DNA from: Bryobacteraceae bacterium
Lineage (GTDB): Bacteria > Acidobacteriota > Terriglobia > Bryobacterales > Bryobacteraceae
NCBI GenBank assembly: GCA_019752335.1
Contig: JAIEMJ010000007.1
Span: 124,001 to 188,000, forward strand
DNA length: 64,000 nucleotides
Direction: 5' to 3'
Shown here: positions 1 to 64,000 of the stretch, piece by piece
Layout of the letters: every line of letters starts with the position of its first letter
Position numbering within the stretch: the stretch's first letter is position 1
Notes under the pieces: generated by a model
Databases searched by the model: none
What the model saw: only the letters and a program-made list of their open reading frames with translations
What the model was told of the DNA's origin: nothing
Translations under genes and position numbers: made by a program

Positions 1-3000
1 CCGCCTTTACTGACGGTGTCCGCGCCGAGAAACTTCTCGACGGCCCCATCACCGGCTCGCTACGCCTCGAAGCACACGGCGGTGGCACCTTGGAGCATCC
101 CACGGCGCAAATCACTCTCACCGGCAATAATCTAACCGTCGCGGAAGAGTCACTGGGTCCACTGGAAGGCCAGGCGAGTCTCGATGGCCGCCTGCTTCGA
201 GTAAGTCAGTTGCGGCTACCGCGCCAAGGCTTTACCGCCACCGGCACTTATGATCTTGCGCAAAAGCTCTACACGCTCGACGCACAAGCCACCGCGCTAC
301 GCCTCCGTTACGGACAGTTTGCCGTAAAGGCCGCTGGCCAAGGTACGCTCGACAATCCCCAACTTACTGCGCAAGCCTCTAGCCCGACGTTTACCTACGG
401 TCACCGTCTCTACGGGCCTGTGGAAGCAACCCTCGACGTTAAGGACCACTTTGCGGATATCAGCGCCCGCGCCCCCAACTACCAGGCGGCAGCTAAGGCG
501 CACCTATCTACCTCTGCACCTTACGCCGGCAACTTTACGCTGGAAGCGAACTCCATACCGCTGGAAGATCCGCTCAGCGGCAAGTTAGTCGTGAATGCGC
601 AAGGTGAAGTCAGCCTTGAAAAATGGCAGTCCGGCAACGCAGAAGTTGCCGTCCAGTTACTCGGCGTGAAATACAACGGTGAACCGCTCACCAGCCAGAA
701 ACCTCTCCGCGCAAGGATCGCAGAGGGCACCATGCAACTTGAGCCCGCCACGCTCACGCTCGCCGGTTCCACGCTCTCGCTCACGGGTAGCCTACCCGTC
801 GATCCCCGATCCACCGCCGGATCGCTTCAACTTCAAGGCGCCTTGGATCTCGCCGGCCTCACGAAGCTCATCCCCGAGTGGACCGCCTCTGGAATTCTGA
901 AGCTCAACGGCGAGGTGAAAGGCAACTTACAACGCATTGAGCCGCAATTCACCGCCACTCTGCGCGACGCCATCGTCACTCCGCCTGGGTTGAATCCCGT
1001 AGTCGACCTCCAACTCGACGCCAATTTGCGCGACGGGCGCTTGACCTTGGACCGGCTCACCGGCAACTGGGCCAAAGCCCAGTTACAAGCCTCCGGCGAT
1101 TTCCCTCTAGGTTTACTTCCCAAGAACCTGCCCATTGACTTTGCCCGCCCCAGCGGCCCCGCCAAGCTCAGCTTTGACGCCCGCGGCCTCGATGTCGCCG
1201 CGCTCGCGGCGGTACCTGCCAATACCGGTGGCCGGATTACACTGCATGTCGAAGCAGAGTCCGCCAAAGCAGAGATTAGCAGCATTCGCGCGCGCGCCGT
1301 TCTTGAGGAACTTACTCTGCGCGCCGGCGACTTCACCGTGCAGCAGACATCGCCCTCGGTGGTGATCGTAGAGGACGGGAACGCGCGGATTGAAAACTTC
1401 GCGCTCGCCGGACCGGGCACAGAACTGGTTCTGCGCGGCAAAGCAAGTCTGCTTGGCGATAACCCTGTCGCTCTGCGGCTCGCCGGCTCCATCGAAACGG
1501 GAGTGCTCTCCAACTTAGTCGCGCCCGCCAAATTGCGTGGGCCAGCGCGCATTCAGCTCTCGGCTTACGGCCCGGCGCGCGCGTTGAAGGCGGCTGGCTT
1601 TGTCGACGTCGCCAACGGCCAGTTACTTCTGCCTCGCCCCCGTCTGGCGGTTGACCAATTACAGGCCCGGGTCAACTTCACTGGCGAACAAGTGTCAGTG
1701 GAGAAATTCGAAGGGCTGCTCAATGGCGGCACCATCAGCGCCAAGGGCGGGCTGCGTTTTGCGGGGGGAGAAACGAAAGCGATTGATCTTTCCCTCAACG
1801 CACAAAACGTCTACTTCGACTATCCCTACGGACTCCGCACCCTATCCGGCGGTAGCCTGACCCTCAAGCAAATCGGCCAGCGCATTGTGTTGGGGGGGGA
1901 CATCGTCATTGACGAAGGTTCTTTTCGCGAGTTAGTGACGATCGAGGGTAACTTACTGGCGGCTTTAAATCCTACCAGTGAGGACGCGTTTGGCGTGGAG
2001 CGAAACGCCTATCTGGAACGAACGCAGTTTGACGTAAAGCTGCGGACCGACTCTCCTTTGCTTGTTCGCAATAACCTCGCGAAAGCCGGCGTCAATGCGG
2101 ACTTGCGCCTGACCGGAAACTACTATCAGCCGGCCCTACTGGGGCGCGTCACTCTGGAAGAGGGCGGAGAGCTATACTTCTCCGAACGTTCCTACGCCGT
2201 TGAACGCGGCATCGTTACCTTTACGAATGAGCAGAAAATCGAACCGATCTTCGACATCCTGGCGCGTACGCGTGCCGCCAACCATGACATTTCTCTGCTG
2301 ATTGCCGGCGGTGGCCCGGAGAAAATCTCCACCACCCTTACCTCGGATCCGGCGCTGCCCGAGCAGGACATCGTTGCCATACTGATTACGGGCAAGGCGC
2401 CCGAAGAATACAAACGCAGCGATACGGCCACGCTGGCCAGCCGGCAAGCGCTCTCCTATTTCGCTGGAAGCTTTGGGAGCCGCTTCACACGGCAGATTGA
2501 ACGCGCCACCGGTTTGAGTACGGTCCGCGTGGAGCCAGATCTAATCGCCAACGAGAGCAACCCCACGGCGCGTCTTACCGTCGGCCAGGATTTGTCGAAG
2601 GCCGCGCGCGTCATTTACTCGATGAATCTGGCCAACGGCGGTGATCAAATTTACGTTGCGGAGTACGACCTCACGAAGCGCTTCACGACGCGCGGCGTGA
2701 AGCAGATCGACAACACCTACCGGTTTGAGTTCCGCCATGATCTGCGCTTCGGCGGGCAGAAGCCGCCCACGCGTGGCCAACTTCAGGATCCGCGCAGAAT
2801 CGGCCGGGTGGAAGTACCCGCGGACACTGGCATTCCGGAGAAGAAGCTGCGCGATCAGTTTCGCAACAAACCCGGCAAGCGCTATGATTTTTTCGAGATC
2901 CGTAAAGGACTTGATCGCCTCGAAAGACTCTACGCGAAGGCGGATTTGCTTGAAGCCCGAGTGAGAGTTCGACGGGATGAAAAGGAGAAGACCGTAAACC

Positions 3001-4976
3001 TGGCGCTGGATATCGAACCCGGCCCCGCGTTGAACTTTGCTTACGAAGGCTGGGACCCCGGCCGTAAACTCCGCAACCAGCTTCGCACCCTGTGGAGCAA
3101 TGGCGTCTTCGATGCCCAGCGCTTGGACGATTCGGTGCACCTTTTGCAGACGAGCCTGGTCCAGGAGGGCTACCTGGAAGCGTCAATTGCCCCCAAGATC
3201 AAGATGGCCGAGCGCAAGCAAGTTACCTTTGACATTCAGCGCGGCACTAAGTATACCGGCGCCGCCATCGAGTTCCCTGGTGCCAGCCCCAAGGTCGCCA
3301 CGGAGTTAGCCGCCGTTCTCAAGCGCCCCGGCCTGCGCTCCGCGCTTTACCTCGATGCCAGTAGGGTGCGCGACTTACTCCAGAATTACTATCGCGAACG
3401 GGGCTATCTGGATGCCGTCGTTAAGCTACCTGTGGCTCAGTTTTCCCAAGGCCAGGCGACCGTCCGGATACCCGTCGTGGAGGGCACCCTGTATCGTGTA
3501 GCCGCGGTAAAGTTCGAAGGCGCCGCCGCCATTCCCAACGCCAGCCTGGCCCGAAGCTCCGGGCCTCGCTCGGGCGAAGCATTCCAGCTACCCTTGCGCC
3601 AGATCTCCGTCGAGCGCATTCGGGAACTGTATGTAGCCGCCGGATACCACGATGCCCAAGTAGAGGCTGCCATCTCGCGCGACGCGGAGAAAGTAGATGT
3701 TACTTACAAGATTGTCGAGGGGCCCAAGGAAGTGGTGCAGAAGATTGAAGTCTCCGGCAACGACGCTACCAGCGCCAACTTAGTCAAAAGCCAATTGGCC
3801 ATCAAGGAAGGCGCTGCGTTGGAGCCGGGGAAATTGGCGGAGGCTCGGCGTAATTTGTATAGTACCGGCGCTTACTCCCTGGTTGATTTGGAGAAGGTCC
3901 CCCTGGGCGACTTGAGTTCGGCGGGCACGAAGCCGATGCTGCTGCGTGCGAAGGTACGGGAGGTGCAGCCTTTCGATATCCGCTACGGCGCGTACTTCGA
4001 CACGGACCGTGGCCCCGGCGCCGTGGTGGACTTTACCAATCGCAACTCCCTGGGCTCCGCGCGAGCGATCGGTGGCCGGTTGCGCTACGACGGCGATTTC
4101 CGCGAAGGGCGCGTCTTCTTCAGCCAGCCTTTTCTCCGTAGATTCCCGGTGCAAACGATCTTCTCCGGCTTCGTCAATCGCGCCCTGCTGCCCACCTTCA
4201 TCACGGATCGCACCGGTGTCAGCGTGCAGCAGGAAACGCGTTTCAAGAAACGCTACCTGGTGAACTATGGGTACCGGTTGGAGCGCGTGCATACCTACGA
4301 AAAAGTGCCCAACGAGTTTCTGCCCTTCGATGTGACGCTTCGCGTTGCCCCACTTACGTTCACCATGAACCGCGAATCCCGCGACGATTTTCTCGACGCC
4401 ACGAGGGGCTCATTTCTGTCGCATGCGTTCGAATGGTCACCGGAGTTACTCGGTTCGGACGTCCGCTTCATTCGTTACTACGCACAATATTTTAAGTACG
4501 TTGCCCTGGGCAGGCCGACGGAGATTCCGCTCAGCGGCGGGTTGAAGAAGCCACGGCTGGTTTACGCGGGCGGGGCGCGTGTCGGTCTGGCTCGCGGCCT
4601 GGGTGGCCAACAGTTGGTGCAGAGCGAGAGATTTTTCGCGGGCGGCGGTACCACTCTGCGCGGCTTCGCGCAGAATACCTTGGGCGAAAAAGACTTCCTC
4701 GGCGAGCCGGCCGGCGGCAACGCCGTCGTGCTGTTCAACAACGAGTTGCGCTTTCCCATGGCGAGTATCTTCGACGGCGTGGGTTTTGTCGATCTCGGCA
4801 ATACCTACCGCCGCGCCGCAGACTTCAGCCTCTCCGACTTACGCAAAGCCGCCGGCTTCGGGCTGCGTATCCGTACGCCTTATTTCCTTATCCGCCTGGA
4901 CTATGGCTTTAAGCTGGACCGCCGCCCTGGCGAATCGCGTGGCGGCTTCTTCTTCAGTATCGGGCAGGCCTTTTAA
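1..4976 (+). CDS. TamB-Omp85 fusion protein, 5' end outside the window
   Basis: The frame is open from base 3 with no start, so the gene begins upstream; about 1,657 residues are visible. Roughly the first 900 residues are repetitive beta-rich sequence of the TamB/AsmA type, ending in a TamB C-terminal (DUF490-like) region around 1900-2760. POTRA-like repeats follow (about 2790-3950), each a short beta-alpha-alpha-beta unit. From about 3970 to the end is an Omp85 barrel, with the conserved loop motif TLRGF near 4660 and a terminal Phe (GQAF) typical of outer-membrane barrels. In proteobacteria TamA (Omp85) and TamB are separate proteins that act together in outer-membrane assembly; here both lie on one chain. 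The inferred role is moving lipid or protein across the periplasm to the outer membrane. Leucine TTA codons are frequent in this gene. Confidence 0.9.
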   Translation, partial: AFTDGVRAEKLLDGPITGSLRLEAHGGGTLEHPTAQITLTGNNLTVAEESLGPLEGQASLDGRLLRVSQLRLPRQGFTATGTYDLAQKLYTLDAQATALRLRYGQFAVKAAGQGTLDNPQLTAQASSPTFTYGHRLYGPVEATLDVKDHFADISARAPNYQAAAKAHLSTSAPYAGNFTLEANSIPLEDPLSGKLVVNAQGEVSLEKWQSGNAEVAVQLLGVKYNGEPLTSQKPLRARIAEGTMQLEPATLTLAGSTLSLTGSLPVDPRSTAGSLQLQGALDLAGLTKLIPEWTASGILKLNGEVKGNLQRIEPQFTATLRDAIVTPPGLNPVVDLQLDANLRDGRLTLDRLTGNWAKAQLQASGDFPLGLLPKNLPIDFARPSGPAKLSFDARGLDVAALAAVPANTGGRITLHVEAESAKAEISSIRARAVLEELTLRAGDFTVQQTSPSVVIVEDGNARIENFALAGPGTELVLRGKASLLGDNPVALRLAGSIETGVLSNLVAPAKLRGPARIQLSAYGPARALKAAGFVDVANGQLLLPRPRLAVDQLQARVNFTGEQVSVEKFEGLLNGGTISAKGGLRFAGGETKAIDLSLNAQNVYFDYPYGLRTLSGGSLTLKQIGQRIVLGGDIVIDEGSFRELVTIEGNLLAALNPTSEDAFGVERNAYLERTQFDVKLRTDSPLLVRNNLAKAGVNADLRLTGNYYQPALLGRVTLEEGGELYFSERSYAVERGIVTFTNEQKIEPIFDILARTRAANHDISLLIAGGGPEKISTTLTSDPALPEQDIVAILITGKAPEEYKRSDTATLASRQALSYFAGSFGSRFTRQIERATGLSTVRVEPDLIANESNPTARLTVGQDLSKAARVIYSMNLANGGDQIYVAEYDLTKRFTTRGVKQIDNTYRFEFRHDLRFGGQKPPTRGQLQDPRRIGRVEVPADTGIPEKKLRDQFRNKPGKRYDFFEIRKGLDRLERLYAKADLLEARVRVRRDEKEKTVNLALDIEPGPALNFAYEGWDPGRKLRNQLRTLWSNGVFDAQRLDDSVHLLQTSLVQEGYLEASIAPKIKMAERKQVTFDIQRGTKYTGAAIEFPGASPKVATELAAVLKRPGLRSALYLDASRVRDLLQNYYRERGYLDAVVKLPVAQFSQGQATVRIPVVEGTLYRVAAVKFEGAAAIPNASLARSSGPRSGEAFQLPLRQISVERIRELYVAAGYHDAQVEAAISRDAEKVDVTYKIVEGPKEVVQKIEVSGNDATSANLVKSQLAIKEGAALEPGKLAEARRNLYSTGAYSLVDLEKVPLGDLSSAGTKPMLLRAKVREVQPFDIRYGAYFDTDRGPGAVVDFTNRNSLGSARAIGGRLRYDGDFREGRVFFSQPFLRRFPVQTIFSGFVNRALLPTFITDRTGVSVQQETRFKKRYLVNYGYRLERVHTYEKVPNEFLPFDVTLRVAPLTFTMNRESRDDFLDATRGSFLSHAFEWSPELLGSDVRFIRYYAQYFKYVALGRPTEIPLSGGLKKPRLVYAGGARVGLARGLGGQQLVQSERFFAGGGTTLRGFAQNTLGEKDFLGEPAGGNAVVLFNNELRFPMASIFDGVGFVDLGNTYRRAADFSLSDLRKAAGFGLRIRTPYFLIRLDYGFKLDRRPGESRGGFFFSIGQAF

Positions 4977-4980
4977 CTGT

Positions 4981-5817
4981 TTATTCCTTCGCCAGAAGGC
5001 CGATTAGCACGCTGGGTTCCAGGGCGCCTTGATATTTCTTGCCGTTGATAAATAAGGTCGGCGTGCCCTCTACTCCGACACGGCTGCCTTCTTCAATATC
5101 CCGGTCTACGGCTTGCTTCGTCGCGGGCGCGTCCATCATCGCGGTAAACTTCGGCATATCCAGCCCGAATTCATTTGCCCAGAGCAGAATATTGGCGCGG
5201 TTGATTTCGCGGCTGCGAGAGTACATACGGTCATGTAACGGCCAGAACTTCCCTTGCGCGTGCGCCGCCAGGCTGGCCTGTGCCGCCAATCGCGCCTGCG
5301 AATGGTTATCCAACGGAAATTGCTTGTAAATCAACTTCACGTCACGCGGATAGGCCTTCATTACCGCCTCCAATTGGGCGACGGCACGAATGCAGTAAGG
5401 ACATTGGAAGTCGGAAAACTCGACCAACGTGATGCGCGCATTCTCCGGACCCTTCACGGGCGAGCCCTCTACGGAAATGGCTACCGGGTCTAGCAAAATT
5501 CGGTTGCGATTCGCTGCCGCGACGGCGAGCGGCGACTTCGCCAGCGCGGCCACCACGTCTTCACCTTTTTTGGCAGCCGCCACGGCGAGCTTGGCCAGGA
5601 TCGTACTTTGCGAACAGGCCGGGTCTTCCACGCGGCACTGCGCTAGCTTCATCTGGCAACCGCAAGTGCAGTTACCGTCGCGCAATGCTGCCAGTACCTG
5701 CTTCTTCTGCGCGGCAGTGAGGCCGGTGAAGTCGACGCCGGGAAGGTCATTCGCCACGCGCCAGGCTTGTTGGGCGGGAAGGGCGAGGGTGAGGCAAAGG
5801 AGGACGGCGAACTTCAT
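4981..5817 (-). CDS. DsbA-like thioredoxin-domain protein with N-terminal cysteine cluster
   Basis: This is a 278-residue exported thioredoxin-fold protein. The frame extends further upstream, but the Met at 5817 begins a clean signal peptide (MKFAVLLCLTLALPAQQ), so I start there. The thioredoxin domain occupies about residues 115-278, with active site C139-P-Y-C142 and the cis-proline loop GTPTLFING; this is the DsbA / disulfide-isomerase layout. Before it lies a cysteine cluster (Cys 50, 52, 54, 61, 68) of the form CTCGC..C..C, reminiscent of CcmH-type thiol motifs. It follows the glycosyltransferase gene by 14 bases on the same strand and may share its transcript. Expected role: thiol-disulfide exchange in the periplasm; the substrate is unknown. 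Confidence 0.85.
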   Translation of the reverse strand: MKFAVLLCLTLALPAQQAWRVANDLPGVDFTGLTAAQKKQVLAALRDGNCTCGCQMKLAQCRVEDPACSQSTILAKLAVAAAKKGEDVVAALAKSPLAVAAANRNRILLDPVAISVEGSPVKGPENARITLVEFSDFQCPYCIRAVAQLEAVMKAYPRDVKLIYKQFPLDNHSQARLAAQASLAAHAQGKFWPLHDRMYSRSREINRANILLWANEFGLDMPKFTAMMDAPATKQAVDRDIEEGSRVGVEGTPTLFINGKKYQGALEPSVLIGLLAKE

Positions 5818-5831
5818 TCCTCCAGTATCCT

Positions 5832-8174
5832 TCAAGCTTGCCGCTTGCGCCGCAACCCATCGCGATAGCGCGACGCCAATTTCGCGGTGATGCGGGGCAT
5901 ATCCCAATTCGCTTCCACCTCGGCCCGCGCCCGGCGCGTCATCTCCCGCGCCAACAATGGATTGGCGAGTAAGTGCAGCGCGTGGCGCGCGAACTCGGCG
6001 GGGTCGTCGGCTAGTTTGCAGAACTCGCCGTCGCGCGTGGCCAAGCCCTCGGCGCCAATATAAGTCGACACTGCGGGAATGCCCGCAGCGAAGGACTCGA
6101 GTAGCTTCACCCGCACCCCGGAGCCCGCCAGAATCGGACAGATAAACGCCGCGTACTGGGCCAACGGCTCGCGCACGTCGCCGACGCGGCCACGGATGAT
6201 AATGGGATCTTCGCCGGTGGCCACGTGCGGTAGCGCATGGCGATCCGGCGGGTCCGATCCGACAATCACCAGCTTCGTCTGCGGCCTCTCGGCTAGAATC
6301 CGCCAGAAGACTTCGCGCAGGAACCAGAACAGCGCCTCCTGATTCGGCTGATGGCGGAAGCTGCCGATGAAGAGCAGCGTATCGGGCTCGCGGCCGTCTT
6401 CCATATAGTCGTAGGAGCGGCAGCGAATGCCGGCGCGTAGCCCGGCGTCGAGCTTACCGGCTAGCTCCGGCGCAAAGCTGAGTAAGTAGTCACGGTTGGC
6501 TTGGGTGCAGACCTGCGCCTGATCGACCTGGCGCAGCATGTTTAACTCAAAGCGCAAAGCCCGCAGATACTCAAAGGCCGCTGGCAACTTACCGAACTTA
6601 CCTCCCGGCTGCCGCAGACCGCGGGCGATCGATTGGAAATAGACATCGTGTTCGAACACCGCATTGAGTAGCCGCTGATACTCGCCCGCATACTGCCCAA
6701 GATTCGTATATTCGAGTTGCAGAACGTCGATCCGCTGTAAGTAGATCTGCCGGTGAATGAGCCACTCGAGTTCCTGGCTCGAAAACTCGCGGACGGCGTG
6801 CGGCTCCACCGAACCTAATTTGCGGGGCTTGCCTTCCAGGCGGACTAAGTGCTCGACGGAGCCGCAGATTTCGCGCAGCGGTTCATGCGCGATGGCTTCG
6901 TCGGGCGCGTCGAGCAAGGCGATAACGTGCAGCCGGGTGAGCGGCGCTAGCTCGCGAATCGTCTGTGACATAAACACTGCGCCGCCATGAATGGGTGGCT
7001 CAATCGGGTAGGGCGAAACCAGCAGCACGCCCGGCTTTTCCACCTCGGCGGGCAACTCGGCGAAGCGATCCCGGAAGTAGCCGCCCAAGGGCCGCCGGAA
7101 GGTTTCGTCGTCGCTGATTTCGGAGCGAGTCTTCGCGGCCCAACGCGAGGCGAGTGCTCCGGGTAGTTGCCAGGCAGCGCGGGCCAGGCCGCTGAAAGTT
7201 GCTCGCTCTGGCGAGTGGCCGAAGACGGCGCTCAGCGCGCTGCCGCACCAGATATAGGCGAAGCTCTCGAGTAACTTCGGCCAACTCGTAATGTTTTTCC
7301 AGACAAAAAGAATGAAGTTCTTCTTGAGTACGCCCTGAATGTATTCCGGCGAAAACTTCTTGCCTATGGTGCCGCGGTGCTCATGCCACACGACGCTGCG
7401 CGGTTCGTAGTAGACCCACCAGCCGCGCTTCCAAGCTTGATAACCCAGATCCGTATCTTCGAGATAAAACGGCCGGAGCAAATGGTCAAAGGCGCCCAGC
7501 TCTAAAAACTTCTGCCGGTGAAAAGCGCAGGAGCCGCCGCCGCCGTAGAAGCAGGGCAGGGGCTCCGTAAGTGATTCGTCCAAACGATGCCGCACGCGGA
7601 GTCCGCCATCAGCCCACCAGCCTTGCGTCAGGCCGGTCTCTTCGCGCAGTTTGGTGGGGTCCGAAAAGAAGATCTGGCAGGAGACGGCGAAGACGCGTGG
7701 GTCGTGGAAGCCTTCGAGCAGCGGCGCCAGAAAGCCAGGGTCTACTCGCATGTCGGAATTGAGGAGGACGACGATATCGTTCTTCGCGGCACGGAAGCCG
7801 GCATTCGAGCCGCCGCCGAAGCCTAGATTCTTTTCGAGCGCCACTAGCTTTACCTGCGGAAAATGCTCCCGCAGAAATTGCGCGCTGCCGTCCGTGGAGC
7901 CATTGTCCACCACGACAATTTCGTTGTCCGGATGGCCGGCTAAGGCCGTAACGACGCTGGGCAGGTATTTCTCGAGTAAGTCGCGGCCATTCCAATTCGG
8001 AATCACGACGCTGGCGGAAGCGCGATGCGGCAACTGATCCTGCCGTGCCTTTCTCTTCCCAAATAACAAAAAGAGTAAGTCAGCGATGCCAAAAGCCAGT
8101 ACGGGAATCGCCACCAGTAGCGGCGATAACAGCAGGAGCGGGAGCGCCCGCAGCAGACGCAGCGCCAGGGTCAT
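5832..8174 (-). CDS. Two-domain glycosyltransferase (GT2 + GT4-like)
   Basis: The protein has 780 residues. A hydrophobic N-terminus (about residues 5-40) should anchor it in the inner membrane. A GT2 domain follows, with SVVIPNWNGRD, the VVDNGSTDGS nucleotide-binding stretch and a DxD-like NSDMRV. The C-terminal part (about 400-770) is GT4-like, with FIGSFRHQPN and the nucleotide-sugar motif GSGVRVKLLESFAAGIP. It probably adds two successive sugars to a surface polysaccharide. Its ATG overlaps the TGA of the upstream methyltransferase gene in an ATGA, which fixes the start at 8174 and implies coupled translation. It is the third gene of the wzt-like operon. The sugars used cannot be read from the sequence. 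Confidence 0.88.
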   Translation of the reverse strand: MTLALRLLRALPLLLLSPLLVAIPVLAFGIADLLFLLFGKRKARQDQLPHRASASVVIPNWNGRDLLEKYLPSVVTALAGHPDNEIVVVDNGSTDGSAQFLREHFPQVKLVALEKNLGFGGGSNAGFRAAKNDIVVLLNSDMRVDPGFLAPLLEGFHDPRVFAVSCQIFFSDPTKLREETGLTQGWWADGGLRVRHRLDESLTEPLPCFYGGGGSCAFHRQKFLELGAFDHLLRPFYLEDTDLGYQAWKRGWWVYYEPRSVVWHEHRGTIGKKFSPEYIQGVLKKNFILFVWKNITSWPKLLESFAYIWCGSALSAVFGHSPERATFSGLARAAWQLPGALASRWAAKTRSEISDDETFRRPLGGYFRDRFAELPAEVEKPGVLLVSPYPIEPPIHGGAVFMSQTIRELAPLTRLHVIALLDAPDEAIAHEPLREICGSVEHLVRLEGKPRKLGSVEPHAVREFSSQELEWLIHRQIYLQRIDVLQLEYTNLGQYAGEYQRLLNAVFEHDVYFQSIARGLRQPGGKFGKLPAAFEYLRALRFELNMLRQVDQAQVCTQANRDYLLSFAPELAGKLDAGLRAGIRCRSYDYMEDGREPDTLLFIGSFRHQPNQEALFWFLREVFWRILAERPQTKLVIVGSDPPDRHALPHVATGEDPIIIRGRVGDVREPLAQYAAFICPILAGSGVRVKLLESFAAGIPAVSTYIGAEGLATRDGEFCKLADDPAEFARHALHLLANPLLAREMTRRARAEVEANWDMPRITAKLASRYRDGLRRKRQA

Positions 8175-9445
8175 GGATGCTGATTTACGGGACCCAGACC
8201 CAGGGAGCGGCCCAACTTCATCCAGCGCGACGCCTGCACAGCGCTCACTTGCGCTTCGAGGGCATGAATTTCGCGCTCCATGCGGCGGGCCCATTCGGTG
8301 CGTTCAATCACGCTCTGTTCGGCCGCGTCCAGCAGCGTGACGGCGGCGGCGAGTTCTTCGGCCTTGGCGTCGAACTCGGCCGTTCGCACGGCGTAAACCC
8401 TGCGCAATTCGGCCAATTCGGCGGTGAGCCGCGCTTCGGTCTCTTGAGCCCAGGTGACGGCGCGAGCGTGGTCGGCTTCGAGTTCCGCTTGGCGCTTTTC
8501 ATACGCGCCCACCACTTCCTGGCCACGTTGTTGTTCGGCGGCGAGTTCCGCTTGCATCTCGCTGACGCGCTGTTGCGACGCCTTCCATTTCTCGCTGGCC
8601 TCGGCTGCCCAGCGATTGCTCTGCGTCAGTTCCTCCTCCAGGCGGCGATGCCGCTCCACGAGTTCGGCATGGTCCGCCAGCGCGGCCTGGTGCCAGGTGT
8701 CTTTCAAAGCCAGTTCGCTAGCTAGCCGCGCAATATGGTCTTCGCGCTCCTTGAGGACGTTGGAGACAGAAGGCAGATAGACAAACGTCGGCCCCCCGGT
8801 CTGCGGACTTGCCGCGCACACGGCGACAAAGAAGTGGCCGGCGTCCGTATTCAGTTGCCCTTCGTCCAGCCGCGCGTCGACGTTGAGCGAGCTGTCCACC
8901 GGCTGAAAGACGATGCCCGCGGCGTGGTTCTGCACGAACAAAGCGACGTGCGGAAACACCTCGCGCAGCGCGCCCTGGAATTCGTCGAACGTGAACTCGT
9001 GGACGTGGAACGGGTTGGGGCCGCTCTGTGCGCGCGCCGCGGCGTAGTAGCTCTTGTTGGGCGTCGATACGATCAACTGCCCGCCCGGCGCCAGCACGCG
9101 ACGGACTTCGCGCAGGAAGCCGGCCCAGTCCTCCAGGTGCTCAATCACCTCAAAGGCTACGATTAGGTCAAACGAGTTTGGCCCAAAGGGCAAGCTCGCG
9201 GCGCTGCCTTGGACACGGTCCGGCACCGGCGTAATCGCCAGGGCGTCGGCCGCGCAATCGAGCGCCACGGTGAACTTCGCGCCGTGGCTGAGTAACTCGG
9301 CACCATAGCCCGCGCCGGCGCCCACATCGAGCACGCGGCGGAAGCGGGACAGGCGGCTGGCGAAGAGATAGCGCGCGTAGTGCTCGTTCCAGAGGTCGGG
9401 ATCTACTTGGCCGGGGATGACTCGCTCGCCGGTAAACTCAGCCAT
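8171..9445 (-). CDS. SAM methyltransferase with long C-terminal coiled coil (WbdD-like layout)
   Basis: The protein has 424 residues. The N-terminal half is a class I SAM methyltransferase: motif I is VLDVGAGAGYG (about 38-48) and post-motif II is IVAFEVIEHLEDW. From about residue 230 to 405 the chain is rich in Glu, Ala, Arg and Leu with heptad spacing, a long uninterrupted coiled coil. It sits between a Wzt-type export ATPase (8-base overlap) and a glycosyltransferase (4-base overlap). In Escherichia coli O9a, WbdD caps the growing O-antigen by methylation and uses a coiled coil as a ruler for chain length; WbdD also has a kinase domain, which I do not see here. By analogy I infer a glycan chain-terminating methyltransferase. 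A plain sugar O-methyltransferase is the alternative. Confidence 0.82.
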   Translation of the reverse strand: MAEFTGERVIPGQVDPDLWNEHYARYLFASRLSRFRRVLDVGAGAGYGAELLSHGAKFTVALDCAADALAITPVPDRVQGSAASLPFGPNSFDLIVAFEVIEHLEDWAGFLREVRRVLAPGGQLIVSTPNKSYYAAARAQSGPNPFHVHEFTFDEFQGALREVFPHVALFVQNHAAGIVFQPVDSSLNVDARLDEGQLNTDAGHFFVAVCAASPQTGGPTFVYLPSVSNVLKEREDHIARLASELALKDTWHQAALADHAELVERHRRLEEELTQSNRWAAEASEKWKASQQRVSEMQAELAAEQQRGQEVVGAYEKRQAELEADHARAVTWAQETEARLTAELAELRRVYAVRTAEFDAKAEELAAAVTLLDAAEQSVIERTEWARRMEREIHALEAQVSAVQASRWMKLGRSLGLGPVNQHP

Positions 9446-10748
9446 GCGGTACCTCCTCCGGCTGCGCGAAGCGAGCGTTCACCTCCACCCGGCAAGGCAA
9501 ATGCAGATAGCCGTAGACCTGCCCTTCGGCATGGCCCATTTGCAGGGAAATCGCGTTGTCGATCCAGTCGCACATTTTGTAGTGAGTGAGGTTACCGTCG
9601 GCAATGGCCGGGCTAAACGAAAAAGCGGAGGGGTAAAGCTCCGGCAGGTCGAGATGGAAATCCACCGTGACGACGTCTTCGGGCGCCATCGCCTCCAACT
9701 CAATATTCTCGCGCAAAGTGTTGGTGCCCGCGAAGTCCAGCCCCAAATGATTGCGCAGCATGAAGCCGATATTGGGTTGTCCGATGGCCTCATTGGCGCG
9801 CGCGGAGATGCGCACCACGCAGCGGGCGTTGGGCTCGAGCGACGCCAGCGGCCGGCCGTGCTCGTCCAGCACGGCGATGCCGATCACTTCGGCGCGACGG
9901 TCGCCGTGGCGGTGGTCGACGTTGGGGATGTGCCTCACCACTTCCGGCGCCTGCACCGCCGCGCGCTGGCCGGGCAGGGCAGTGGGCTTGAGTTCCAGAT
10001 AGGCGGCGTCCTTTTCGGCCATGGCGGCGAGATACCGGCCGACGACTGCATCCGTTGCACCCAGGTCGCGGACGCGTCCCTGGTCCAACCACAGCGTGCG
10101 GTCCCCGATGGCCTTCACGTCGCCCATCGAATGGGAGACGAAGAGAATCGTCACGCCCTGCTGGCGCAGTTCATGCACCTTGCGCAAGCAGCGCTGGCGA
10201 AAGTAGATGTCGCCCACGGCGAGCGCTTCGTCCACCAGCAAAATCTCGGGATCGACGTGGATGGCCACCGCGAAAGCCAGGCGGACCACCATGCCGCTCG
10301 AATAGGTCTTTACCGGCTGCTCCAGGAACTCGCCGATTTCGGCGAAGGCGACAATTTGGGCAAAGCGGGCGTCGATCTCGGCGCGGGAGAGGCCCAGAAT
10401 CGCGGCGTTGAGATAGACGTTTTCGCGCCCGGAGAATTCGGGATTGAAGCCGGCCCCCAACTCGAGCAGCGCGGCTACGCGGCCGCGGACCTCGGCCGTC
10501 CCGGTGGTGGGCTCCAGAATTCCGGCTACCAATTGGAGGAAGGTACTCTTGCCGGAGCCGTTTTCGCCGATCACACAGAAGGTCTCGCCGCGGCCGATCT
10601 GGAGCGAGAGGTCACGCAAGGCCCAGAAGTCACGGTGGCGTTTCAGGCGATTGAAGGTGGCCAGTTCCTTAAGCCGGTCGCCGGGAGAGTCGTAGATCGA
10701 GTAGCTCTTCGACACCGATTCGAAGGTAATGATGGGCTCAGGCACCAT
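9438..10748 (-). CDS. Polysaccharide ABC exporter ATPase with Wzt-type C-terminal domain
   Basis: The protein has 436 residues. The ATPase half carries Walker A GENGSGKST (61-69), an ABC signature of the polysaccharide-export class (YSSGMVVRLAFA) and Walker B ILLVDEALAVGD. Residues of about 250-436 form a beta-rich extra domain like the carbohydrate-binding domain of Wzt, which recognises the modified end of an O-antigen chain before export. This C-terminal extension separates it from KpsT/TagH-type short ATPases. It is the first gene of a minus-strand operon with the methyltransferase and glycosyltransferase. The Wzm-type permease that should partner it is not adjacent: the next gene upstream is a divergent histidine kinase. 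The permease must be encoded elsewhere. Confidence 0.9.
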   Translation of the reverse strand: MVPEPIITFESVSKSYSIYDSPGDRLKELATFNRLKRHRDFWALRDLSLQIGRGETFCVIGENGSGKSTFLQLVAGILEPTTGTAEVRGRVAALLELGAGFNPEFSGRENVYLNAAILGLSRAEIDARFAQIVAFAEIGEFLEQPVKTYSSGMVVRLAFAVAIHVDPEILLVDEALAVGDIYFRQRCLRKVHELRQQGVTILFVSHSMGDVKAIGDRTLWLDQGRVRDLGATDAVVGRYLAAMAEKDAAYLELKPTALPGQRAAVQAPEVVRHIPNVDHRHGDRRAEVIGIAVLDEHGRPLASLEPNARCVVRISARANEAIGQPNIGFMLRNHLGLDFAGTNTLRENIELEAMAPEDVVTVDFHLDLPELYPSAFSFSPAIADGNLTHYKMCDWIDNAISLQMGHAEGQVYGYLHLPCRVEVNARFAQPEEVPHG

Positions 10749-11000
10749 CTTGCAGGCTACACCAGTCCGGATGGGCGGTGGTAATGGAACTTTATTTTTC
10801 CGGCGAAAGTACTGGGAAAAATTTACAGTTTCACGTGCTTTCAGTAAGTTAGAGTCGTAGGCTTACCCCAGTTTGCGGGGATCACTCACCCCTTTGACCG
10901 CAGAGAGGAGCCGCTAAGTACCCATACCAGTTAAGTCAACGGTACCCTTGTGCGAAAGCCCGGATCGACCGATGCTACCTTCAGGGAAGACTGTATACCA

Positions 11001-13079
11001 ATGGACCGCGCCGATTTAGAACAGTGGAGACCGAAAGAAGTTGCGCGCCTGCTGGCGCTGGTGGAAACGGAACGCAACTATCATCAGCAGATCGTTGCCT
11101 CCGTGCCGGTGGGCTTGCTCGTGGTGGATGCCGATCTCACCATCATTTCGGCGAATCGCTACATCCGCAAACTCTTCGGGCTGCGCGGCGAGGACGTGCT
11201 GCGTCGGCGCGTAGAGGACGTGCTGCCGATCGCCGGCTTGGGCGAGCGCGTGTCCGAGGTGCTCTCCACCTATAAGCCCCGGGAGCGGCAGGCGGTTACC
11301 GTCAAGGTGACCACCTCCGATGGCACCCGCGAGGTAACGGGTCTGCTCGGGTTGCAGCCGCTGCAGGGTTGGGAACTCGATGCGGGCCAGGAGGTTTTGG
11401 TCACCTTCCAGGATCTGACCTCCGTCGGGACGGGGCTAACGGCCTTGCCCGCGCCGATTGACGTGGTAGCCGAGAAGGTTGCGCCAGTACCGGTGCCGGT
11501 TGCCCCGGTGCAGGTCGCGCCGCTTTCCTCCATCGTCAACGATATCGATGCCGTCGTCTGGGAAGCCGACCCCATCACCATGCGCTGCCAGTTCGTCAGC
11601 GAACGGGCCGAGGAGCTACTCGGCTACCCGCTTACCGCCTGGCAGGAAGAGGGCTTCTGGCGCAACAAGGTTCATGACGAGGACCGCGAGCGCGTGGTCG
11701 CTTTCTATCGCCATGCGCGGGAGACGGGCACCAGCCATGCCTGCGAGTATCAGGCGATCGCCTCCACGGGCGCCGTCATTTGGGTCCGCGAGATTGTCCG
11801 CGTGCAGCGCGACGAGCACGGGCAGGCGCTGAAGTTTACCGGGATCACGCTCGACGTGGGCAGCCGCCGTTCGTCCGAGGAGCAAGCGGGGCAGTCGCAG
11901 AAGGTGGAGGCGTTGGGCCGCCTGGCCGCGAAGGTCGCGCACGACTTCAACAATTTGCTCATGATCATCTCGGGCTACGGCGAAGAACTGAAGAGCTCCT
12001 TGCCGCCGTCGAGCCCGTTACGCAACGACATGCAGGAGATTCTGCAGGCCGCCGAGCGAGTCTCCGTGCTCACGGGCCAGTTGCAGCAGTACACGAAGAA
12101 GATCGTTCTGGAGCCCAAGCTGGTGGACTTGAACCAGTTGGTGAAGCGCCTGGAGCCGGTCCTGAAGCGCCAACTGGGCGACGGCGTGCAACTGCGCATC
12201 GACGCTCAGGCTGACGCCGCCACGGCCAAGGTGGACCCGGCGCAACTGGAATCCGCCATCCTGCATCTGGCGTCCCATGCCAAATACGGCATGCGCGGTC
12301 TGGGCCGCCTCACCATCTCAACGGCCGACCTGGAGCTCGATCAGGACTATGGCGAGGCCGCGCACGGCGGCAGCTACATCCTGGTCTCGATCACCGACAA
12401 CGGGCCGGGCATGGACGAAGAGAATCGCGCACGTCTGTTTGAGCCGTGGATGGCGAACGAAGAATCACTCCGCGAAGAGCGCTTGCTCGTCACCCAGGCC
12501 TACAACATCGTACGCCAAAGCGGCGGCGACTTGGCCGTTTCGAGTCAGCCGGGCGAAGGCACGGCGTTCCGCATCTATCTGCCTAGTGCTGGCCAGGCGT
12601 CGGTCACCGCTCCCGCACCCGCGCCATCGTTGGTGCCGCCGATGCCGGAGCCACCGGTACTGGCGCCCGAGGCCGAGGCCGAGTCCGCGCTGGAGACGAT
12701 TCTGGTGGTGGAAGACGAAGCGGGCATCCGCGCGCTGGTGCGCAAGATTCTGCGCCGCCAGGGCTACAGCGTCCTCGAAGCCAGTAACGGCGACGACGCC
12801 CTTAAGATCTGCGCCGGCCACAAGGGCAAGATCGATCTGCTGGTGACCGACGTGATGATGCCACGCATGTCCGGCCGCGAACTGGCGGACCGCTTGACGG
12901 CCCTGCGCCCGGAACTACGCGTGCTTTACGTCTCCGGCTACACCGACGACGCCATGCTGAGCTCGGGCTCCTTCCCGGCGGGCACGGCCTTCCTGCAGAA
13001 GCCGTTCACGCTCGGGTCTTTGCTGGGCAAGGTGCGGGAAGTTCTCGACATCGGCCAGTCGCGCCGGGCGGCCAATTAG
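11001..13079 (+). CDS. Hybrid histidine kinase (PAS-PAS-HisKA-HATPase-REC) with degenerate catalytic domain
   Basis: The protein has 692 residues from the ATG at 11001, preceded by AGGGAAGA about ten bases upstream; a GTG at 10950 would add 17 residues. Two PAS domains (about 35-120 and 180-290) lead into a dimerisation helix with the H-box HDFNN (His314). The HATPase region keeps the G1 box DNGPGM, but the N-box Asn is replaced (SHAKYGM, His426) and the glycine-rich G2 box is lost (EERLLVTQAY). A receiver domain (about 575-690) has Asp617 in LLVTDVMMP and the conserved Lys in LQKPF. No transmembrane segment is seen, so it is cytoplasmic. ATP binding may be impaired; it could act as a phosphatase or as a relay through REC. 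The 250-base leader upstream shows no riboswitch I can recognise. Confidence 0.88.
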   Translation: MDRADLEQWRPKEVARLLALVETERNYHQQIVASVPVGLLVVDADLTIISANRYIRKLFGLRGEDVLRRRVEDVLPIAGLGERVSEVLSTYKPRERQAVTVKVTTSDGTREVTGLLGLQPLQGWELDAGQEVLVTFQDLTSVGTGLTALPAPIDVVAEKVAPVPVPVAPVQVAPLSSIVNDIDAVVWEADPITMRCQFVSERAEELLGYPLTAWQEEGFWRNKVHDEDRERVVAFYRHARETGTSHACEYQAIASTGAVIWVREIVRVQRDEHGQALKFTGITLDVGSRRSSEEQAGQSQKVEALGRLAAKVAHDFNNLLMIISGYGEELKSSLPPSSPLRNDMQEILQAAERVSVLTGQLQQYTKKIVLEPKLVDLNQLVKRLEPVLKRQLGDGVQLRIDAQADAATAKVDPAQLESAILHLASHAKYGMRGLGRLTISTADLELDQDYGEAAHGGSYILVSITDNGPGMDEENRARLFEPWMANEESLREERLLVTQAYNIVRQSGGDLAVSSQPGEGTAFRIYLPSAGQASVTAPAPAPSLVPPMPEPPVLAPEAEAESALETILVVEDEAGIRALVRKILRRQGYSVLEASNGDDALKICAGHKGKIDLLVTDVMMPRMSGRELADRLTALRPELRVLYVSGYTDDAMLSSGSFPAGTAFLQKPFTLGSLLGKVREVLDIGQSRRAAN

Positions 13080-13666
13080 GGCCGCGGAAGGAAGGCGCTC
13101 ACCGGAAACGGTCCCACGGTTTCCGCGGCAAGCGACAGGGTCACCGATGATTCTTCGGCATACACCCGCTTCGACGCATAGCCCTGCGCGCCCGGTTCGC
13201 GATAGACCTCCAGGGCGCGCGCGTTGAGGTCCAACAGCCAATAGCAGGTGAACCCAGCGCGGGCGTAGATGCCTTGCTTGATCTCGCGATCGCGCCGCAA
13301 CGAGGAGTCTGCTACTTCTACCACCAGCGGGACATCGACGGCGTGCGGGTGGCGGTCACGATAGTCGTCAGTCGCCCCACGCACTACCGTCAGGTCTGGT
13401 TCGGGCTCGCTGTCCGCGGTGGTTACGGGCGCTCGCTCATCAACGGACCAGCCGAAGGGCAAGGCAGCGCGCAGGGCATCTCCCATCTTGCGTGTCGCCA
13501 CGCGGTGCGCGGGATTCTTAGACATCTTCTCAACGAGTATCCCTTCCAGCAGTTCAACGCTGTCCTCAGGGCTGAGTGCGCCGGAGCGGATCATGGCGTG
13601 GTACCGATCTACCGGTAGCCGCCAAACCCGTTCGTCAATTGCCAAGGGACTGGAGAGTGCAGCCAT
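13076..13666 (-). CDS. Uma2-family (DUF820) PD-(D/E)XK nuclease-fold protein
   Basis: The protein has 196 residues. The fold core is visible as EPEPDLTVVRG, then PLVVEVADSSLRRD and the helix KQGIYARAGFTCYWLLDL, matching the Uma2 family with its restriction-endonuclease-like D...ExA/K arrangement. Family members are abundant in cyanobacteria and other free-living bacteria; some are described as putative endonucleases, but the physiological role is not established. The gene converges with the histidine kinase and overlaps it by four bases at the 3' ends. No partner gene is evident, and it is probably a stand-alone gene. Confidence 0.82.
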   Translation of the reverse strand: MAALSSPLAIDERVWRLPVDRYHAMIRSGALSPEDSVELLEGILVEKMSKNPAHRVATRKMGDALRAALPFGWSVDERAPVTTADSEPEPDLTVVRGATDDYRDRHPHAVDVPLVVEVADSSLRRDREIKQGIYARAGFTCYWLLDLNARALEVYREPGAQGYASKRVYAEESSVTLSLAAETVGPFPVSAFLPRP

Positions 13667-13673
13667 AAAGCGC

Positions 13674-14318
13674 CTAGCTCGAACTCGTCTGCGACATCGA
13701 CTTCGGCAGCGGCGTAGGGCGCAGCTTCGCGTCCTCGAGCTGCTTCGTTTGTTGGAAGGTGTAGATCATGCGATGGACCACGGTGAGATTGCCCAGTACG
13801 GCGATCACCCAAAGTACCGGCGCCATACGGTCAAACAAGGCGCCGATGATCAGCAGCACCACGCGCTCCGGGCGCTCCAGGAAGCCCACTTTGCAGGTGG
13901 GAATCTCGTTCTCCGCCCGCGCCCGCGTGTAGGAGATCATTACCGATGCCGTCATCACGATGGCCGTCAGCACGACGTACAAAGGCCGGTTAATGCTGCC
14001 GTAGTAGACCAACAGACCCATCAGCAGGGCCAGGTCCGAATAGCGGTCCAGCACCGAGTCAAAGAAGCCGCCGAAGCGCGTCACCTGGTTGGTTTCCCGC
14101 GCCACGCGGCCATCCACCATATCGAAGATACCCGCGCCGATGATCACGTAGCCGGCCGACAGAAAAGAGCCGCGCGCCAGCAGCCAAGCCGCCCAGATAT
14201 TGATCAGCAAGCCAATAAACGTGAGGACATTGGGATGGATGCGCGCCAAGGCGAGTCCTCGCACAATGGCCACGATGATCGTGTTGCAGCCGGCGCCGAT
14301 GGCTCTGGTGATGGTCAT
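13674..14318 (-). CDS. CDP-alcohol phosphatidyltransferase
   Basis: This is a 214-residue integral membrane enzyme with about five or six hydrophobic segments. It carries the complete family signature D66-x2-D69-G70-x2-A73-R74-x8-G83-x3-D87-x3-D91 (starting DMVDGRVAR), which binds the metal and CDP-diacylglycerol. The reaction joins a phosphatidyl group to an alcohol such as glycerol 3-phosphate (PgsA), inositol phosphate or another polyol; the alcohol cannot be decided here. Its ATG overlaps the 3' end of greA by four bases, so the two genes are probably translated from one message. Confidence 0.9.
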   Translation of the reverse strand: MTITRAIGAGCNTIIVAIVRGLALARIHPNVLTFIGLLINIWAAWLLARGSFLSAGYVIIGAGIFDMVDGRVARETNQVTRFGGFFDSVLDRYSDLALLMGLLVYYGSINRPLYVVLTAIVMTASVMISYTRARAENEIPTCKVGFLERPERVVLLIIGALFDRMAPVLWVIAVLGNLTVVHRMIYTFQQTKQLEDAKLRPTPLPKSMSQTSSS

Positions 14319-14785
14319 AGTTCGTCGATCTCGTGAATGGTTTTCAGACTCAGCACCTCCAGGGTTTTGAGGCCCCCCGGAATTGTGATCTTCACTTCGT
14401 CGCCCACCTGCTTGCCAAGCAAGCCGCGCCCAATGGGCGATGCGGTGGAGATACGGCCGGCCGCGACGTCGGCGTCTTCGCTGGGCACCAGGCTGTAGGT
14501 GATCTCTTCTTCCTTGACTAAGTCGAGCACCACTACGCGCGACCCCAGCCCCACGCGGTCATGCGGGATCTTCGTGAGGTCCACCATGGAAAGTTCGGCC
14601 AGGCGAACGCGGAGTTGGGCCAGGCGGGCGTCAACGAAGCGCTGGCGCTCTTTGGCGGCGTGGAACTCGGCGTTCTCCTTCAAGTCGCCGTGGGCGCGCG
14701 CCTTCAAAATTTCTTTAGGCAACTCGTTGCGCATCTCGTAATCGAGCAGCGCAATCTCGTCCTGCAACTTCTTCTTGAGATCCAT
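14315..14785 (-). CDS. greA: Transcription elongation factor GreA
   Basis: The 156-residue length is normal for GreA. The N-terminal coiled-coil finger contains the conserved GDLKENAEFHAAKE (33-46), whose acidic tip enters the RNA polymerase secondary channel and stimulates cleavage of backtracked transcripts. The C-terminal half has the FKBP-like globular domain with the usual SPIGRGLLGKQVGDEV stretch. It is the first gene of a short operon with the downstream CDP-alcohol phosphatidyltransferase (four-base overlap). The divergent FRG gene starts 76 bases away, so promoters for both must lie in that gap. Confidence 0.95.
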   Translation of the reverse strand: MDLKKKLQDEIALLDYEMRNELPKEILKARAHGDLKENAEFHAAKERQRFVDARLAQLRVRLAELSMVDLTKIPHDRVGLGSRVVVLDLVKEEEITYSLVPSEDADVAAGRISTASPIGRGLLGKQVGDEVKITIPGGLKTLEVLSLKTIHEIDEL

Positions 14786-14861
14786 GGAGACAGCCTTATT
14801 ATAGAGCCCTCGGCCCTTCGAGGACCAGCGCTATCCCGATCAGGGTAGCATTGAGGAAGCC

Positions 14862-15821
14862 ATGGAGGAGATTCGGGTCACCAGTTGGACAGATTTACAG
14901 GAGCGGCTTTATGACCGGTCCTGGTACCAGCCGCACGGACGCTTTCGCGCTCCCTTCGCCTTTCGCGGTGTCGCCAACCGGGCTTACGCGCCTCGGACGA
15001 GCCTGCAGCGGCTGGGCGGACGCTATCCGACCCTGGAAGATCCACTCTTGCGAAATTTCCGCAAATACGCCGCTTCCAGCGAGGTTCCCCGCGACTCCAC
15101 CTGGAATTGGCTCGCTGTCGCCCAGCATCACGGCCTGCCCACGCGCCTGCTGGACTGGAGCTACTCCCCCAACGTCGCCTTGCATTTCGCCACCGAGCAG
15201 TTCGACGACTTCGGTGTTGACGGCCACATTCTGGCCATCGACTTCATCGCCTGCGGCAGCCTGCTGCCCTCCGGACTGAAGCGCATCCTCGAGAAGGAGG
15301 GCGCCCTGCTGTTTACGGCTGAAATGCTGAACCAATACGCCAAGACGCTCGACGAGTTCGACCGTAACGTCGCCCGCGAGGGCGGCCATTGCGTGGCGTT
15401 CTTTGAGCCGCCCTCGCTCGACGAGCGCATCGTCAACCAGGCGGCCCTTTTCTCCTTTCTCTCCTCGCCCACCGTCGAATTGGACGAGTGGCTGGAACGG
15501 CAGGCGCCTGGCCTGGCCCGCCGCATCGTCATCCCCGCCTGCCTCAAGTGGGAGATCCGCGACAAGCTGGACATGGCCAACGTCACCGAGCGCGTGATCT
15601 ACCCCGGCATCGACGGACTCAGCCGGTGGCTGCAACGCTACTACAGCCCGAATCACAAGATCGAAATCGACGGCGTTATCTGGGAAATTCAGGAGATGCA
15701 CGACGGCCGCATCGTCGTCGAATACCAGGGCGAACGCCGCGAAATCACGTCGCGTGACGACGGCCAATGGTGGGACCTCACCAAGGACCACGCCATCATC
15801 GTCCGCCCTCGCAAACGATAG
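14862..15821 (+). CDS. FRG-domain protein
   Basis: The protein has 319 residues. Near the N-terminus it has the namesake motif of the FRG domain (PFAFRGVANR, FRG at 34-36), followed by the conserved blocks WNWLAVAQHHGLPTRLLDWS and NVALHFA. The domain is known only as a conserved sequence family found in bacterial and phage proteins; no biochemical activity is established. The C-terminal part (about 200-319) shows no second domain I recognise. GAGGAAG before the ATG is a plausible ribosome-binding site. It lies directly upstream of a ruined toxin-antitoxin operon, so an accessory or defence-related origin is possible but unproven. Confidence 0.8.
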   Translation: MEEIRVTSWTDLQERLYDRSWYQPHGRFRAPFAFRGVANRAYAPRTSLQRLGGRYPTLEDPLLRNFRKYAASSEVPRDSTWNWLAVAQHHGLPTRLLDWSYSPNVALHFATEQFDDFGVDGHILAIDFIACGSLLPSGLKRILEKEGALLFTAEMLNQYAKTLDEFDRNVAREGGHCVAFFEPPSLDERIVNQAALFSFLSSPTVELDEWLERQAPGLARRIVIPACLKWEIRDKLDMANVTERVIYPGIDGLSRWLQRYYSPNHKIEIDGVIWEIQEMHDGRIVVEYQGERREITSRDDGQWWDLTKDHAIIVRPRKR

Positions 15822-15874
15822 CGCGAGCGCGATTGTGACTATAAATGTGTCAAAAGTGGTCCCATAATATAGTC

Positions 15875-16127
15875 ATGAAGGCTGCAGTTCACGAGGTCAA
15901 AGCCAAATTTTCCTCTTACGTCGCGTTGGCGGAACAAGGGACGCACATCGTTACGCCACGACAAACCTGTGGCGGAGCTCAGGCCAATTGAGGGCGGCCT
16001 ACCACCCAAGCCCCGGGCGGCCGGTTCTGCCGCAGGCCGGATCTCCTATTCGGATGATGCGTTCTCACCGATGTCCGATCAGGAGTTGGATGACTTGGAC
16101 CAACCTCTTTTTCCTGCAGTCAAGTGA
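15875..16127 (+). pseudogene. Phd/YefM-type antitoxin, frameshifted
   Basis: Translation from ATG 15875 gives a Phd-like N-terminus (MKAAVHEVKAKFSSYVALAE) but stops at 15989 after 38 codons. A shift at about 15956 restores the expected continuation (HDKPVAELRPIEGG) through to a TGA at 16125-16127. Homologues normally read T-R-H-x-K-P here, so two bases appear to be missing at a CGC. The restored protein would be about 83 residues, normal for a Phd antitoxin. Its stop overlaps the GTG start of the vapC-like remnant in a GTGA, the usual layout of such operons. Confidence 0.75.
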
Positions 16128-16451
16128 AGCTTCTCCTCGATACCTGTACTTTTCTTTGGTTCGTCAACCACGATCCGAAGTTGTCTCTGGTTGCCAGACG
16201 GTGGCTGGAGGATGGCGCTTCTGAGGTCTTCCTTGAGCGCGGTAAGTTCGGGGGAGAATCCCGCAAGTACGAACTGGGCAAACTTGCTCTGCCGAAGCCC
16301 TCTGAGGTCTTTTTGGCCGTGCTGGGGGAAGTGAATTGCTTCACCTTCCTGCCGCTAGCGGATGCTGATCGCGCAAGCGGCCCTCAGCGGCTTTACCATC
16401 GTGACGCCTGATCCGCTGTTTCGTAGTCATGCCGTCCGCATTCTGTGGTGA
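16124..16451 (+). pseudogene. VapC-type PIN-domain toxin, degraded
   Basis: From the GTG at 16124 the sequence starts like a PIN toxin (MKLLLDTCTFLWFVNHDPKL, with the first catalytic Asp). Around 16235-16265 the frame slips out and back: one frame gives EVFL, the next SAVSSGE, then SRKYELGKLALPKP. After FLPLA (about 16360) the usual HHRDPFDR block is missing, and the remaining C-terminus (LIAQAALSGFTIVTPDPLF) reads in another frame to TGA 16449-16451. The combination of frameshifts with loss of a catalytic block means no working toxin. An unbroken 95-codon frame exists at 16124-16411 but is an out-of-frame composite. Confidence 0.75.
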
Positions 16452-16562
16452 AGATCTCCGATGCGGGGAGAGCCGCCACTCTACTGGGGCCAGTTGCCAA
16501 TCCCTTACAAATATGCACACACTAGAAACTAGGTAGTCTGCTTTTTCAGAAGGGGTTGTTTT

Positions 16563-19500
16563 ATGAAGAATTCTTTAGTTCTTTCGTTCTTGCTCGTGGC
16601 GTTCAGCCTGGCGACACTATCGGCGCAGTCCACGGCGACGGGCACTATTGAAGGTGTGGTCCTTGATGCCACCGGGGCGGTCGTGCCCAATGCCAACGTC
16701 AAGCTCAACTCCGCTGCGCGCGGCGGACAACGCGAAGTGAAAACTGCGGACACCGGCAATTACCGCTTTGACCAAGTTACTTCCGGAATCTATACCGTAA
16801 CCATTGAAGCCGCCGGCTTCGCGCGCGTCGAGCTGAAGAATGTTGAGGTCTCGGTGAACCGCGTAAGTTCGTACACTACGAAGCTCGAAGCGCGTTCCCA
16901 GGCGGAGACCGTTACCGTAAACGCGGAGTCCGCGCCTTTGCTCGACGTCGTCAAAACCGACGTTTCTTTGTCGGTATCCCCAAAGGAAGTGCAGGCTCTT
17001 CCCACCAACGGCCGCGACTTCGCCAACCTGGCGATTCTCGCGCCCGGCGCGAAGTTAGTGAATTCGTATGACCCCACCAAGAACCGGGTGGCGGTGATCG
17101 GCATTAACGGCAGTGCGGGCCGCAATATCAATTACACGATTAATGGCATTGACAACAAGGACAACACCGTGGGCGGTCCGGTGATGCAGTTGCCGCTGGA
17201 AGCGGTGGAAGAATTCAATATTTCGACGCAGCGTTTCTCGGCGGCCAATGGACGTAGCGAAGGCGCGGCGGTAAACGTGGTGACGAAGTCGGGATCGAAC
17301 CTGATGCACGGTAGCTTGTTCGGTTTCTTCCGCGACACATCGCTCACCGCGAACGACTATTTCTCGAAGCAGAGTAAGTCGCCCACCCCGGCCATCTCGC
17401 GCCAGCTTTATGGCGGCTCCTTCGGCGGGCCCATCAAAAAGGATCGCACCTTCGCCTTCTTCGCTCTGGAACGTCAGCGCGAAGAGACTTCCATCGGCGT
17501 GACGGATAGTGCCTTCCGGGAACTTTCCCTGGTTACCAGCCTGGGCGCGCAACCAGCGCGCACCATTGGTACGCCCTACCGGGACCAACGTTACACCGGC
17601 CGCCTGGATCATCGCTTCAACGCCGACCATAACTTCTTCGTCACTTACACGAATCAGGCGAATCGCGGACTGAACGACCAGAGTGGTAACAATAATGACT
17701 TGACGGCCGGTAACTTCACCACCAATCAATTGATCATTGCTAATGCTACCTTGCAGAGCGTATTATCTTCGCGCGCGGTGAATAGCTTCACCGCCGGGTA
17801 TCAGTATTGGAACAATTTGATCGACTCTGACAGCAAGGTGCCAAACCTCGCGTTTCCGGGCAGCATTTATTTCGGCACCAATACCAATGTGCCGCAACAG
17901 AGTTATCAGGCTAAGTGGCAGTTCCGGGACGACTTCTCCCTCACCATGGGTAAGCACACCTTTAAGGCTGGCTTCGACTTCGTGAAGGCTCCCAAACTCG
18001 GCGGCTTCTTTCAGACGCCCTCCACCCTCAATCTCACTTTCTTCGACCTGCCCAGTGTGATCACTTCGGACCGGGTGAAGTACCCGCAAGGCTTTGCCAC
18101 GCCAGGCGCGATCTCGGCCATGAGCGGCTCCTCGGGCAATCCCTATTTCAATGACCGCAACGCGAAGATGTTCGGCTTTTACGTGCAGGACGACTTTAAG
18201 GTCTCGCGCCGCTTCAGCCTGAACCTGGGCGTCCGTTGGGACGCCGACTACAACCTGCAGGGCGGCAATGTGCAGAGCCAGAGCCGCACCTACCAGGCCT
18301 TGAAGGCGGTCAATTCGCCGTTCGCGGCGGGACTGCCCAAGAACGATCTGAACAACTTCAGCCCGCGCATCGGCTTCGCCCTCGACCTGACGGGCGGCGG
18401 CAATCACATTCTGCGCGGTGGCTACGGAATCTACTTCGGCCAGACGTTCCAGAACATTCCGCTCTTCATGCTGCAACAAGCCAACGACACGGTTTTCACG
18501 CAAACGCTCTCCATCACCTCGACGGGGGCGGCTGACCCCACGGGTATCGTCCCTGGGGTGAACAAGCCGCTGGGCCAGTTCCGCTACGGCGTGGATCCGC
18601 TGCCCTCGCTCGGCGCTGGTTCGACGAGATTGACCGCGGGCGCGGTAGGCCGCCTCGTCGACCCCAACTTCGTCAATCCCTACAACCACCAGTTCAACCT
18701 GGGCTACGCCTGGCAGTTGAATCCAGGCAGCGTCCTGGAAGTGGAAGGCATCTTCGTGCAGGGCTTGCGCGAAGCCAAGCGCCAGAACATCAATTACATT
18801 CGTCCGGAACTGGGCAACTCCCGTCCCTATGACGCCGCTTTTGACGCCGCCGGACTGCCGCGCCTGAACCAGATCATCGTCGAAAGCTCGATTGGCCGCT
18901 CCAGCTATCGCGCCATGAACGTCAGCTACCGGCGCCGCCTGGCGAAGCGCTTCTCGGTGAACACCAACTACGTCCTTTCGAAGACGCTGGCCTTTGCCGG
19001 CGGCCCAGCCGCCTTCGGCAACGTCGCCACGGACGCCCGCACCCTCTTCCCAAGCTTCGACTTCGGCCCGGCCCCGAACGACGAGCGCAATCGCTGGACC
19101 GGTTCCACCATCGTGACGCTGCCCTTCGGCATCCAGTTGGCGCCCATCGTCGTGCTGGCCAGCGCCAAGCCGTATTCCATCACGCAGGGCTCGCAATGGC
19201 TCGGACAGGGCGCGGGCAATGGCACCAACCGCGTCGTCGTGCCCGTCAGCGACCCCACGAATTACCTCGCCAATAAAACCACCAGCGCCGCCAACCTGCG
19301 GGCGGGTGTGGCCAACGGCACCCTGAAGATGCTCGACTACAACACCGTCCGCGGGCAGAGCTTTTTCCAACTCGACATGCGGGTTTCGAAGATCTTCACA
19401 ATCGCGGACCGGCACCGCATCGAGTTCCTCAGCCAGTTCTTCAACATGACGAACCGCGCAAACTTCGGCAACTCGTACGTGGGCAATGTCCAAAGTGGCG

Positions 19501-19592
19501 CCTTCGGCACGCCGAACGGCTGGTACGCCGGCGCGTCCAACGTCGTGCCGAAGTCATTCGCGGCTGAACTCGGCGTCCGGTATAGCTTCTAA
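16563..19592 (+). CDS. Oar-like TonB-dependent receptor with carboxypeptidase-regulatory domain
   Basis: The protein has 1,009 residues. A signal peptide (about 1-21, ending LSAQ) is followed by a carboxypeptidase-regulatory-like Ig fold (about 26-110, TGTIEGVVLDATGAVVPNA). A plug domain (about 115-235) has NGRDFANLAILAPGA and GSGAAVNVVTKSGSN-like sequence. A 22-strand-type barrel then ends in YSF, the aromatic C-terminal signature of outer-membrane barrels. This class (Oar/Cna-B type) is expanded in Acidobacteria and usually presumed to take up oligosaccharides or peptides. AGAAGGGG before the ATG is a good ribosome-binding site. It is monocistronic; the downstream gene converges on it. The substrate is unknown. 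Confidence 0.92.
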   Translation: MKNSLVLSFLLVAFSLATLSAQSTATGTIEGVVLDATGAVVPNANVKLNSAARGGQREVKTADTGNYRFDQVTSGIYTVTIEAAGFARVELKNVEVSVNRVSSYTTKLEARSQAETVTVNAESAPLLDVVKTDVSLSVSPKEVQALPTNGRDFANLAILAPGAKLVNSYDPTKNRVAVIGINGSAGRNINYTINGIDNKDNTVGGPVMQLPLEAVEEFNISTQRFSAANGRSEGAAVNVVTKSGSNLMHGSLFGFFRDTSLTANDYFSKQSKSPTPAISRQLYGGSFGGPIKKDRTFAFFALERQREETSIGVTDSAFRELSLVTSLGAQPARTIGTPYRDQRYTGRLDHRFNADHNFFVTYTNQANRGLNDQSGNNNDLTAGNFTTNQLIIANATLQSVLSSRAVNSFTAGYQYWNNLIDSDSKVPNLAFPGSIYFGTNTNVPQQSYQAKWQFRDDFSLTMGKHTFKAGFDFVKAPKLGGFFQTPSTLNLTFFDLPSVITSDRVKYPQGFATPGAISAMSGSSGNPYFNDRNAKMFGFYVQDDFKVSRRFSLNLGVRWDADYNLQGGNVQSQSRTYQALKAVNSPFAAGLPKNDLNNFSPRIGFALDLTGGGNHILRGGYGIYFGQTFQNIPLFMLQQANDTVFTQTLSITSTGAADPTGIVPGVNKPLGQFRYGVDPLPSLGAGSTRLTAGAVGRLVDPNFVNPYNHQFNLGYAWQLNPGSVLEVEGIFVQGLREAKRQNINYIRPELGNSRPYDAAFDAAGLPRLNQIIVESSIGRSSYRAMNVSYRRRLAKRFSVNTNYVLSKTLAFAGGPAAFGNVATDARTLFPSFDFGPAPNDERNRWTGSTIVTLPFGIQLAPIVVLASAKPYSITQGSQWLGQGAGNGTNRVVVPVSDPTNYLANKTTSAANLRAGVANGTLKMLDYNTVRGQSFFQLDMRVSKIFTIADRHRIEFLSQFFNMTNRANFGNSYVGNVQSGAFGTPNGWYAGASNVVPKSFAAELGVRYSF

Positions 19593-19957
19593 CCGGATAG
19601 CCTGGGCATCCAGGCGAAGAGCAAGAGCATCGCCAGATAGATGCAGCCGGAGACCGGGTCGCGGCTGGCGATGTACGCGGCCGGGGACTGGCCGCTCGAA
19701 AGCACGGCTACCGCTAACTCGGCCGTGATCAGGCAGGCGAGCGCCACCCAGCCCATGCGCAGCCTGGCGGATGCGGGTACGGCGAAGCGGCGGACCATCC
19801 AGCGGGCAGCCCACCAGATCACGACCAACATTACCGGCATTTCCAGCAGCTCCGCCACCCGGACCCCGAAGCGCGGGACCAGTAGCGGAATCCGGATCAA
19901 CGCCAGCAGAAAGCCCGCTCCGAAGACAAGCGCGAAATAGGCCCCGCCGGGTTTCAT
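19589..19957 (-). CDS. Small integral membrane protein of unknown function
   Basis: The 122-residue protein is very hydrophobic, with four likely membrane helices (about 6-26, 35-52, 70-88 and 100-118) and short charged loops (RRF, RLR). I do not recognise the family. Its start overlaps the 3' end of the upstream GNAT gene by four bases, so the two are probably co-translated; the 3' end overlaps the convergent TonB receptor gene by four bases. Compact packing and normal codon use support a real gene. Confidence 0.65.
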   Translation of the reverse strand: MKPGGAYFALVFGAGFLLALIRIPLLVPRFGVRVAELLEMPVMLVVIWWAARWMVRRFAVPASARLRMGWVALACLITAELAVAVLSSGQSPAAYIASRDPVSGCIYLAMLLLFAWMPRLSG

Positions 19958-20463
19958 GGCTGCCGCTCCCGCACGTAGCGATCCTCTTCGAAAGCCTGGC
20001 CCCCGATTTCGAGCGTCTGTGCGGCGGCTTCGTCGAGGCGGAATCCGGCGGCGCGGTAGAAGCGAATGGCGCGTTCATTCTGGCGCAGTACCCAGAGGCT
20101 GACCGCGCGATAGTCGCGGAGACCGGCTTCGGCGGCGAGCCAGAGGGCCCGGCCGGTACCGCGGGACCAATGCTCCGGGTGGAGGTAGAGTGCCCAGACT
20201 TCGCCCCACTCCGTACGGCCGCTGTCGCGACAGGCACCATAGGCGATGAAGCCAACGACGTCGCCGCCCCGGCGCGCGACCAGTACCTTCGGCGACCCGT
20301 TGGTTACCGCCTCGTGCCACATAACGGCGCGGCGTTCGATCGACAGGTCAGCCAGCACGGCGGGCGGCAGGATGCCCGCGTAGGCGTGTTGCCAGGAAAG
20401 GACGTGTACCTCGGCAATAGCCTGGCAATCGTCTAACCTGGCGGCTTCGATCTCCGGCCCCAT
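19954..20463 (-). CDS. GNAT-family N-acetyltransferase
   Basis: The protein has 169 residues in a complete GNAT fold. The acetyl-CoA pyrophosphate loop is R101-G-T-G-R-A, preceded by the beta strand VWALYLHPEHW. The C-terminal NERAIRFYRAAGF motif is typical of RimI/YhbS-like members. It transfers an acetyl group from acetyl-CoA to an amine; the acceptor (a protein N-terminus, antibiotic or metabolite) cannot be inferred. It is the first gene of a two-gene minus-strand unit with the small membrane protein and diverges from the subtilase at 20517 across 53 bases. Confidence 0.88.
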   Translation of the reverse strand: MGPEIEAARLDDCQAIAEVHVLSWQHAYAGILPPAVLADLSIERRAVMWHEAVTNGSPKVLVARRGGDVVGFIAYGACRDSGRTEWGEVWALYLHPEHWSRGTGRALWLAAEAGLRDYRAVSLWVLRQNERAIRFYRAAGFRLDEAAAQTLEIGGQAFEEDRYVRERQP

Positions 20464-20516
20464 TCCCGAATTGTACTGAAACGAAGGCCAGGTAGGGACC
20501 GTCCTAAGATTAAACT

Positions 20517-23500
20517 ATGCGCCTGCTCACCTTGTTGTGTACCTCCCTCGCGATCACCTTTGCCCAATCCAATCCAGGTCTGCGAGGACACGGAGATCTG
20601 GCCCGGTATGCCGTCGTGCTGCAGGACGCGCCAGTGGCGGTGCAGCACCCGGGACGCGTGGCTTCGGCGACCGCCGAGGCGAAGGTGACGCGCACGCGCT
20701 TGGCGGCATCGCAGCAGAACCTTTCGGCGCGCATCGAGAAGCTCGGCGGGCGGGTGATGAGCAGCGAGCAGGATTTGGTCAACGCGATCTTCATTCTGGC
20801 GTCGCCGGCGCAAGCCGAAGCGATGCGGGCACTGCCCGGTGTGCAACGTGTGGAACGGTTGCGGCCCATGAAGCTGCTGGCCAATCGCGCGCTGGACCTG
20901 GTGAACGCGCGCGGCGGCTGGGCGCGCATCACCGGGGGCGAGGCGAACGCCGGCGCGGGAGTCCGCATTGGGATTATCGATAGCGGCATCGATCATCAGC
21001 ATCCCGCGTTTCAGGATTCGTCGCTGACGGCCCCCGCTGGTTTTCCCCGTTGTGGACCCGCAGAAATCGGTGACTGCGCCAATTGGACGAATAGCAAGGT
21101 AATTGTCGCGCGCAGCTATGTCAACTTACTCAATTTCCAATTCGGCACGCGGCCGTCCGATACCCGGCCGGACGATGTAACTCCGCGGGATCGGGTGGGC
21201 CACGGGACCATGGCCGCGATGATGGCCGCGGGCGTGCGGGTGCCCGCTTCTGGAGTCTTTCTTTCCGGCGTCGCGCCGAAGGCTTATTTGGGTAATTACA
21301 AGATCTTCGGCTCGCCCGGAGTAAATGAGAGTACTTACCCCAATGCCATTATCGCCGCGCTGAACGATGCCCGCGCGGATGGTATGGATATTGTCACCCT
21401 GAGCCTGGGCTCTCCCGCCTTCTGGCCGGCGGTGGAGCGCTTCTGCACTGACCAACCGAACTCCATTTGTGATATCCAAGCCGACGCCATTCAGAATGCG
21501 ACCTTGGGTACTTCCGCGTCGCCTGGAATTACCGTGGTGGTAGCCGCAGGTAACGATGGCGACGTCACGTTCAACTATCCCGCGCTGGGGACCGTCCAAA
21601 GCCCCGGCACGGCGCCCGGCGCGATTACGGTGGGCGCCACAACAAATAGCCACGTCTGGTTTCAAACGCTCACCGTCCCCGGCGCGACCTTGTCCTCTTC
21701 CGGGCTGCCGAGTTCTTCGGCCAACGTACGCCTGGGCAATGGTCCGCAGTTGGCGCGAACTTTGTCGGCGCCGCTGCGCGACACTACGCCGCTCGATGAC
21801 GATCGCTCGGGGCGCGTTTGCCGGCCGTTGGCCAACGGTAGCTTAACGGGCACCCTAGCTGTGATCCGGCGCGGCAATTGCACCTTCGCCGAAAAGGTAA
21901 ACTTCGCCGCGGCGGCCGGCGCGGTGGGCGTAATTCTCGAACAAACCGATGGCAACGACTTTGTCTTCCGCGCCAATGGACTCGAAGATACCGCCATTCC
22001 GCTCGCCGTCATCGGCAGTACGGCGGGCAAGGCCCTCCGCGCGTATCTCGCGGCGAATCCGGATCGCGTCGGGACGATTGATCCGGCCTTCCGCGAGGTG
22101 AGTGACAAGGCCGACGAGATCGCCGGCTTCTCGTCGCAAGGGCCGGCGATTGGCGACGGCGCTAACAATAAGGACACCGATTTTTTGATCAAGCCTGAAG
22201 TAGTGGCCCCCGGCACGGACTTACTGATGGCCACCCAATCCTACGATCCGAATAGCAGTCTCTACAGCCCCACCGGCTTTCAAGTAGCGCAAGGGACGAG
22301 CTTCGCCGTACCGATCGTGGCGGGCACTGCGGCCTTGGTGAAACAGCGCAATCGCGCTTTGACGCCGCAGCAGATTAAGTCCGCGGTCGTCAATTCCGCC
22401 GATCTGAGCGGCTTAGTCGACTTCAATAACAACAATCGAGAAGTGCCGGCCCGCGTGACGGCTGCGGGTGCCGGTAAGTTGAATGTGTCCAATGCGCTAA
22501 ATACGAATTTCTCCGTGGAGCCCGCTACCTTACCCTTCGGTGTGGTGCGCCAAGGCACGACGCTCAATCGCGGACTGGTAATTCGCAATACCACCAACGG
22601 CCCACTTACGCTCAGCATTGAGTTTCAACCGGTCGAAAATACGACGATGAGCTTGACGGCTCTACTGAATGGCGCGCCCGTTACTAACTTCACGATGAAT
22701 CCGGCCGGCTCCACGCAACTGAGTCTGCGCCTTTCCGGCACGCAACCGCCGCCGGGATCTTACTCTGGATTTGTCCGGATTAGTCAGCAGAACGCGCAAT
22801 CCACGACCCTGCGCATCCCGTATCTGTTCCTGGTGGGCGATGGCGTGCCCTATAACATCGTGCCGCTGGCGGGCGACGGCTTTTTTCTCACGCCTGGTTT
22901 TGAAACCGACTTCCGCCTGAAGGTGCTGGACCGTTTCGGCGTGCCGGTGATAGACGCCAGCACCACGCGGCGCATCACCAGCGGCCCGGCGGCTTTTACC
23001 TTCGCCACCCTCAATACTGACCGGTTCGGCGTCGTGGAAGGTAGAGTCATCATGAATGGCGTGGGCCCGGTGGCCTTTGAAGTCGCCGCGGGGAACTTGA
23101 AGTATGAATTCACGGGTACGTCCCGGGCGCAGCCCGTCGCGGCGTTGAGCGGGGTCACCAATGCCGCCAGCAATCAAAGCGCTACGGCTACGCAGGGTTT
23201 CGCGCCCGGCAGCTACATCTCCATCTTCGGCACAGCGCTCAGCGATACGCTGAAGGTCTTCGCGACGCCCTATCTGCCCATTTCGCTGGCCGGCGTCAGC
23301 GTTAGCTTCGATAGCGAGGCCAACCGGATTAGTGTTCCCGGCCGGCTGCACTTTGTCAGCCCGTCGCAGGTGAACGTGCAGATTCCCTGGGAAGTGCAAG
23401 GGCTCACGACGGTTTCGATGAAGGTATCGCTAGGCGAACGACAATCCGGGGTGATTCAACTGCCGATCTCGAACCAGTCGCCCGCGTTCTTCGAATATAC

Positions 23501-23864
23501 GGAGGCGAATGGCCAACGCTCGGTAGCCGCTCTCGATGGCGACTTCCGCGTCGTGGGCGCGAATAATCCGGTCCGGCGCGGCGCGGCTTTGCAGATCTAC
23601 CTCAATGGACTCGGCGCAGTAGACAACCGGCCGGCCTCCGGCGAGGTTTCTCCGTCGCAACCTTTGGCGACGACGCGGGTTCAACCGGTAGTCACGATTG
23701 GCGGCCGTCCGGCGCAGGTAATTTTTTCGGGCCTCGCCCCAGGTAACGTCGGCCTCTATCAGGTGAATGTGATTCTGCCGGCCGACACGCCCACGGGAAG
23801 GCAGCCCGTCACCTGCACGGTGAACGGAGCGGATGCCCCTGGTACTTTCGTCACTGTTCAGTAG
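20517..23864 (+). CDS. Secreted subtilisin-like protease (S8) with PA insert and Solibacter-type C-terminal domain
   Basis: The protein has 1,115 residues. A signal peptide (1-17) and an I9-like pro-region (about 30-125) precede the S8 domain, with catalytic Asp155 (IIDSGID), His229 (VGHGT) and Ser595 (GTSFAVP). A PA (protease-associated) domain is inserted between His and Ser (about 415-510, RRGNCTFAEK). Residues of about 650-870 are beta-sandwich-like. The last 230 residues match the repeat-like domain I know as the Solibacter C-terminal domain (TIGR03437): TNAASNQ, FAPGSYISIFG, FVSPSQVNVQIP and GLAPGNVGLYQVNV. This is an extracellular or surface protease for protein breakdown; the C-terminal domain is presumed to act in attachment or sorting. 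A paralogue follows directly. Confidence 0.93.
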   Translation: MRLLTLLCTSLAITFAQSNPGLRGHGDLARYAVVLQDAPVAVQHPGRVASATAEAKVTRTRLAASQQNLSARIEKLGGRVMSSEQDLVNAIFILASPAQAEAMRALPGVQRVERLRPMKLLANRALDLVNARGGWARITGGEANAGAGVRIGIIDSGIDHQHPAFQDSSLTAPAGFPRCGPAEIGDCANWTNSKVIVARSYVNLLNFQFGTRPSDTRPDDVTPRDRVGHGTMAAMMAAGVRVPASGVFLSGVAPKAYLGNYKIFGSPGVNESTYPNAIIAALNDARADGMDIVTLSLGSPAFWPAVERFCTDQPNSICDIQADAIQNATLGTSASPGITVVVAAGNDGDVTFNYPALGTVQSPGTAPGAITVGATTNSHVWFQTLTVPGATLSSSGLPSSSANVRLGNGPQLARTLSAPLRDTTPLDDDRSGRVCRPLANGSLTGTLAVIRRGNCTFAEKVNFAAAAGAVGVILEQTDGNDFVFRANGLEDTAIPLAVIGSTAGKALRAYLAANPDRVGTIDPAFREVSDKADEIAGFSSQGPAIGDGANNKDTDFLIKPEVVAPGTDLLMATQSYDPNSSLYSPTGFQVAQGTSFAVPIVAGTAALVKQRNRALTPQQIKSAVVNSADLSGLVDFNNNNREVPARVTAAGAGKLNVSNALNTNFSVEPATLPFGVVRQGTTLNRGLVIRNTTNGPLTLSIEFQPVENTTMSLTALLNGAPVTNFTMNPAGSTQLSLRLSGTQPPPGSYSGFVRISQQNAQSTTLRIPYLFLVGDGVPYNIVPLAGDGFFLTPGFETDFRLKVLDRFGVPVIDASTTRRITSGPAAFTFATLNTDRFGVVEGRVIMNGVGPVAFEVAAGNLKYEFTGTSRAQPVAALSGVTNAASNQSATATQGFAPGSYISIFGTALSDTLKVFATPYLPISLAGVSVSFDSEANRISVPGRLHFVSPSQVNVQIPWEVQGLTTVSMKVSLGERQSGVIQLPISNQSPAFFEYTEANGQRSVAALDGDFRVVGANNPVRRGAALQIYLNGLGAVDNRPASGEVSPSQPLATTRVQPVVTIGGRPAQVIFSGLAPGNVGLYQVNVILPADTPTGRQPVTCTVNGADAPGTFVTVQ

Positions 23865-23877
23865 CAGTAACGGTAGG

Positions 23878-23893
23878 GTAAAGTTTTCTTTAC
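23878..23893. terminator. Short A/T-rich hairpin after the first subtilase
   Basis: A perfect six-base inverted repeat (GTAAAG / CTTTAC) with a four-T loop lies 14 bases after the stop codon. It is too weak and lacks a T tract after the stem, so it is at best a marginal terminator or 3'-end stabiliser. Confidence 0.2.
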
Positions 23894-23951
23894 GCTGTAC
23901 TCTGTAAATAGGTAGTAAGCCGTCAGTATTTCCAAAAGGACATCATATTCC

Positions 23952-26225
23952 GTGTATCGCTTACTCTTCGCCTGTTTACTCACTTACTCGGCGGTGGCCC
24001 AGAACATTGTGCCGGGCCGCTTCATTGTCGAAATGGAAGACGCCGGCAAAGGCTCCCGCGCGGCACTTACTTCCCGGGAGTTGGGCGCCGAAGTCATAGG
24101 TCAGTCCGAGCATGCGATCGTCGTGCGCGACGCCGATGAAACCAAGTTGCGCCAAGTACCCGGCGTGAAGGCCGTGCATCCGGTAATTGAGGGCATCTTC
24201 CTGCTGGACCGTGCGCTGAGCCGGTCGAATTTCCCGGCCGCGTGGAATCTGTCGGGCGGCCAGGCCAACGGTGGCCGCGGCATGAAGATCGCCATCATGG
24301 ATTCGGGCATCGAGGCCAGTCATCCGGCATTCCAGACCTCTGATCTCACCATTCCCGACGGCTACCCGAAAGTCCGCGCCGAGGCTGACCGTGCGCTCAC
24401 CGGCAATAAGATCATCGTCATTCGCAACTACCAGGATTTGCAGGGCGTGCGCACGCCGTCCGCGGCGGATCGCGATGGCCACGGTACCTCGACGGCGGGA
24501 ACGGCGGCGGGCGTGATGCAGAACGCGCCGCAGGGTGCGATTTCGGGCGCCGCGCCGGGCGCGCAACTCGGCATCTACAAGATTGGCCCCACGGCCACCG
24601 GCAACGTCTGGACCAGCGACGCCCTGGTGCTGGCCATTGACGACGCGGTCGCCGACGGGATGGACGTAATCAATATGAGCATCGGCTACGCCTATTCGAC
24701 GCCGACCGGCATGTCTCCCATCACCGCCGCGATTGAGCGGGCGGAGAAAGCCGGCGTGATCGTAATCGGCGCGGCGGGCAATTCGGGGCCCGATCCGAAT
24801 ACGATTGGTTCCGTGTCCACCACTTCGGCCATGCTGCAAGTGGGCGCGCTGTGGAATGACCGCTTGTTTTCCGCCGCCGCGCGTGTCGAAGGCGCCGGCC
24901 CGTTGCTGGGCCTGGCCGGGGACCGGGCGATGGATGCCGATGGGGTATCGGGGCCGCTATTGGATACGGCGACGCTCAACAATGCCGAGGGCTGTTCGGC
25001 CTATGCCCCGCGCGCCCTGGCCGGACGCGTCGCCTTCATCGTGCGCGGCGTCTGCACTTTTGAGGAAAAGCTCAACCGCGCCGCCGCCGCCGGCGCGGTG
25101 GGTGCGTTGCTCTACAACAACAACGCCACCGAAGGCGCCATCCGCATGTCGATGGGCCAAGCTACTCTACCGGGCCTCATGCTCAGCAACCAGGACGGGC
25201 TCGCGCTCAAGGCCCGTTTGCGCGACAACGCCGCGCCGGGCACGCAACTCGACTTCCGCGTCTCTCCCGTCATCGTCGACGCGAATCGCCTGGCCGGCTT
25301 CTCTTCCCGCGGACCCGCGGCTGACCTGATGGTGCGCCCCGACGTTTCCGCCGTCGGCAAGGACGTCTATCTGCCCACGCAGAGCACCTTTGCCACCGGC
25401 GAGATCTACTCGGCCAATGGCTACACGATGCTTAACGGCACCAGCTTCTCGGCGCCGATTACCGCTGGCGCCGCCGCGGTCCTCAAGAGCCTGCGCCCCG
25501 GCCTGACGGCCGCGCAGTACCGCAGTCTGCTCGTGAATACCGCAGACACCGTGGAGCGCAACGGCCGTGTCATACGGCCGCAAGAAGGCGGCGCCGGGCT
25601 AGTGAATGTCGGCGCCGCCGCCGTGGCCGTCACCACCGCCAACCCGGTCTCGCTCACTTTCTCGGCTTCCTCCGGCACCGTGGACGTCTCCCGCATTCTC
25701 ACCTTCGATAACCTGGCTGGCGAACCGGACCGGCTCACCTTTAGCGTGCAAGCGCTGGACGGTAACGTGCAGCCTCAGGTGCCGGCCGCGCTGGACTTGC
25801 CCGCCAGAGGGCGCGCCGCGATCAACGTCGCGTTCAGCGGCACGGGGATCGCGCCCGGTCCATACCAGGGTTGGCTGATCGCGCTCAGCGAGCGCACCGG
25901 CCAGGCCATTCGCGTCCCCTACTGGCATGGCGTCGGCAGCGACACGCCCGCGGCGCTGACCCCGCTACTGGCTGACGACTCTGCCCGCGTCGGCGCCCGA
26001 CTACAGTTCGTCGTGCAAGTGACGGACTCGGCCGGCCTCTTCACCAACGGCGTGAAGCCCACGGTGACGGCGGTCACGCGCGGCGGCGTCGCCGGCCGCG
26101 TCGTCACCGTGGCCCCCGTCGACACGGGGTTCTATGTGGTGACGGTAACCCTTGCGCTGGGTACCAACGCCTTCGACATCGAAGCGGGCGACTTACGCAC
26201 CACCGTCTTGCTTACGGGCCAGTAA
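23952..26225 (+). CDS. Secreted subtilisin-like protease (S8) with PA insert, lacking the C-terminal sorting domain
   Basis: The protein has 757 residues starting at a GTG with AAAAGGA ten to fifteen bases upstream. It has a signal peptide (1-17, ending AVAQ) and an I9-like prodomain (about 20-88). In the S8 domain Asp117 (IMDSGIE), His177 (DGHGT) and Ser498 (GTSFSAP) complete the triad; the PA insert lies between about 345 and 430 (VRGVCTFEEKLNR). A beta-sandwich region follows and the protein ends without the Solibacter-type C-terminal domain of its neighbour. It is clearly a tandem paralogue of the 20517 gene. The first 200 bases use many TTA codons and the rest few. A fragment copy of its 3' end sits at 28939-28983. 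Confidence 0.92.
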   Translation: MYRLLFACLLTYSAVAQNIVPGRFIVEMEDAGKGSRAALTSRELGAEVIGQSEHAIVVRDADETKLRQVPGVKAVHPVIEGIFLLDRALSRSNFPAAWNLSGGQANGGRGMKIAIMDSGIEASHPAFQTSDLTIPDGYPKVRAEADRALTGNKIIVIRNYQDLQGVRTPSAADRDGHGTSTAGTAAGVMQNAPQGAISGAAPGAQLGIYKIGPTATGNVWTSDALVLAIDDAVADGMDVINMSIGYAYSTPTGMSPITAAIERAEKAGVIVIGAAGNSGPDPNTIGSVSTTSAMLQVGALWNDRLFSAAARVEGAGPLLGLAGDRAMDADGVSGPLLDTATLNNAEGCSAYAPRALAGRVAFIVRGVCTFEEKLNRAAAAGAVGALLYNNNATEGAIRMSMGQATLPGLMLSNQDGLALKARLRDNAAPGTQLDFRVSPVIVDANRLAGFSSRGPAADLMVRPDVSAVGKDVYLPTQSTFATGEIYSANGYTMLNGTSFSAPITAGAAAVLKSLRPGLTAAQYRSLLVNTADTVERNGRVIRPQEGGAGLVNVGAAAVAVTTANPVSLTFSASSGTVDVSRILTFDNLAGEPDRLTFSVQALDGNVQPQVPAALDLPARGRAAINVAFSGTGIAPGPYQGWLIALSERTGQAIRVPYWHGVGSDTPAALTPLLADDSARVGARLQFVVQVTDSAGLFTNGVKPTVTAVTRGGVAGRVVTVAPVDTGFYVVTVTLALGTNAFDIEAGDLRTTVLLTGQ

Positions 26226-26290
26226 GCAACGAGGTGGCGGCAAGAATTCGGCGAAGTACGCGGCCGATCCGCTAAACTGAAACTCGTTAC

Positions 26291-28888
26291 ATGCCCTACT
26301 CCGCCGGCGACCAACTCGGCCCCTACGAGATCCTTGCGCCCCTCGGCGCGGGCGGCATGGGCGAAGTCTACAAAGCGCGCGACACGCGGTTGGACCGCAC
26401 GGTCGCGGTGAAGGTGCTCCCCGAGCACATCGCCGCGCGAGAGGATCATCGGCTCCGCTTTGAGCGCGAAGCCCGCGCGGTCGCCTCGCTGAATCATCCG
26501 CACATCTGCACCCTGCACGACATCGGCCCGGGCTATATGGTGATGGAACTGGTCGACGGCGAGACTCTTTCGTCGCGCCTCAACAAAAGCGCGCTGCCGC
26601 TCGACCAAGCCCTGAAGTACGCCGCCCAGATCGCGGATGCGTTGGACCGCGCGCATCGCGCCGGGGTGACGCATCGCGACATCAAGCCCGGCAACATCAT
26701 GCTGACGCGCGATGGCGCCAAAGTCCTCGATTTCGGCCTCGCCAAGTCCGCGTCGAAGAAGCCCGCGCCCACCGAAGCGACCCTGACCATGGCGCTCACC
26801 GGCGAAGGCACCGTACTCGGCACGCCGCAGTACATGGCGCCGGAGCTCTTCGAAGGCAAGGAATCGGACGCCCGCGCCGACATCTGGGCTTTCGGCGCCG
26901 TGCTCTACGAGATGGTCACTGGTCGCAAGGCTTTTGAGGGCAAGAGCTACACGAGCCTCGTCGGCGCCATCCTGTCCGCCGAGCCGGCGCCGATGGCGAT
27001 TGAGCCATTCACGCCGTCGTGGCTCGAGAAGCTCACCCGGCGCTGCCTCGCCAAGGATCCCGACGACCGCTATCAGAGCATGCGCGACATCGTCCTCGAC
27101 CTCCGCACGCCACCCATCGAAGAGGCTGCGGCGGCGTCCAACCGTTCGCGTTGGCCCTGGATTGCCGCCGTTGCGCTGCCGGCCTTGGTCGCGGCATGGC
27201 TCGCGTTCACGCGCGTCGGCGAAAAGCCAATCGCGACGCCGTTGATCCGCACCGATCTGGCTCTTCCCGCCAACGTCTCCCACGACGGGACCTCGATTGC
27301 CGTGTCCCCGGACGAGAAACGCGTAGTCTTCCGAGCCCAGGATAGCGAAGGCAAACTCCAACTCTGGGTACGTCCGCTGGATGCGGCCGCCGCGGTCCCT
27401 TTGGCGGGGACCGACGGGGCCGCCGATCCCTTCTGGTCGCCGGACGGGAAATCGATCGGTTTCTTCGCGGGAGGTCAATTAAAGCGGATCGACGCGGCGG
27501 GCGGACCGGTTCTCACCCTGGCCAATACGGCGGACGGGACAGAACGGGGAGCCAGTTGGAGTTCCGCGGGAGTGATCCTCTTCGACGGATCGGGCAGGGG
27601 GCCGCTGAAAAGAGTCTCTGCTTCCGGTGGCGCCGTCACCGACGCGACGAAACTGGCCAACCAGGAGTTCACCCACCGCCGGCCCTGGTTTCTTCCCGAT
27701 GGCCAACACTATCTGTTCGTGGTGGGAGCCGGCGGAGCTTTCGCGGCGCCGAAGACGATCCACCTGGGATCATTGGACGGAACGGGGAACACGAAACTCA
27801 TCGAGGCCGCCGATTCCGGGGCCATCTACTCGGCGGGCCACCTGCTCTACTTGCGGTCTGAGATATTGATGGCGCAACCCTTCGATCTCCAGAAGGTGGC
27901 CCTTTCGGGCGATGCTTTCCCGGTCGTCGAGCCCGTGCCGGGCGGGGGCCCTGCGACGCTGGGGGGCTTTTCCGCATCCGCCACGGGCTTGCTGGTGCAC
28001 GCTTCCGGATCGAGGTACTTCTCCGATCTTTCCTGGTTCGACCGGAGGGGGAATCGAACCGGGCTGCTCGGGGAACCGGCTGCCTTCCTGTCTGTGAATT
28101 TGTCGTTGGATCGCACCCGTCTCACTGTCTCGATCCAGGATCAGCAGCAGAATCTGAATGTCTGGTTGGTGGATCCTGCACGCGGACTGCGAACACCCGT
28201 TAGCACGACCAACCGAGCTAACTACGGGCTCCTGTCTCCCGACGGACGAATGGCCTTCTTTCTCTCGGCGGGCACGCGTGCTCAGCTTTTCCGGAGGCGC
28301 GCCGATGGCACCGGCCCGGAGGACCTGATCTACGAAGGCGAGTTCCGTGGCCAGTCGTTCAGCGTCTCTCCCGACAGCCGGTTTCTGCTCTTCTTTGGTT
28401 CCAAGGGCGCCAGAGGAGTTCAGAGTCTGCCCGAGCCGCTGGCCGCCGCGGGTCAGTCGAAGGCGTACTTGTTGTCCCACGTCTCCCCTCGTGCATCGCA
28501 TCCGCAGTTCTCGCCAGATGGGCATTGGCTCGCCTACGAGGCCGACGACACCGGCCGCGACGAGATCTACGTCTCGCCGTTTCCCGGGCCGGGCGTCCCC
28601 CGGCAAGTGTCCGTCTCGGGCGGTTCGTTTCCCCGCTGGCGCGGCGATGGGCGGGAGCTCTTTTTCTTGACGCGGGGCGGCCAGTTAGCCACCGCGGAGG
28701 TGACGCCGCGAAACGGCTCACTCGAGACCGGCGAGGTGCGTTTGCTCTTCAACCCACACATGCGCCGGGTGCCTACCTACACTTACGACGTCTCCGCTGA
28801 CGGCCAGCGCATTCTCGCCATCACGCAGCGGAACGTCACCGACCGGCTGACGGTGATCCAGAACTGGCCAGCGTTGCTGAAGAAGTGA
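26291..28888 (+). CDS. Membrane Ser/Thr protein kinase with WD40/TolB-like propeller
   Basis: The protein has 865 residues. The N-terminal kinase domain is complete: glycine loop LGAGGMGEV, Lys41 (VAVKVL), catalytic H128-R-D130 (HRDIKPGNIM), DFG, and an activation segment with GTPQYMAPE. A single membrane helix (about 288-305) follows. The remaining 550 residues form an extracytoplasmic beta propeller with recurring WD40-like/TolB-type units (SPDGKSIGFFAGG, SPDSRFLLFF, SPDGHWLAYEADD). Acidobacteria carry many such kinases, presumed to sense an external ligand through the propeller and phosphorylate cytoplasmic targets. It is probably monocistronic. The stretch right behind it is a duplicated fragment of the preceding protease gene. 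Confidence 0.92.
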   Translation: MPYSAGDQLGPYEILAPLGAGGMGEVYKARDTRLDRTVAVKVLPEHIAAREDHRLRFEREARAVASLNHPHICTLHDIGPGYMVMELVDGETLSSRLNKSALPLDQALKYAAQIADALDRAHRAGVTHRDIKPGNIMLTRDGAKVLDFGLAKSASKKPAPTEATLTMALTGEGTVLGTPQYMAPELFEGKESDARADIWAFGAVLYEMVTGRKAFEGKSYTSLVGAILSAEPAPMAIEPFTPSWLEKLTRRCLAKDPDDRYQSMRDIVLDLRTPPIEEAAAASNRSRWPWIAAVALPALVAAWLAFTRVGEKPIATPLIRTDLALPANVSHDGTSIAVSPDEKRVVFRAQDSEGKLQLWVRPLDAAAAVPLAGTDGAADPFWSPDGKSIGFFAGGQLKRIDAAGGPVLTLANTADGTERGASWSSAGVILFDGSGRGPLKRVSASGGAVTDATKLANQEFTHRRPWFLPDGQHYLFVVGAGGAFAAPKTIHLGSLDGTGNTKLIEAADSGAIYSAGHLLYLRSEILMAQPFDLQKVALSGDAFPVVEPVPGGGPATLGGFSASATGLLVHASGSRYFSDLSWFDRRGNRTGLLGEPAAFLSVNLSLDRTRLTVSIQDQQQNLNVWLVDPARGLRTPVSTTNRANYGLLSPDGRMAFFLSAGTRAQLFRRRADGTGPEDLIYEGEFRGQSFSVSPDSRFLLFFGSKGARGVQSLPEPLAAAGQSKAYLLSHVSPRASHPQFSPDGHWLAYEADDTGRDEIYVSPFPGPGVPRQVSVSGGSFPRWRGDGRELFFLTRGGQLATAEVTPRNGSLETGEVRLLFNPHMRRVPTYTYDVSADGQRILAITQRNVTDRLTVIQNWPALLKK

Positions 28889-28938
28889 GGGCCCGCCGCC
28901 GGGCGCAGGATCGTGGAAGCCGTCTGCCGCTGGTGCGA

Positions 28939-28983
28939 GAAGCCCACGGTGACGGCGCCAACGTTCTGCTTACGGGCCAGTAA
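28939..28983 (+). repeat. Relic copy of the 3' end of the 23952-26225 protease gene
   Basis: Bases 28939-28957 are identical to 26054-26072, and 28967-28983 are identical to 26209-26225, including the protease stop codon TAA. In the intact gene the two pieces are 136 bases apart; here only 9 bases separate them. The segment is therefore a collapsed duplicate of the protease tail lying behind the kinase gene. It also supplies the last few codons of the convergent sulfatase gene (stop at 28970-28972). Confidence 0.8.
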
Positions 28984-30343
28984 ATTGGGCTAACATCGGA
29001 TCCTGGGTCTCCTGCAAGTGTTGCCGCAACACACCGCGCAAACGCGCCCGGACGGCGGGTTCACTCTGAATCAGGTTCTGCTTGCCATGCGGATCCGCCA
29101 CATAGTCATACAGCTCTTCAGGCGTGCGTAGTTCGTAGAAGTCAGCGCGGCCGCTGAGGCCGTCGGCGGCCATGGCCTTCCAACTCAGTCCTGCCTGGCT
29201 TTCGTTCTTGAAGCGAATCTTGCCATCCACCCAAGGATTCCAGATGTAGCCATGGCGGCCATCCTGTACGGCGCGCATCTCGAAACGGCGATGGGCGGAG
29301 GTCTCGTGGAAGTAGGTAAAGACGTGCTCGCGGCCCAACTGTTTCTTGCCCGCGAGTAACGGCAGAAAGCTGCGTCCGTCCACGCCGGCCAGCGGCGGCA
29401 AGCCGAGGGCGTCGAGCACGGTGGGCGTGAAGTCGATGCCGCTGATGAAGTGTTTCCGTTCCACCTGGCCCGGTTTCACGCGGCCCGGCCAGCGCACCAT
29501 CCACGGCGTGTGGGTGCTCTGCAGATAGCAGTTGGTTTTGGCGAAGGGCAGCGCCATGCCGTTGTCGCTCAAGAACATTACCAGCGTATTGGCCGCCTCG
29601 CCGCTGGCTTCCAACTCCTGCAGAATGGCGCCGATGGTCTGGTCGCAGCGGTGCACGGAAGTCGCGTATTGCGCCAGTTCCCGGCGCACGTCCGGCAGGT
29701 CTGGCAGAAAGCCCGGGATGGTCACTTCTTCCGGCTTCACCAGACGCGTGAAGTCCGTCGTCCGGCCGTATTGTTGGCGCTCCTGCTCGCTGCCGGCGAA
29801 GGGGCGATGGGGGTCGTCGGAGTTGGCCATCAGGAAGAAGGGCTTGCCTGCGGTTTTCGCGGCGGCGAAGAAGCTCTTGGCCGCGGCGGCGTACTTGGCG
29901 GGCTCGCGACCGCGGCCCAGGTCGTCCTGCTTGTGCAGGACGTCCCAGCAGAATCGCGGGATCGGCGCCAAGTGGACGGTCTTGGAGAAGATGCCGTTGA
30001 AGTAGCCGGCCTCGCGCAGGACGCCCGTCAGCGTGGGGACGCCATCGCGGATCGGCGAAAAGCCTTCGGCCCCGTGATGGATGGGATAGCGTCCCGTCAT
30101 CAACGTGGACCGGCTGGGCTGGCACACCGCCACCGTCACATGCGCCCGCTCAAAGCGCATGCCCTGCGCGGCAAGGCGGTCCAGGTTGGGCGTGAGATTC
30201 TTGGCGATGCCGCCGAGGATATCGAGGCTGTCGTAGTTAAGGTCGTCGGCGGTAAGCAGCAGGACGTTGGGGCGCCGGGGCGCGGCTTTCAGGAGGGAAG
30301 CAGCACCGAGGAGGGAACGCCGGGTCAGCATGGCTACCATCAT
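28970..30343 (-). CDS. Sulfatase (sulfamidase-like), exported
   Basis: The protein has 457 residues (starts at 30343, 30340 or 30331 are all possible). The N-terminus TRRSLLGAASLLKAAP looks like a Tat-type or short signal sequence. The sulfatase core has the metal site TADDLNYD (Asp33, Asp34) and the formylglycine signature C74-Q-P-S-R78 followed by STLMTGR, so the Cys should be oxidised by a maturation enzyme not present in this window. Overall layout, with DPHRPF and FLSDNGMALPF, resembles N-sulfoglucosamine sulfohydrolases. Expected role: removing sulfate from sulfated polysaccharides outside the cytoplasm. Its last residues derive from the relic of a protease gene, so the C-terminus may be non-native. 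Confidence 0.9.
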   Translation of the reverse strand: MMVAMLTRRSLLGAASLLKAAPRRPNVLLLTADDLNYDSLDILGGIAKNLTPNLDRLAAQGMRFERAHVTVAVCQPSRSTLMTGRYPIHHGAEGFSPIRDGVPTLTGVLREAGYFNGIFSKTVHLAPIPRFCWDVLHKQDDLGRGREPAKYAAAAKSFFAAAKTAGKPFFLMANSDDPHRPFAGSEQERQQYGRTTDFTRLVKPEEVTIPGFLPDLPDVRRELAQYATSVHRCDQTIGAILQELEASGEAANTLVMFLSDNGMALPFAKTNCYLQSTHTPWMVRWPGRVKPGQVERKHFISGIDFTPTVLDALGLPPLAGVDGRSFLPLLAGKKQLGREHVFTYFHETSAHRRFEMRAVQDGRHGYIWNPWVDGKIRFKNESQAGLSWKAMAADGLSGRADFYELRTPEELYDYVADPHGKQNLIQSEPAVRARLRGVLRQHLQETQDPMLAQFTGP

Positions 30344-30392
30344 AGGCGCTTCAAAGCCGCATCAAGCTTCGCCTCAATCGTAGCGAGGTCAC

Positions 30393-30575
30393 CTAAAGAG
30401 TGCTGAGCGTGCCCAAGAACGCCTCATATTCGGCGTCGGACATCGGTGCTTCCCAGCCAGCGGGCAAGGAGTACTGGCCCCGCGCCGATCCCAGAACGCG
30501 CACCGACGTTCGCGGGGCTTGCTCCGCCGCTGGCGAAAGCGGGGCCTTGACGTTACGCGTGTTTACTGGCTCCAT
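30393..30575 (-). CDS. Small protein with antitoxin-like C-terminal tail
   Basis: The 60-codon frame starts at an ATG at 30575 and has no strong ribosome-binding site. Its C-terminal half (VLGSARGQYSLPAGWEAPMS) resembles the toxin-binding tails of Phd/DUF2281-type antitoxins, which often read GSAKG..xxPxDFDxPL. There is no N-terminal DNA-binding half and no toxin gene next to it. It could be a shortened orphan antitoxin, a remnant, or a chance frame. Confidence 0.4.
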   Translation of the reverse strand: MEPVNTRNVKAPLSPAAEQAPRTSVRVLGSARGQYSLPAGWEAPMSDAEYEAFLGTLSTL

Positions 30576-30610
30576 TGTTCGAGTATGTTGGATCTCGCCG
30601 GACGCGTCAA

Positions 30611-32044
30611 TTAGGTTTTTTCGCGCCAACCAAAGAAGCGCCGCTTCTTGATCACCTCGGCGATCTCCGGCGGTACCATCGTCTCCCACGCCGGATCTTG
30701 ATCCTTAATGCGCCGCAGCACGTCACGCGAGAAGATGTGTAGGAAGTCGCGGTGGAAGTTGTTCAAGCCCCGAATGCGGCCGCGTTCCATCAAATGCCGG
30801 TAGAGATTGCCGAGTTCGTCCGGCATACTGATGTTCTCCGCCGTCGTCAGTTCGCCGGACGGCTCCAGCAGGGGATACACATAGACGCGCAGATCGCGCG
30901 TAAAGAGGCGGCCGAAGGCTTCGAGGATGCCGCCTTCTAGCCCCTGATAATACTGCTCCGTGAAGAGGTCTCGCAGGCTTTGCGCGCCCATCGTCACCGC
31001 GATGGGCTCATTCGTATAGCGGCCCAAATAGGCGGCCAGCCGGTAGTACTCGAAGTAGTCCGAGATCAGCACCGTCTTGCCGACCGTGGAGAGCAGGTCG
31101 GCGCGGGCGAGGAAGTCCCGCAGGTCGATGTTGCCGTCGGAGAGCAGGTTGCGCATGGTGATTTCCATCAGCTCCACCACTTCCTTGCCCTGCACCTCGG
31201 GTTCCTCGGAGAACTGCGTGTGCGCGCTCTCGATCATGTCGATGTTTACCTTGGTGACGGGCCGGAAGCTGCCGCGTTCCACCAGAATGGGACGCTTCCG
31301 CAGCACTTCGGCCGGCAGCAACACTTCGCCCTTGGGCCCAAACATCGCCGCGCCGCTCAGCCCGAGTTGCACCAGCTTCAAGCTCATCACGCGATTGTCC
31401 ACCCGCCGGAACTCGATGCCGGAGAAGTCAATCATGTCGATTTCAATGCGATCCGTCGTCAGGTTATCCAGCAACGATTCGATCATCACGTCGGGCGTGT
31501 GATGCAGAAAAAACGCGGCATAAAGCAAGTTCACGCCCAGGATGCCCAAGGCCTCCTGCTGCAACGGATTCTCCTTATCGAGCATCCGCATGTGAATGAT
31601 GATGGTGTTGTCCGCGTCGCCGGGGAAGGCCTGATACTTCACGCCCATCCAGCCGTGGCACTCGTTCGTGCCCTTGTAGTTCATCGCGGACACCGTGTCG
31701 GCGAAGGTGAAGAACGCCGTCGCATCGCCGCGCGAAACGCCCAACCGCTCCACGTTCAGGCTATGCTCGTAGTCCAACATGCGCTCCAGGCGCTCCCGCG
31801 AGACGTAGCGCTTGCACTTGCCGTAAATGGCGTCGCTCACGGTCATGTCGTAAGCCGAAATCGACTTCGAGATGGTGCCGGCCGCGGCGCCCACCTTAAA
31901 GAACCAGCGCGCCACTTCCTGGCCGGCGCCAATCTCCGCAAAGGTCCCGTATCGCAGCGGATCCAGGTTGACGCTCAGCGCCTTTTGGTGAGTACTGAGC
32001 CTTGGACGCTCAGGAGTTAGGTTCGTACCAGACGTTGCACCCAT
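30611..32044 (-). CDS. Conserved cytoplasmic protein of unknown function
   Basis: The protein has 477 residues and no signal peptide or membrane segment. I recognise a strongly conserved bacterial family by the N-terminal block YGTFAEIGAGQEVARWFF, then SAYDMTVSDAIYGKCKRYVS, GVNLLYAAFF and VERGSFRPVTKVNIDM. From memory, database copies are often labelled TonB-dependent receptor or nicotinate-nucleotide adenylyltransferase; neither fits, since there is no signal, plug, barrel or nucleotidyltransferase HxGH motif. The function is unknown. It follows the FAD oxidoreductase by 65 bases on the same strand and might be its co-transcribed third gene, though conservation in unrelated contexts argues for a housekeeping role. 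Confidence 0.8.
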   Translation of the reverse strand: MGATSGTNLTPERPRLSTHQKALSVNLDPLRYGTFAEIGAGQEVARWFFKVGAAAGTISKSISAYDMTVSDAIYGKCKRYVSRERLERMLDYEHSLNVERLGVSRGDATAFFTFADTVSAMNYKGTNECHGWMGVKYQAFPGDADNTIIIHMRMLDKENPLQQEALGILGVNLLYAAFFLHHTPDVMIESLLDNLTTDRIEIDMIDFSGIEFRRVDNRVMSLKLVQLGLSGAAMFGPKGEVLLPAEVLRKRPILVERGSFRPVTKVNIDMIESAHTQFSEEPEVQGKEVVELMEITMRNLLSDGNIDLRDFLARADLLSTVGKTVLISDYFEYYRLAAYLGRYTNEPIAVTMGAQSLRDLFTEQYYQGLEGGILEAFGRLFTRDLRVYVYPLLEPSGELTTAENISMPDELGNLYRHLMERGRIRGLNNFHRDFLHIFSRDVLRRIKDQDPAWETMVPPEIAEVIKKRRFFGWREKT

Positions 32045-32109
32045 AACCTTAGTTTAGTCAGTTGTCCAGGGCCTCCGCCTTTACCTTACGTTTCCGCAGG
32101 GAGTACTCC

Positions 32110-33684
32110 CTATGGCAACCTGGTGACGGAATTCAACGTTACCACCTGGCCATCCCGCACCAGACGTTCGCGCAGCGCCGCGTAGTCGACATCCTGCACC
32201 GCGCGCTTCGTCCTGAGCGCGAGCGCGGCGGCGGTGCCCGCCGCTTGGCCCAACGACATGAAGGTCTGCTCCAAGCGAATCGCCCCGTAGGCGACATGCG
32301 ACGACGAAGGCGCCGTGGCGGTGAGTAAGTTCGTAGCTTCCTGGCGGCGCGGCACCAAGGCGCGGTAAGCGATGCCGAAGGGCCCCCATTGGTTATCGTC
32401 GAAAACGAAGCCCTCGTTGTAAGCCGCGCCGTCTTTCACAATGCGGCGGACGCTGTGCGTGTCGGTGGGCCAGTAAGCCACGGCCACCGGATCGGCGACG
32501 GGCACCGCGTTCGTCCGCCGTGTGTGGTGCTCGGTAAGGACAAAGTCCGAAACCATGCGGCGGCCGTCGCGAATATACAACTGCCGGGGCCAGCCGCCGT
32601 TATCGGTAAACTCATCGCGCGGCAAGCCCCACTCCTTCCACGCGGCGCGAGTCTCCGAGGGAATTTCCGGATCATGCTGGAGCAACCAAAGTAACCCTTG
32701 CGTGAATTCACGATGCTCGCGAAATATGCGCTCACGTGTCGAGTAAGTGCCGTTGGGCCACTCGCGATTCATGCCGTAGAGATTCGCCGACAAGTCGTGC
32801 CAACTGCCGAGGTCCGTCTTGCCATTGGGCAGGCGCGCGGTGGGCGTCCAGAGTTTCCCCCCGGCTTTCACATAACGAAAGTAGATTTCGTATTGCGCGC
32901 GATCAAAGCTGGCAGGTTTCTCAATCGGCAAGCGATTCGCCGGATCCTTGGTGAGGCACAGGCGGAAGCAGAAGGCTTGGATATTCTTGTCGCCCGCGCC
33001 GGGCGTGCCGAAGGCTTCGTCTTGAATGGTCGCAATCAGCCCGCTGCGCGGGTCGCCGGGAGTGCGGTAAGGATCTACCCGGACCGCGAACTGCGCGTGC
33101 GTCGTCTCCGCACGGATGCCATTCTTGGTCTCTCCATAGAGAGCATTCGCCTCGCGGCCCACGGTCGTCGCGACGCCCGCCGCCGCCAGTAAGTCGCCCT
33201 CCAGCGTCGCGTCAATAAAGGCGCTCGCCGCGATGCGCTCGCCGGACTCCATCGTGATGGCGCGCAGCACCGTCCCTTGCTTCTCCACCGACGAGCGCAA
33301 CGGCTCCCGCAGGCGCTTGCCGCGGTGGACGGTTACCCCGGCTTCGCGCAACAGCCCGGCAAATACTTCCTCCGCCACATGCGACTCGTAGCGGTAAACC
33401 GGTCCCTTCTGGCCGTACTTCGCGCCAATCCGTCGGTAGTATTCAGCCGCCAAGCCACCCACGGCGTCCGCGTTGCAAAACCAATGATTATTGATATCGT
33501 TGCTGCCCAAGCCGTCCACGGCAATGCCGCCGACGTGCTGTTCCGGTGCGACCAAGACGACGCTCAGGCCCATGCGCCGGCCCTGTACCGCGGCCATGAC
33601 GCCCGCGGCCGTACCGCCGTACACCGCTAAGTCCACCGCGCCCGCGGGCAGCGCGGCGAACAGGAGCGAAATAAGAAAACGCAT
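32110..33684 (-). CDS. Exported FAD-dependent oxidoreductase
   Basis: The protein has 524 residues. A signal peptide (MRFLISLLFAALPAGA) precedes a Rossmann FAD-binding start (LAVYGGTAAGVMAA, 19-32, a GxxxxG variant) and the conserved VGGIAVDGLGSNDINNH block of the FAD_oxidored family (pfam12831). These enzymes are presumed to oxidise sugars or related compounds in the periplasm; none of the substrate choice is readable. The ATG (33684-33682) directly abuts the TAG stop of the TonB receptor gene (TAGATG), so translation of the two is probably coupled. That suggests the enzyme works on what the receptor imports. Confidence 0.85.
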   Translation of the reverse strand: MRFLISLLFAALPAGAVDLAVYGGTAAGVMAAVQGRRMGLSVVLVAPEQHVGGIAVDGLGSNDINNHWFCNADAVGGLAAEYYRRIGAKYGQKGPVYRYESHVAEEVFAGLLREAGVTVHRGKRLREPLRSSVEKQGTVLRAITMESGERIAASAFIDATLEGDLLAAAGVATTVGREANALYGETKNGIRAETTHAQFAVRVDPYRTPGDPRSGLIATIQDEAFGTPGAGDKNIQAFCFRLCLTKDPANRLPIEKPASFDRAQYEIYFRYVKAGGKLWTPTARLPNGKTDLGSWHDLSANLYGMNREWPNGTYSTRERIFREHREFTQGLLWLLQHDPEIPSETRAAWKEWGLPRDEFTDNGGWPRQLYIRDGRRMVSDFVLTEHHTRRTNAVPVADPVAVAYWPTDTHSVRRIVKDGAAYNEGFVFDDNQWGPFGIAYRALVPRRQEATNLLTATAPSSSHVAYGAIRLEQTFMSLGQAAGTAAALALRTKRAVQDVDYAALRERLVRDGQVVTLNSVTRLP

Positions 33685-36600
33685 CTAGAAATACATCTTA
33701 AGCGCTAACTGCAACTCCCGCGCCCGGCTATTCGCGGCGAAGCCCGTTACCGTACCGAAGTTCCCGGCGTCGATATTCGCGGCGGGATTGCCGAAGGTAG
33801 GCGTATTCGTCAGGTTGAAGGCCTCGGCGCGAAATTGGAACTTCCAGCGCTCACGGAACGCGAAGCTCTTGAGCAGCGAGAAATCCAGATTATTCTGGCC
33901 GTCGCTCCGCGTACGCGGCAAATTGCGCCCGACATTCCCGAAGGTGAAGGCGGGGGCATTCGCGAAGGCCGCCCGGTTCAGCCAACGGTCAATCGAGGGC
34001 TCGCTCAGCGACGGATCGCCCACGGCGTTGGGCTTACTGCTGCCGAAGGCCGTGCCATTCTGGGTAACCGAAATCACGTTGCCGCTTTGGAAACTGGCAA
34101 TCGCATTCATCTGCCAACCGCCGATGATGCCCTTGACGAGGGCCGGGCCACGCTTGCCGAAAGGCAACTCGTAGCTGGTGGTCAGCACCAGGCGCTGCGG
34201 TAAGTCGTTGGAAGAGACCGAGCGTTCAGCGGCCAGGTTATCCCAGTTGCGCACGCCGTTGTCGCCGCTCTCGGAGAAACCACTGCCGCCGTCCCCTAGA
34301 TTATTGTCGATCAGTTTGGAGAAAGTATAGGCCAACAAGAGACTAAGTCCCTGCGAGAATCGCTTCTCCACCCGCAACGTAGCAGCGTGATAGATCGAGT
34401 CAGCCAAAGTCGCGTAGCCCGTCGCGCCCGCGAACTGCGGATAAGTATCCAACAACGAAGCCCGAGTTACTTGCCGCTGGCCGAGCGCTAGGTTGCCAGG
34501 TATCGTACCAAAGTACGGGTTGTCGACTAACTGCTGTAACTGGGTTCCCAACGCCTGGAATTGCGCGGGCAGATAGTCAAAGGTCCGGCGGCTGGGCAAG
34601 TGGACTCCGCGGTTGCCCATGTACCCGGCTTCCACCAGCCAGCGCCCAGCGAACTCATGTTGCATCGACAGACCCCACTGCTGCGCGTAACCGCGCTGGA
34701 TATTCCGTAAATTGCCGGTAATGCCTTGGCCGAGCAACGTCAGCGCTCCCTGGCTGCTGCCGACTGGCGGGAGTTTGCCATTCGGGAAAGGATTCGCCAG
34801 TGTCTCATTGGGCGTGAAGCCACCGTCCACGGAAGACACCAGCGGCGTATTCAAGGAGAAGCCCGTCCGGTCCATGCCTACCCAGATGCCAGAGGTGGGC
34901 AAGTAAGTGATGCTATAGCCGCCGCGCAGCACCGTGCGCGGGATTACTTGCCAGGCGAAGCCAAGCCGCGGCTGGAAGTTCGTCAGTTCCGCGTCGCGAT
35001 GACCGCGCGAAAGTCCGCCGACTCCGGGGAAAGCCAAGCCGCCGCGTAGATTCAGGCCATTCAGCGTCGTCTGCACTTGTGGGTCGAAGTTACTGATCAC
35101 GCCGTTGCGATCCGTAATGCCGCCTTCATACTCCCAGCGCATGCCAAGGTTCAGCGTCAGTTTTGGCGTCACCTTCCAGTCGTCCTGTAAGTAGAGGCCA
35201 AAGTTTTTCACGGTTTCGGTTACCGGCGCGCCGAAGCCCACCGTGCCGCTGGCCGGCGTGCCCAGCATAAAAGAGGCAAAGCCATAGCCCGACGTGGCTC
35301 CGGCCGTATTCGGATTCGCGCCCTGCGTGAAGCCGCGATTGAAGCTAAACGACGCGCCGGCCGCGCCTTGCGTATTGTTCAATTGATAGACGCGATTGTC
35401 GCTGCCCATTTTCACCGTGTGCGCACCGCTGATCCACGTGAGCGACCCCGTGTAGCTGAACGCCTTATTCGATTGCACAAGCTGGTCGCCCTGGTCCGCG
35501 CCAATCGAAGCCATGTCGCTCATATCGAAACGCGGAAACCCCGGAATCTGCATCAACGCGTTGAAGCGCGTGGGTAACGCCAACTTCGTCGTGTCAAACC
35601 CGAAACTACGCGTCACCCGTTTCGGATTGTAGAAATTCAAGCCCGCGCGAACATCCACGAGTAAGTTCGAGCGCAAAGCGTCGGAAAAGCTGACGAAGGC
35701 GCTATGCCGCTGCAAGGGTAAGTCCGAAGTCTGCGTTTCTGCCAAATTATTGTAGAAATTCGGTACGCCTTGGAAAGTCTTATCCCAGGTATAGCGTCCC
35801 GCGATGCGGCGCGTCGGGGTCAAGTAATGGTCCAGCCGTAGGCCGTAGATCTCTTTGTTGATCGGCGCCGACCCCAGGCCAAAGAAGTTATTCGCATTGG
35901 TGAAGCGCGCCCCAGGTTGGTTGGGCGCCGGATAGAAGGCATTTACGGCACTCGCTACGGGCGACAATCGATTGGCCGGAATGCGATTCCCGGGGAATTG
36001 GTCGCGGATGCGGTTGGCGGGATTCGCCGGGTCAGTCCGCGTGGAGAGGGGATCGTAGATCTGCACCAGCGCTTCGTTGGGCGCCAAGGTTTGGCTGAAG
36101 TCGCCGGAGCGTTGCAGTGCGGTGGGCACGCTGCGAATGGTGGTGGCCAAGGTACGCTGCTTAAATTGCTCCCAGTTGAAGAAGAAGAAGGTCTTGTCCT
36201 TCTTGATCGGCCCGCCGATGGTGGCGCCCCACTGGTTGAAGTTGAAGGGCTGCCGCGCGCGGCCCACACGGTTGCTGAAGAAGTCATTCGCCCGCAGCGA
36301 CTTGTTGCGATTGAACTCGTACAGGCTGCCGTGGAAAGCATTCGTGCCGGCCTTGCTGATCAGATTCATCACGCCGCCGCCTGTGCGGCCATATTCCGCG
36401 CTGGGATTGCGGACAATCAGACGGAACTCTTCGGTGGCGTCCACCGAGAGCGGCGTCTGCAAGCTGCCCGACGTGAAATTCTCCGACGCAATGCCGTCCA
36501 CCATGTAGTTGTTCACGCCCGCCGCGCCGCCCGCGATAGAGGCGCGGCCGCCGCCGAATGCCGACACCGGCAAGTCACCAAACGAACCCACGGCCCGCAC

Positions 36601-37068
36601 GCCGGGCACCAGTAGCGCGAACTGCAGCGGGTTCCGGCCCACGGTCGGCATATCGAGAATCTTCTGGTTCGTCACCACGGTGCTGATCGTCGCGCCTTCG
36701 GTTTCGAGCAACGGCGCGGCTCCAGACACTTCGATCTTGTCGCTCACTTGGCCGATCTCCATGGCAAAGTCCAGCCGGAGCGTCTGCCCTTCGTCGAGCG
36801 TCAGTCCCTTGCGGGTGATCTCCTTGAAGCCCGTCTGCTGGGCCACCACGGTGTAGGTTCCCCGCGCCAGCAGCGGCGCTGTATAGTAGCCATCCTGGTT
36901 CGTGAGGAGATCGCGGCGGACGCCGGTCTCGGTGTTCGTCACGGCGACCTTCGCCCCCACGATGATCGCGCCGCCTCCGTCGGCGACGCGCCCCGTGATC
37001 TGGGCGGTTTGCGCTAAAAGGCAGGCGGCGAGCGCTAGGCCTGTCGAAACGAAACGAAACAGCTGCAT
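33685..37068 (-). CDS. Oar-like TonB-dependent receptor
   Basis: The protein has 1,127 residues from the ATG at 37068, which has AAGGAGT nine bases upstream; a longer frame to 37134 lacks a signal at its start. Signal peptide to about residue 20 (ALAACLLAQ), carboxypeptidase-regulatory domain (about 24-105, QITGRVADGGGAIIVGAKV), plug (about 110-220, PTVGRNPLQFALLVPGV) and a barrel ending KMYF. It is a distant relative of the receptor at 16563. It heads a unit with the FAD oxidoreductase and is transcribed divergently from a ToxR-like regulator 152 bases away, a layout that suggests that regulator controls it. TTA codons are common throughout. Confidence 0.92.
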   Translation of the reverse strand: MQLFRFVSTGLALAACLLAQTAQITGRVADGGGAIIVGAKVAVTNTETGVRRDLLTNQDGYYTAPLLARGTYTVVAQQTGFKEITRKGLTLDEGQTLRLDFAMEIGQVSDKIEVSGAAPLLETEGATISTVVTNQKILDMPTVGRNPLQFALLVPGVRAVGSFGDLPVSAFGGGRASIAGGAAGVNNYMVDGIASENFTSGSLQTPLSVDATEEFRLIVRNPSAEYGRTGGGVMNLISKAGTNAFHGSLYEFNRNKSLRANDFFSNRVGRARQPFNFNQWGATIGGPIKKDKTFFFFNWEQFKQRTLATTIRSVPTALQRSGDFSQTLAPNEALVQIYDPLSTRTDPANPANRIRDQFPGNRIPANRLSPVASAVNAFYPAPNQPGARFTNANNFFGLGSAPINKEIYGLRLDHYLTPTRRIAGRYTWDKTFQGVPNFYNNLAETQTSDLPLQRHSAFVSFSDALRSNLLVDVRAGLNFYNPKRVTRSFGFDTTKLALPTRFNALMQIPGFPRFDMSDMASIGADQGDQLVQSNKAFSYTGSLTWISGAHTVKMGSDNRVYQLNNTQGAAGASFSFNRGFTQGANPNTAGATSGYGFASFMLGTPASGTVGFGAPVTETVKNFGLYLQDDWKVTPKLTLNLGMRWEYEGGITDRNGVISNFDPQVQTTLNGLNLRGGLAFPGVGGLSRGHRDAELTNFQPRLGFAWQVIPRTVLRGGYSITYLPTSGIWVGMDRTGFSLNTPLVSSVDGGFTPNETLANPFPNGKLPPVGSSQGALTLLGQGITGNLRNIQRGYAQQWGLSMQHEFAGRWLVEAGYMGNRGVHLPSRRTFDYLPAQFQALGTQLQQLVDNPYFGTIPGNLALGQRQVTRASLLDTYPQFAGATGYATLADSIYHAATLRVEKRFSQGLSLLLAYTFSKLIDNNLGDGGSGFSESGDNGVRNWDNLAAERSVSSNDLPQRLVLTTSYELPFGKRGPALVKGIIGGWQMNAIASFQSGNVISVTQNGTAFGSSKPNAVGDPSLSEPSIDRWLNRAAFANAPAFTFGNVGRNLPRTRSDGQNNLDFSLLKSFAFRERWKFQFRAEAFNLTNTPTFGNPAANIDAGNFGTVTGFAANSRARELQLALKMYF

Positions 37069-37220
37069 GGCTGAGACTCCTTCTGCATGGGTATCCGGAT
37101 ATCTTGAAACGTGCCTGACACCATCGGCCAGCATCTTTTTGCCTTGCTCCGGTTGTCACGTAAGTTACTTAGTTTCAGGCGGCTAGCGCCTGTTAAAAGA
37201 TTGTTGTATCGTTGTTGTGC

Positions 37221-38468
37221 ATGCCTGTGGGGTCCGAAGTGCTGGAAATCGAAGCCAAACGGCGCATCCTGGACGACTTGCTCGGCAGCTCTGCCTTCGG
37301 CCGGTCTGACCAGTTGCGGCAGATGCTGCGCTACATCGTGGAAGAAGAACTGGCCGGCCGCGGTGACCAACTCAGCGAGTACGCCATCGGGGTCCATGCC
37401 CTCGGCCGCCCCGCCGGTTACAGCCCCGAAGTCGACTCCACCGTCCGCACCCGCGCCCACGAACTGCGCCGTCGCATGGAGGATCACTTCCAGTCCGCCG
37501 AAGGCTGGCGGATTGAGCTGCCCAAGGGCAGCTACCGGGCTCGCTTCGTGCCGGTCCCTATCGAAGTAGCTGTCACGGTAGACCAGGAGCCCGAACGGAA
37601 GGTCTCCCGCTTCTGGCCCGGCTTCGCCACCGGTGTGTTCGCCCTGCTGGCGCTGGGTCTCGCCGCGAAATACCTGTGGCCGTTGCCGGAGGGCGAACGG
37701 GCTGCGCGCGAAATCTGGGGTCCGTTGCTTGCGCCGGGCGGCACGGTCACCGTGCTGCTCGCCACCACGCCGCAGCTTTGGGTGCGCGAGTTCGGCAATC
37801 AACCGCTGCCCGAGAAGGATCCACCGTTCAGCCTGCCCGTCCCCAGTGACCCGCGCTTTGCTGACTGGTATCGTCAACAGACGTCGCGCGTGCCCCAGCA
37901 TCTGATTCTGCATCCCAACATTCATTCGCCCCTGGGTGGCGAAGCCGAAGCCGCCGTGCGCCTGGCGGCGTTCCTCAGTGGCCGCGGCGTGCAGATCGAG
38001 ACCCTGGTGAGCGACCGCACCGGCGCCGCCGACATTCGCGACCGGAATGCCGTCGTACTCGGCCGCCCCGAGTACAGCCGCGTCGCGGCTACCCTGCAGC
38101 CCGCTGACGGGTTCGCCGTACGCTACGTGCCGGAGCGCCGGGAGTTCGGTGTCGTCTCCGCTGACGGCCAACGCGCCTTCTTTCGGGACCGCCCCGGCAA
38201 CATCAACTACGGCCTCATCACTGTGCTCACCAAACGTACCGACGCCGGCCCGCACCGCACCATCCTCTTCGCCGGGATCAACTCCGACGGTAGCGACGCC
38301 GCCATGGAACACCTCACTTCGCTGCTGAATCTCACTTCGCTGGCGAAAGAACTGCGCACCCGGCAGAGTACCCTGCCGGACTCCTACCAGGTCGTGGTCC
38401 GCGCCCGCTCCTCTGACACCCGGATTCTCGAAGCCGAACGCGTCGCCGTTCATGTCTTAGGCAAATAG
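37221..38468 (+). CDS. Membrane-anchored winged-helix (ToxR/CadC-like) regulator
   Basis: The protein has 415 residues from the ATG at 37221 (a TTG at 37212 is less likely). Residues 1-110 form a cytoplasmic winged-helix domain of the OmpR/ToxR type (SEYAIGVHALGRPAGYSPEVDS, then the DNA-contacting helix VRTRAHELRRRM and the wing IELPKGSYRARF). A single membrane helix spans 131-153, and about 260 residues lie in the periplasm without a known domain. Such one-component proteins sense outside and bind DNA inside. It is divergent from the TonB receptor/FAD oxidoreductase pair, its likely target. A paralogue with the same layout is at 41585-42787. The 3' end overlaps the convergent DUF1501 gene by 12 bases. 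Confidence 0.85.
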   Translation: MPVGSEVLEIEAKRRILDDLLGSSAFGRSDQLRQMLRYIVEEELAGRGDQLSEYAIGVHALGRPAGYSPEVDSTVRTRAHELRRRMEDHFQSAEGWRIELPKGSYRARFVPVPIEVAVTVDQEPERKVSRFWPGFATGVFALLALGLAAKYLWPLPEGERAAREIWGPLLAPGGTVTVLLATTPQLWVREFGNQPLPEKDPPFSLPVPSDPRFADWYRQQTSRVPQHLILHPNIHSPLGGEAEAAVRLAAFLSGRGVQIETLVSDRTGAADIRDRNAVVLGRPEYSRVAATLQPADGFAVRYVPERREFGVVSADGQRAFFRDRPGNINYGLITVLTKRTDAGPHRTILFAGINSDGSDAAMEHLTSLLNLTSLAKELRTRQSTLPDSYQVVVRARSSDTRILEAERVAVHVLGK

Positions 38469-39815
38469 GTCCGATACTTCGCGAAAATTTACGACCTTCG
38501 TCCCGGCCGCCGGATCCACATACAAAAAATCGCGGCCCGAAGGGGTCTTGGTAATGCGCTTACTCCAATCAATCCCCAGCGCCGAGTAGATGGTGGCGCA
38601 CATATCCTCGGTATAAACCGGGCGCTTGGCGCTCCAGCCGTAGTCCGTAATCTTTGCGCCTTGGGCGTCCGTGGCGCCCATCGCCCGGCCGCCTTTCACT
38701 CCCGCGCCCGCGAATACCGCAAACATCGTATCGGCATAATGTTCCCGGCCCGCTTCGGGAGTCAGTTCGCCTGGCGTACGGCCGAACTCGCCCATGCAGA
38801 TGATGAGCGTCCGTTCGAGTAACTTCATCCGCTTCAGATCCGCCAATAGACTGGCGAAGGCGGGGTCCAGCGTGGAACAGGTCTTATAGAGTCCGCCTTG
38901 GCCTTGCTTGCCGTAGATATTGCCGTGATGATCCCAGCCCGGCTGCGTCACCAGGAGGAAACGTGCTCCGGCCTTGGCCGCCACCATGTTGCGCGCGATC
39001 AGGCAGGCGTCGCCAAAAGGCGTGCCTCCATAGGCGGCACGCTCTTCGTCGGTCATCTTCAGCACACTCGACATGGCCGGAGTGTTCATCATCTTGAAGA
39101 CGGCGCGGGAAAAGCTATCGAAGCGGCGCATGCCCACCGGAGAGGCGTCGTCGAGCGACAGGCGGCTAGAGTCCATCGCCTGCAAGGTTTCCCAGCGGCG
39201 CAGCAGCCGCGCGCGATCTTTCTCTTCCACGAAAAACGGCAGGTTCTTGCTCGCCAAGTCGAGCGTCAGAGGCGCACAGTCCGCCGGCAGACAACCCTCG
39301 CCCTGCAAAGGACCGTACATCGTCGTCGGCTCGTAGTTCATCGAAACAAAGGGCGGCAAAAAGTCAGTGCTTTTGGCTTGTCCCGCGAATTCGTGCGCGA
39401 TCACCGCGCCCAAAGCCGGACTCTCCTTCACCCGCGCCGGACTCACCGCATGGCCCGTCTGCAAGTAGTACTGGCCGCGCGAATGCACCGTCTCCCAAGC
39501 CTGGGCAGACCGCACCACGGCTAAGTCGCCTAAGTGCGCCGCCAGTTTCGGCATCAGCCCGTAAGGATACTCGTAGCCGAACGGTGTCGGCCGCACGTCG
39601 CGGTTTTCCGGCGCCCACTTACCGTGCTTCACATCGAACATATCCATCTGCGAAGGGCCGCCTTGCAGATTGAGAAAAATTACCGCATCCGCTGACCCAC
39701 GCGGCGTCACGCGCGACTGCGCGTGGACATTCAACGGCTGGAATACTTCGGGTAAGTCGTAGCCCGCCACCGACAAGGCGCCTAGGCTGAGTAACTCGCG
39801 GCGTGTAAGTTTCAT
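38457..39815 (-). CDS. DUF1501 protein, Tat-type signal
   Basis: The protein has 452 residues. The N-terminus MKLTRRELLSLGALSVAG is a twin-arginine-like signal. DUF1501 hallmarks are present: VIFLNLQGGPSQMDMFDVK, the central ARFLLVTQPGWDHHG and CMGEFGRTP with the late DYGW. The fold is related to alkaline phosphatase/sulfatase enzymes, but no activity is established. Its start is one base behind the stop of the DUF1549/DUF1553 gene, the standard pairing in Planctomycetes and Acidobacteria. Presumed periplasmic; a role in polysaccharide breakdown has been proposed for such pairs but is not proven. Confidence 0.9.
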   Translation of the reverse strand: MKLTRRELLSLGALSVAGYDLPEVFQPLNVHAQSRVTPRGSADAVIFLNLQGGPSQMDMFDVKHGKWAPENRDVRPTPFGYEYPYGLMPKLAAHLGDLAVVRSAQAWETVHSRGQYYLQTGHAVSPARVKESPALGAVIAHEFAGQAKSTDFLPPFVSMNYEPTTMYGPLQGEGCLPADCAPLTLDLASKNLPFFVEEKDRARLLRRWETLQAMDSSRLSLDDASPVGMRRFDSFSRAVFKMMNTPAMSSVLKMTDEERAAYGGTPFGDACLIARNMVAAKAGARFLLVTQPGWDHHGNIYGKQGQGGLYKTCSTLDPAFASLLADLKRMKLLERTLIICMGEFGRTPGELTPEAGREHYADTMFAVFAGAGVKGGRAMGATDAQGAKITDYGWSAKRPVYTEDMCATIYSALGIDWSKRITKTPSGRDFLYVDPAAGTKVVNFREVSDLFA

Positions 39816-39816
39816 C

Positions 39817-41496
39817 TTAGTAAAAAAGAAAATCCAGACGGTTGACTAACATCCACAACAGATCCTCGGCGCCGGCTTCGCGATGCTCGCGAATCAACTC
39901 CACGCCCAGCCGCTTCTCGGTCTCCGACGGTGGACGCGACAGGGCCGCCAGATACAACTCGTCGACTACGGCCTCATTCGACGCCGGCGATTCTGACCGT
40001 AGCAAGCCTTCGAGCCGGCTGCCCTTTTGAATCGCCAGGCGTTCGCGAATCAGCTTGTCGTTCATCAGAATGGCTGCCTGCACCATCGACGGCTTACGAT
40101 CCGCTTCGATGGCGTAGCGGTCGCACTGGCCAAAGGCTTGCAGAGCGCGGAAGAGCGCCGGGTCACTCTTGTCGATGTCCTGCGGTGAACGCGTCTGCAT
40201 CACGGATGCCGCTTTCTTGTTCGAGAACGTGACAGTGAACGACGGCGCCACGCCCGTCACCTGCGCGATGGCGTCGAAGGTCTGTTCCGCCGAAAGCCGT
40301 CGTGTCACGCGGCGCGAGAAGTAGCTCTCGTGCGTGGGTTGCCAGCCCTTCGGCGCTTCGATGGTGCGGGCGTAAGCGCGGGAAGACACAATCTGGCGCA
40401 TCAACCGGCGCAGATCGTGCCCATTCTTGCGGAAGTCCTCCGCCAGCACGTCCAGTAGCTCGGGATGCGACGGCTGCAAGGTCCACGGCGCCGGCGGCGG
40501 ATTTTTCGGATCCTGCCGCGCCAAGTCGAAGTCGAAGGGGCCGTCGACAATGCCCTGCCCCATCAGTTCGGCCCAGAAGAGATTCACCGTCGCGCGCGCG
40601 AACTGCGGATGGCTTGTCAGCAAGCGGGCGTAGGCCTCGCGCGGCTTCTCGCCGGGCGGAATCCGCTCGCCGGACAGCAGAAACGTTGGCGTCACGTCGG
40701 CTTTGGGATTGCGCGCCGGCCGCAGCGAACTGCGCGTCGTCAAGTTGTAGCCCTTCGCCGTATCCTTCACCAAAAACTGGGGCGAGCGCCCGAACACCGG
40801 TGAGATGAACGTCTGTCCGAAGAAGCTCGCCTGCCTCCAGAACTCAGTGCGTTTGCGTTGGCTGAGCCAGAGATTCACCTTCTCCAGATGATGCGCGCCG
40901 TCATGGCAGGAGATGCACTCGGCGTTCACCCCCAGGAAGAGCTTCGTGGTGTTGATCGCGATCTCGTCGGCGGTGTCCTCGTGGTTCATCTGGTAGCCGT
41001 CGCCCTCGAAGATATGGCTCCGCGCGATGAAATTGGCCGGGCCATCGGTCCACGTAGAGACGGCGGTGGCGGTGATCAGATCGCGGACAAACTCGTCGTA
41101 GGGCAGGTTGAGCGTGAGGACCTTGTAGATGTAGTCGTGCTGCGTGTTAATGCCTTCCTCGAGCAACTGCCCGTTGCGGAAGAGGTCGTCGAAGAAGTAC
41201 GTCCACCGGTCGAGAAATGGCGCTTCCTTGAGTGACCGCATGCCGGCTACCGGCAGCGGCGGAAACAGGGAGTCGATCATCTTCTGGCGCTTGTCCGCGT
41301 CGCGACTGGCCAGAAATTCCCGCGCCGCTTTCACGGTCGGCAGACGTCCGGTGAGGTCCAAGGAGACCCGACGGAGAAACTCGGCGTCGCCGGCCGGGGC
41401 GGCCATTGGCACGCGGTCGGCCTTGGCCTTGGCGTCGACGAATCGGTCCACCAGATTGTCGTCAGCCGCGAGGAGCAGCAGCAGAAGCGCGGTCAT
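39817..41496 (-). CDS. DUF1549 / DUF1553 protein with CxxCH motif
   Basis: The protein has 559 residues with a short hydrophobic leader (MTALLLLLLAA). The DUF1549 half contains FLRRVSLDLTGRLPT and, around residues 190-200, ECISCHDGAHH, a CxxCH that could bind haem c. The DUF1553 half begins near ARLLTSHPQFARATVNLFWAELMGQGIVDG and ends with FSRRVTRRLSAEQTFDAI. It is co-transcribed with the DUF1501 gene one base downstream. Many homologues have an extra N-terminal cytochrome domain (PSCyt); this one is short and lacks it. The function is unknown. Confidence 0.9.
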   Translation of the reverse strand: MTALLLLLLAADDNLVDRFVDAKAKADRVPMAAPAGDAEFLRRVSLDLTGRLPTVKAAREFLASRDADKRQKMIDSLFPPLPVAGMRSLKEAPFLDRWTYFFDDLFRNGQLLEEGINTQHDYIYKVLTLNLPYDEFVRDLITATAVSTWTDGPANFIARSHIFEGDGYQMNHEDTADEIAINTTKLFLGVNAECISCHDGAHHLEKVNLWLSQRKRTEFWRQASFFGQTFISPVFGRSPQFLVKDTAKGYNLTTRSSLRPARNPKADVTPTFLLSGERIPPGEKPREAYARLLTSHPQFARATVNLFWAELMGQGIVDGPFDFDLARQDPKNPPPAPWTLQPSHPELLDVLAEDFRKNGHDLRRLMRQIVSSRAYARTIEAPKGWQPTHESYFSRRVTRRLSAEQTFDAIAQVTGVAPSFTVTFSNKKAASVMQTRSPQDIDKSDPALFRALQAFGQCDRYAIEADRKPSMVQAAILMNDKLIRERLAIQKGSRLEGLLRSESPASNEAVVDELYLAALSRPPSETEKRLGVELIREHREAGAEDLLWMLVNRLDFLFY

Positions 41497-41584
41497 ATCC
41501 TAGGATTAGGGCACGAAGCACGGAGCAGCGGGAAGTCAAATGGGGTGTAGTTAGCCTTTGTAGCGCAGATGTAACGTAGACAGA

Positions 41585-42787
41585 TCAACGCTTTAGAGCG
41601 CGGGCGGCCACGGGACGCGCATCGAGCACCCGCTCCGCATTTAGCTCATACCGGATCAGCGCCTCGAAGTACGCCCCCGTGTTCTTCTCTTGCAGGAAGG
41701 CCTGCAGGCCCGCCAACTCCGTCTGATTAGTCAACAGCGAAACCAGGGCCGGGTTAAAGCTGGAAGCCACCACGAGAATGTGGGTCCCCTTGGTCTTTCC
41801 CGGCAGCAACGCGATTACGCCGTAGCCGATGCTGCGAATCGGGGACAGTGACTGGGCCGGAAACCCGTTGCCGGAAGAGCGATCCAATAAGCCTCGGCTG
41901 ACGCCGCTCGGCGACCGGGTAAAGGCGTAACCCAGCCGGTCCATCACTCCGGCCACCTGATTCGCCGAACCCGGACCAAGCAGCAGAATGGCATCCTGCG
42001 TGTCCATCATGGTGAGCGAGACTGCCGGCGTATCCAGCACCGACGCGGGCACCCCACGGTCCTCCAGGTAGCGCGAGAGCGACGATGCAGCCACCGTATC
42101 GGAGGCAATCGTATAGAGCTGGCTGACGTCCGGCCGGCCATGGTCCTGCCGCAGGCGCTCCAGAAATGGGGACTGCGCGAAGTCCTCCGGGCGGGTCACC
42201 CGGAAGTCGCGTGCAACGAGGGCGTCCCAACGGAAGAACAGGGGCGCGGGAACCACAATCCCCAGTGGCCGGCCCGGCTGGGCGAACTGTTGCCAGAAAG
42301 CTTCCAGCCGTGGGCGCTCCACGGGTTTCGGCGCCCAACGCAGACGCAAGTTGTCGGCGGCGAGCAGAAGACAGAGGGCGGAGAGAGCAAGAACGGCCGC
42401 CCTCCCCCGCGACGGTCGCGGTTCGTGCGCCGACGACGACAGTGCCGGCCGCGCCGTGACGAATTCCAGGCGGTATTCACCCGGCGGGATATGCACCCGC
42501 AAACCGCTGCCGGGCGTGGTCTCGTAATACTCCTTCAGCCGCGTGCGCAGACGGGAGACGTGGACGCGTACGACCGAGTCCGTTTTCGGATCGAAGCCAA
42601 CCGGACGGCCCAAAACCTCCGTGCCCAGGGCATACTCCGAGACTGCGGCCCCACGGTGCTTCCAAAGGTACAGCAAGAGATCGCGCAACACCGGCGCCTT
42701 GCGAAACGACGCGCTACCGGCCACCGTCTCGACGAGACTCTGCGCCGCGGATTCGGAAGCGTGGGCGGCGATGGGGAGATCGGACAC
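41585..42787 (-). CDS. Membrane-anchored winged-helix (ToxR/CadC-like) regulator, second paralogue
   Basis: The protein has 400 residues. The winged helix spans about 15-110 (SEYALGTEVLGRPVGFDPKTDS, helix VRVHVSRLRTRLKEYYE, wing HIPPGEYRLEF), the membrane helix about 129-147, and the rest is periplasmic. The outer domain can be aligned by eye with that of the 37221 protein at DAILLLG/NAVVLGR and YGVIALL/YGLITVL, so the two sensor domains are probably homologous. It lies 88 bases upstream of the DUF1549/1553-DUF1501 pair on the same strand and may be transcribed with it or control it. Confidence 0.83.
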   Translation of the reverse strand: MSDLPIAAHASESAAQSLVETVAGSASFRKAPVLRDLLLYLWKHRGAAVSEYALGTEVLGRPVGFDPKTDSVVRVHVSRLRTRLKEYYETTPGSGLRVHIPPGEYRLEFVTARPALSSSAHEPRPSRGRAAVLALSALCLLLAADNLRLRWAPKPVERPRLEAFWQQFAQPGRPLGIVVPAPLFFRWDALVARDFRVTRPEDFAQSPFLERLRQDHGRPDVSQLYTIASDTVAASSLSRYLEDRGVPASVLDTPAVSLTMMDTQDAILLLGPGSANQVAGVMDRLGYAFTRSPSGVSRGLLDRSSGNGFPAQSLSPIRSIGYGVIALLPGKTKGTHILVVASSFNPALVSLLTNQTELAGLQAFLQEKNTGAYFEALIRYELNAERVLDARPVAARALKR

Positions 42788-42836
42788 GGAAACCCGATTT
42801 TAGCCCATGCTCAGGGCGCGCGGCGTTCAGCAGAGG

Positions 42837-43754
42837 CTAAAAGCTCAGTTGCCGCTTGGCGATGCCTAACAGAAACTGCGGTCCGTAAAAGCCACTCGAG
42901 GTGTTGTCCGTAATCATCACCATCTCCGAGAAGCTGTTGTCGGAAAAGAAGAACGAGAACTGCGACGGGTTGCCGCCGAGGTTGAAGAGCAAGTCGCCCC
43001 CGGAGCAGTCGGCGTTGACGAAGAAGCGGCCGGAGTTTGAGGCGAGCCGGGCTACACTACCGCTGGTATTCACCGTCTGGACGATGCTGAGCGTGCTGGG
43101 AGCAGTGGCCCGGAAGGTACCGACCGAGGCACTCTGGGGAGATCCACCGGCGTAACCGATCGCCTGCGTCTGGAAGCTCCACGACGTTCCGGCCAGCACC
43201 GAAAGCGGATTCACGCCCGCGGGGCATCCCGTGGAAGTGAGGCCCTTCGCTCGGCCAACGTAGACGGTGGCACCCGAAAACGCCGCCTGGCTCGGCACCT
43301 GTGCTGTTAAGCCAGCGTCACCCATCGGCGATCCCTGGACACCTGAGAGTGTCGTGCTGACAAGGTAAAGCTCGCTGAAGTTCGACGCAAAAACGAATTC
43401 GTATTGGATGGCCTGGTCGCTAAAACTGAAACTCAGTTGCCCACCGCTGCAATCGGCACTTACCTGAAAGCGGCCACTCATGGAAGTGACGCGAGTTACT
43501 CCGCCGTTTCCGTCCGAAAAAGAGCCAGTGATCGTCAGCAAACCCGACGTGCCGCTTCCCGTAGCGGTGAAACGTCCAGCGGAGCCAGCCCCGTTGGGTC
43601 CGAAGTCGGCGGCCTGGGTGGTAAAGGTCCACGTCCGGTTCGTGATCAGGGACAGCGGATTTGCCGCCGCCTGGGGGTTTGGGCATTGCGCCATGGCCGC
43701 CTGCGAAGCGAGCAGCATCGCCGAAAAACACACTCCGAATACCGAATTTCTCAT
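42837..43754 (-). CDS. Secreted protein with two internal repeats, unknown function
   Basis: The protein has 305 residues with a signal peptide (to about 22, AAMAQ). The mature part is two homologous copies of about 110-130 residues. Each opens CPxxxNPLS, continues with WTFTTQA / WSFQTQA, and has SGRFQVSADCSGGQL / SGRFFVNADCSGGDL and a late FSEL / FSEM. Two cysteines per repeat (at the start and in DCSGG) suggest one disulfide each. I recognise no named domain; small beta-rich secreted proteins of this kind are common in Acidobacteria. It is the most upstream of three same-strand genes with the ToxR-like regulator and the DUF1549 gene, but a 50-base gap leaves co-transcription uncertain. Confidence 0.75.
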   Translation of the reverse strand: MRNSVFGVCFSAMLLASQAAMAQCPNPQAAANPLSLITNRTWTFTTQAADFGPNGAGSAGRFTATGSGTSGLLTITGSFSDGNGGVTRVTSMSGRFQVSADCSGGQLSFSFSDQAIQYEFVFASNFSELYLVSTTLSGVQGSPMGDAGLTAQVPSQAAFSGATVYVGRAKGLTSTGCPAGVNPLSVLAGTSWSFQTQAIGYAGGSPQSASVGTFRATAPSTLSIVQTVNTSGSVARLASNSGRFFVNADCSGGDLLFNLGGNPSQFSFFFSDNSFSEMVMITDNTSSGFYGPQFLLGIAKRQLSF

Positions 43755-43873
43755 AGGTTATCTCCTCAGCTACAAACAGAGACTAACATCGTCAAAACGG
43801 CATTACGCCCAGTATTTTTGCCCTACGGAAAAATTGAGCGTTCTGGTACTGAATTCGTCCAGCAGTTTGCACT

Positions 43874-44749
43874 CTAGCGCATGCGCTCATACACGAGCGC
43901 CGCCACCGCGACATCTTCGAGGCCCAGCCCGTTGGACTTGAAGATCGAGAGACCCGGCTGCCGAGGGCCGACGTCTTTCAATTCCACGAGACGCGGATCA
44001 CTCCAGTCGAGCCCGGACAGGAGTAAGTCGCCGGACTCGAGTTGCGCCTGCGGCAACGAGTCTACCGCGATCAACGACGCCCGGGCGATCAGCGCGGAGG
44101 GCAGTTCCCGTTTCTGGGCTTGATTTGACCCCACGGCGTTCACGTGCGCGTTCGGCCGCACCCAGTCGGACTCGAGCACCGGCTCACGCGCGGAGGTCGC
44201 CGTGATCACGATGCCGGCGCCGCGGATGGCTTCTTCCGCCGTCGCCGTGGCGATGCAGTCGTGCTCCCCGGCGAACTTGGCCGCGTTGGCCGCGTTCCGG
44301 CTCCACACGCGGACCTCGGTCAGCTTGCGGACCGCGCGCACGGCCGCCAATTGCCCGGCCGCCTGATAGCCGCTGCCGATCAGCCCCACGACGCTGGCGC
44401 CGGCGGGTGCGAGGAGATCGGTCGCCAGGCCCGTGGCCGCGCCGGTGCGGATCTGGCCGAGCCAGTCCGCTTCGAAGAAGGCGAGTGGCTTGGCCGTTGC
44501 CGCGTCATAAAGCAAGACGTGAAACCAGGCTCCGTGTTTCGGATGGGTCGCGTAAACCTTGGTGCCGAAATAGCCGCGGTAGGCGCCCGCCAACTGGTGC
44601 AGGCAAGCGCCCTCCGGCAGCACCATCCGCCGGCGGGGCTGATTCTGTGCCTCGCCCGCGCGCCACGCCGCGAAGGCGCCGCGCAAGGCTTCAATCGCAT
44701 CTTCCATCGGCAGCAGGCGCCGCACGTCCGCTTCAGTAATCGTTAACAT
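43874..44749 (-). CDS. Ornithine cyclodeaminase / mu-crystallin family protein
   Basis: The protein has 291 residues, slightly shorter than typical members (about 310-330). Conserved points are Lys64 in FGTKVYATHP, Arg101 in QIRTGAATG and the Rossmann loop GLIGSGYQA (123-130) for NAD(P). The family includes ornithine cyclodeaminase, alanine dehydrogenase (Archaeoglobus type) and imine reductases, so the substrate is an amino acid or cyclic imine that cannot be fixed here. It starts only 33 bases from the divergent DinB gene. Confidence 0.87.
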   Translation of the reverse strand: MLTITEADVRRLLPMEDAIEALRGAFAAWRAGEAQNQPRRRMVLPEGACLHQLAGAYRGYFGTKVYATHPKHGAWFHVLLYDAATAKPLAFFEADWLGQIRTGAATGLATDLLAPAGASVVGLIGSGYQAAGQLAAVRAVRKLTEVRVWSRNAANAAKFAGEHDCIATATAEEAIRGAGIVITATSAREPVLESDWVRPNAHVNAVGSNQAQKRELPSALIARASLIAVDSLPQAQLESGDLLLSGLDWSDPRLVELKDVGPRQPGLSIFKSNGLGLEDVAVAALVYERMR

Positions 44750-44782
44750 CGCTCTAAGCCGAGCCTACACTAAACTGAAGAG

Positions 44783-45295
44783 GTGACCCGTCCTGAGTTC
44801 GCCGAATCACTGCCGTACCACCGCACGTACATTGACCACGTGGAGGGCGACGACCTGCTGATCACCTTGCCCGCCCAGAGCGCCAAGACGCTTACCTTCT
44901 GGCGCGGCATCAGCGAGGAAGAGTCCTGCTTGCGGCCGGCCGCCGAGCGCTGGAGCTTCAAGCAGGTCCTCAATCACTTGAACGACACCGAACGCGTCTT
45001 CACTTACCGCGCCCTGCGCTTCGCCCGCGGCGACCAGAAGGAACTGCCGGGCTTCGAACAGGACGACTACGCCCGCATGGCCGCGGCGGACCGGCTCTCC
45101 TGGGCCGACCTCATCAAGGAATACGCCGCCCTGCGCCAAGCCACTTTGGCTTTGTTTCGTAGCTTCCGGCCCGAGGATTGGCTACGCCAGGGCATCGCCA
45201 GCGGACACCCCCTAAGCGTCCGCGCGGCCGGCTACATTGTCGCCGGCCACGAACTGCACCACCTCAAAATCATCAGCCGCGACTACCTGAAGTAG
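44783..45295 (+). CDS. DinB-family protein
   Basis: The protein has 170 residues with a GTG start preceded by GAAGAG. It is a four-helix-bundle DinB/YfiT protein with the expected metal-binding histidines: in the KQVLNHLNDTER helix and in the C-terminal GHELHHLKII. The WSFKQVLNHLND block is a typical signature. These proteins bind a divalent metal and are related to bacillithiol transferases and thiol-dependent enzymes, but most have no known reaction. It is probably a single-gene unit; the start is very close to that of the divergent cyclodeaminase-like gene. Confidence 0.85.
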   Translation: MTRPEFAESLPYHRTYIDHVEGDDLLITLPAQSAKTLTFWRGISEEESCLRPAAERWSFKQVLNHLNDTERVFTYRALRFARGDQKELPGFEQDDYARMAAADRLSWADLIKEYAALRQATLALFRSFRPEDWLRQGIASGHPLSVRAAGYIVAGHELHHLKIISRDYLK

Positions 45296-45338
45296 CATCC
45301 GCAAGACGAAACAGAATTTCATCCGTAGTTCTGTTTCT

Positions 45339-46745
45339 ATGCCCATCAAGTCCAAAGTGCTGGCTCCGGCCCTGATGATCGTTTGCGTGTTTTCCGGGCC
45401 GTCCGCCTTAGCGCAAAGGGCTGCCCGGTCAGACCGGCAGATCGCGTTAGATATCGAAGCCTATATGAAGTCCGCTGTCGAAGTCGAGCGGTTTATGGGG
45501 GCGATTCTCGTGGCCCGGGACGGGAAGCCGATCATTAGTAGAGGTTACGGGCTGGCGAACATCGAATTGGACGTTCCCAACACGCCGAAGACGGTTTTTC
45601 GTATTGCGTCATTGACCAAGCAGTTTACGGCAGCCTCCATCATGATGCTGCAGGAGCGAGGGAGGCTGAACGTCAGTGATCCTTTTTGCCAGTACCTCCC
45701 TGATTGTCCGGCAGCCTGGCAGCCGGTAACCATCAGCCAACTCCTGTCGATGTCGTCCGGAATTCCGGGTGCCACGGCGTCCGATTTGGGCGCCGTCCGC
45801 GGGCTGCCCGTTCCCTGGGACCAATGGCTGGAGGCGACCCGCAAGAAGCCGCTCGAGTTCGCCCCGGGAACAGAATTCCGGTATGCGAATTCAGGCTATA
45901 CCCTCCTCGGTTTCATCATCGAACGCCTTTCGGGTAAATCTTACGGCGACTTCTTACAAGAGAATATCTTCAATCCCTTGGGCATGACGCAGACTGGCTA
46001 CGAAAATCCGCTCCGCATCATCAAACATCGTGCGACTGGATACCGGCAGTTGCCCGGTGCCCCGATCACCAACGTGCCCTACGCGGAACTCGTCGGGCTG
46101 TACGCCGCCGGCGGGATCTACTCGACGACGGAAGACTTGCTGCGATGGGATCAGGCTCTTTACGGAGAGAAACTCCTATCGCGTAAGTCGATTGAGGAAA
46201 TGATCGCCCCGCGGACCGCGATGCGCCCGGGCAAGAGTTACGCCTATGGCTTTTGGACGGCCACGAAACATAGGAGGCAAGAAGTCGCACATGGCGGTAA
46301 TCTAGCCGGCTTCATCACTTACATCGCCCGCTACCCGGCTGACCATGTAACCGTGATCGTTTTGAGTAACAATGGACGCGGCTCCTCGGGCAAGATCAGC
46401 GGCGTCCTGTCGTCGATCATCTTCGGAACTCCTTATGAGGTTCCTCGTGAGCGCCAAGCCATCTCCCTTGATTCGTCCGTGCTGAGCAGATACACCGGAG
46501 AATATAGATATCCTCATCCCCAGGGCACGTTTTTCATTACCCTGGAAAACGGGAAATTATTCTCCCGGCGCAACAACGAGGCGAAGACCGAGATGTTTCC
46601 GGAGTCGGAAACGAAGTTCTTCCTGAAAAGCGAAGACATTCAATTCACCTTCTTGAGAGATGCGAACGCAGTTACCACAGGAGTCACAGTCGATCAAGGC
46701 GATGGTACGGTGTTTGAAGTACTAGATGGCCAAAAAGTGAACTAA
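45339..46745 (+). CDS. Serine hydrolase, class C beta-lactamase family
   Basis: The protein has 468 residues with a signal peptide (to about 26, SALAQ). The penicillin-binding-protein fold motifs are all present: S91-L-T-K94, Y182-A-N184 and H318-G-G320 (the KTG-equivalent). The C-terminal about 100 residues form an extra lipocalin-like (DUF3471-type) domain. Family members include esterases, D-aminopeptidases and beta-lactamases; an esterase or peptidase is most likely. The last 300 bases look richer in A+T than neighbouring genes, which hints at separate ancestry. Confidence 0.88.
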   Translation: MPIKSKVLAPALMIVCVFSGPSALAQRAARSDRQIALDIEAYMKSAVEVERFMGAILVARDGKPIISRGYGLANIELDVPNTPKTVFRIASLTKQFTAASIMMLQERGRLNVSDPFCQYLPDCPAAWQPVTISQLLSMSSGIPGATASDLGAVRGLPVPWDQWLEATRKKPLEFAPGTEFRYANSGYTLLGFIIERLSGKSYGDFLQENIFNPLGMTQTGYENPLRIIKHRATGYRQLPGAPITNVPYAELVGLYAAGGIYSTTEDLLRWDQALYGEKLLSRKSIEEMIAPRTAMRPGKSYAYGFWTATKHRRQEVAHGGNLAGFITYIARYPADHVTVIVLSNNGRGSSGKISGVLSSIIFGTPYEVPRERQAISLDSSVLSRYTGEYRYPHPQGTFFITLENGKLFSRRNNEAKTEMFPESETKFFLKSEDIQFTFLRDANAVTTGVTVDQGDGTVFEVLDGQKVN

Positions 46746-46757
46746 AGCCTCACGAGT

Positions 46758-47303
46758 TTACCCGGCTGCGTAGTGCGCCCGCGTACGCTCCGCGGCACGG
46801 CGAATGGAGGCCGGAATCTCGACGGTCTCCGCGAAGCCGCACCAGCGTACGCCTTTGGTCTCGTCACTCAGCGCAATGCCAGCCGCCGTGGCCACCAAGC
46901 CAAACTTGAGGTCGTGGTGCAGGTGATAGGGCTCGCTGCTCTTGGGCGGAATCCCGTGGACGTCAATGCCGGCCAGGAAGGCCTCGCCCGGCAGGACGAT
47001 CACCCCGGTCTCTTCGCGGACCTCCCGCGCGGCGGCGTCGCGCGGCGACTCGTCTTCGGGCTCCACATGGCCGCCGGGCGCGAGCCAACGGTCCAGCCGC
47101 CGATGGTGAATCAGAAGAAAGCTTTCAAGAGAGGGGTGCAGAACGATACCGGTGCAGGTGAGGTGGCCGGGCAGATACTGATGGCGGGAAAGAGGCTCGG
47201 GCGTGTGGCGCAGCATTCCCAGAGTTAGCTCCTGGGACTTGTCGTCCTCGCCGGGTGGCAGGGCGGTCACGAACTCAATGGCGGTGGCAGGTGAAAAAGA
47301 CAT
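46758..47303 (-). CDS. NUDIX hydrolase
   Basis: The protein has 181 residues from the ATG at 47303, chosen because AAGGAG lies eight to thirteen bases upstream; the frame reaches 47336. The Nudix box is complete: G-x5-E-x7-REVREETGV (starting GGHVEPEDESPRD). Nudix enzymes cleave nucleoside diphosphates linked to another group; the substrate here is unknown. The ribosome-binding site lies inside a ten-base-pair hairpin (47306-47336), so its translation may be controlled by structure. The upstream envelope-protein gene ends 51 bases before the start on the same strand. Confidence 0.88.
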   Translation of the reverse strand: MSFSPATAIEFVTALPPGEDDKSQELTLGMLRHTPEPLSRHQYLPGHLTCTGIVLHPSLESFLLIHHRRLDRWLAPGGHVEPEDESPRDAAAREVREETGVIVLPGEAFLAGIDVHGIPPKSSEPYHLHHDLKFGLVATAAGIALSDETKGVRWCGFAETVEIPASIRRAAERTRAHYAAG

Positions 47304-47305
47304 GC

Positions 47306-47336
47306 GTGCGGCTCCTTTAGGATAACGGAGCCGCAC
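47306..47336 (-). promoter_or_regulatory. Hairpin covering the NUDIX ribosome-binding site
   Basis: Bases 47306-47315 and 47327-47336 are perfect inverted repeats (GTGCGGCTCC / GGAGCCGCAC) with an 11-base loop. On the minus strand the Shine-Dalgarno AGGAG of the NUDIX gene falls in the downstream arm, three bases short of the ATG. There is no T tract, so it is less like a terminator than like a structure that masks translation start. Confidence 0.5.
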
Positions 47337-47354
47337 ACAGAAGTAGCGGGCTGT

Positions 47355-48284
47355 TTACTCTTGCCGCTTCTCGTCGGCACGCTTCCTCAGTTGCTGGAAG
47401 CTCACGGCGGCGTCCTGGACGGTGAAGCCGGCGGGCACCTCGAAGAGCAACGCGGAGGGCTCGCCGAGGCGGATGTTGGTGAGGCGCAGCGTCGTCTCGC
47501 CGACGCGAGGGTCAGAGTGGCGGGTGAGGACGTGGGTCTTCAACTGCTCGGAGTACCACTTCTCGACGACGATCTTCAGCGGCTGTTCGTTGCCCACTTC
47601 GCCGGCGGGGATCGTCAGCGTCGAGCGGGTCCCCTTGGCTTCCACGCCTTCGATATTGCGCATGCCGAGGTCCTCTTCCTTGGCGTCGTCGGACTTCGTC
47701 GTGAACGAGATCATGTGCTCGCTGCCTGGAGAACGCTCCATGGTCCGGATCGTCGTAGCCGACGCCATGCCCGGCCCCGCCAGGGCGATGTTGAACATAC
47801 CGTCGCCAGCGGGCATCTTCATGGCCGTCTTGTTCTTCAGATTCAGCGAATAATGGACCTTCGCCACCGGGTCATTGATGCTGATCGACTTGTTCGCCCC
47901 GGCTTCGACGTCGCCCAAACGGCCCATCGACTGTAACTCGAACTCGCGCCGCGTGCGCCCCTCGCCGTCGCGATACTGGCTGATGGTGTTCTTGCGGGTG
48001 ATGCGATTGCCGTCGGTAAGAGTCTGTACGGACTCGGTGACGGCTTCGGCCGAATACGGCGCGTTCTTTACCGTGGAGCCGCCCACATCCATTGGCAACA
48101 TCTGCATCATACCGTTGCCGCCGATCACCTGGCCGGACGATTCGATGCGGATCTGCCGCGGCTGCGCCGTCAGCGTGCCGGGCCGGGCGTGGATCACGAC
48201 ATCCTCGTGGACCACCTGGCCGGAAACCACCTGGCCGGCAACCAGCGCCACCGGCGCCATCATGAATAGATACTTTTTCATCAT
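47355..48284 (-). CDS. Exported protein of unknown function, linked to ECF sigma operon
   Basis: The protein has 309 residues from the ATG at 48284 with AAGGAGAA upstream; the frame extends to 48383 without a better start. It begins MMKKYLFMMAPVALVAGQVVSGQ, a signal peptide. The rest is soluble and beta-rich, ending with a block seen in other acidobacterial exported proteins (LFEVPAGFTVQD). The family has no name I know. It follows the sigma/anti-sigma genes on the same strand, separated by a REP-like repeat, and could be a target of that sigma factor. Confidence 0.7.
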   Translation of the reverse strand: MMKKYLFMMAPVALVAGQVVSGQVVHEDVVIHARPGTLTAQPRQIRIESSGQVIGGNGMMQMLPMDVGGSTVKNAPYSAEAVTESVQTLTDGNRITRKNTISQYRDGEGRTRREFELQSMGRLGDVEAGANKSISINDPVAKVHYSLNLKNKTAMKMPAGDGMFNIALAGPGMASATTIRTMERSPGSEHMISFTTKSDDAKEEDLGMRNIEGVEAKGTRSTLTIPAGEVGNEQPLKIVVEKWYSEQLKTHVLTRHSDPRVGETTLRLTNIRLGEPSALLFEVPAGFTVQDAAVSFQQLRKRADEKRQE

Positions 48285-48351
48285 TCTGTTCTCCTTCTTA
48301 CACTGCACGAAATCTCGTAACCCGCCCTGCCATGCCTCCCCGCCGCTCACT

Positions 48352-48433
48352 AGCCCGCCGCGTAAGCGGCGGGGCACGTTCACGAATTATGCGGTCAACC
48401 GGCCACGACGCCCCGCCGCTTACGCGGCGGGCT
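48352..48433. repeat. Paired REP-like palindromes
   Basis: Bases 48352-48375 and 48410-48433 are perfect 24-base inverted repeats of each other, and each half is itself a near-perfect palindrome built around CCCGCCGC and GCGGCGGG. The second copy overlaps the stop codon of the anti-sigma-like gene (48432-48434). Related single palindromes are at 50846-50865 and 50949-50968. This is the layout of REP elements (BIME-like doublets). Confidence 0.75.
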
Positions 48434-48980
48434 ACTGCACCAAACGCACCGCGCGCGGAACGCCATCCTCCCCCACCAGGACATCGGCCAGGACGCGCTC
48501 CTCCAGCCGGTCGACATTCACCGGCCAGCCCAACGACTGAATTCGCGTCCGCGGAATCCGCACTCGCATCACTTGCACGTCCTGCGCTGGCGGCAGGTAC
48601 TCGCTGCCCGGCAACATCACGAACACCGCCACCGGCGCCGGGGCCGGCTGTGCGAGCCTGGTTTGGCGCGGCGCCGGCATCACCACCACCGGCTGTACCC
48701 GCGCTGGCTGCACGATCTCCACCGGCTCTGCCGGCAGCGCCGCCGGCGCCTGAGCGACCACCGGCGCCGGTAAAGCCGCGGCGCGCGGACGCCCAATCCA
48801 GATACCCAACGCGAGCAGCGCTGCCGCGCCGGCCGCAAGCCACCACGGCGAAACGGATACCCGCTGCCGCCGCCGGACCTCCGCCCGCAAACGAGCCTCC
48901 ACTGCGGACGGCGTCGAGACTGCGTCGAGCGAATCCCGATACTCCGCCAGCCATTCCGTTACCCGTCGCTCTTCGCGCAT
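48432..48980 (-). CDS. Anti-sigma-factor-like membrane protein
   Basis: The protein has 182 residues from the ATG at 48980 (AGGAGG upstream), inside the 3' end of the sigma gene (22-base overlap), so translation is coupled. The cytoplasmic part (1-42, MREERRVTEWLAEYRDSL) is short and helical, a membrane helix follows (about 44-62, WWLAAGAAALLALGIWIG), then a Pro/Ala/Val-rich linker and a small C-terminal domain (about 115-182). There is no zinc-binding HxxxCxxC as in ZAS-type anti-sigma factors. Position and topology support a sigma-binding membrane regulator; sequence alone does not prove it. Confidence 0.7.
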   Translation of the reverse strand: MREERRVTEWLAEYRDSLDAVSTPSAVEARLRAEVRRRQRVSVSPWWLAAGAAALLALGIWIGRPRAAALPAPVVAQAPAALPAEPVEIVQPARVQPVVVMPAPRQTRLAQPAPAPVAVFVMLPGSEYLPPAQDVQVMRVRIPRTRIQSLGWPVNVDRLEERVLADVLVGEDGVPRAVRLVQ

Positions 48981-49558
48981 CCCGCCTCCTTCAATCGATC
49001 CCGCAGCATGCCGCGTGCCCGGTTCAGCCGCGAACGCACCGTGCCCAAGGGGCAGCCCACCGTGGCCGCTGCCGCTTCGTAGCTCCACTCTTCGAGGTCA
49101 CACAGCACCACCACCTCCCGGTAGTGTGCCGGTAGCGCCAGGATCGCCGCGGACAGCAACTGATTGGCCTGCGCCCGGTCCAACGACACCGCCGGGTCAT
49201 CCAGTTCGCCCGCTGCCGGAGGGTCATATTCCTCATCCAGCGCCACAAACTGGCCCCGCAACGCCTGCCGCGTCACATTCCGCACGATGCCGTAGAGGTA
49301 GCCCTCGATCGACCCTTTGGTGGGGTCCAGCCCCCCTGGTTGGCGAATCAGACGCAAGAATGTCTCCTGCACCGCCTCCTCTGCCATCGCTGGAGAACCG
49401 GTCATGGCGAAGGCGAAACGGTAAAGTGGACGCTCCAAACGCCGATAGATATAGGTCAGCGCGGCCTCATCGCCATGCTGCACCCGGTCGAGTAAGGCCG
49501 GATCGTCCAGGCTGGTTACGGCCTGGCTCTGCCGGGATGTCCAGGTCAAAACCGGCAT
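48959..49558 (-). CDS. ECF-type RNA polymerase sigma factor
   Basis: The protein has 199 residues. Region 2 spans about 25-100 (LYRFAFAMTGSPAMAEEAVQ, then ETFLRLIRQPGG with core-binding and -10 residues) and region 4 about 140-190 (LPAHYREVVVLCDLEEWSYE, helix-turn-helix AAATVGCPLGTVRSRLNRAR). There is no region 1.1 or 3, as usual for ECF factors. It heads an operon with the anti-sigma-like gene, and a GGAACTTT in the upstream region (49592-49599, minus strand) could be its own -35 box. The signal it answers is unknown. Confidence 0.92.
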   Translation of the reverse strand: MPVLTWTSRQSQAVTSLDDPALLDRVQHGDEAALTYIYRRLERPLYRFAFAMTGSPAMAEEAVQETFLRLIRQPGGLDPTKGSIEGYLYGIVRNVTRQALRGQFVALDEEYDPPAAGELDDPAVSLDRAQANQLLSAAILALPAHYREVVVLCDLEEWSYEAAAATVGCPLGTVRSRLNRARGMLRDRLKEAGCAKSDG

Positions 49559-49573
49559 CTTTCTACCCTTCCA

Positions 49574-49599
49574 TTGTCGTTGGGCCGGGTGAAAGTTCC
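49574..49599 (-). promoter_or_regulatory. Possible ECF-type promoter of the sigma gene
   Basis: On the minus strand GGAACTTT (49599-49592) matches the -35 consensus of many ECF promoters. The -10 would fall near 49575, about 17 bases before the start codon, but has no clear match. The same spot has a six-base inverted repeat (49591-49596 / 49603-49608). Suggestive of autoregulation only. Confidence 0.25.
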
Positions 49600-49766
49600 A
49601 AAACTTTCGCCCGAGAGGGGCGGAACACAGTAATTCGACCGGCGAAGACGATAGGAAACCTTAGGGGCAAAGGCCTTAGAGAACGCCTAAACGAGCCTTA
49701 GTCTATGGATTACACCACAGGACTTCGGTTAGGATCGAATTCGACGGCAGTGATTTTTGGTTCGCT

Positions 49767-50807
49767 ATGAAGTGTCAATTTTGCGGTACGCAACTCGGTC
49801 TGGTTCGACGATTGTTCGACAGTCAATTCTGTTCGAGCGATCATCGTAAGCGGTCGTCTGCCCGTTCTGCTCGCGCTTCCCGGGACCACATCTCCTACCA
49901 TGGCGACGAAGATCTTTACTCCGTCGAAGAGGTGATGGGGCTTCAGCGCCCGGAATCCGAACAAAATAAAGATGGCCTGCAGAAAATGCAGGCCGGTGTT
50001 GCGACGGCCATTTCGGTGGTACTGCTCTTCGTGCTGGCCTACTCCTGGGTCACCGGACAGGGGGGGAACGCCGAGCCCAGTGGCGGGGACCGTAACCCAC
50101 TCGTGGGCGAAATCGCCCGCACCACAGACCGTGCCTCTTCCGGAGTCCTCTCCAGTCTCCGCGACCTGATGCCCGCCCGCCCGCCGATTCACCTGAAGGA
50201 AGACTTCAAGGGTACCGTCGACAACTGGCTGGGCGCGCCGTTGAGTGCCGCCATGGCTCGCTCGCCCAATCTGCGCGACCTCGGCTGGAACTTCGACAAC
50301 GGCATGGTCCGGCCCGGACGCCTGCGCATCTGGCAGCCCTCCATCGACCTCTCCGACTACAAGATGGAGTTCGAAGGCACCATCGAGAAGCGTGCCATGA
50401 GCTGGACCTACCGCTCCATCAACCTCGACAACTTCTATGCCAGCAAGTTGGTGATTCGCAAGCCCGGCGTGCTGGAGATCGTGCGCTATTCCATGCTCGA
50501 CGGTAAGGAGAGTGCTCGCACGCGCCTGCCCATCCCCATGACCGTACAGTCGATCAACGCGAGCCTCTACAACGTCCAGATGAAGGTGCGCGGCGGCCAG
50601 TTCACCACCCTGCTCAACGGCCAGGTGATCGATACCTGGACCGACCCACGCCTCAAAAAAGGCGGCGTCGGCTTCTTCGCCGAAGCGGGCGAAGTGGCGG
50701 CCATCCACTGGGTGAACGTCGAAGAGGAACGCGCAGGTCTGCTCGGCCACGTCCTCTCGCTGGGTTTCTTCGTCGGACCAGCCGTCCAATTCGGCCCCGT
50801 AATCTAG
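49767..50807 (+). CDS. Zinc-ribbon, single-membrane-helix protein with extracytoplasmic beta-sandwich
   Basis: The protein has 346 residues. The first 30 carry a metal-ribbon pattern C3-x2-C6 ... C22-x3-H26, in the cytoplasm. A membrane helix lies at about 78-96 (AISVVLLFVLAYSWV). The remaining 250 residues form a beta-rich domain (about 140-325) like the concanavalin/LamG or DUF1080 jelly-roll fold (DLSDYKMEFEGTIE, YNVQMKVRGGQFTTLLNGQ, GGVGFFAEAGE). I do not recognise the complete protein as a named family. A zinc-ribbon inside with a sugar-binding-type fold outside suggests signalling or anchoring across the inner membrane, but this is inference. Confidence 0.7.
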   Translation: MKCQFCGTQLGLVRRLFDSQFCSSDHRKRSSARSARASRDHISYHGDEDLYSVEEVMGLQRPESEQNKDGLQKMQAGVATAISVVLLFVLAYSWVTGQGGNAEPSGGDRNPLVGEIARTTDRASSGVLSSLRDLMPARPPIHLKEDFKGTVDNWLGAPLSAAMARSPNLRDLGWNFDNGMVRPGRLRIWQPSIDLSDYKMEFEGTIEKRAMSWTYRSINLDNFYASKLVIRKPGVLEIVRYSMLDGKESARTRLPIPMTVQSINASLYNVQMKVRGGQFTTLLNGQVIDTWTDPRLKKGGVGFFAEAGEVAAIHWVNVEEERAGLLGHVLSLGFFVGPAVQFGPVI

Positions 50808-50845
50808 GCCGCCGGTTCGTCTGTTACCCCAGATCCCGCGCACAG

Positions 50846-50865
50846 CCCATCGCGTAAGCGATGGG
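50846..50865. repeat. REP-like palindrome, single copy
   Basis: An eight-base-pair stem CCCATCGC / GCGATGGG with a GTAA loop, flanked by AG and TT. It is the same design as the 48352 elements with a different stem sequence. The 266-base gap between 50808 and 51074 holds this, the next palindrome and nothing else I can identify. Confidence 0.6.
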
Positions 50866-50948
50866 TTACATTTCGGCGTTTTTCGGCAAAAAGCCCAGCA
50901 AAACAATCACTAGCTAGTGCTTCGACCCCTTAAGCCAGACCCGAGGAG

Positions 50949-50968
50949 CCCGCCGCGTCAGCGGCGGG
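50949..50968. repeat. REP-like palindrome, single copy
   Basis: Stem CCCGCCGC / GCGGCGGG with a GTCA loop. The right flank (GGCACGTTTACGAGTTA, 50969-50985 region) matches the right flank of the 48352 copy (GCACGTTCACGAATTA), so the repeated unit is longer than the palindrome, about 40 bases. Confidence 0.65.
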
Positions 50969-51074
50969 GGCACGTTTACGAGTTACGCCGTTTCAATTTC
51001 TTCAGCGACCCGCGAGAGGCTTCCGAGTGGGACCAGACCTCAGACGTCCCGCAACGAATCACGCGGTCAAAACA

Positions 51075-52025
51075 CTAGTTCGCCCGGTCAGGCGTCACCA
51101 GCGCATCCTGACGAATGCACCAGCCAGCTTCGCAGGCTTTCCAGCCTTGGCTGTCTCGCGAGACGCTCAGCGCCGTAGGCAACTCGACGGCCGTGGCCCA
51201 GCGTTTCTTCACTTGATGAAAGTCGTATTGCTGCTGATAGTAGGCCTGCAAATGCTCCCGAATGGGCCGCGTCACGTCCGGCCGGAAGGCGCCGCCGCCG
51301 AACTGCACGTAGCCCCAGTGCTCAGGTAAGTGCATATTCACCTTCCCCTGCGGCGACCACACCCAGTTATCTTCTTTCTTCCCCTTCACGCGCTGATACT
51401 TGCCCGCCACCACCTCATGCACCCATTCGACGCGCGAGAAATTCACTCGCCATTGCTGGCCTTCGCGCGGCGGCAAGGGCATGCGCGCGCGGCTTCCGAA
51501 GGCCGCCCAGGGAATCGCGATCTCGACGCTCCAGCCCGCATCCGCATCGCGCGCGTCGTTCAGCGTACCCCGCACCGCAACCGCCGTCCGCAGGCCAGGA
51601 ATCTCCCAGCCATTATCGGCACTGCCGCCGTCCTTATAGGGCTTCGGCAGAAACAGGTCCCAACCGGTATTCAGCGCGTTGATCTCGAATTCGAAATACT
51701 CGTGGCTGTCGCCGTTGGGGTCGACGAATAACTCAAAGTCGTTGTCATGGAAAATCACCGCGTCATGCTGGGTGAGTGTGCCCCAGACGTGCGGCTCCAC
51801 TAGCTCGGCCGCGACGTAGAAATACTGCGCGTCCCACATCATCTTGGCGCGCGTCCGAAAACGAGGCTTCGGCTTCCGGTCGCCTTCGATATCGACAAAG
51901 TCTTGCGTCCAGGGCGCCTGGTCCCATTGAGAGTCGATCACGCCGTCGATCTTCACGGGCGCGCTCACCCGCGGACTCACATACGTCTGCGGCTCAGCCA
52001 CCAGCAGAGCGAGTAAGTAGAACAA
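51075..52025 (-). CDS. Exported CBM9-like carbohydrate-binding protein
   Basis: The protein has 316 residues with a short signal (MFYLLALLVAEP). The main domain (about 18-245) matches the CBM9-like fold: VKIDGVIDSQWDQAPW at the start, the YFYVAAELVEPHVW strand, FHDNDFELFVDPNGDSHEY and the later WSVEIAIPWAAFG. CBM9 domains bind sugar chain ends; free-standing copies in Acidobacteria are thought to act as sugar-binding or accessory proteins. The C-terminal 60 residues are charged and helical. The start lies four bases behind the stop of the SecA-like gene, so it is the third gene of a tig/secA-like/CBM9 operon. Confidence 0.85.
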   Translation of the reverse strand: MFYLLALLVAEPQTYVSPRVSAPVKIDGVIDSQWDQAPWTQDFVDIEGDRKPKPRFRTRAKMMWDAQYFYVAAELVEPHVWGTLTQHDAVIFHDNDFELFVDPNGDSHEYFEFEINALNTGWDLFLPKPYKDGGSADNGWEIPGLRTAVAVRGTLNDARDADAGWSVEIAIPWAAFGSRARMPLPPREGQQWRVNFSRVEWVHEVVAGKYQRVKGKKEDNWVWSPQGKVNMHLPEHWGYVQFGGGAFRPDVTRPIREHLQAYYQQQYDFHQVKKRWATAVELPTALSVSRDSQGWKACEAGWCIRQDALVTPDRAN

Positions 52026-52029
52026 GCCT

Positions 52030-53952
52030 TCACCCCCACAACTGGCGCGACTTCGCCTTGCGCGCCAAGCCTTTCATAATGCGTTCCAGTCCCGTGCCAA
52101 ACGGCTGGTCCGTCGTCAGGTACGTCCAAGTGGCGCCGCGCCGCACGGGGACTTCGTTTTCCGCCTCTAACTCTACCTGATCCCACAGCGCCGTAAACAG
52201 GCGGTCAATCGTGCGCAGATACTCGCTCAACGGATCGCGGCCACCCAGGTTCAGCCAGGCGAAGCCGGTCTTCAACTCCGCCACTTCCTCCAGATAACAG
52301 GCCCACGCCTCATCCACCGCCGCCAGCCGGCCCAGATACTCGGGCTGGTCCAACAACGCTTCGCGCTGCTCCAGCACCGCATGACGCTGCCCCTCGACGA
52401 CGCGCTCGTACTTATCGAGGAACATACGCGCATCCAGGTGCTGGCCCTCCGCGCGACGCTGCAGCATGGCGATATCTTCCACCGTGCGGATCACCTCGTC
52501 ATCGTCGCGGAAGCGGCGAACCAGATCGTCTTCAAGCGAGACAAAAAAGCGCGAACTGCCGGGGTCGCCCTGACGGCCCGCGCGGCCGCGCAACTGATGA
52601 TCGATGCGGCGGCTGGCGTGCCGGCACGTGCCCACGACATGCAAACCGCCCAACGTGGCGACGCCCTCGCCGAGCAGAATGTCCACGCCCCGGCCGGCCA
52701 TGTTGGTGGACACCGTCACCGTACCGGCCTGTCCGGCGCGGGCAATCAGCGCGGCCTCCTCGGCTTCGTGGCGCGCATTGAGCACCTGGTGCGGCACGCC
52801 GTGCAAGCGGGCGCTGAGTTGGTCAGAGGCTTCCACGGAGTCCGTACCGACCAATACCGGGCGGCCGGTCGCGTGCATCTGCCGCACCTCTTCGACGATC
52901 GCGTCCAGCTTCGCTTCGCGCGTCTCGAAGAGCCGGTCCGGGAAGTCTTCCCGGATCATCGGCCGGTGCGTTGGCAGCACCTCCGCGGGCAGGCCGTACA
53001 TCTCGCTAAACTCGAGCGACTGCGTCGCGGCTGTGCCCGTCATGCCGCACAGGTGACCGTACTGGAGCACGTAATTCTGCAACGTGATCGACGACAGCAC
53101 CCGGCCGGGGTCGCGAATCGCCAGCCCTTCCTTCTCTTCGAGCGCCGCATGAATCCCCGCCGGCCAACGGCGCTCCTGCGCCATGCGTCCCTTATATTCA
53201 TCCACCGGCACCACGCGCCCTTCGTGGACCAGATAGTCCATGTCGCGAGTCAACAAGTAGCGCGCGTGCAGCGCGTGGTAGACCGCCGTCAGCAACGGCA
53301 TGTTGTCGTAGATATTGCCCAGCAGCCGCTCCACTTCGGTCAACCCGGCCTCGGTAATCTGGACGTCCGGCTGCGTCGTGTTCACCGTGAAGTGCGTGTG
53401 TAGCTGCAACTGCCGCGCGGCATACGCGGCTTGCGTAGCGCGCTCGACGGCCCCCTCGGTCTCGCCCGCCAGCACCAACGGAATGCGGGCTTCGTCGATC
53501 AGGATGGAATCGGCCTCATCGATCAGCGCGGCGTGCAGCGTCCGCTGCACCCGCTCGGCGCGCGTCAGGGCGCGGCAGTCGCGCAGATGGTCGAAGCCGG
53601 CTTCGGTGGCCGCTAGGTAGGTAACGTCCGCGGCGTAGGCCTCGCGACGCTCCGCGGCGGTGCTAGCTTGGCCCACCCACGCGGCACGCAAGCCCAAGTG
53701 CCGGTAGGCCGGACCCATCCACTCGGCATCGCGCCGCGCCAGATAGTCGTTGGCGGTGAGCACATGCACGCCTTCGCTGGCTTCTGCCAGCACCGCCGCG
53801 GCCGGCATGGCCGCCAGCGTTTTGCCTTCGCCGGTCTGCATTTCAACGATGCGTCCGGCGAGCAGGGCTTCCGCACAGCGAATCTGCGTGGGGAACAGCG
53901 TAAAGCCCAGGGTGAGGCGCGCCGCTTCCACGGCGCGCGCGAAGATGTCCAC
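52030..53952 (-). CDS. Short SecA-like ATPase
   Basis: The protein has 640 residues against about 830-900 for housekeeping SecA. NBD1 is complete, with Walker A MQTGEGKT (38-45), TANDYLARRDAEWMG and the DEAD box (145-148) in LIDEADSILIDEAR. The preprotein crosslinking region and NBD2 (NMAGRGVDILLGEG, RRIDHQLRGRAGRQGDPGSS) follow, and a shortened C-terminal helical part closes the chain. The N-terminal 70-80 residues of normal SecA and the C-terminal zinc-binding linker are missing. It is therefore an accessory SecA2-type or divergent SecA. It sits two bases behind the trigger factor gene and four bases before a CBM9-like exported protein; both neighbours fit a secretion role. Confidence 0.87.
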   Translation of the reverse strand: MDIFARAVEAARLTLGFTLFPTQIRCAEALLAGRIVEMQTGEGKTLAAMPAAAVLAEASEGVHVLTANDYLARRDAEWMGPAYRHLGLRAAWVGQASTAAERREAYAADVTYLAATEAGFDHLRDCRALTRAERVQRTLHAALIDEADSILIDEARIPLVLAGETEGAVERATQAAYAARQLQLHTHFTVNTTQPDVQITEAGLTEVERLLGNIYDNMPLLTAVYHALHARYLLTRDMDYLVHEGRVVPVDEYKGRMAQERRWPAGIHAALEEKEGLAIRDPGRVLSSITLQNYVLQYGHLCGMTGTAATQSLEFSEMYGLPAEVLPTHRPMIREDFPDRLFETREAKLDAIVEEVRQMHATGRPVLVGTDSVEASDQLSARLHGVPHQVLNARHEAEEAALIARAGQAGTVTVSTNMAGRGVDILLGEGVATLGGLHVVGTCRHASRRIDHQLRGRAGRQGDPGSSRFFVSLEDDLVRRFRDDDEVIRTVEDIAMLQRRAEGQHLDARMFLDKYERVVEGQRHAVLEQREALLDQPEYLGRLAAVDEAWACYLEEVAELKTGFAWLNLGGRDPLSEYLRTIDRLFTALWDQVELEAENEVPVRRGATWTYLTTDQPFGTGLERIMKGLARKAKSRQLWG

Positions 53953-53954
53953 GT

Positions 53955-55265
53955 TTACTCGGCGGCGGCTTCCACGGCTTCTGCTGGGTCAACGGGCATT
54001 TCGCCCGCTACCTTGCGAGCGTTGTCGAAGAGGAAATTGCGCGTCTTCCAGTCGCGGATCTGGCTCGCGACGTTCTGCATCACGCCATCCTTCTCCCAAC
54101 GCTGGCGGACGGCGATGGGCGGCTCGCGGCGCTCACGCGCCACGCGCTGAATCTCCCGGTCGAGGTCGTCCTGCGTCGCGTCGATGGCCTCGGCCGTCGC
54201 AATGCGATCCAGCAGGACACTCCCCTTCACCTGGCGCGCGGCGGTCTCCTGCCGCGCTTCGCGGATCTTGGCCCAGTCCAGGTTCATCTGGGATGGGTCG
54301 CCGCCGTTCTCTTTCACCATCTGCAGATAGTTTTCGACGTCGATCTGAATCTGCCGGTCAATCCAGGCGTTCGGCACAGAGAAGTCGTGCGCATCTACGA
54401 GCTTGTCCATCAGCATGCGCTTTGAGCCTTCCTGCGCGCTGCTCTCCTTGCTCCGCAACAACTGCGTGCGCACCGCGTTGCGCAACTCTTCGAAGCTTTG
54501 GAAGTCGCCGAGATCCTTGGCGAAGTCGTCGTTCAGTTCCGGCAGTTCCTTGCGGCGCAACTGGTTGAGCTTGATCTCGAAGACCACCTTCTTGCCGGCC
54601 AGCTTCTCGTGCGAATAGTCTTCGGGGTAGTCCACCGTCACCCGCGTGCTCGACCCCGGCTCCAGGCCGGTGATGGCGCTGGTGAATTCACTCATCGTGC
54701 TGGTCGCGCCGATTTCGAGCTGCAAGTCCTTGCTGCTCACCGGATCGCCGTCCACGCCTTCCACGCTCTCCAAATCAACGACCGCGAAGTCGCCTTCCTT
54801 GGCCGGGCGCGGATCGTCGTTCACGAACTGGGCCTTCTCCTCGCGAATCTCCTCGATGCGCTTGTCCAGCTCTTCGTCATCCACCACGGGCTCGTTGTAG
54901 ATCACTTCCACGTTGCGGTACTCACCGAGTTCGAACTCGGGCACCACCTCAAAACGCGCCTTGAATACGACGTCGGCGCCGTCGATGTACTTGAGGTCCA
55001 CCACTTCGGGTTGCCCCACCGTCTTGATCTGCTCGGCTTTGAAGCGCGCCAGCAGTTGCTTCGGAATCAAGCTCTCCAAAGTCTCCTGCCGGATTTCGGC
55101 GGCGAACTTCTGCCGCACAATACCCTTGGGCGCTTTGCCAGGGCGGAAGCCAGGCAGGCGTACCTTTTCGGTGTAGCTCTGCGCAATCCGCTCGCTTTCT
55201 TTCTCCACCTCGTGGGCCGGGATGGTAAATTCTAATTCGTGTTGACAACCTGCAATCAGCGCCAT
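53955..55265 (-). CDS. tig: Trigger factor
   Basis: The protein has 436 residues, normal for trigger factor. The ribosome-binding N-terminal domain has the signature GFRPGKAPKGIVRQKF (about 40-55). The FKBP-type peptidyl-prolyl isomerase domain lies at about 160-245 (AKEGDFAVVDLESVEG), and a long C-terminal helical chaperone arm ends with AAE. It binds nascent chains at the ribosome exit and can pass them to SecA. It heads an operon with the short SecA-like gene and a CBM9-like gene. The N-terminal MALIAGCQHELEF is a variant of the usual start but in the right register. Confidence 0.93.
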   Translation of the reverse strand: MALIAGCQHELEFTIPAHEVEKESERIAQSYTEKVRLPGFRPGKAPKGIVRQKFAAEIRQETLESLIPKQLLARFKAEQIKTVGQPEVVDLKYIDGADVVFKARFEVVPEFELGEYRNVEVIYNEPVVDDEELDKRIEEIREEKAQFVNDDPRPAKEGDFAVVDLESVEGVDGDPVSSKDLQLEIGATSTMSEFTSAITGLEPGSSTRVTVDYPEDYSHEKLAGKKVVFEIKLNQLRRKELPELNDDFAKDLGDFQSFEELRNAVRTQLLRSKESSAQEGSKRMLMDKLVDAHDFSVPNAWIDRQIQIDVENYLQMVKENGGDPSQMNLDWAKIREARQETAARQVKGSVLLDRIATAEAIDATQDDLDREIQRVARERREPPIAVRQRWEKDGVMQNVASQIRDWKTRNFLFDNARKVAGEMPVDPAEAVEAAAE

Positions 55266-55363
55266 GGCTTACATCAATCTCATTTATGGGGAAAAGTGAA
55301 AAAAGCAGGCCAGAATGCCTACCTCTAGCATTGTAACAGTCCCCGTCGCATAATAACGAAACG

Positions 55364-57892
55364 ATGCCTCGCCTCCGCCGCGCCCTCCTCGCTGTCCTTT
55401 TCTGCATCGTCGTTGCCGTGCAGGTGCGTTGGGCCACCTCCACCCTCGGGCGCTTTGTCGCGCCGCCCCGCAACCCCGAACTCATCAATGCGGTGAATAG
55501 CTCGCTCGTCGTCCAGGAAGGTCCCGGCATCAAGATCACCGGCGGAGCCGTTCTCACCGAGGACCGGATTATCGCCTTTGCTGGCCAACCTGTCACCCAA
55601 CGCGCCGAACTCTACCGCGAACTGCAGCGCGCCGCCCTCGGCCCCACCACGCTGACTCTGTTGCGTGGTGGGGAAACCATCGTCGTCCCGTACAAAGTCT
55701 TCTCCCTCACCGACGAATCCGACAACCTCTGGGGCGCCGCCCTCACCGTTGTCCTCAACATCCTCATGCCTGGCCTCTGCGCCCTGCTGGGCTTCTTTGT
55801 CGCCTGGCGGCGCCCTACTGAGGCCGGAGCCTGGATGCTCTTGATCACGCTGCTCGGTTGGTCCCAATTGGTCCACTCCAACTTTTGGATGCATTGGGGC
55901 TGGAACGACGTCCTGCGCACCGCCTCTTTCGCCCTGCAAAACTCCGCCACCGCCCTTTGGCCCGCCGCCTGGCTGTGGTTCTGCGTCGATTTTCCGGACC
56001 GCCGCCGGCGGCCCCTCCTACATCCCCTTCGGCTCTTTTTCGGCCTCGCGGCCCTCTTCAACGGCCTCATCGCCGGATCCATCGGCGCCTGGTACGCCAC
56101 CCAACCGGGGCCCCCCGCTTGGCAGTCACTCCTGGAATACTTGCCCCGTGGCACCTCCAATCTCCTCAGCTTTGGCCCCATCGGCTTGAGCTTCGCCGCC
56201 CTCTTCCACCGCTTCTTCCGCGAGCGCCAACCCGATCAACGCCGCCGCCTTCGCCTCCTCCTCACCGGACTCAACCTCGGACTCCTGCCCATCGGCCTGA
56301 TGCTCCTCTACACCTTCCTCGCCAAGAAGACCCTCGACGATCTACCCTTGCTGATCCTCATTCCCGGCCTGTTGGCGTTCGCCAGCCTCCCCGTCAGCCT
56401 CGCCTACGTCGTCCTCGTCGAGCGCGCCTTCGACGTCGGCGTCGTCGTACGGCAAGGCCTGCAGTACGCCCTGGCCACGCGCGGTCTGCAAGCCTTGCGC
56501 ATCCTGCTCATCGGCGGCGTGCTGTTGTACGCCTTCACCATCGGGGGCGACACCACCTTGAATCGCCCGCAACGCCTCACCCGTTTCGCCCTCTCCGTGC
56601 TCGCCGTCATCGTCATCGCCCGTGCCTTCGTCCCGCTGCTCGCCTGGCTGGACCGCCGCTTCTTCCGCGAAGCCGTCGACACCGAACGCCTCTTAAACCA
56701 GCTCCAAAACCACGTCGCCACCATCTTTGACCGGCGCGAGTTGCTCGAAACCGTCGCCGTGCGCGTCTCGCAAGCTTTGCACGTGCCCTGCGTCGCCGCC
56801 CTGGTTCCGGTGAATGGCCATTACATGGCGGCCCATGCCATCGGCTGTTCAGCAGAAGCCCAAATCCCCACCGACGGCGCCATCGCCCGCCGCGTCCGCA
56901 CCGGCCCGCAGACCATCTCCCAACTGCGCACCCTCATCCACGAGCCCGAATTCGCCGCCCTCGAACATCTCTCCACGGAAATTCTCCTGCCCCTCACCGC
57001 GCAAGAGCGTATGCTGGGCATTCTCAGCCTCGGCCCCAAGCAATCCGAACAGCCCTACTCGCCCGCCGACCTGCGCCTCCTCGAATCCGTCGCCCTCCAC
57101 ACCGGGCTCGCGCTCGAAAATAGCCGCCTCACCTCGGCCGTCGCCGACGAGGCCGCCCAACGCGAACGCATCCACCGCGAGATCGAAATCGCCCGCGAAG
57201 TGCAGGAACGCCTGCTCCCCCGCGGCGGACCCGCCGTCCCCGGCCTCGACTACGCCGGCCACTGCCGCCCCGCCCTCACCATCGGCGGCGACTACTTCGA
57301 CTATCTCCAAACCCCCTCCGGAGAAATCGGCTTCGCCCTCGGCGACATCGCCGGCAAAGGCGTCCCCGCCGCGCTGCTCATGGCCAGCCTGCAAGCCTCC
57401 CTCCGCGGCCTCACCGCCGGCGGCGTCGCCGATCTGCGCGAACTCATGGCCAAGCTCAACACGCTCGTCTACGACGCCACGCCCAAGAACCGCTTCGCCA
57501 CCTTCGTCTACGTCCTCTACGAACCCCAAACCCGCCGCGCCCGCCTCTGTTCGGCTGGGCACAACGCGAGCCTGCTCTTGCGCGACGGCAAAGCCGAATG
57601 GATCCGTCCGCCCGGCATCGCCTTGGGGCTCACGCGCAAGACCACCTACGAGCAGGTGGAATTCACCCTCATCCCCGGCGACCGCCTCATCCTCTACACC
57701 GACGGCATCACCGAAGCCCGCAACGCCGTCGAAGACGAATTCGGCGAAGACCGTCTGGCGTCGCTAGCCCTCACCCTCACCGGCCTGAACGCCCCGGAAA
57801 CTCTCACCGCCCTCATCGCCGGAGTCGACCAGTTCGCTGGCCCCACGCCCCAGCACGACGACCTCACCGCGCTCGTCCTGCGCGCGATTTAG
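55364..57892 (+). CDS. PDZ-like, membrane, GAF and PP2C (SpoIIE/RsbU) signalling protein
   Basis: The protein has 842 residues. After an N-terminal membrane helix comes a PDZ-like extracytoplasmic domain (about 55-112, RIIAFAGQPVTQRAELYREL). Some eight membrane helices fill about 120-430. A GAF domain (about 450-595) and a linker coiled coil lead to a PP2C/SpoIIE phosphatase (about 620-842), with GGDYFDY, LGDIAGKGVPAALLM, LCSAGHN and LYTDGITEARN all present. RsbU-type phosphatases act on anti-anti-sigma proteins, so it should link an envelope signal to a sigma-factor partner switch. No such partner is next to it. It is divergent from the trigger factor operon. Confidence 0.88.
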   Translation: MPRLRRALLAVLFCIVVAVQVRWATSTLGRFVAPPRNPELINAVNSSLVVQEGPGIKITGGAVLTEDRIIAFAGQPVTQRAELYRELQRAALGPTTLTLLRGGETIVVPYKVFSLTDESDNLWGAALTVVLNILMPGLCALLGFFVAWRRPTEAGAWMLLITLLGWSQLVHSNFWMHWGWNDVLRTASFALQNSATALWPAAWLWFCVDFPDRRRRPLLHPLRLFFGLAALFNGLIAGSIGAWYATQPGPPAWQSLLEYLPRGTSNLLSFGPIGLSFAALFHRFFRERQPDQRRRLRLLLTGLNLGLLPIGLMLLYTFLAKKTLDDLPLLILIPGLLAFASLPVSLAYVVLVERAFDVGVVVRQGLQYALATRGLQALRILLIGGVLLYAFTIGGDTTLNRPQRLTRFALSVLAVIVIARAFVPLLAWLDRRFFREAVDTERLLNQLQNHVATIFDRRELLETVAVRVSQALHVPCVAALVPVNGHYMAAHAIGCSAEAQIPTDGAIARRVRTGPQTISQLRTLIHEPEFAALEHLSTEILLPLTAQERMLGILSLGPKQSEQPYSPADLRLLESVALHTGLALENSRLTSAVADEAAQRERIHREIEIAREVQERLLPRGGPAVPGLDYAGHCRPALTIGGDYFDYLQTPSGEIGFALGDIAGKGVPAALLMASLQASLRGLTAGGVADLRELMAKLNTLVYDATPKNRFATFVYVLYEPQTRRARLCSAGHNASLLLRDGKAEWIRPPGIALGLTRKTTYEQVEFTLIPGDRLILYTDGITEARNAVEDEFGEDRLASLALTLTGLNAPETLTALIAGVDQFAGPTPQHDDLTALVLRAI

Positions 57893-58710
57893 ACGCACCC
57901 TTTGCCCACGCGCTCAAGGAGTCCCCTGTCCAGCCGGGAACGATAGTGACCGGGTCCTCCCCAGAAGCCGCGTGACACGCCCGAGCCTGGACAATGCCAG
58001 CTACTTTTGAGCGCTTCCGCGAGTGTTCGCCAAAGCCGATCCCACACGCCGGTAAAGAAGCCAAAGTTGCAGTTTTGTTCGACGTTATGCCGGTGGTGAA
58101 ACGCGGCGTCACCGACGAACCAGGACAGCAGCCCGCCTGAGATCGGCAGCGCTGAGTGCCCGATGGTCCCGTAGAGCCAGTTCAGGAACAGAAACCCAAG
58201 GAGGGCTTCGATGCTACAGGAGTGTCCCAACAAGAATAGGATGAGCAGCAACCCAAAACCCGCCGCCTCCAGCGGATTCATCACGTACAGACTGATTCCG
58301 CTGACGTTGGTGTGATCGTGGTGGCGCCGATGGGCAGCCTCGTAAAGCCACGTGGTGTGCATGAGGCGATGGAGCACGTACAGGCAAAGGTCGAAATAGA
58401 CGAACATCATCGCGCCGTCGAGCAAGGCAGACCACAACGGTCGTTCGACGAGAACGATGTGGCCGTGCTTTCAGAGCCACCACCCCGGAACTCCTACCCC
58501 AATGTTGATGGCGAGGATAACCAACGAAAGCAGCACGCCACTGCGGCTGGCTCGGGCTCGTGCGGTATTCATCGTGCGTGTCGCGAGAAGCCATTGCAGC
58601 GTGGCAATTCCGGCCCACGAAGTTACGTACATCGCGAGGTTCGCGACCACCAGCAGCGAAATAAATTGAAGGAAAGTCAGTTCGTTGAACCATGGCAGCA
58701 AGGCTTTCAA
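57889..58710 (-). pseudogene. Fatty acid hydroxylase / sterol desaturase, interrupted by one in-frame stop
   Basis: One frame runs from ATG 58710 to TAG/TGA at 57889 with a single TGA at 58473-58471 after the peptide VPGWWL; the following codons (KHGHIVLVERP) carry on in the same frame. Without that stop the protein would have 273 residues. The upstream part has two or three membrane helices. The downstream part keeps all three histidine boxes of the membrane di-iron family (HRLMH, HRRHHDH, HHRHN) and the closing NFGFFTGVWDRLW. One TGG-to-TGA change would explain the break. Reading starts at 58437 (TTG) only give a headless fragment. The tail after WDRLW is unusual and may be altered too. The 3' end overlaps the phosphatase gene by four bases. 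Confidence 0.8.
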
Positions 58711-58827
58711 TCCCGTGGCTCCTCTTATTGATCATTGCTCAGTTCAGAGCAACGCGCGTCTTCGCGACGTCTCCCATTTCCGTGCCACACCTCTAAAAAC
58801 CTTGTCAATTTGCTATCCTTACCCGTC

Positions 58828-59544
58828 GTGGTGGTCTTCTTCGACATCGACGGCACCTTGATCGATCACGACTCAGCCGAACGAACCGCCGTGTCCGCGC
58901 TCTCCGATTCTCTCGGCCGGACCGGGCCCGTCGAGACTCTCCTGGAATCCTGGAAAACGGCCTTCGACATCCACTACGCCCGATACCTCGCTGGCGAGTT
59001 GACCTTGCAACAGCAGCGCCGGGAGCGCCTTCGCGACGCCCTGGATCCGAGCCTCTCAGACGCTGGCGCCGACCATCTCAGCGCTCTCTATCTCCACCAC
59101 TATCTCGCTGCCTGCCAGCTTTATCCTGATGTCAGGGAGTGCCTGGAGCTTCTCGGCGGCTTCCCCTTGGGCATCATTTCCAACGGTGATCGCGTCCAGC
59201 AATACGAAAAATTGTCCCGCAACGGAATCGCGGATCGCTTCCAATCCTGGACTCTGTCCGCCGAATGCGGTGTCGCCAAGCCCAGCCGAGCCATCTTCGA
59301 TCTGGCCTGCGCCTCCCTGCAATCCCGGCCGTCCCAAGCGGTTTACGTTGGAGACCGCCTCGATGTCGACGCCGAAGGCGCACGAAACGCTGGCTTGCAT
59401 GGCATCTGGCTTCACCGCGCCGGACGGCGCGCGTCAAAGGTTCAAGATCAAATCCATTCGCTGGGCGATTTGCCCGCGCTGATTCAGGAGATCGCAAGAG
59501 CCGCCATTCCCCTTGACAGTTTAGGAGAGGCTGGACGACCCTAA
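58828..59544 (+). CDS. HAD-superfamily hydrolase
   Basis: The protein has 238 residues from a GTG at 58828; the frame is open to an ATG at 58735, but the HAD fold begins immediately after 58828 (VVFFDIDGTLIDHD). No clear ribosome-binding site decides the start. Motif I is FDIDGTLID, motif II ISNGD, motif III K in VAKPSRAIF, motif IV YVGDRLDVDAEGA. The cap domain is alpha-helical (class C1), as in phosphoglycolate phosphatases and haloacid dehalogenases; a small phosphatase is most likely. It stands alone next to gene debris. Confidence 0.87.
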   Translation: MVVFFDIDGTLIDHDSAERTAVSALSDSLGRTGPVETLLESWKTAFDIHYARYLAGELTLQQQRRERLRDALDPSLSDAGADHLSALYLHHYLAACQLYPDVRECLELLGGFPLGIISNGDRVQQYEKLSRNGIADRFQSWTLSAECGVAKPSRAIFDLACASLQSRPSQAVYVGDRLDVDAEGARNAGLHGIWLHRAGRRASKVQDQIHSLGDLPALIQEIARAAIPLDSLGEAGRP

Positions 59545-59628
59545 CAAAGTTAGAAGAAAGATGCCATGCGCGACCCCATCCAGTGGCTCCGCCAACGCCG
59601 GCAGCCCGCTATTGAAAGCTAGAGTTCT

Positions 59629-59777
59629 ATGATTCGAGATCACCGCGTGATGCTGGAAGCCGATCTCGCCGCGCTCTATCAGCTTTAGACTTCCATCTGA
59701 ATAAGGCCGTGCAACGGAATCTCGACGGGTTGCCCGAGGACTCCAGGTTCCAAATCACCAAGAGCGGGAAGCGTTGA
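59629..59777 (+). pseudogene. Remnant of an ORF6N-domain gene
   Basis: From ATG 59629 the translation MIRDHRVMLEADLAALYQL matches the start of ORF6N (KilA-N-associated) domains, then stops. Slipping frame at 59697 gives LNKAVQRNLDGLPEDSRFQIT, the next conserved block, to a TGA at 59775-59777. The rest of the gene is absent. The 347-base stretch 59545-59891 holds only this and an unidentified fragment (about 59776-59893). Confidence 0.65.
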
Positions 59778-59891
59778 TATTCCAAACTGGAATACCAAAC
59801 TGCGTCTACTGAAGCGAATCGGCGTTAGTGCCGACCCCGAGTTGGCCAGCAAGCAGCGGGACCACTCTTACCCCGTTGCGGGACATCACAC

Positions 59892-60243
59892 TTAGGACCG
59901 GGTGAATGGCTTCCGGGGAGGAAGCGGGATGTCAATTTCGACGTAGCTACCCGGCGTTACTGCGTTTAAGGCCTCGGCAATCTGCAAGAGATGCGGTCTA
60001 ACGAGGGTCCACCGGCCGACACTCAAAACCACGATGGCAATCTTGCGGCCCTCCAGGTTTTGCTGATAGCGGATGTTCTGATCCGGCGTCACGAAAACCT
60101 CGAAGCCAGCTTTTTCGGCGGCATCAAGCAACTCACCGTTCCTGAGACCATCCCATCCTTGGTCTCGGGCTTCGGTCACCGCATTGTCCAACCAGAACGC
60201 TGATTAGGCCCCGAGGCGTGCTGTTGTCAAAGAGCACTCGCAT
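59892..60243 (-). pseudogene. DUF5615-type toxin of a DUF433/DUF5615 pair, frameshifted
   Basis: Starting from the ATG at 60243-60241 the translation reads MRVLFDNSTPRGLISVLVG, the normal start of DUF5615 PIN-like proteins, but an extra A at about 60184-60185 (CAAT where homologues need CAT) throws it out of frame. The remaining 99 codons (AVTEARDQGWDGLRNGELLD...) follow in another frame from a TTG at 60191. Its ATG shares one base with the TGA of the upstream DUF433 gene, so the two form one operon. The protein cannot be made intact as written. Confidence 0.78.
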
Positions 60244-60488
60244 CAAGAACGTGCCATAGCCAGAGATTCTGTCAGGCTCTCGGCGGCGAACTCAAGCGTG
60301 GCGGCGATCTGTTCGCGCGTGAGCTGATACTGCTCTATCAGTTCATCGATCGACAAACTGTCTTGCAGGTTTTCAAAGACGATCGACACTGGCGTGCGCG
60401 TTCCCTTGAACACCCATGCACCGCTTACCTTGCCAGGGATGCTTTCCACGGCGGGGCACTGAGACCAATCGAGCATTGCCGTAGCCAT
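60243..60488 (-). CDS. DUF433 antitoxin
   Basis: The protein has 81 residues with GGAGA upstream of the ATG at 60488. It is a typical DUF433 protein: GAWVFKGTRTPVSIVFENLQ, followed by the helix-turn-helix SIDELIEQYQLTREQIAATLEFA. DUF433 proteins are the DNA-binding antitoxins of DUF433/DUF5615 toxin-antitoxin pairs. The toxin gene behind it is frameshifted, so this is now probably an orphan antitoxin. Confidence 0.87.
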   Translation of the reverse strand: MATAMLDWSQCPAVESIPGKVSGAWVFKGTRTPVSIVFENLQDSLSIDELIEQYQLTREQIAATLEFAAESLTESLAMARS

Positions 60489-60556
60489 CGGTGATTTCTC
60501 CTTCCCTCCACATTATCGGACACCGGGTAACCTGTCATGAAAAACCGTCCCCAACC

Positions 60557-61777
60557 TCACGACTCCAGAGCCTGCTCGAAATCGGCCAGCAGATCGCGCC
60601 AGTCCTCGATGCCGATGCTCAGCCGGACCAGCCCGTCGCTGATCCCCGCCACGCGGCAGGCCTCCTGGCTTAGGCCCGAATGCGTCGTGCTCTTCGGGTG
60701 GCATACCAGCGTCTCCACGCCGCCCAACGACACCGCATTGCGCCCGATCTTGAGCCGCCGCAGGAATTCGAAGGCCGCCGGTTTGCCTCCCTTGAGCTCG
60801 ATCGAGAGCATGCCGCCCGGGAAGTCGCACTGCGCCGCGTAGACCCTTTGCTGCTCCGGATCCGTGAAGAGCGTCGGGTAGTAGACGTGCGTCAGCGCCG
60901 GGTGGCCGTCCAGCCCCTCGGCGATGCGCTGCGCGTTCTTGCTCTGCCGGTTCATACGCAGCTTCACCGTGGGTAGGCGGCTGTCGAGGATCCAGCACTC
61001 GTCGGGCGGCAGGATGTTGCCGAAAAGAATCCGGTAGCCGCGCAGGAGCTTGACGTGCGCCGGATCCGCCGCCAGCGCGACCCCGCCGATCACGTCACTG
61101 AAGCCGCCCAGGTACTTCGTCGCCGAATAAAGCACGATGTCCGCGCCCAGGGCCAGCGGATGCTGAAAGACCGGGCCCAGGAAGGTATTGTCCACCAGCA
61201 ACAACGCGTCGCCGGCCGCCGCTGCGGCGGCGCGAATGTCCGACATCACCAGAGTCGGGTTCGCCGGCGACTCCAGAAACACCACCTTTAGCTTCTCCGT
61301 CGCCGCGATCGCCCGCTCCATCGCCAAACGGTCGCCCGCCACCACCGGCACCGTGCGGACGCCCCAGGCGGGCAGAAAGTCCTCCATCAGCTTCTGCGTC
61401 CCGCCGTAAAGCGGCACCGTATAGACCACGGCGTCGCCCGGCTGGAGATTGGCCATCAGCGCCGTCATGATCGCAGCCATGCCCGAATTGAAGACCACCG
61501 CGCCCGTGGCCCCGGTTTCGAGCGGCACGATCTGGTCTTCGAAGATTTCGGCGTTCGGATGGTTGATGCGCGAGTAGATCAGCTCGATCCGTTCGTCGGG
61601 CTCGGCCTCGGCCCGGCCGCTGGCGACGTCGAAGGCCCGTTCGGCGGCTTCGGGCGTCGAAAAGACATAGGTGCTGCTGCGAAAAACGGCCGGCCTCGCC
61701 GACCCGACCGACAGGCGCGGGTCAAAGCCCTGCGTCAGCACCTGCGTGTCTTGCCTCATCTTTGTTTTCTTGGCCAT
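60557..61777 (-). CDS. PLP-dependent cystathionine gamma-synthase/lyase-family enzyme
   Basis: The protein has 406 residues, the usual length for the Cys/Met metabolism family. PLP is bound by Lys221 in SATKYLGG, with Asp196 (LLVDNTF) as the pyridine-nitrogen contact. YSRINHPN and FNSGMAAIMT are the substrate and phosphate loops, and SLGGVETLVCHP lies near the end. The family includes MetB, MetC, cystathionine gamma-lyase, methionine gamma-lyase and O-acetylhomoserine sulfhydrylase; the variant SRINHPN and the context do not let me choose. It is a single-gene unit on the minus strand. Confidence 0.9.
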   Translation of the reverse strand: MAKKTKMRQDTQVLTQGFDPRLSVGSARPAVFRSSTYVFSTPEAAERAFDVASGRAEAEPDERIELIYSRINHPNAEIFEDQIVPLETGATGAVVFNSGMAAIMTALMANLQPGDAVVYTVPLYGGTQKLMEDFLPAWGVRTVPVVAGDRLAMERAIAATEKLKVVFLESPANPTLVMSDIRAAAAAAGDALLLVDNTFLGPVFQHPLALGADIVLYSATKYLGGFSDVIGGVALAADPAHVKLLRGYRILFGNILPPDECWILDSRLPTVKLRMNRQSKNAQRIAEGLDGHPALTHVYYPTLFTDPEQQRVYAAQCDFPGGMLSIELKGGKPAAFEFLRRLKIGRNAVSLGGVETLVCHPKSTTHSGLSQEACRVAGISDGLVRLSIGIEDWRDLLADFEQALES

Positions 61778-61927
61778 GGTTGCGTCGCGGCCCTCCTGCC
61801 CTGAGTGTACGCCCTAGTACGCGGCCCCAGGGGACGCACGGACTTTTGGGCAGGGTCCTAAGAAGCTTCCCTAATTGGGCTTTTCCGGGAGCTAGCCTAA
61901 CATCGTAGTCAGGGACAGTAAGCCACT

Positions 61928-62140
61928 ATGACCATGACGACACCGATCGCCACGAGTAAGCCGCAAAAAACTCAATACACCGCCGAGGAAGCCGCCAGCG
62001 TGCTGGGCGTCTCCATCGAACAGCTCCATACCCTCATCCGCCAACACCTGGCCGTGGAGGACGGCGATATGTCGAACGTCATCCAAACCCAGTTTCAAGC
62101 CTCGGACCTGCTCTTGCTGCGCTTTCTCGCCCAAAAGTAG
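61928..62140 (+). CDS. Small helix-turn-helix (MerR/excisionase-type) protein
   Basis: The protein has 70 residues. The middle part (YTAEEAASVLGVSIEQLHTLI) is a MerR/excisionase-like helix-turn-helix; the rest continues with SDLLLLRFLAQK. It is short for a free-standing regulator but matches small acidobacterial HTH proteins. There is no obvious ribosome-binding site. It is followed 16 bases later by the dehydrogenase gene on the same strand, so the two may be co-transcribed. Confidence 0.65.
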   Translation: MTMTTPIATSKPQKTQYTAEEAASVLGVSIEQLHTLIRQHLAVEDGDMSNVIQTQFQASDLLLLRFLAQK

Positions 62141-62156
62141 CTTACAATTGCCTCTT

Positions 62157-63050
62157 ATGGCAAAATTGGGCTTTCTTGGACTCGGCATTATGGGCTTACC
62201 CATGGCCCGTCATCTCATGCGCGCCGGCCACGACGTCGCCGTCTGGTCGCACACCTCTCAAAAGGCAACGGATCTCGCCGCTGCCGAAAAGGGCATCGCC
62301 TGCGCCACTCCCGCGGAAGTGGGCGCCCATGCCGAGTGCATCTTCCTCTGCGTCGGCGATACCGACATGTCCGAAGAGGTGATCCTCGGCGAGCACGGCA
62401 TCGCCGCCGGCGCGAAGCCTGGCACCGTGATCGTCGATTGCTCCACCGTCTCTCCCGACGAGAGCCGCGCCATCGGCGCGAAACTCGCCGCCCGCGGGCT
62501 CCACTTCCTCGATGCGCCGTGTACCGGCTCGCGCCCCGGCGCCGAGGGCGGCACGCTCACCTTCATGATCGGCGGCGACGCCGCCGTCTATGAGCGCGTC
62601 AAGCCCTTCTTTGAGCCCATGGGCAAGAACTTCTACTACTGCGGCGGCGCCGGCATGGGGCTGCACGCCAAACTCACCCAGAATCTGATTCTGGCCAATA
62701 CCCTCCAAGCCTTCAACGAAGGCCTGGTCCTCTCCACCAAAGCCGGCGTCGACCCCGAACTGATGCTCACCATCCTCGAGAACTCCGCCGCCAAGTCCGG
62801 CCTGGTCTCCTTCAAAGCCCCCTACGTCTTCCGCCGGGACTTCACCACGAACTTCTCCGTCCGCTGGATGCACAAGGACATCGGCCTCATGCTGGACTCC
62901 GCCAACGAGCTCAACGTCCCCTTGCCCCTCACCGCCGCCACCCAACAGCAATTTCGTGCCGCCATCGCCTCCGGGCACGCCGAAGAGGATATCTGCTCTA
63001 CTATCAAGGTCTTAGAGGGTTTGGTGGGCGTTGAGGTAAAGAAACGTTAA
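62157..63050 (+). CDS. NAD(P)-dependent beta-hydroxyacid dehydrogenase family protein
   Basis: The protein has 297 residues from the ATG at 62157 (a TTG at 62148 is possible). The Rossmann start GFLGLGIMGLPMARHL gives GxGxxG at 8-13. The substrate loop DCSTVSPDESR, the DAPCTGSRPGAEGGTL block and the catalytic K172-x3-N176 (GLHAKLTQN) complete the signature of 3-hydroxyisobutyrate dehydrogenase, tartronate semialdehyde reductase and GLYR1-type succinic semialdehyde reductases. The reaction is interconversion of a small beta-hydroxyacid and its aldehyde; the substrate is not decided. Confidence 0.9.
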   Translation: MAKLGFLGLGIMGLPMARHLMRAGHDVAVWSHTSQKATDLAAAEKGIACATPAEVGAHAECIFLCVGDTDMSEEVILGEHGIAAGAKPGTVIVDCSTVSPDESRAIGAKLAARGLHFLDAPCTGSRPGAEGGTLTFMIGGDAAVYERVKPFFEPMGKNFYYCGGAGMGLHAKLTQNLILANTLQAFNEGLVLSTKAGVDPELMLTILENSAAKSGLVSFKAPYVFRRDFTTNFSVRWMHKDIGLMLDSANELNVPLPLTAATQQQFRAAIASGHAEEDICSTIKVLEGLVGVEVKKR

Positions 63051-63080
63051 CAAAGAATTCTAAAATCCAGAAAAAAGTTC

Positions 63081-63109
63081 TTGCATTTCCGAAAACAGTA
63101 TCCTAAGAT
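63081..63109 (+). promoter_or_regulatory. Possible sigma-70-type promoter upstream of dxr
   Basis: TTGCAT (63081-63086) and TAAGAT (63104-63109) are 17 bases apart in an A/T-rich stretch, about 130 bases before the dxr start. A small GGGAG/CTCCC hairpin follows at 63123-63138. The match is only partial. Confidence 0.3.
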
Positions 63110-63238
63110 TGGAATCAAGGCGGGGAGGTTTTACTCCCACCAAAGCGAGACTAACCTCATTAAGACCCCTGAAGCACCCTCTCCGCCGCCAACTTCTCTC
63201 GCGCTTCAATAAAAACACCCCCGTGATACAATAGACCG

Positions 63239-64000
63239 ATGACGCAAGCTCCTGTACAGGTTACAGTGCTGGGCTCCACTGGTTCCATTGGAGTAAACAC
63301 CCTCAACGTCTTGCGCACCATGCCGGACCGGTTCTCCGTCTACGCGCTCGCCGCCGGGACCAACTTTGAGCTGCTGGCCTCCCAAATTCAGGAATTTCGC
63401 CCCCACGTCGTGGTGGTGGCATCTGAAGCCGTCCGTCGCTCACTTCTCCAGTTTTTAGAAGACCAGTCTCTTCCGATTTCCGTACCCGACGTTCTCACCG
63501 GGCCCGAAGCCCTGGTTTCCGTCGCCACCGCCCCGGAAATTGGCTTTGTTATGTCGGCCATCGTCGGCGTGGCGGGCCTGGAGGCGACTTATCAGGCGGT
63601 GCAGGCCGGCAAGAAGGTCGGGTTGGCCAATAAAGAGGTCCTGGTGGCCAGCGGCGAACTCGTCATGGCGGCCGCGGCCGCCTCCGGCACCGAACTCCTG
63701 CCCGTCGACTCCGAGCACAACGGCGCCCACCAGTGCCTCCGCGCGGGCCGCCGGGCCGAAGCCACCCGGCTGATTCTGACGGCCTCCGGCGGACCCTTCC
63801 GGACCTTTACCCAAGATCAGATGTCTTCCGTGACGCCCGCCCAGGCTTTGCGGCATCCAACCTGGAAGATGGGCAATCGCATCACAATCGATTCAGCCAC
63901 CATGATGAACAAAGGCTTCGAGGTGATTGAGGCCGGCTGGCTGTTCGGCTTCGCGCCGGCCGAAATCGGCGTCGTGGTGCATCCGCAGTCCACCGTCCAC
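63239..64000 (+). CDS. dxr: 1-deoxy-D-xylulose 5-phosphate reductoisomerase, 3' end outside the window
   Basis: The frame opens at ATG 63239 and runs off the right edge after 254 codons. The NADPH-binding start is VTVLGSTGSIG (8-18), followed by GLANKEVLVASGE and the metal site DSEHN (157-161), then GGPFRTF and HPTWKMGNRITIDSATMMNKG, all invariant in DXR. The enzyme converts 1-deoxy-D-xylulose 5-phosphate to 2-C-methyl-D-erythritol 4-phosphate, the committed step of the MEP isoprenoid pathway in the cytoplasm. Downstream genes of the usual cluster (rseP, uppS, cdsA) would lie beyond the window. A short promoter-like A/T-rich stretch precedes it. Confidence 0.95.
   Translation, partial: MTQAPVQVTVLGSTGSIGVNTLNVLRTMPDRFSVYALAAGTNFELLASQIQEFRPHVVVVASEAVRRSLLQFLEDQSLPISVPDVLTGPEALVSVATAPEIGFVMSAIVGVAGLEATYQAVQAGKKVGLANKEVLVASGELVMAAAAASGTELLPVDSEHNGAHQCLRAGRRAEATRLILTASGGPFRTFTQDQMSSVTPAQALRHPTWKMGNRITIDSATMMNKGFEVIEAGWLFGFAPAEIGVVVHPQSTVH

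Follow-up and report, generated by a model that had tools for sequence, protein, structure and literature searches.

Paralogous membrane-anchored winged-helix regulators, probably ToxR-like and locus-specific, beside TonB and DUF1501 genes of a Bryobacteraceae bacterium

The stretch analyzed here (64,000 nucleotides; hereafter the window) contains two paralogous regulator genes, which we call REG1 and REG2, in a block with a TonB receptor gene, an FAD oxidoreductase gene and a pair of genes for DUF1549/DUF1553 and DUF1501 proteins (Table 1). REG1 is divergent from the TonB/FAD pair and REG2 lies upstream of the DUF1549/1553-DUF1501 pair. An earlier note, made from the letters alone, had described this layout, and its open reading frames and coordinates hold on re-checking. 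The longest version of the TonB receptor frame begins at 37134, but the probable start, with a signal peptide, is at 37068. REG1 starts with an ATG at 37221; an alternative GTG at 37239 is ATG in the Bryobacter orthologue, where the first start codon is also conserved. The REG1 and DUF1501 genes are convergent and overlap by 12 nucleotides. The layout is more than chance: Bryobacter sp. Bin_55_1 (L166) has the same order for all six genes, with an extra FAD gene there between TonB and REG1.

Table 1. Genes, protein domains and candidate promoter elements of the block, in window positions
Feature	Position	Strand	Basis
FAD oxidoreductase (PF12831), behind TonB receptor on the same strand	32110..33684	-	ORF call and Pfam
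TonB receptor (CarboxypepD_reg + PF25183)	33685..37068 (37068 approximate)	-	ORF call and Pfam
Candidate REG1 operator: CTGTTA, TTGTTG, TTGTTG at 11-bp steps	37190..37217	+	Bryobacter conservation; score not above control
REG1, membrane-anchored winged-helix regulator gene	37221..38468	+	ORF call, BLASTP against REG2, Bryobacter conservation
REG1 winged helix, about residues 10-112	37248..37556	+	BLASTP against REG2; AlphaFold model; structural neighbours
REG1 membrane helix, about residues 131-152	37611..37676	+	Hydropathy
REG1 sensor domain, alpha/beta, residues 157-415	37689..38465	+	AlphaFold pLDDT 84.1, pTM 0.80; homologous to REG2 sensor
DUF1501 protein (PF07394)	38457..39815	-	ORF call and Pfam
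DUF1549/DUF1553 protein (PSCyt2 + PSD1; PF07583 + PF07587)	39817..41496	-	ORF call and Pfam
Candidate operator, REG2/DUF1549 gap: ACGTTAC-N4-GCGCTAC, 11-bp step	41560..41577	-	Step kept in Bryobacter; score 5.1, not above control
REG2, REG1 paralogue, leads the DUF1549-DUF1501 pair	41585..42787	-	ORF call, Pfam, profile-profile alignment
REG2 sensor domain	41588..42322	-	Homology to REG1 sensor
GGGCTAAAATC block upstream of REG2, -10-like	42796..42806	-	Bryobacter conservation

REG1 and REG2 are full-length paralogues; in both, a winged helix is followed by one membrane helix and then by a sensor of approximately 250 amino acids. The first 110 residues of REG1 are 34% identical to REG2 (BLASTP, E 5e-19). 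REG2 lies narrowly above the Pfam Trans_reg_C cut-off (26.7 versus 26.2 bits), and REG1, its homologue, has no Pfam match at E ≤ 1; the winged helix is thus related to Trans_reg_C, which is matched at E ≤ 0.01 by five of 24 members of the class tested. AlphaFold models the N-terminal part of REG1 as a winged helix (high confidence) and a further helix (low confidence). A Foldseek search of the winged helix against the PDB gives no match at E ≤ 0.001; PhoB, SaeR and CadC domains are among the nearest folds, all at Z 7.1 or less, the DNA-binding domain of CadC (5ju7) having Z 6.4 and rmsd 3.5 with 86 aligned. OmpR-type domains have a four-strand N-terminal sheet (as given in the available part of PMC5430869), whereas the predicted REG1 model has a helix there (residues 3-14) and no strand before residue 88. 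Because the model is without this beta1-beta4 region, we class REG1 and REG2 as working like ToxR and not as OmpR-type members.

The linker that follows has a hydropathy of 1.3 or more in 82 and 1.6 or more in 76 of the 83 members among the matches listed, as expected of a single membrane helix. A simpler scan finds the helix in 73 of these 83 listed members, and only 48 of the 73 have an excess of K/R on its cytoplasmic side, which is weak for topology. Pfam and NCBIfam searches find no histidine kinase, receiver or sigma domain in REG1 or REG2 and, at E ≤ 0.01, no histidine kinase or receiver domain among 24 members; there is also no sigma factor gene between REG1 and REG2. In one of the 24, NCBIfam gives a weak match to an anti-sigma model (E 0.0012), and a DUF2922 match (E 0.0092) likewise occurs in one.

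No Pfam or NCBIfam model reaches its cut-off in the sensor, and the domain order first read from the sequence (winged helix, one membrane helix, unrecognised sensor) is borne out by this result together with BLASTP and hydropathy. Are the two sensors related? The BLASTP alignment of REG1 with REG2 is confined to the winged helix and does not reach the sensors, which suggested that these are unrelated. That reading was overruled by a profile-profile alignment of two sub-families (237 columns, probability 99.9, E 2.6e-31 as a single comparison): the sensors are homologous, and the by-eye alignment in the earlier note was correct. The predicted sensor fold is similar to that of BcsB (9fmt_F; Z 10.4, rmsd 3.4, 161 aligned) and of N-terminal domains from glucuronidases, the further matches being GH67 (1mqq; Z 10.1, rmsd 3.2, 126 aligned) and 4zmh_B (Z 9.2, rmsd 3.6, 136 aligned). 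In Foldseek the best PDB match to the sensor has E 3.8e-3, so that none reaches E ≤ 0.001. BcsB and the N-terminal domains of GH67, GH115 and GH84 enzymes are like the predicted sensor in fold only, and a shared fold shows no function; by sequence, no match to the sensor in the PDB falls below E 0.38.

Among the matches listed, a full-length relative occurs in at least 36 of the 41 sampled genera of the family; the genomes without one among these matches are G009, G022, G023, G024 and G025. The 80 loci examined are the first long matches listed. L068, L088 and L104 lost the regulator in gene calling and stand outside the 83 members, and the named relatives L169, L170 and L174 are near-duplicates of one another and of L067. 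An upstream gene is present in 77 of the 83 members among the matches listed, and in 44 of these 77 it is a TonB receptor, divergent every time; the background at ranks 4-6 is 6 of 188 genes for TonB and 1 of 188 for DUF-type genes. By transcription unit, and again among the matches listed, a divergent TonB is found in 52 of 83 members, a TonB downstream in nine and a TonB gene within three genes as sole partner in six; DUF1501- or DUF1552-type genes are the partner instead in five, and neither partner is near nine. The preference of homologues for TonB and DUF1501 neighbours is therefore strong for the former, with the latter a recurrent minority. In the own genome, a scored TonB match is no more than 5 kb away for five of six members, as against 11% of the genome, and outside the family, where the flank is approximately 1.5 kb only, TonB adjoins 11 of 26 loci.

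A control set was drawn from 20 loci plus L029-L032 with the same winged helix; the own-genome locus L033 is not in it. L147, L156 and L157 gave no called winged helix, which left 22 proteins: 15 fused to TPR or PD40 repeats (all Pfam-checked), five with Malectin domains, L146 (enzyme-like by eye, no Pfam hit) and a 150-amino-acid fragment (L161_4); L149 stops at a contig end. The TPR/PD40 proteins, often annotated as adenylate cyclase or TPR protein, share their winged helix with REG1 and REG2 but differ otherwise: the sensor profile has no match among the called proteins of their loci, and among the 14 that have a gene upstream, one shows a divergent TonB. Set as 1/15, the difference in divergent TonB has p 3.7e-4 (Fisher test), to be read as a comparison of related genes, which are not independent samples; an earlier test had used 1/16, with the fragment included.

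Could this adjacency be an inherited selfish or duplicated TonB-regulator block that has no regulatory link? Sensor and TonB distances are weakly correlated over all pairs (r 0.156, p 0.0005), as such inheritance would have it, but within genomes regulator and receptor show no co-divergence (r -0.016, p 0.59), which argues against recent block duplication. Moreover, the partners vary while the arrangement persists, median pairwise identity among the 83 members (of the matches listed) is 23%, and a repeat motif is present in the gaps. We regard such an origin as highly improbable.

For the cultured Granulicella tundricola MP5ACTX9 the analysis covered plasmids, which gave six members; each of them faces carbohydrate genes, namely alginate lyase, GH16, TonB-GH1, TonB-xylanase, GH3 and beta-1,3-glucanase. 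The genes opposite ACIX9_RS20075 are a TonB gene and an endo-1,4-beta-xylanase gene, and those opposite ACIX9_RS19180 are GH16 and TonB. The sensor is present in all six, the alginate lyase and GH3 are confirmed by Pfam, and no gene is named SusD in the annotation of these six loci. They directly support the role in polymer use that the earlier note had put forward; the FAD, DUF1549 and DUF1501 neighbours in the window are not known to be polymer enzymes. The regulators might instead be local TonB-receptor regulators whose signal is the state of the envelope or of import (engagement of receptor or TonB, metal, redox state) and not glycan, the carbohydrate enzymes merely accompanying many such receptors. 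The window's partners, an FAD oxidoreductase and DUF genes, would fit, and so would the finding that members are most frequently paired with the TonB receptor itself, in many cases with no annotated carbohydrate enzyme among the called genes; a redox role has also been suggested for PSCyt/PSD domains (in the part of PMC2754498 available). However, two of the six G. tundricola members face GH3 or a gene of the beta-1,3-glucanase family, and the divergent genes shown for these two include no TonB gene. One Bryobacterales member (L118) faces GH3, and Malectin domains occur in relatives that share the winged helix, three of five of which have TonB neighbours. On this evidence, envelope or import sensing seems unlikely, and glycan sensing remains the reading that we prefer.

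The regions upstream of members are enriched, across the family and in held-out genomes too, for a tandem repeat whose box is aCCGTTA and whose period is 10-11 bp. The motif log-likelihood is 104, compared to 40 for control regions and 34 for shuffles. In the held-out test 23 of 81 exceed the control 95th percentile and 12 of 81 the 99th; one cross-validation fold learned a different motif. Exact 6-mer repeats at 11 bp give a weak signal (12/81 versus 8/159 control regions, p 0.013), so a matrix model was used. Among the 12 operon-leading members, nine regulator-target gaps were scanned (L067, L073 and L132 left out; gap lengths 71 to 521 bp), and five of the nine exceed the 110-bp control 95th percentile; for gaps of 110-121 bp, three of five pass that percentile of 7.3 (L085, L144 and L140; not L081 or REG2). 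The L074 and L115 gaps hold strong consensus sites. The Bryobacterales motif reaches 7.2 at best in five Granulicella gaps, short of the 8.2 that marks the 95th percentile of 200-bp controls, and 3.8-7.2 upstream of five Malectin relatives (95th percentile 8.2).

The shared DNA motif suggested earlier is thus found across the regulator family, but the window's two sites do not rise above control. A consensus operator in the window was rejected, the matrix scores being background-like (upstream, 5.0 for REG1 and 4.9 for REG2; within the gaps, 3.9 and 5.1), and the two candidate sites of Table 1 are proposed from Bryobacter conservation. With three or fewer mismatches allowed, the REG1 candidate has a single occurrence in the genome, and its boxes are TTG-rich low-complexity sequence. 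No sigma-70-like promoter was found in the REG1/TonB gap; the GGGCTAAAATC block may act as a promoter for REG2. Divergent gaps are short (25-575 bp, mostly below 200), and the candidate REG1 repeats stand immediately before the REG1 start, an arrangement compatible with autorepression. The regulators could therefore be repressors, with the winged helix obstructing the promoter region that the divergent genes share until a signal relieves the block. Against this, strong sites in operon-leading members lie between regulator and target and not before the regulator, and the ToxR-like CadC is an activator (available part of PMC5430869). We hold repression to be rather doubtful, with some room left for it.

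We consider it likely that REG1 and REG2 are ToxR-like, locus-specific membrane one-component regulators of TonB/glycan loci, a type that probably senses a signal outside the inner membrane and directly controls adjacent uptake and degradation genes. The winged helix, presumably cytoplasmic, would bind the roughly 11-bp tandem repeats in the promoter of the locus beside it. The alpha/beta sensor, presumably periplasmic, would respond to a local cue, most probably an oligosaccharide or other product of the polymer imported or degraded by that locus. Ligand binding might then alter the dimer state and, in turn, transcription of the neighbouring operon. The putative targets are the TonB receptor and FAD oxidoreductase for REG1 and the DUF1549/1553 and DUF1501 genes for REG2, and the class as a whole is probably a large acidobacterial one with several paralogues per genome, each serving one local TonB/glycan locus.

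ToxR-like transmembrane regulators (ToxR, CadC, TcpP; "TTRs") likewise combine a winged helix, a single membrane helix and a sensor and have no kinase; their cytoplasmic winged helix, extracytoplasmic sensor and control of adjacent genes are what is proposed for the REG class too. Compared to ToxR and CadC, the REG class has a different sensor and one paralogue per TonB/glycan locus. The ToxR-like class is numerous in Acidobacteriae (PMC10269533, in the portion available). In the polysaccharide loci of Bacteroidetes, hybrid two-component systems and ECF-sigma/anti-sigma pairs give TonB-linked glycan loci their own local control (PMC10766802, excerpt), as is proposed here for the REG class, whereas REG1 and REG2 are each one protein, in which kinase, receiver and sigma factor were not found. 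The same excerpt, from a 2024 review, gives three systems commonly used to control carbohydrate-enzyme genes, none of them of the REG type. The REG class is widespread among soil bacteria and unnamed, and one open-access library searched yielded no published description of it. Acidobacteria are abundant in soils, and their regulation of polymer use is poorly known. We propose more tentatively, with belief and doubt about balanced, that these are modular winged-helix one-component regulators in which the extracytoplasmic reader is swapped (BcsB/glucuronidase-like, Malectin pairs, others), with one paralogue per locus, which also serve DUF1549-DUF1501, DUF1800-DUF1501 and DUF1587/1588/1592-DUF1552 pairs; regulator and neighbours together would then predict the substrate. 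The cultured G. tundricola members, all six annotated as "hypothetical protein," make the claim open to bench testing.

The coordinates and layout proposed earlier for the block around REG1 and REG2, two paralogous membrane-anchored winged-helix regulators, held when the ORFs were rechecked (see table). The convergent genes of REG1 and DUF1501 overlap by 12 nt. All six window genes stand in the same order in Bryobacter sp. Bin_55_1, which has one FAD gene more. The start of REG1 has two candidates, ATG or GTG; both codon positions are conserved, as is a preceding GGGG.

Features of the regulator block and of related loci
Feature	Position	Strand	Remark
REG1	37221-38468	+	divergent from TonB receptor
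REG1 start candidates	37221-37241		ATG 37221 or GTG 37239 (the latter ATG in Bryobacter orthologue)
TonB receptor	opposite to REG1		CarboxypepD_reg + PF25183 (Pfam)
FAD oxidoreductase	behind TonB receptor		
REG2	41585-42787	-	first gene ahead of same-strand DUF1549/1553-DUF1501 pair
Candidate site CTGTTA-TTGTTG-TTGTTG	37190-37217		at REG1; 11-bp steps; conserved in Bryobacter
Candidate site ACGTTAC-N4-GCGCTAC	REG2/DUF1549 gap		11-bp step also in Bryobacter
Additional FAD oxidoreductase gene	L166:7258-8990		Bryobacter sp. Bin_55_1, between TonB receptor and REG1; absent in window
483-aa protein	L025:10393-11844		no Pfam match; also in L168
Malectin relative	L030:9204-10748		own genome (C34); others in L154, L155, L162, L164
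Enzyme-like protein	L146:4998-6902		no Pfam match
Split regulator RS20975/RS20980	L227:8947-10217		pACIX902; winged helix and sensor read in different frames
Divergent gaps sharing GTCACAAGTC	L225:8740-8913; L226:8646-9000		Granulicella tundricola

The winged helices of REG1 and REG2 are 34% identical (BLASTP, E 5e-19); that of REG2 narrowly exceeds the Pfam cut-off and that of REG1 has no Pfam match. The sensors are too divergent to be aligned by BLASTP. Profile-profile comparison of the two sub-families aligns them over 237 columns with probability 99.9, which bears out the relatedness that the earlier note had read by eye. In the 24 members (full-length relatives with the same sensor) scanned, the sensor falls outside every Pfam and NCBIfam model; weak matches to DUF2922 (E 0.0092) and an anti-sigma model (E 0.0012) occur in one member each. 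The sensor is modeled well (mean pLDDT 84.1, pTM 0.80). Its closest matches in structure include BcsB (9fmt_F; Z 10.4, rmsd 3.4, 161 aligned) and the N-terminal domains of GH67 (1mqq; Z 10.1, rmsd 3.2, 126 aligned), GH115 (4zmh_B; Z 9.2, rmsd 3.6, 136 aligned) and GH84 enzymes; an S-layer anchoring domain (9fsa; Z 10.0, rmsd 3.0, 123 aligned) ranks with them. Most of these neighbours act on or bind carbohydrate, a likeness of predicted fold, not of function, and Foldseek E-values for the model are not significant. The winged-helix model resembles the domains of SaeR, PhoB and CadC at Z 6.4-7.1, but differs from OmpR-type domains in having a helix in place of their four-strand sheet (OmpR topology as outlined in PMC5430869).

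How widespread is this type of regulator? In a sample of 41 genomes of the same bacterial family, one per genus, every genome has a match at E <= 1e-10, in some via the winged helix only, and at least 36 of the 41 have a full-length match among the matches listed. A sensor-only profile matches at least 12 of 199 genomes phylum-wide (11 being the own genome or of the same class, one of another class); the profile is biased to REG1 and at most 13 candidates were scored per genome, so this is a lower bound. A TonB gene adjoins the regulator in 11 of 26 such loci beyond the own genome, within flanks of only about 1.5 kb. The own genome has six full-length members: REG1, L025, L026 and L028 each diverge from a TonB gene or from a unit ending in one, L027 heads two sulfatases and a TonB gene, and REG2 heads the DUF pair. 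Across all contigs of this genome (7.2 Mb) DUF1501 has 59 matches, and receptors with PF25183 number at least 65, with 65 of 154 candidates scored. Set against six regulators, these numbers mean that most such loci must have other control.

From 80 fetched loci (among the matches listed) and the own genome we called 83 full-length members. An upstream gene of at least 150 aa is present in 77, and in 44 of these it is a TonB receptor, divergent in every case; in the background (genes at ranks 4-6) 6/188 are TonB and 1/188 DUF1501-type. Counted by transcription unit, the 83 comprise 52 with a divergent TonB gene, nine with TonB downstream on the same strand, five with a DUF-type neighbour, six with TonB within three genes, nine with neither partner and two at a contig end. 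This neighbourhood bias, like the domain order, is observed directly. The DUF-type neighbours are a DUF1549/1553-DUF1501 pair at REG2 (Pfam) and L085 (phmmer) and, with Pfam support, DUF1501 with an adjacent GHL-like gene (L073), DUF1800-DUF1501 (L092) and DUF1587/1588/1592-DUF1552 (L077). The order REG-DUF1549-DUF1501 recurs in L085, from a different genus, with a sensor 38% identical to that of REG2. In more than one genome the 483-aa protein lies between regulator and TonB gene.

As controls we used a small set of 15 Pfam-checked proteins in which the winged helix is fused to TPR or PD40 repeats. A divergent upstream TonB gene is found in one of the 14 having an upstream gene, and the sensor profile has no match among the called proteins of the control loci. 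In other relatives a pair of Malectin domains (Pfam, above cut-off) comes after the winged helix and the membrane helix; three of five such proteins are divergent from a TonB-type receptor. Judged by its domains, the Malectin pair would be a second sensor on the same chassis, clearly of a carbohydrate-binding kind. A single enzyme-like protein (L146), in which the domain behind the winged helix resembles, by eye, an (alpha/alpha)6 glycosidase-like one, is also divergent from a TonB receptor.

Upstream regions of members contain aCCGTTA repeated at 10-11 bp. The log-likelihood of this two-box model, learned from Bryobacterales members, is 104 for members vs 40 for control upstream regions vs 34 for shuffles. 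In four-fold cross-validation by genome with 159 control regions, 23 of 81 held-out regions score above the 95th percentile of the controls, 12 of them also above the 99th (per-fold p 0.050, 0.006, 8e-6 and 0.018, a different motif being learned in the first fold); the enrichment holds for the family. Upstream of control winged-helix proteins, one of 22 regions exceeds the 95th percentile (8.2), that of L146 (11.6), and none of 15 TPR/PD40 or five Malectin regions does. Members that head their operon have the sites in the gap between regulator and target: in nine of 12 such members scanned, these gaps score 10.1 (L140), 9.8 (L119), 9.5 (L125), 8.9 (L085) and 8.1 (L144), and more weakly 6.4 (L081), 5.6 (L027), 5.1 (REG2) and 3.1 (L135), the reference being a 110-bp control 95th percentile of 7.3 to which gap lengths are not matched. 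The two window sites are candidates only, because neither scores above control; the one at REG1 has a single occurrence in the genome.

A direct switch of the ToxR type is the most likely mechanism. A ligand would meet the presumably extracytoplasmic sensor, the dimer would change across the single membrane helix, and the winged helices would sit on the tandem repeats at the adjacent promoter, where they may activate or repress transcription. The regulators are ToxR-like in operation; what is new is a sensor family not described before, together with a clearly marked type of locus. A review names hybrid two-component systems, ECF-sigma/anti-sigma pairs and catabolite repression as the three kinds of control in common use for carbohydrate-enzyme genes (PMC10766802). 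Acidobacteriae are described as rich in transmembrane transcription regulators in PMC10269533, whose main text does not mention TonB. An ECF factor was suggested as regulator of the Rhodopirellula DUF1549/1553 genes (PMC2754498), and a Verrucomicrobia study ties PSCyt genes by context to carbohydrate metabolism (PMC5615132).

The role in polymer use suggested by the earlier note finds its strongest support on two plasmids of Granulicella tundricola MP5ACTX9, where tblastn and profile search, covering the plasmids, found six members. All are annotated "hypothetical protein", the sensor is detected at all six loci, and all face carbohydrate genes: alginate lyase family and TonB (RS19055), GH16 and TonB (RS19180), TonB and GH1 (RS19955), TonB and endo-1,4-beta-xylanase (RS20075), a beta-1,3-glucanase family protein (RS20835), and GH3 with a carbohydrate porin beyond (RS20975/RS20980). 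The alginate lyase and GH3 are Pfam-confirmed, and the four TonB genes match the window receptor at E 5e-29 or better. In five Granulicella gaps the Bryobacterales motif does not score above control. Two divergent gaps share the stretch GTCACAAGTC, which the Bryobacterales matrix does not describe and which may represent an operator of another type or a leader common to both. RS20975/RS20980, one regulator split in two CDS, reflects either a disrupted gene or a fault in the assembly.
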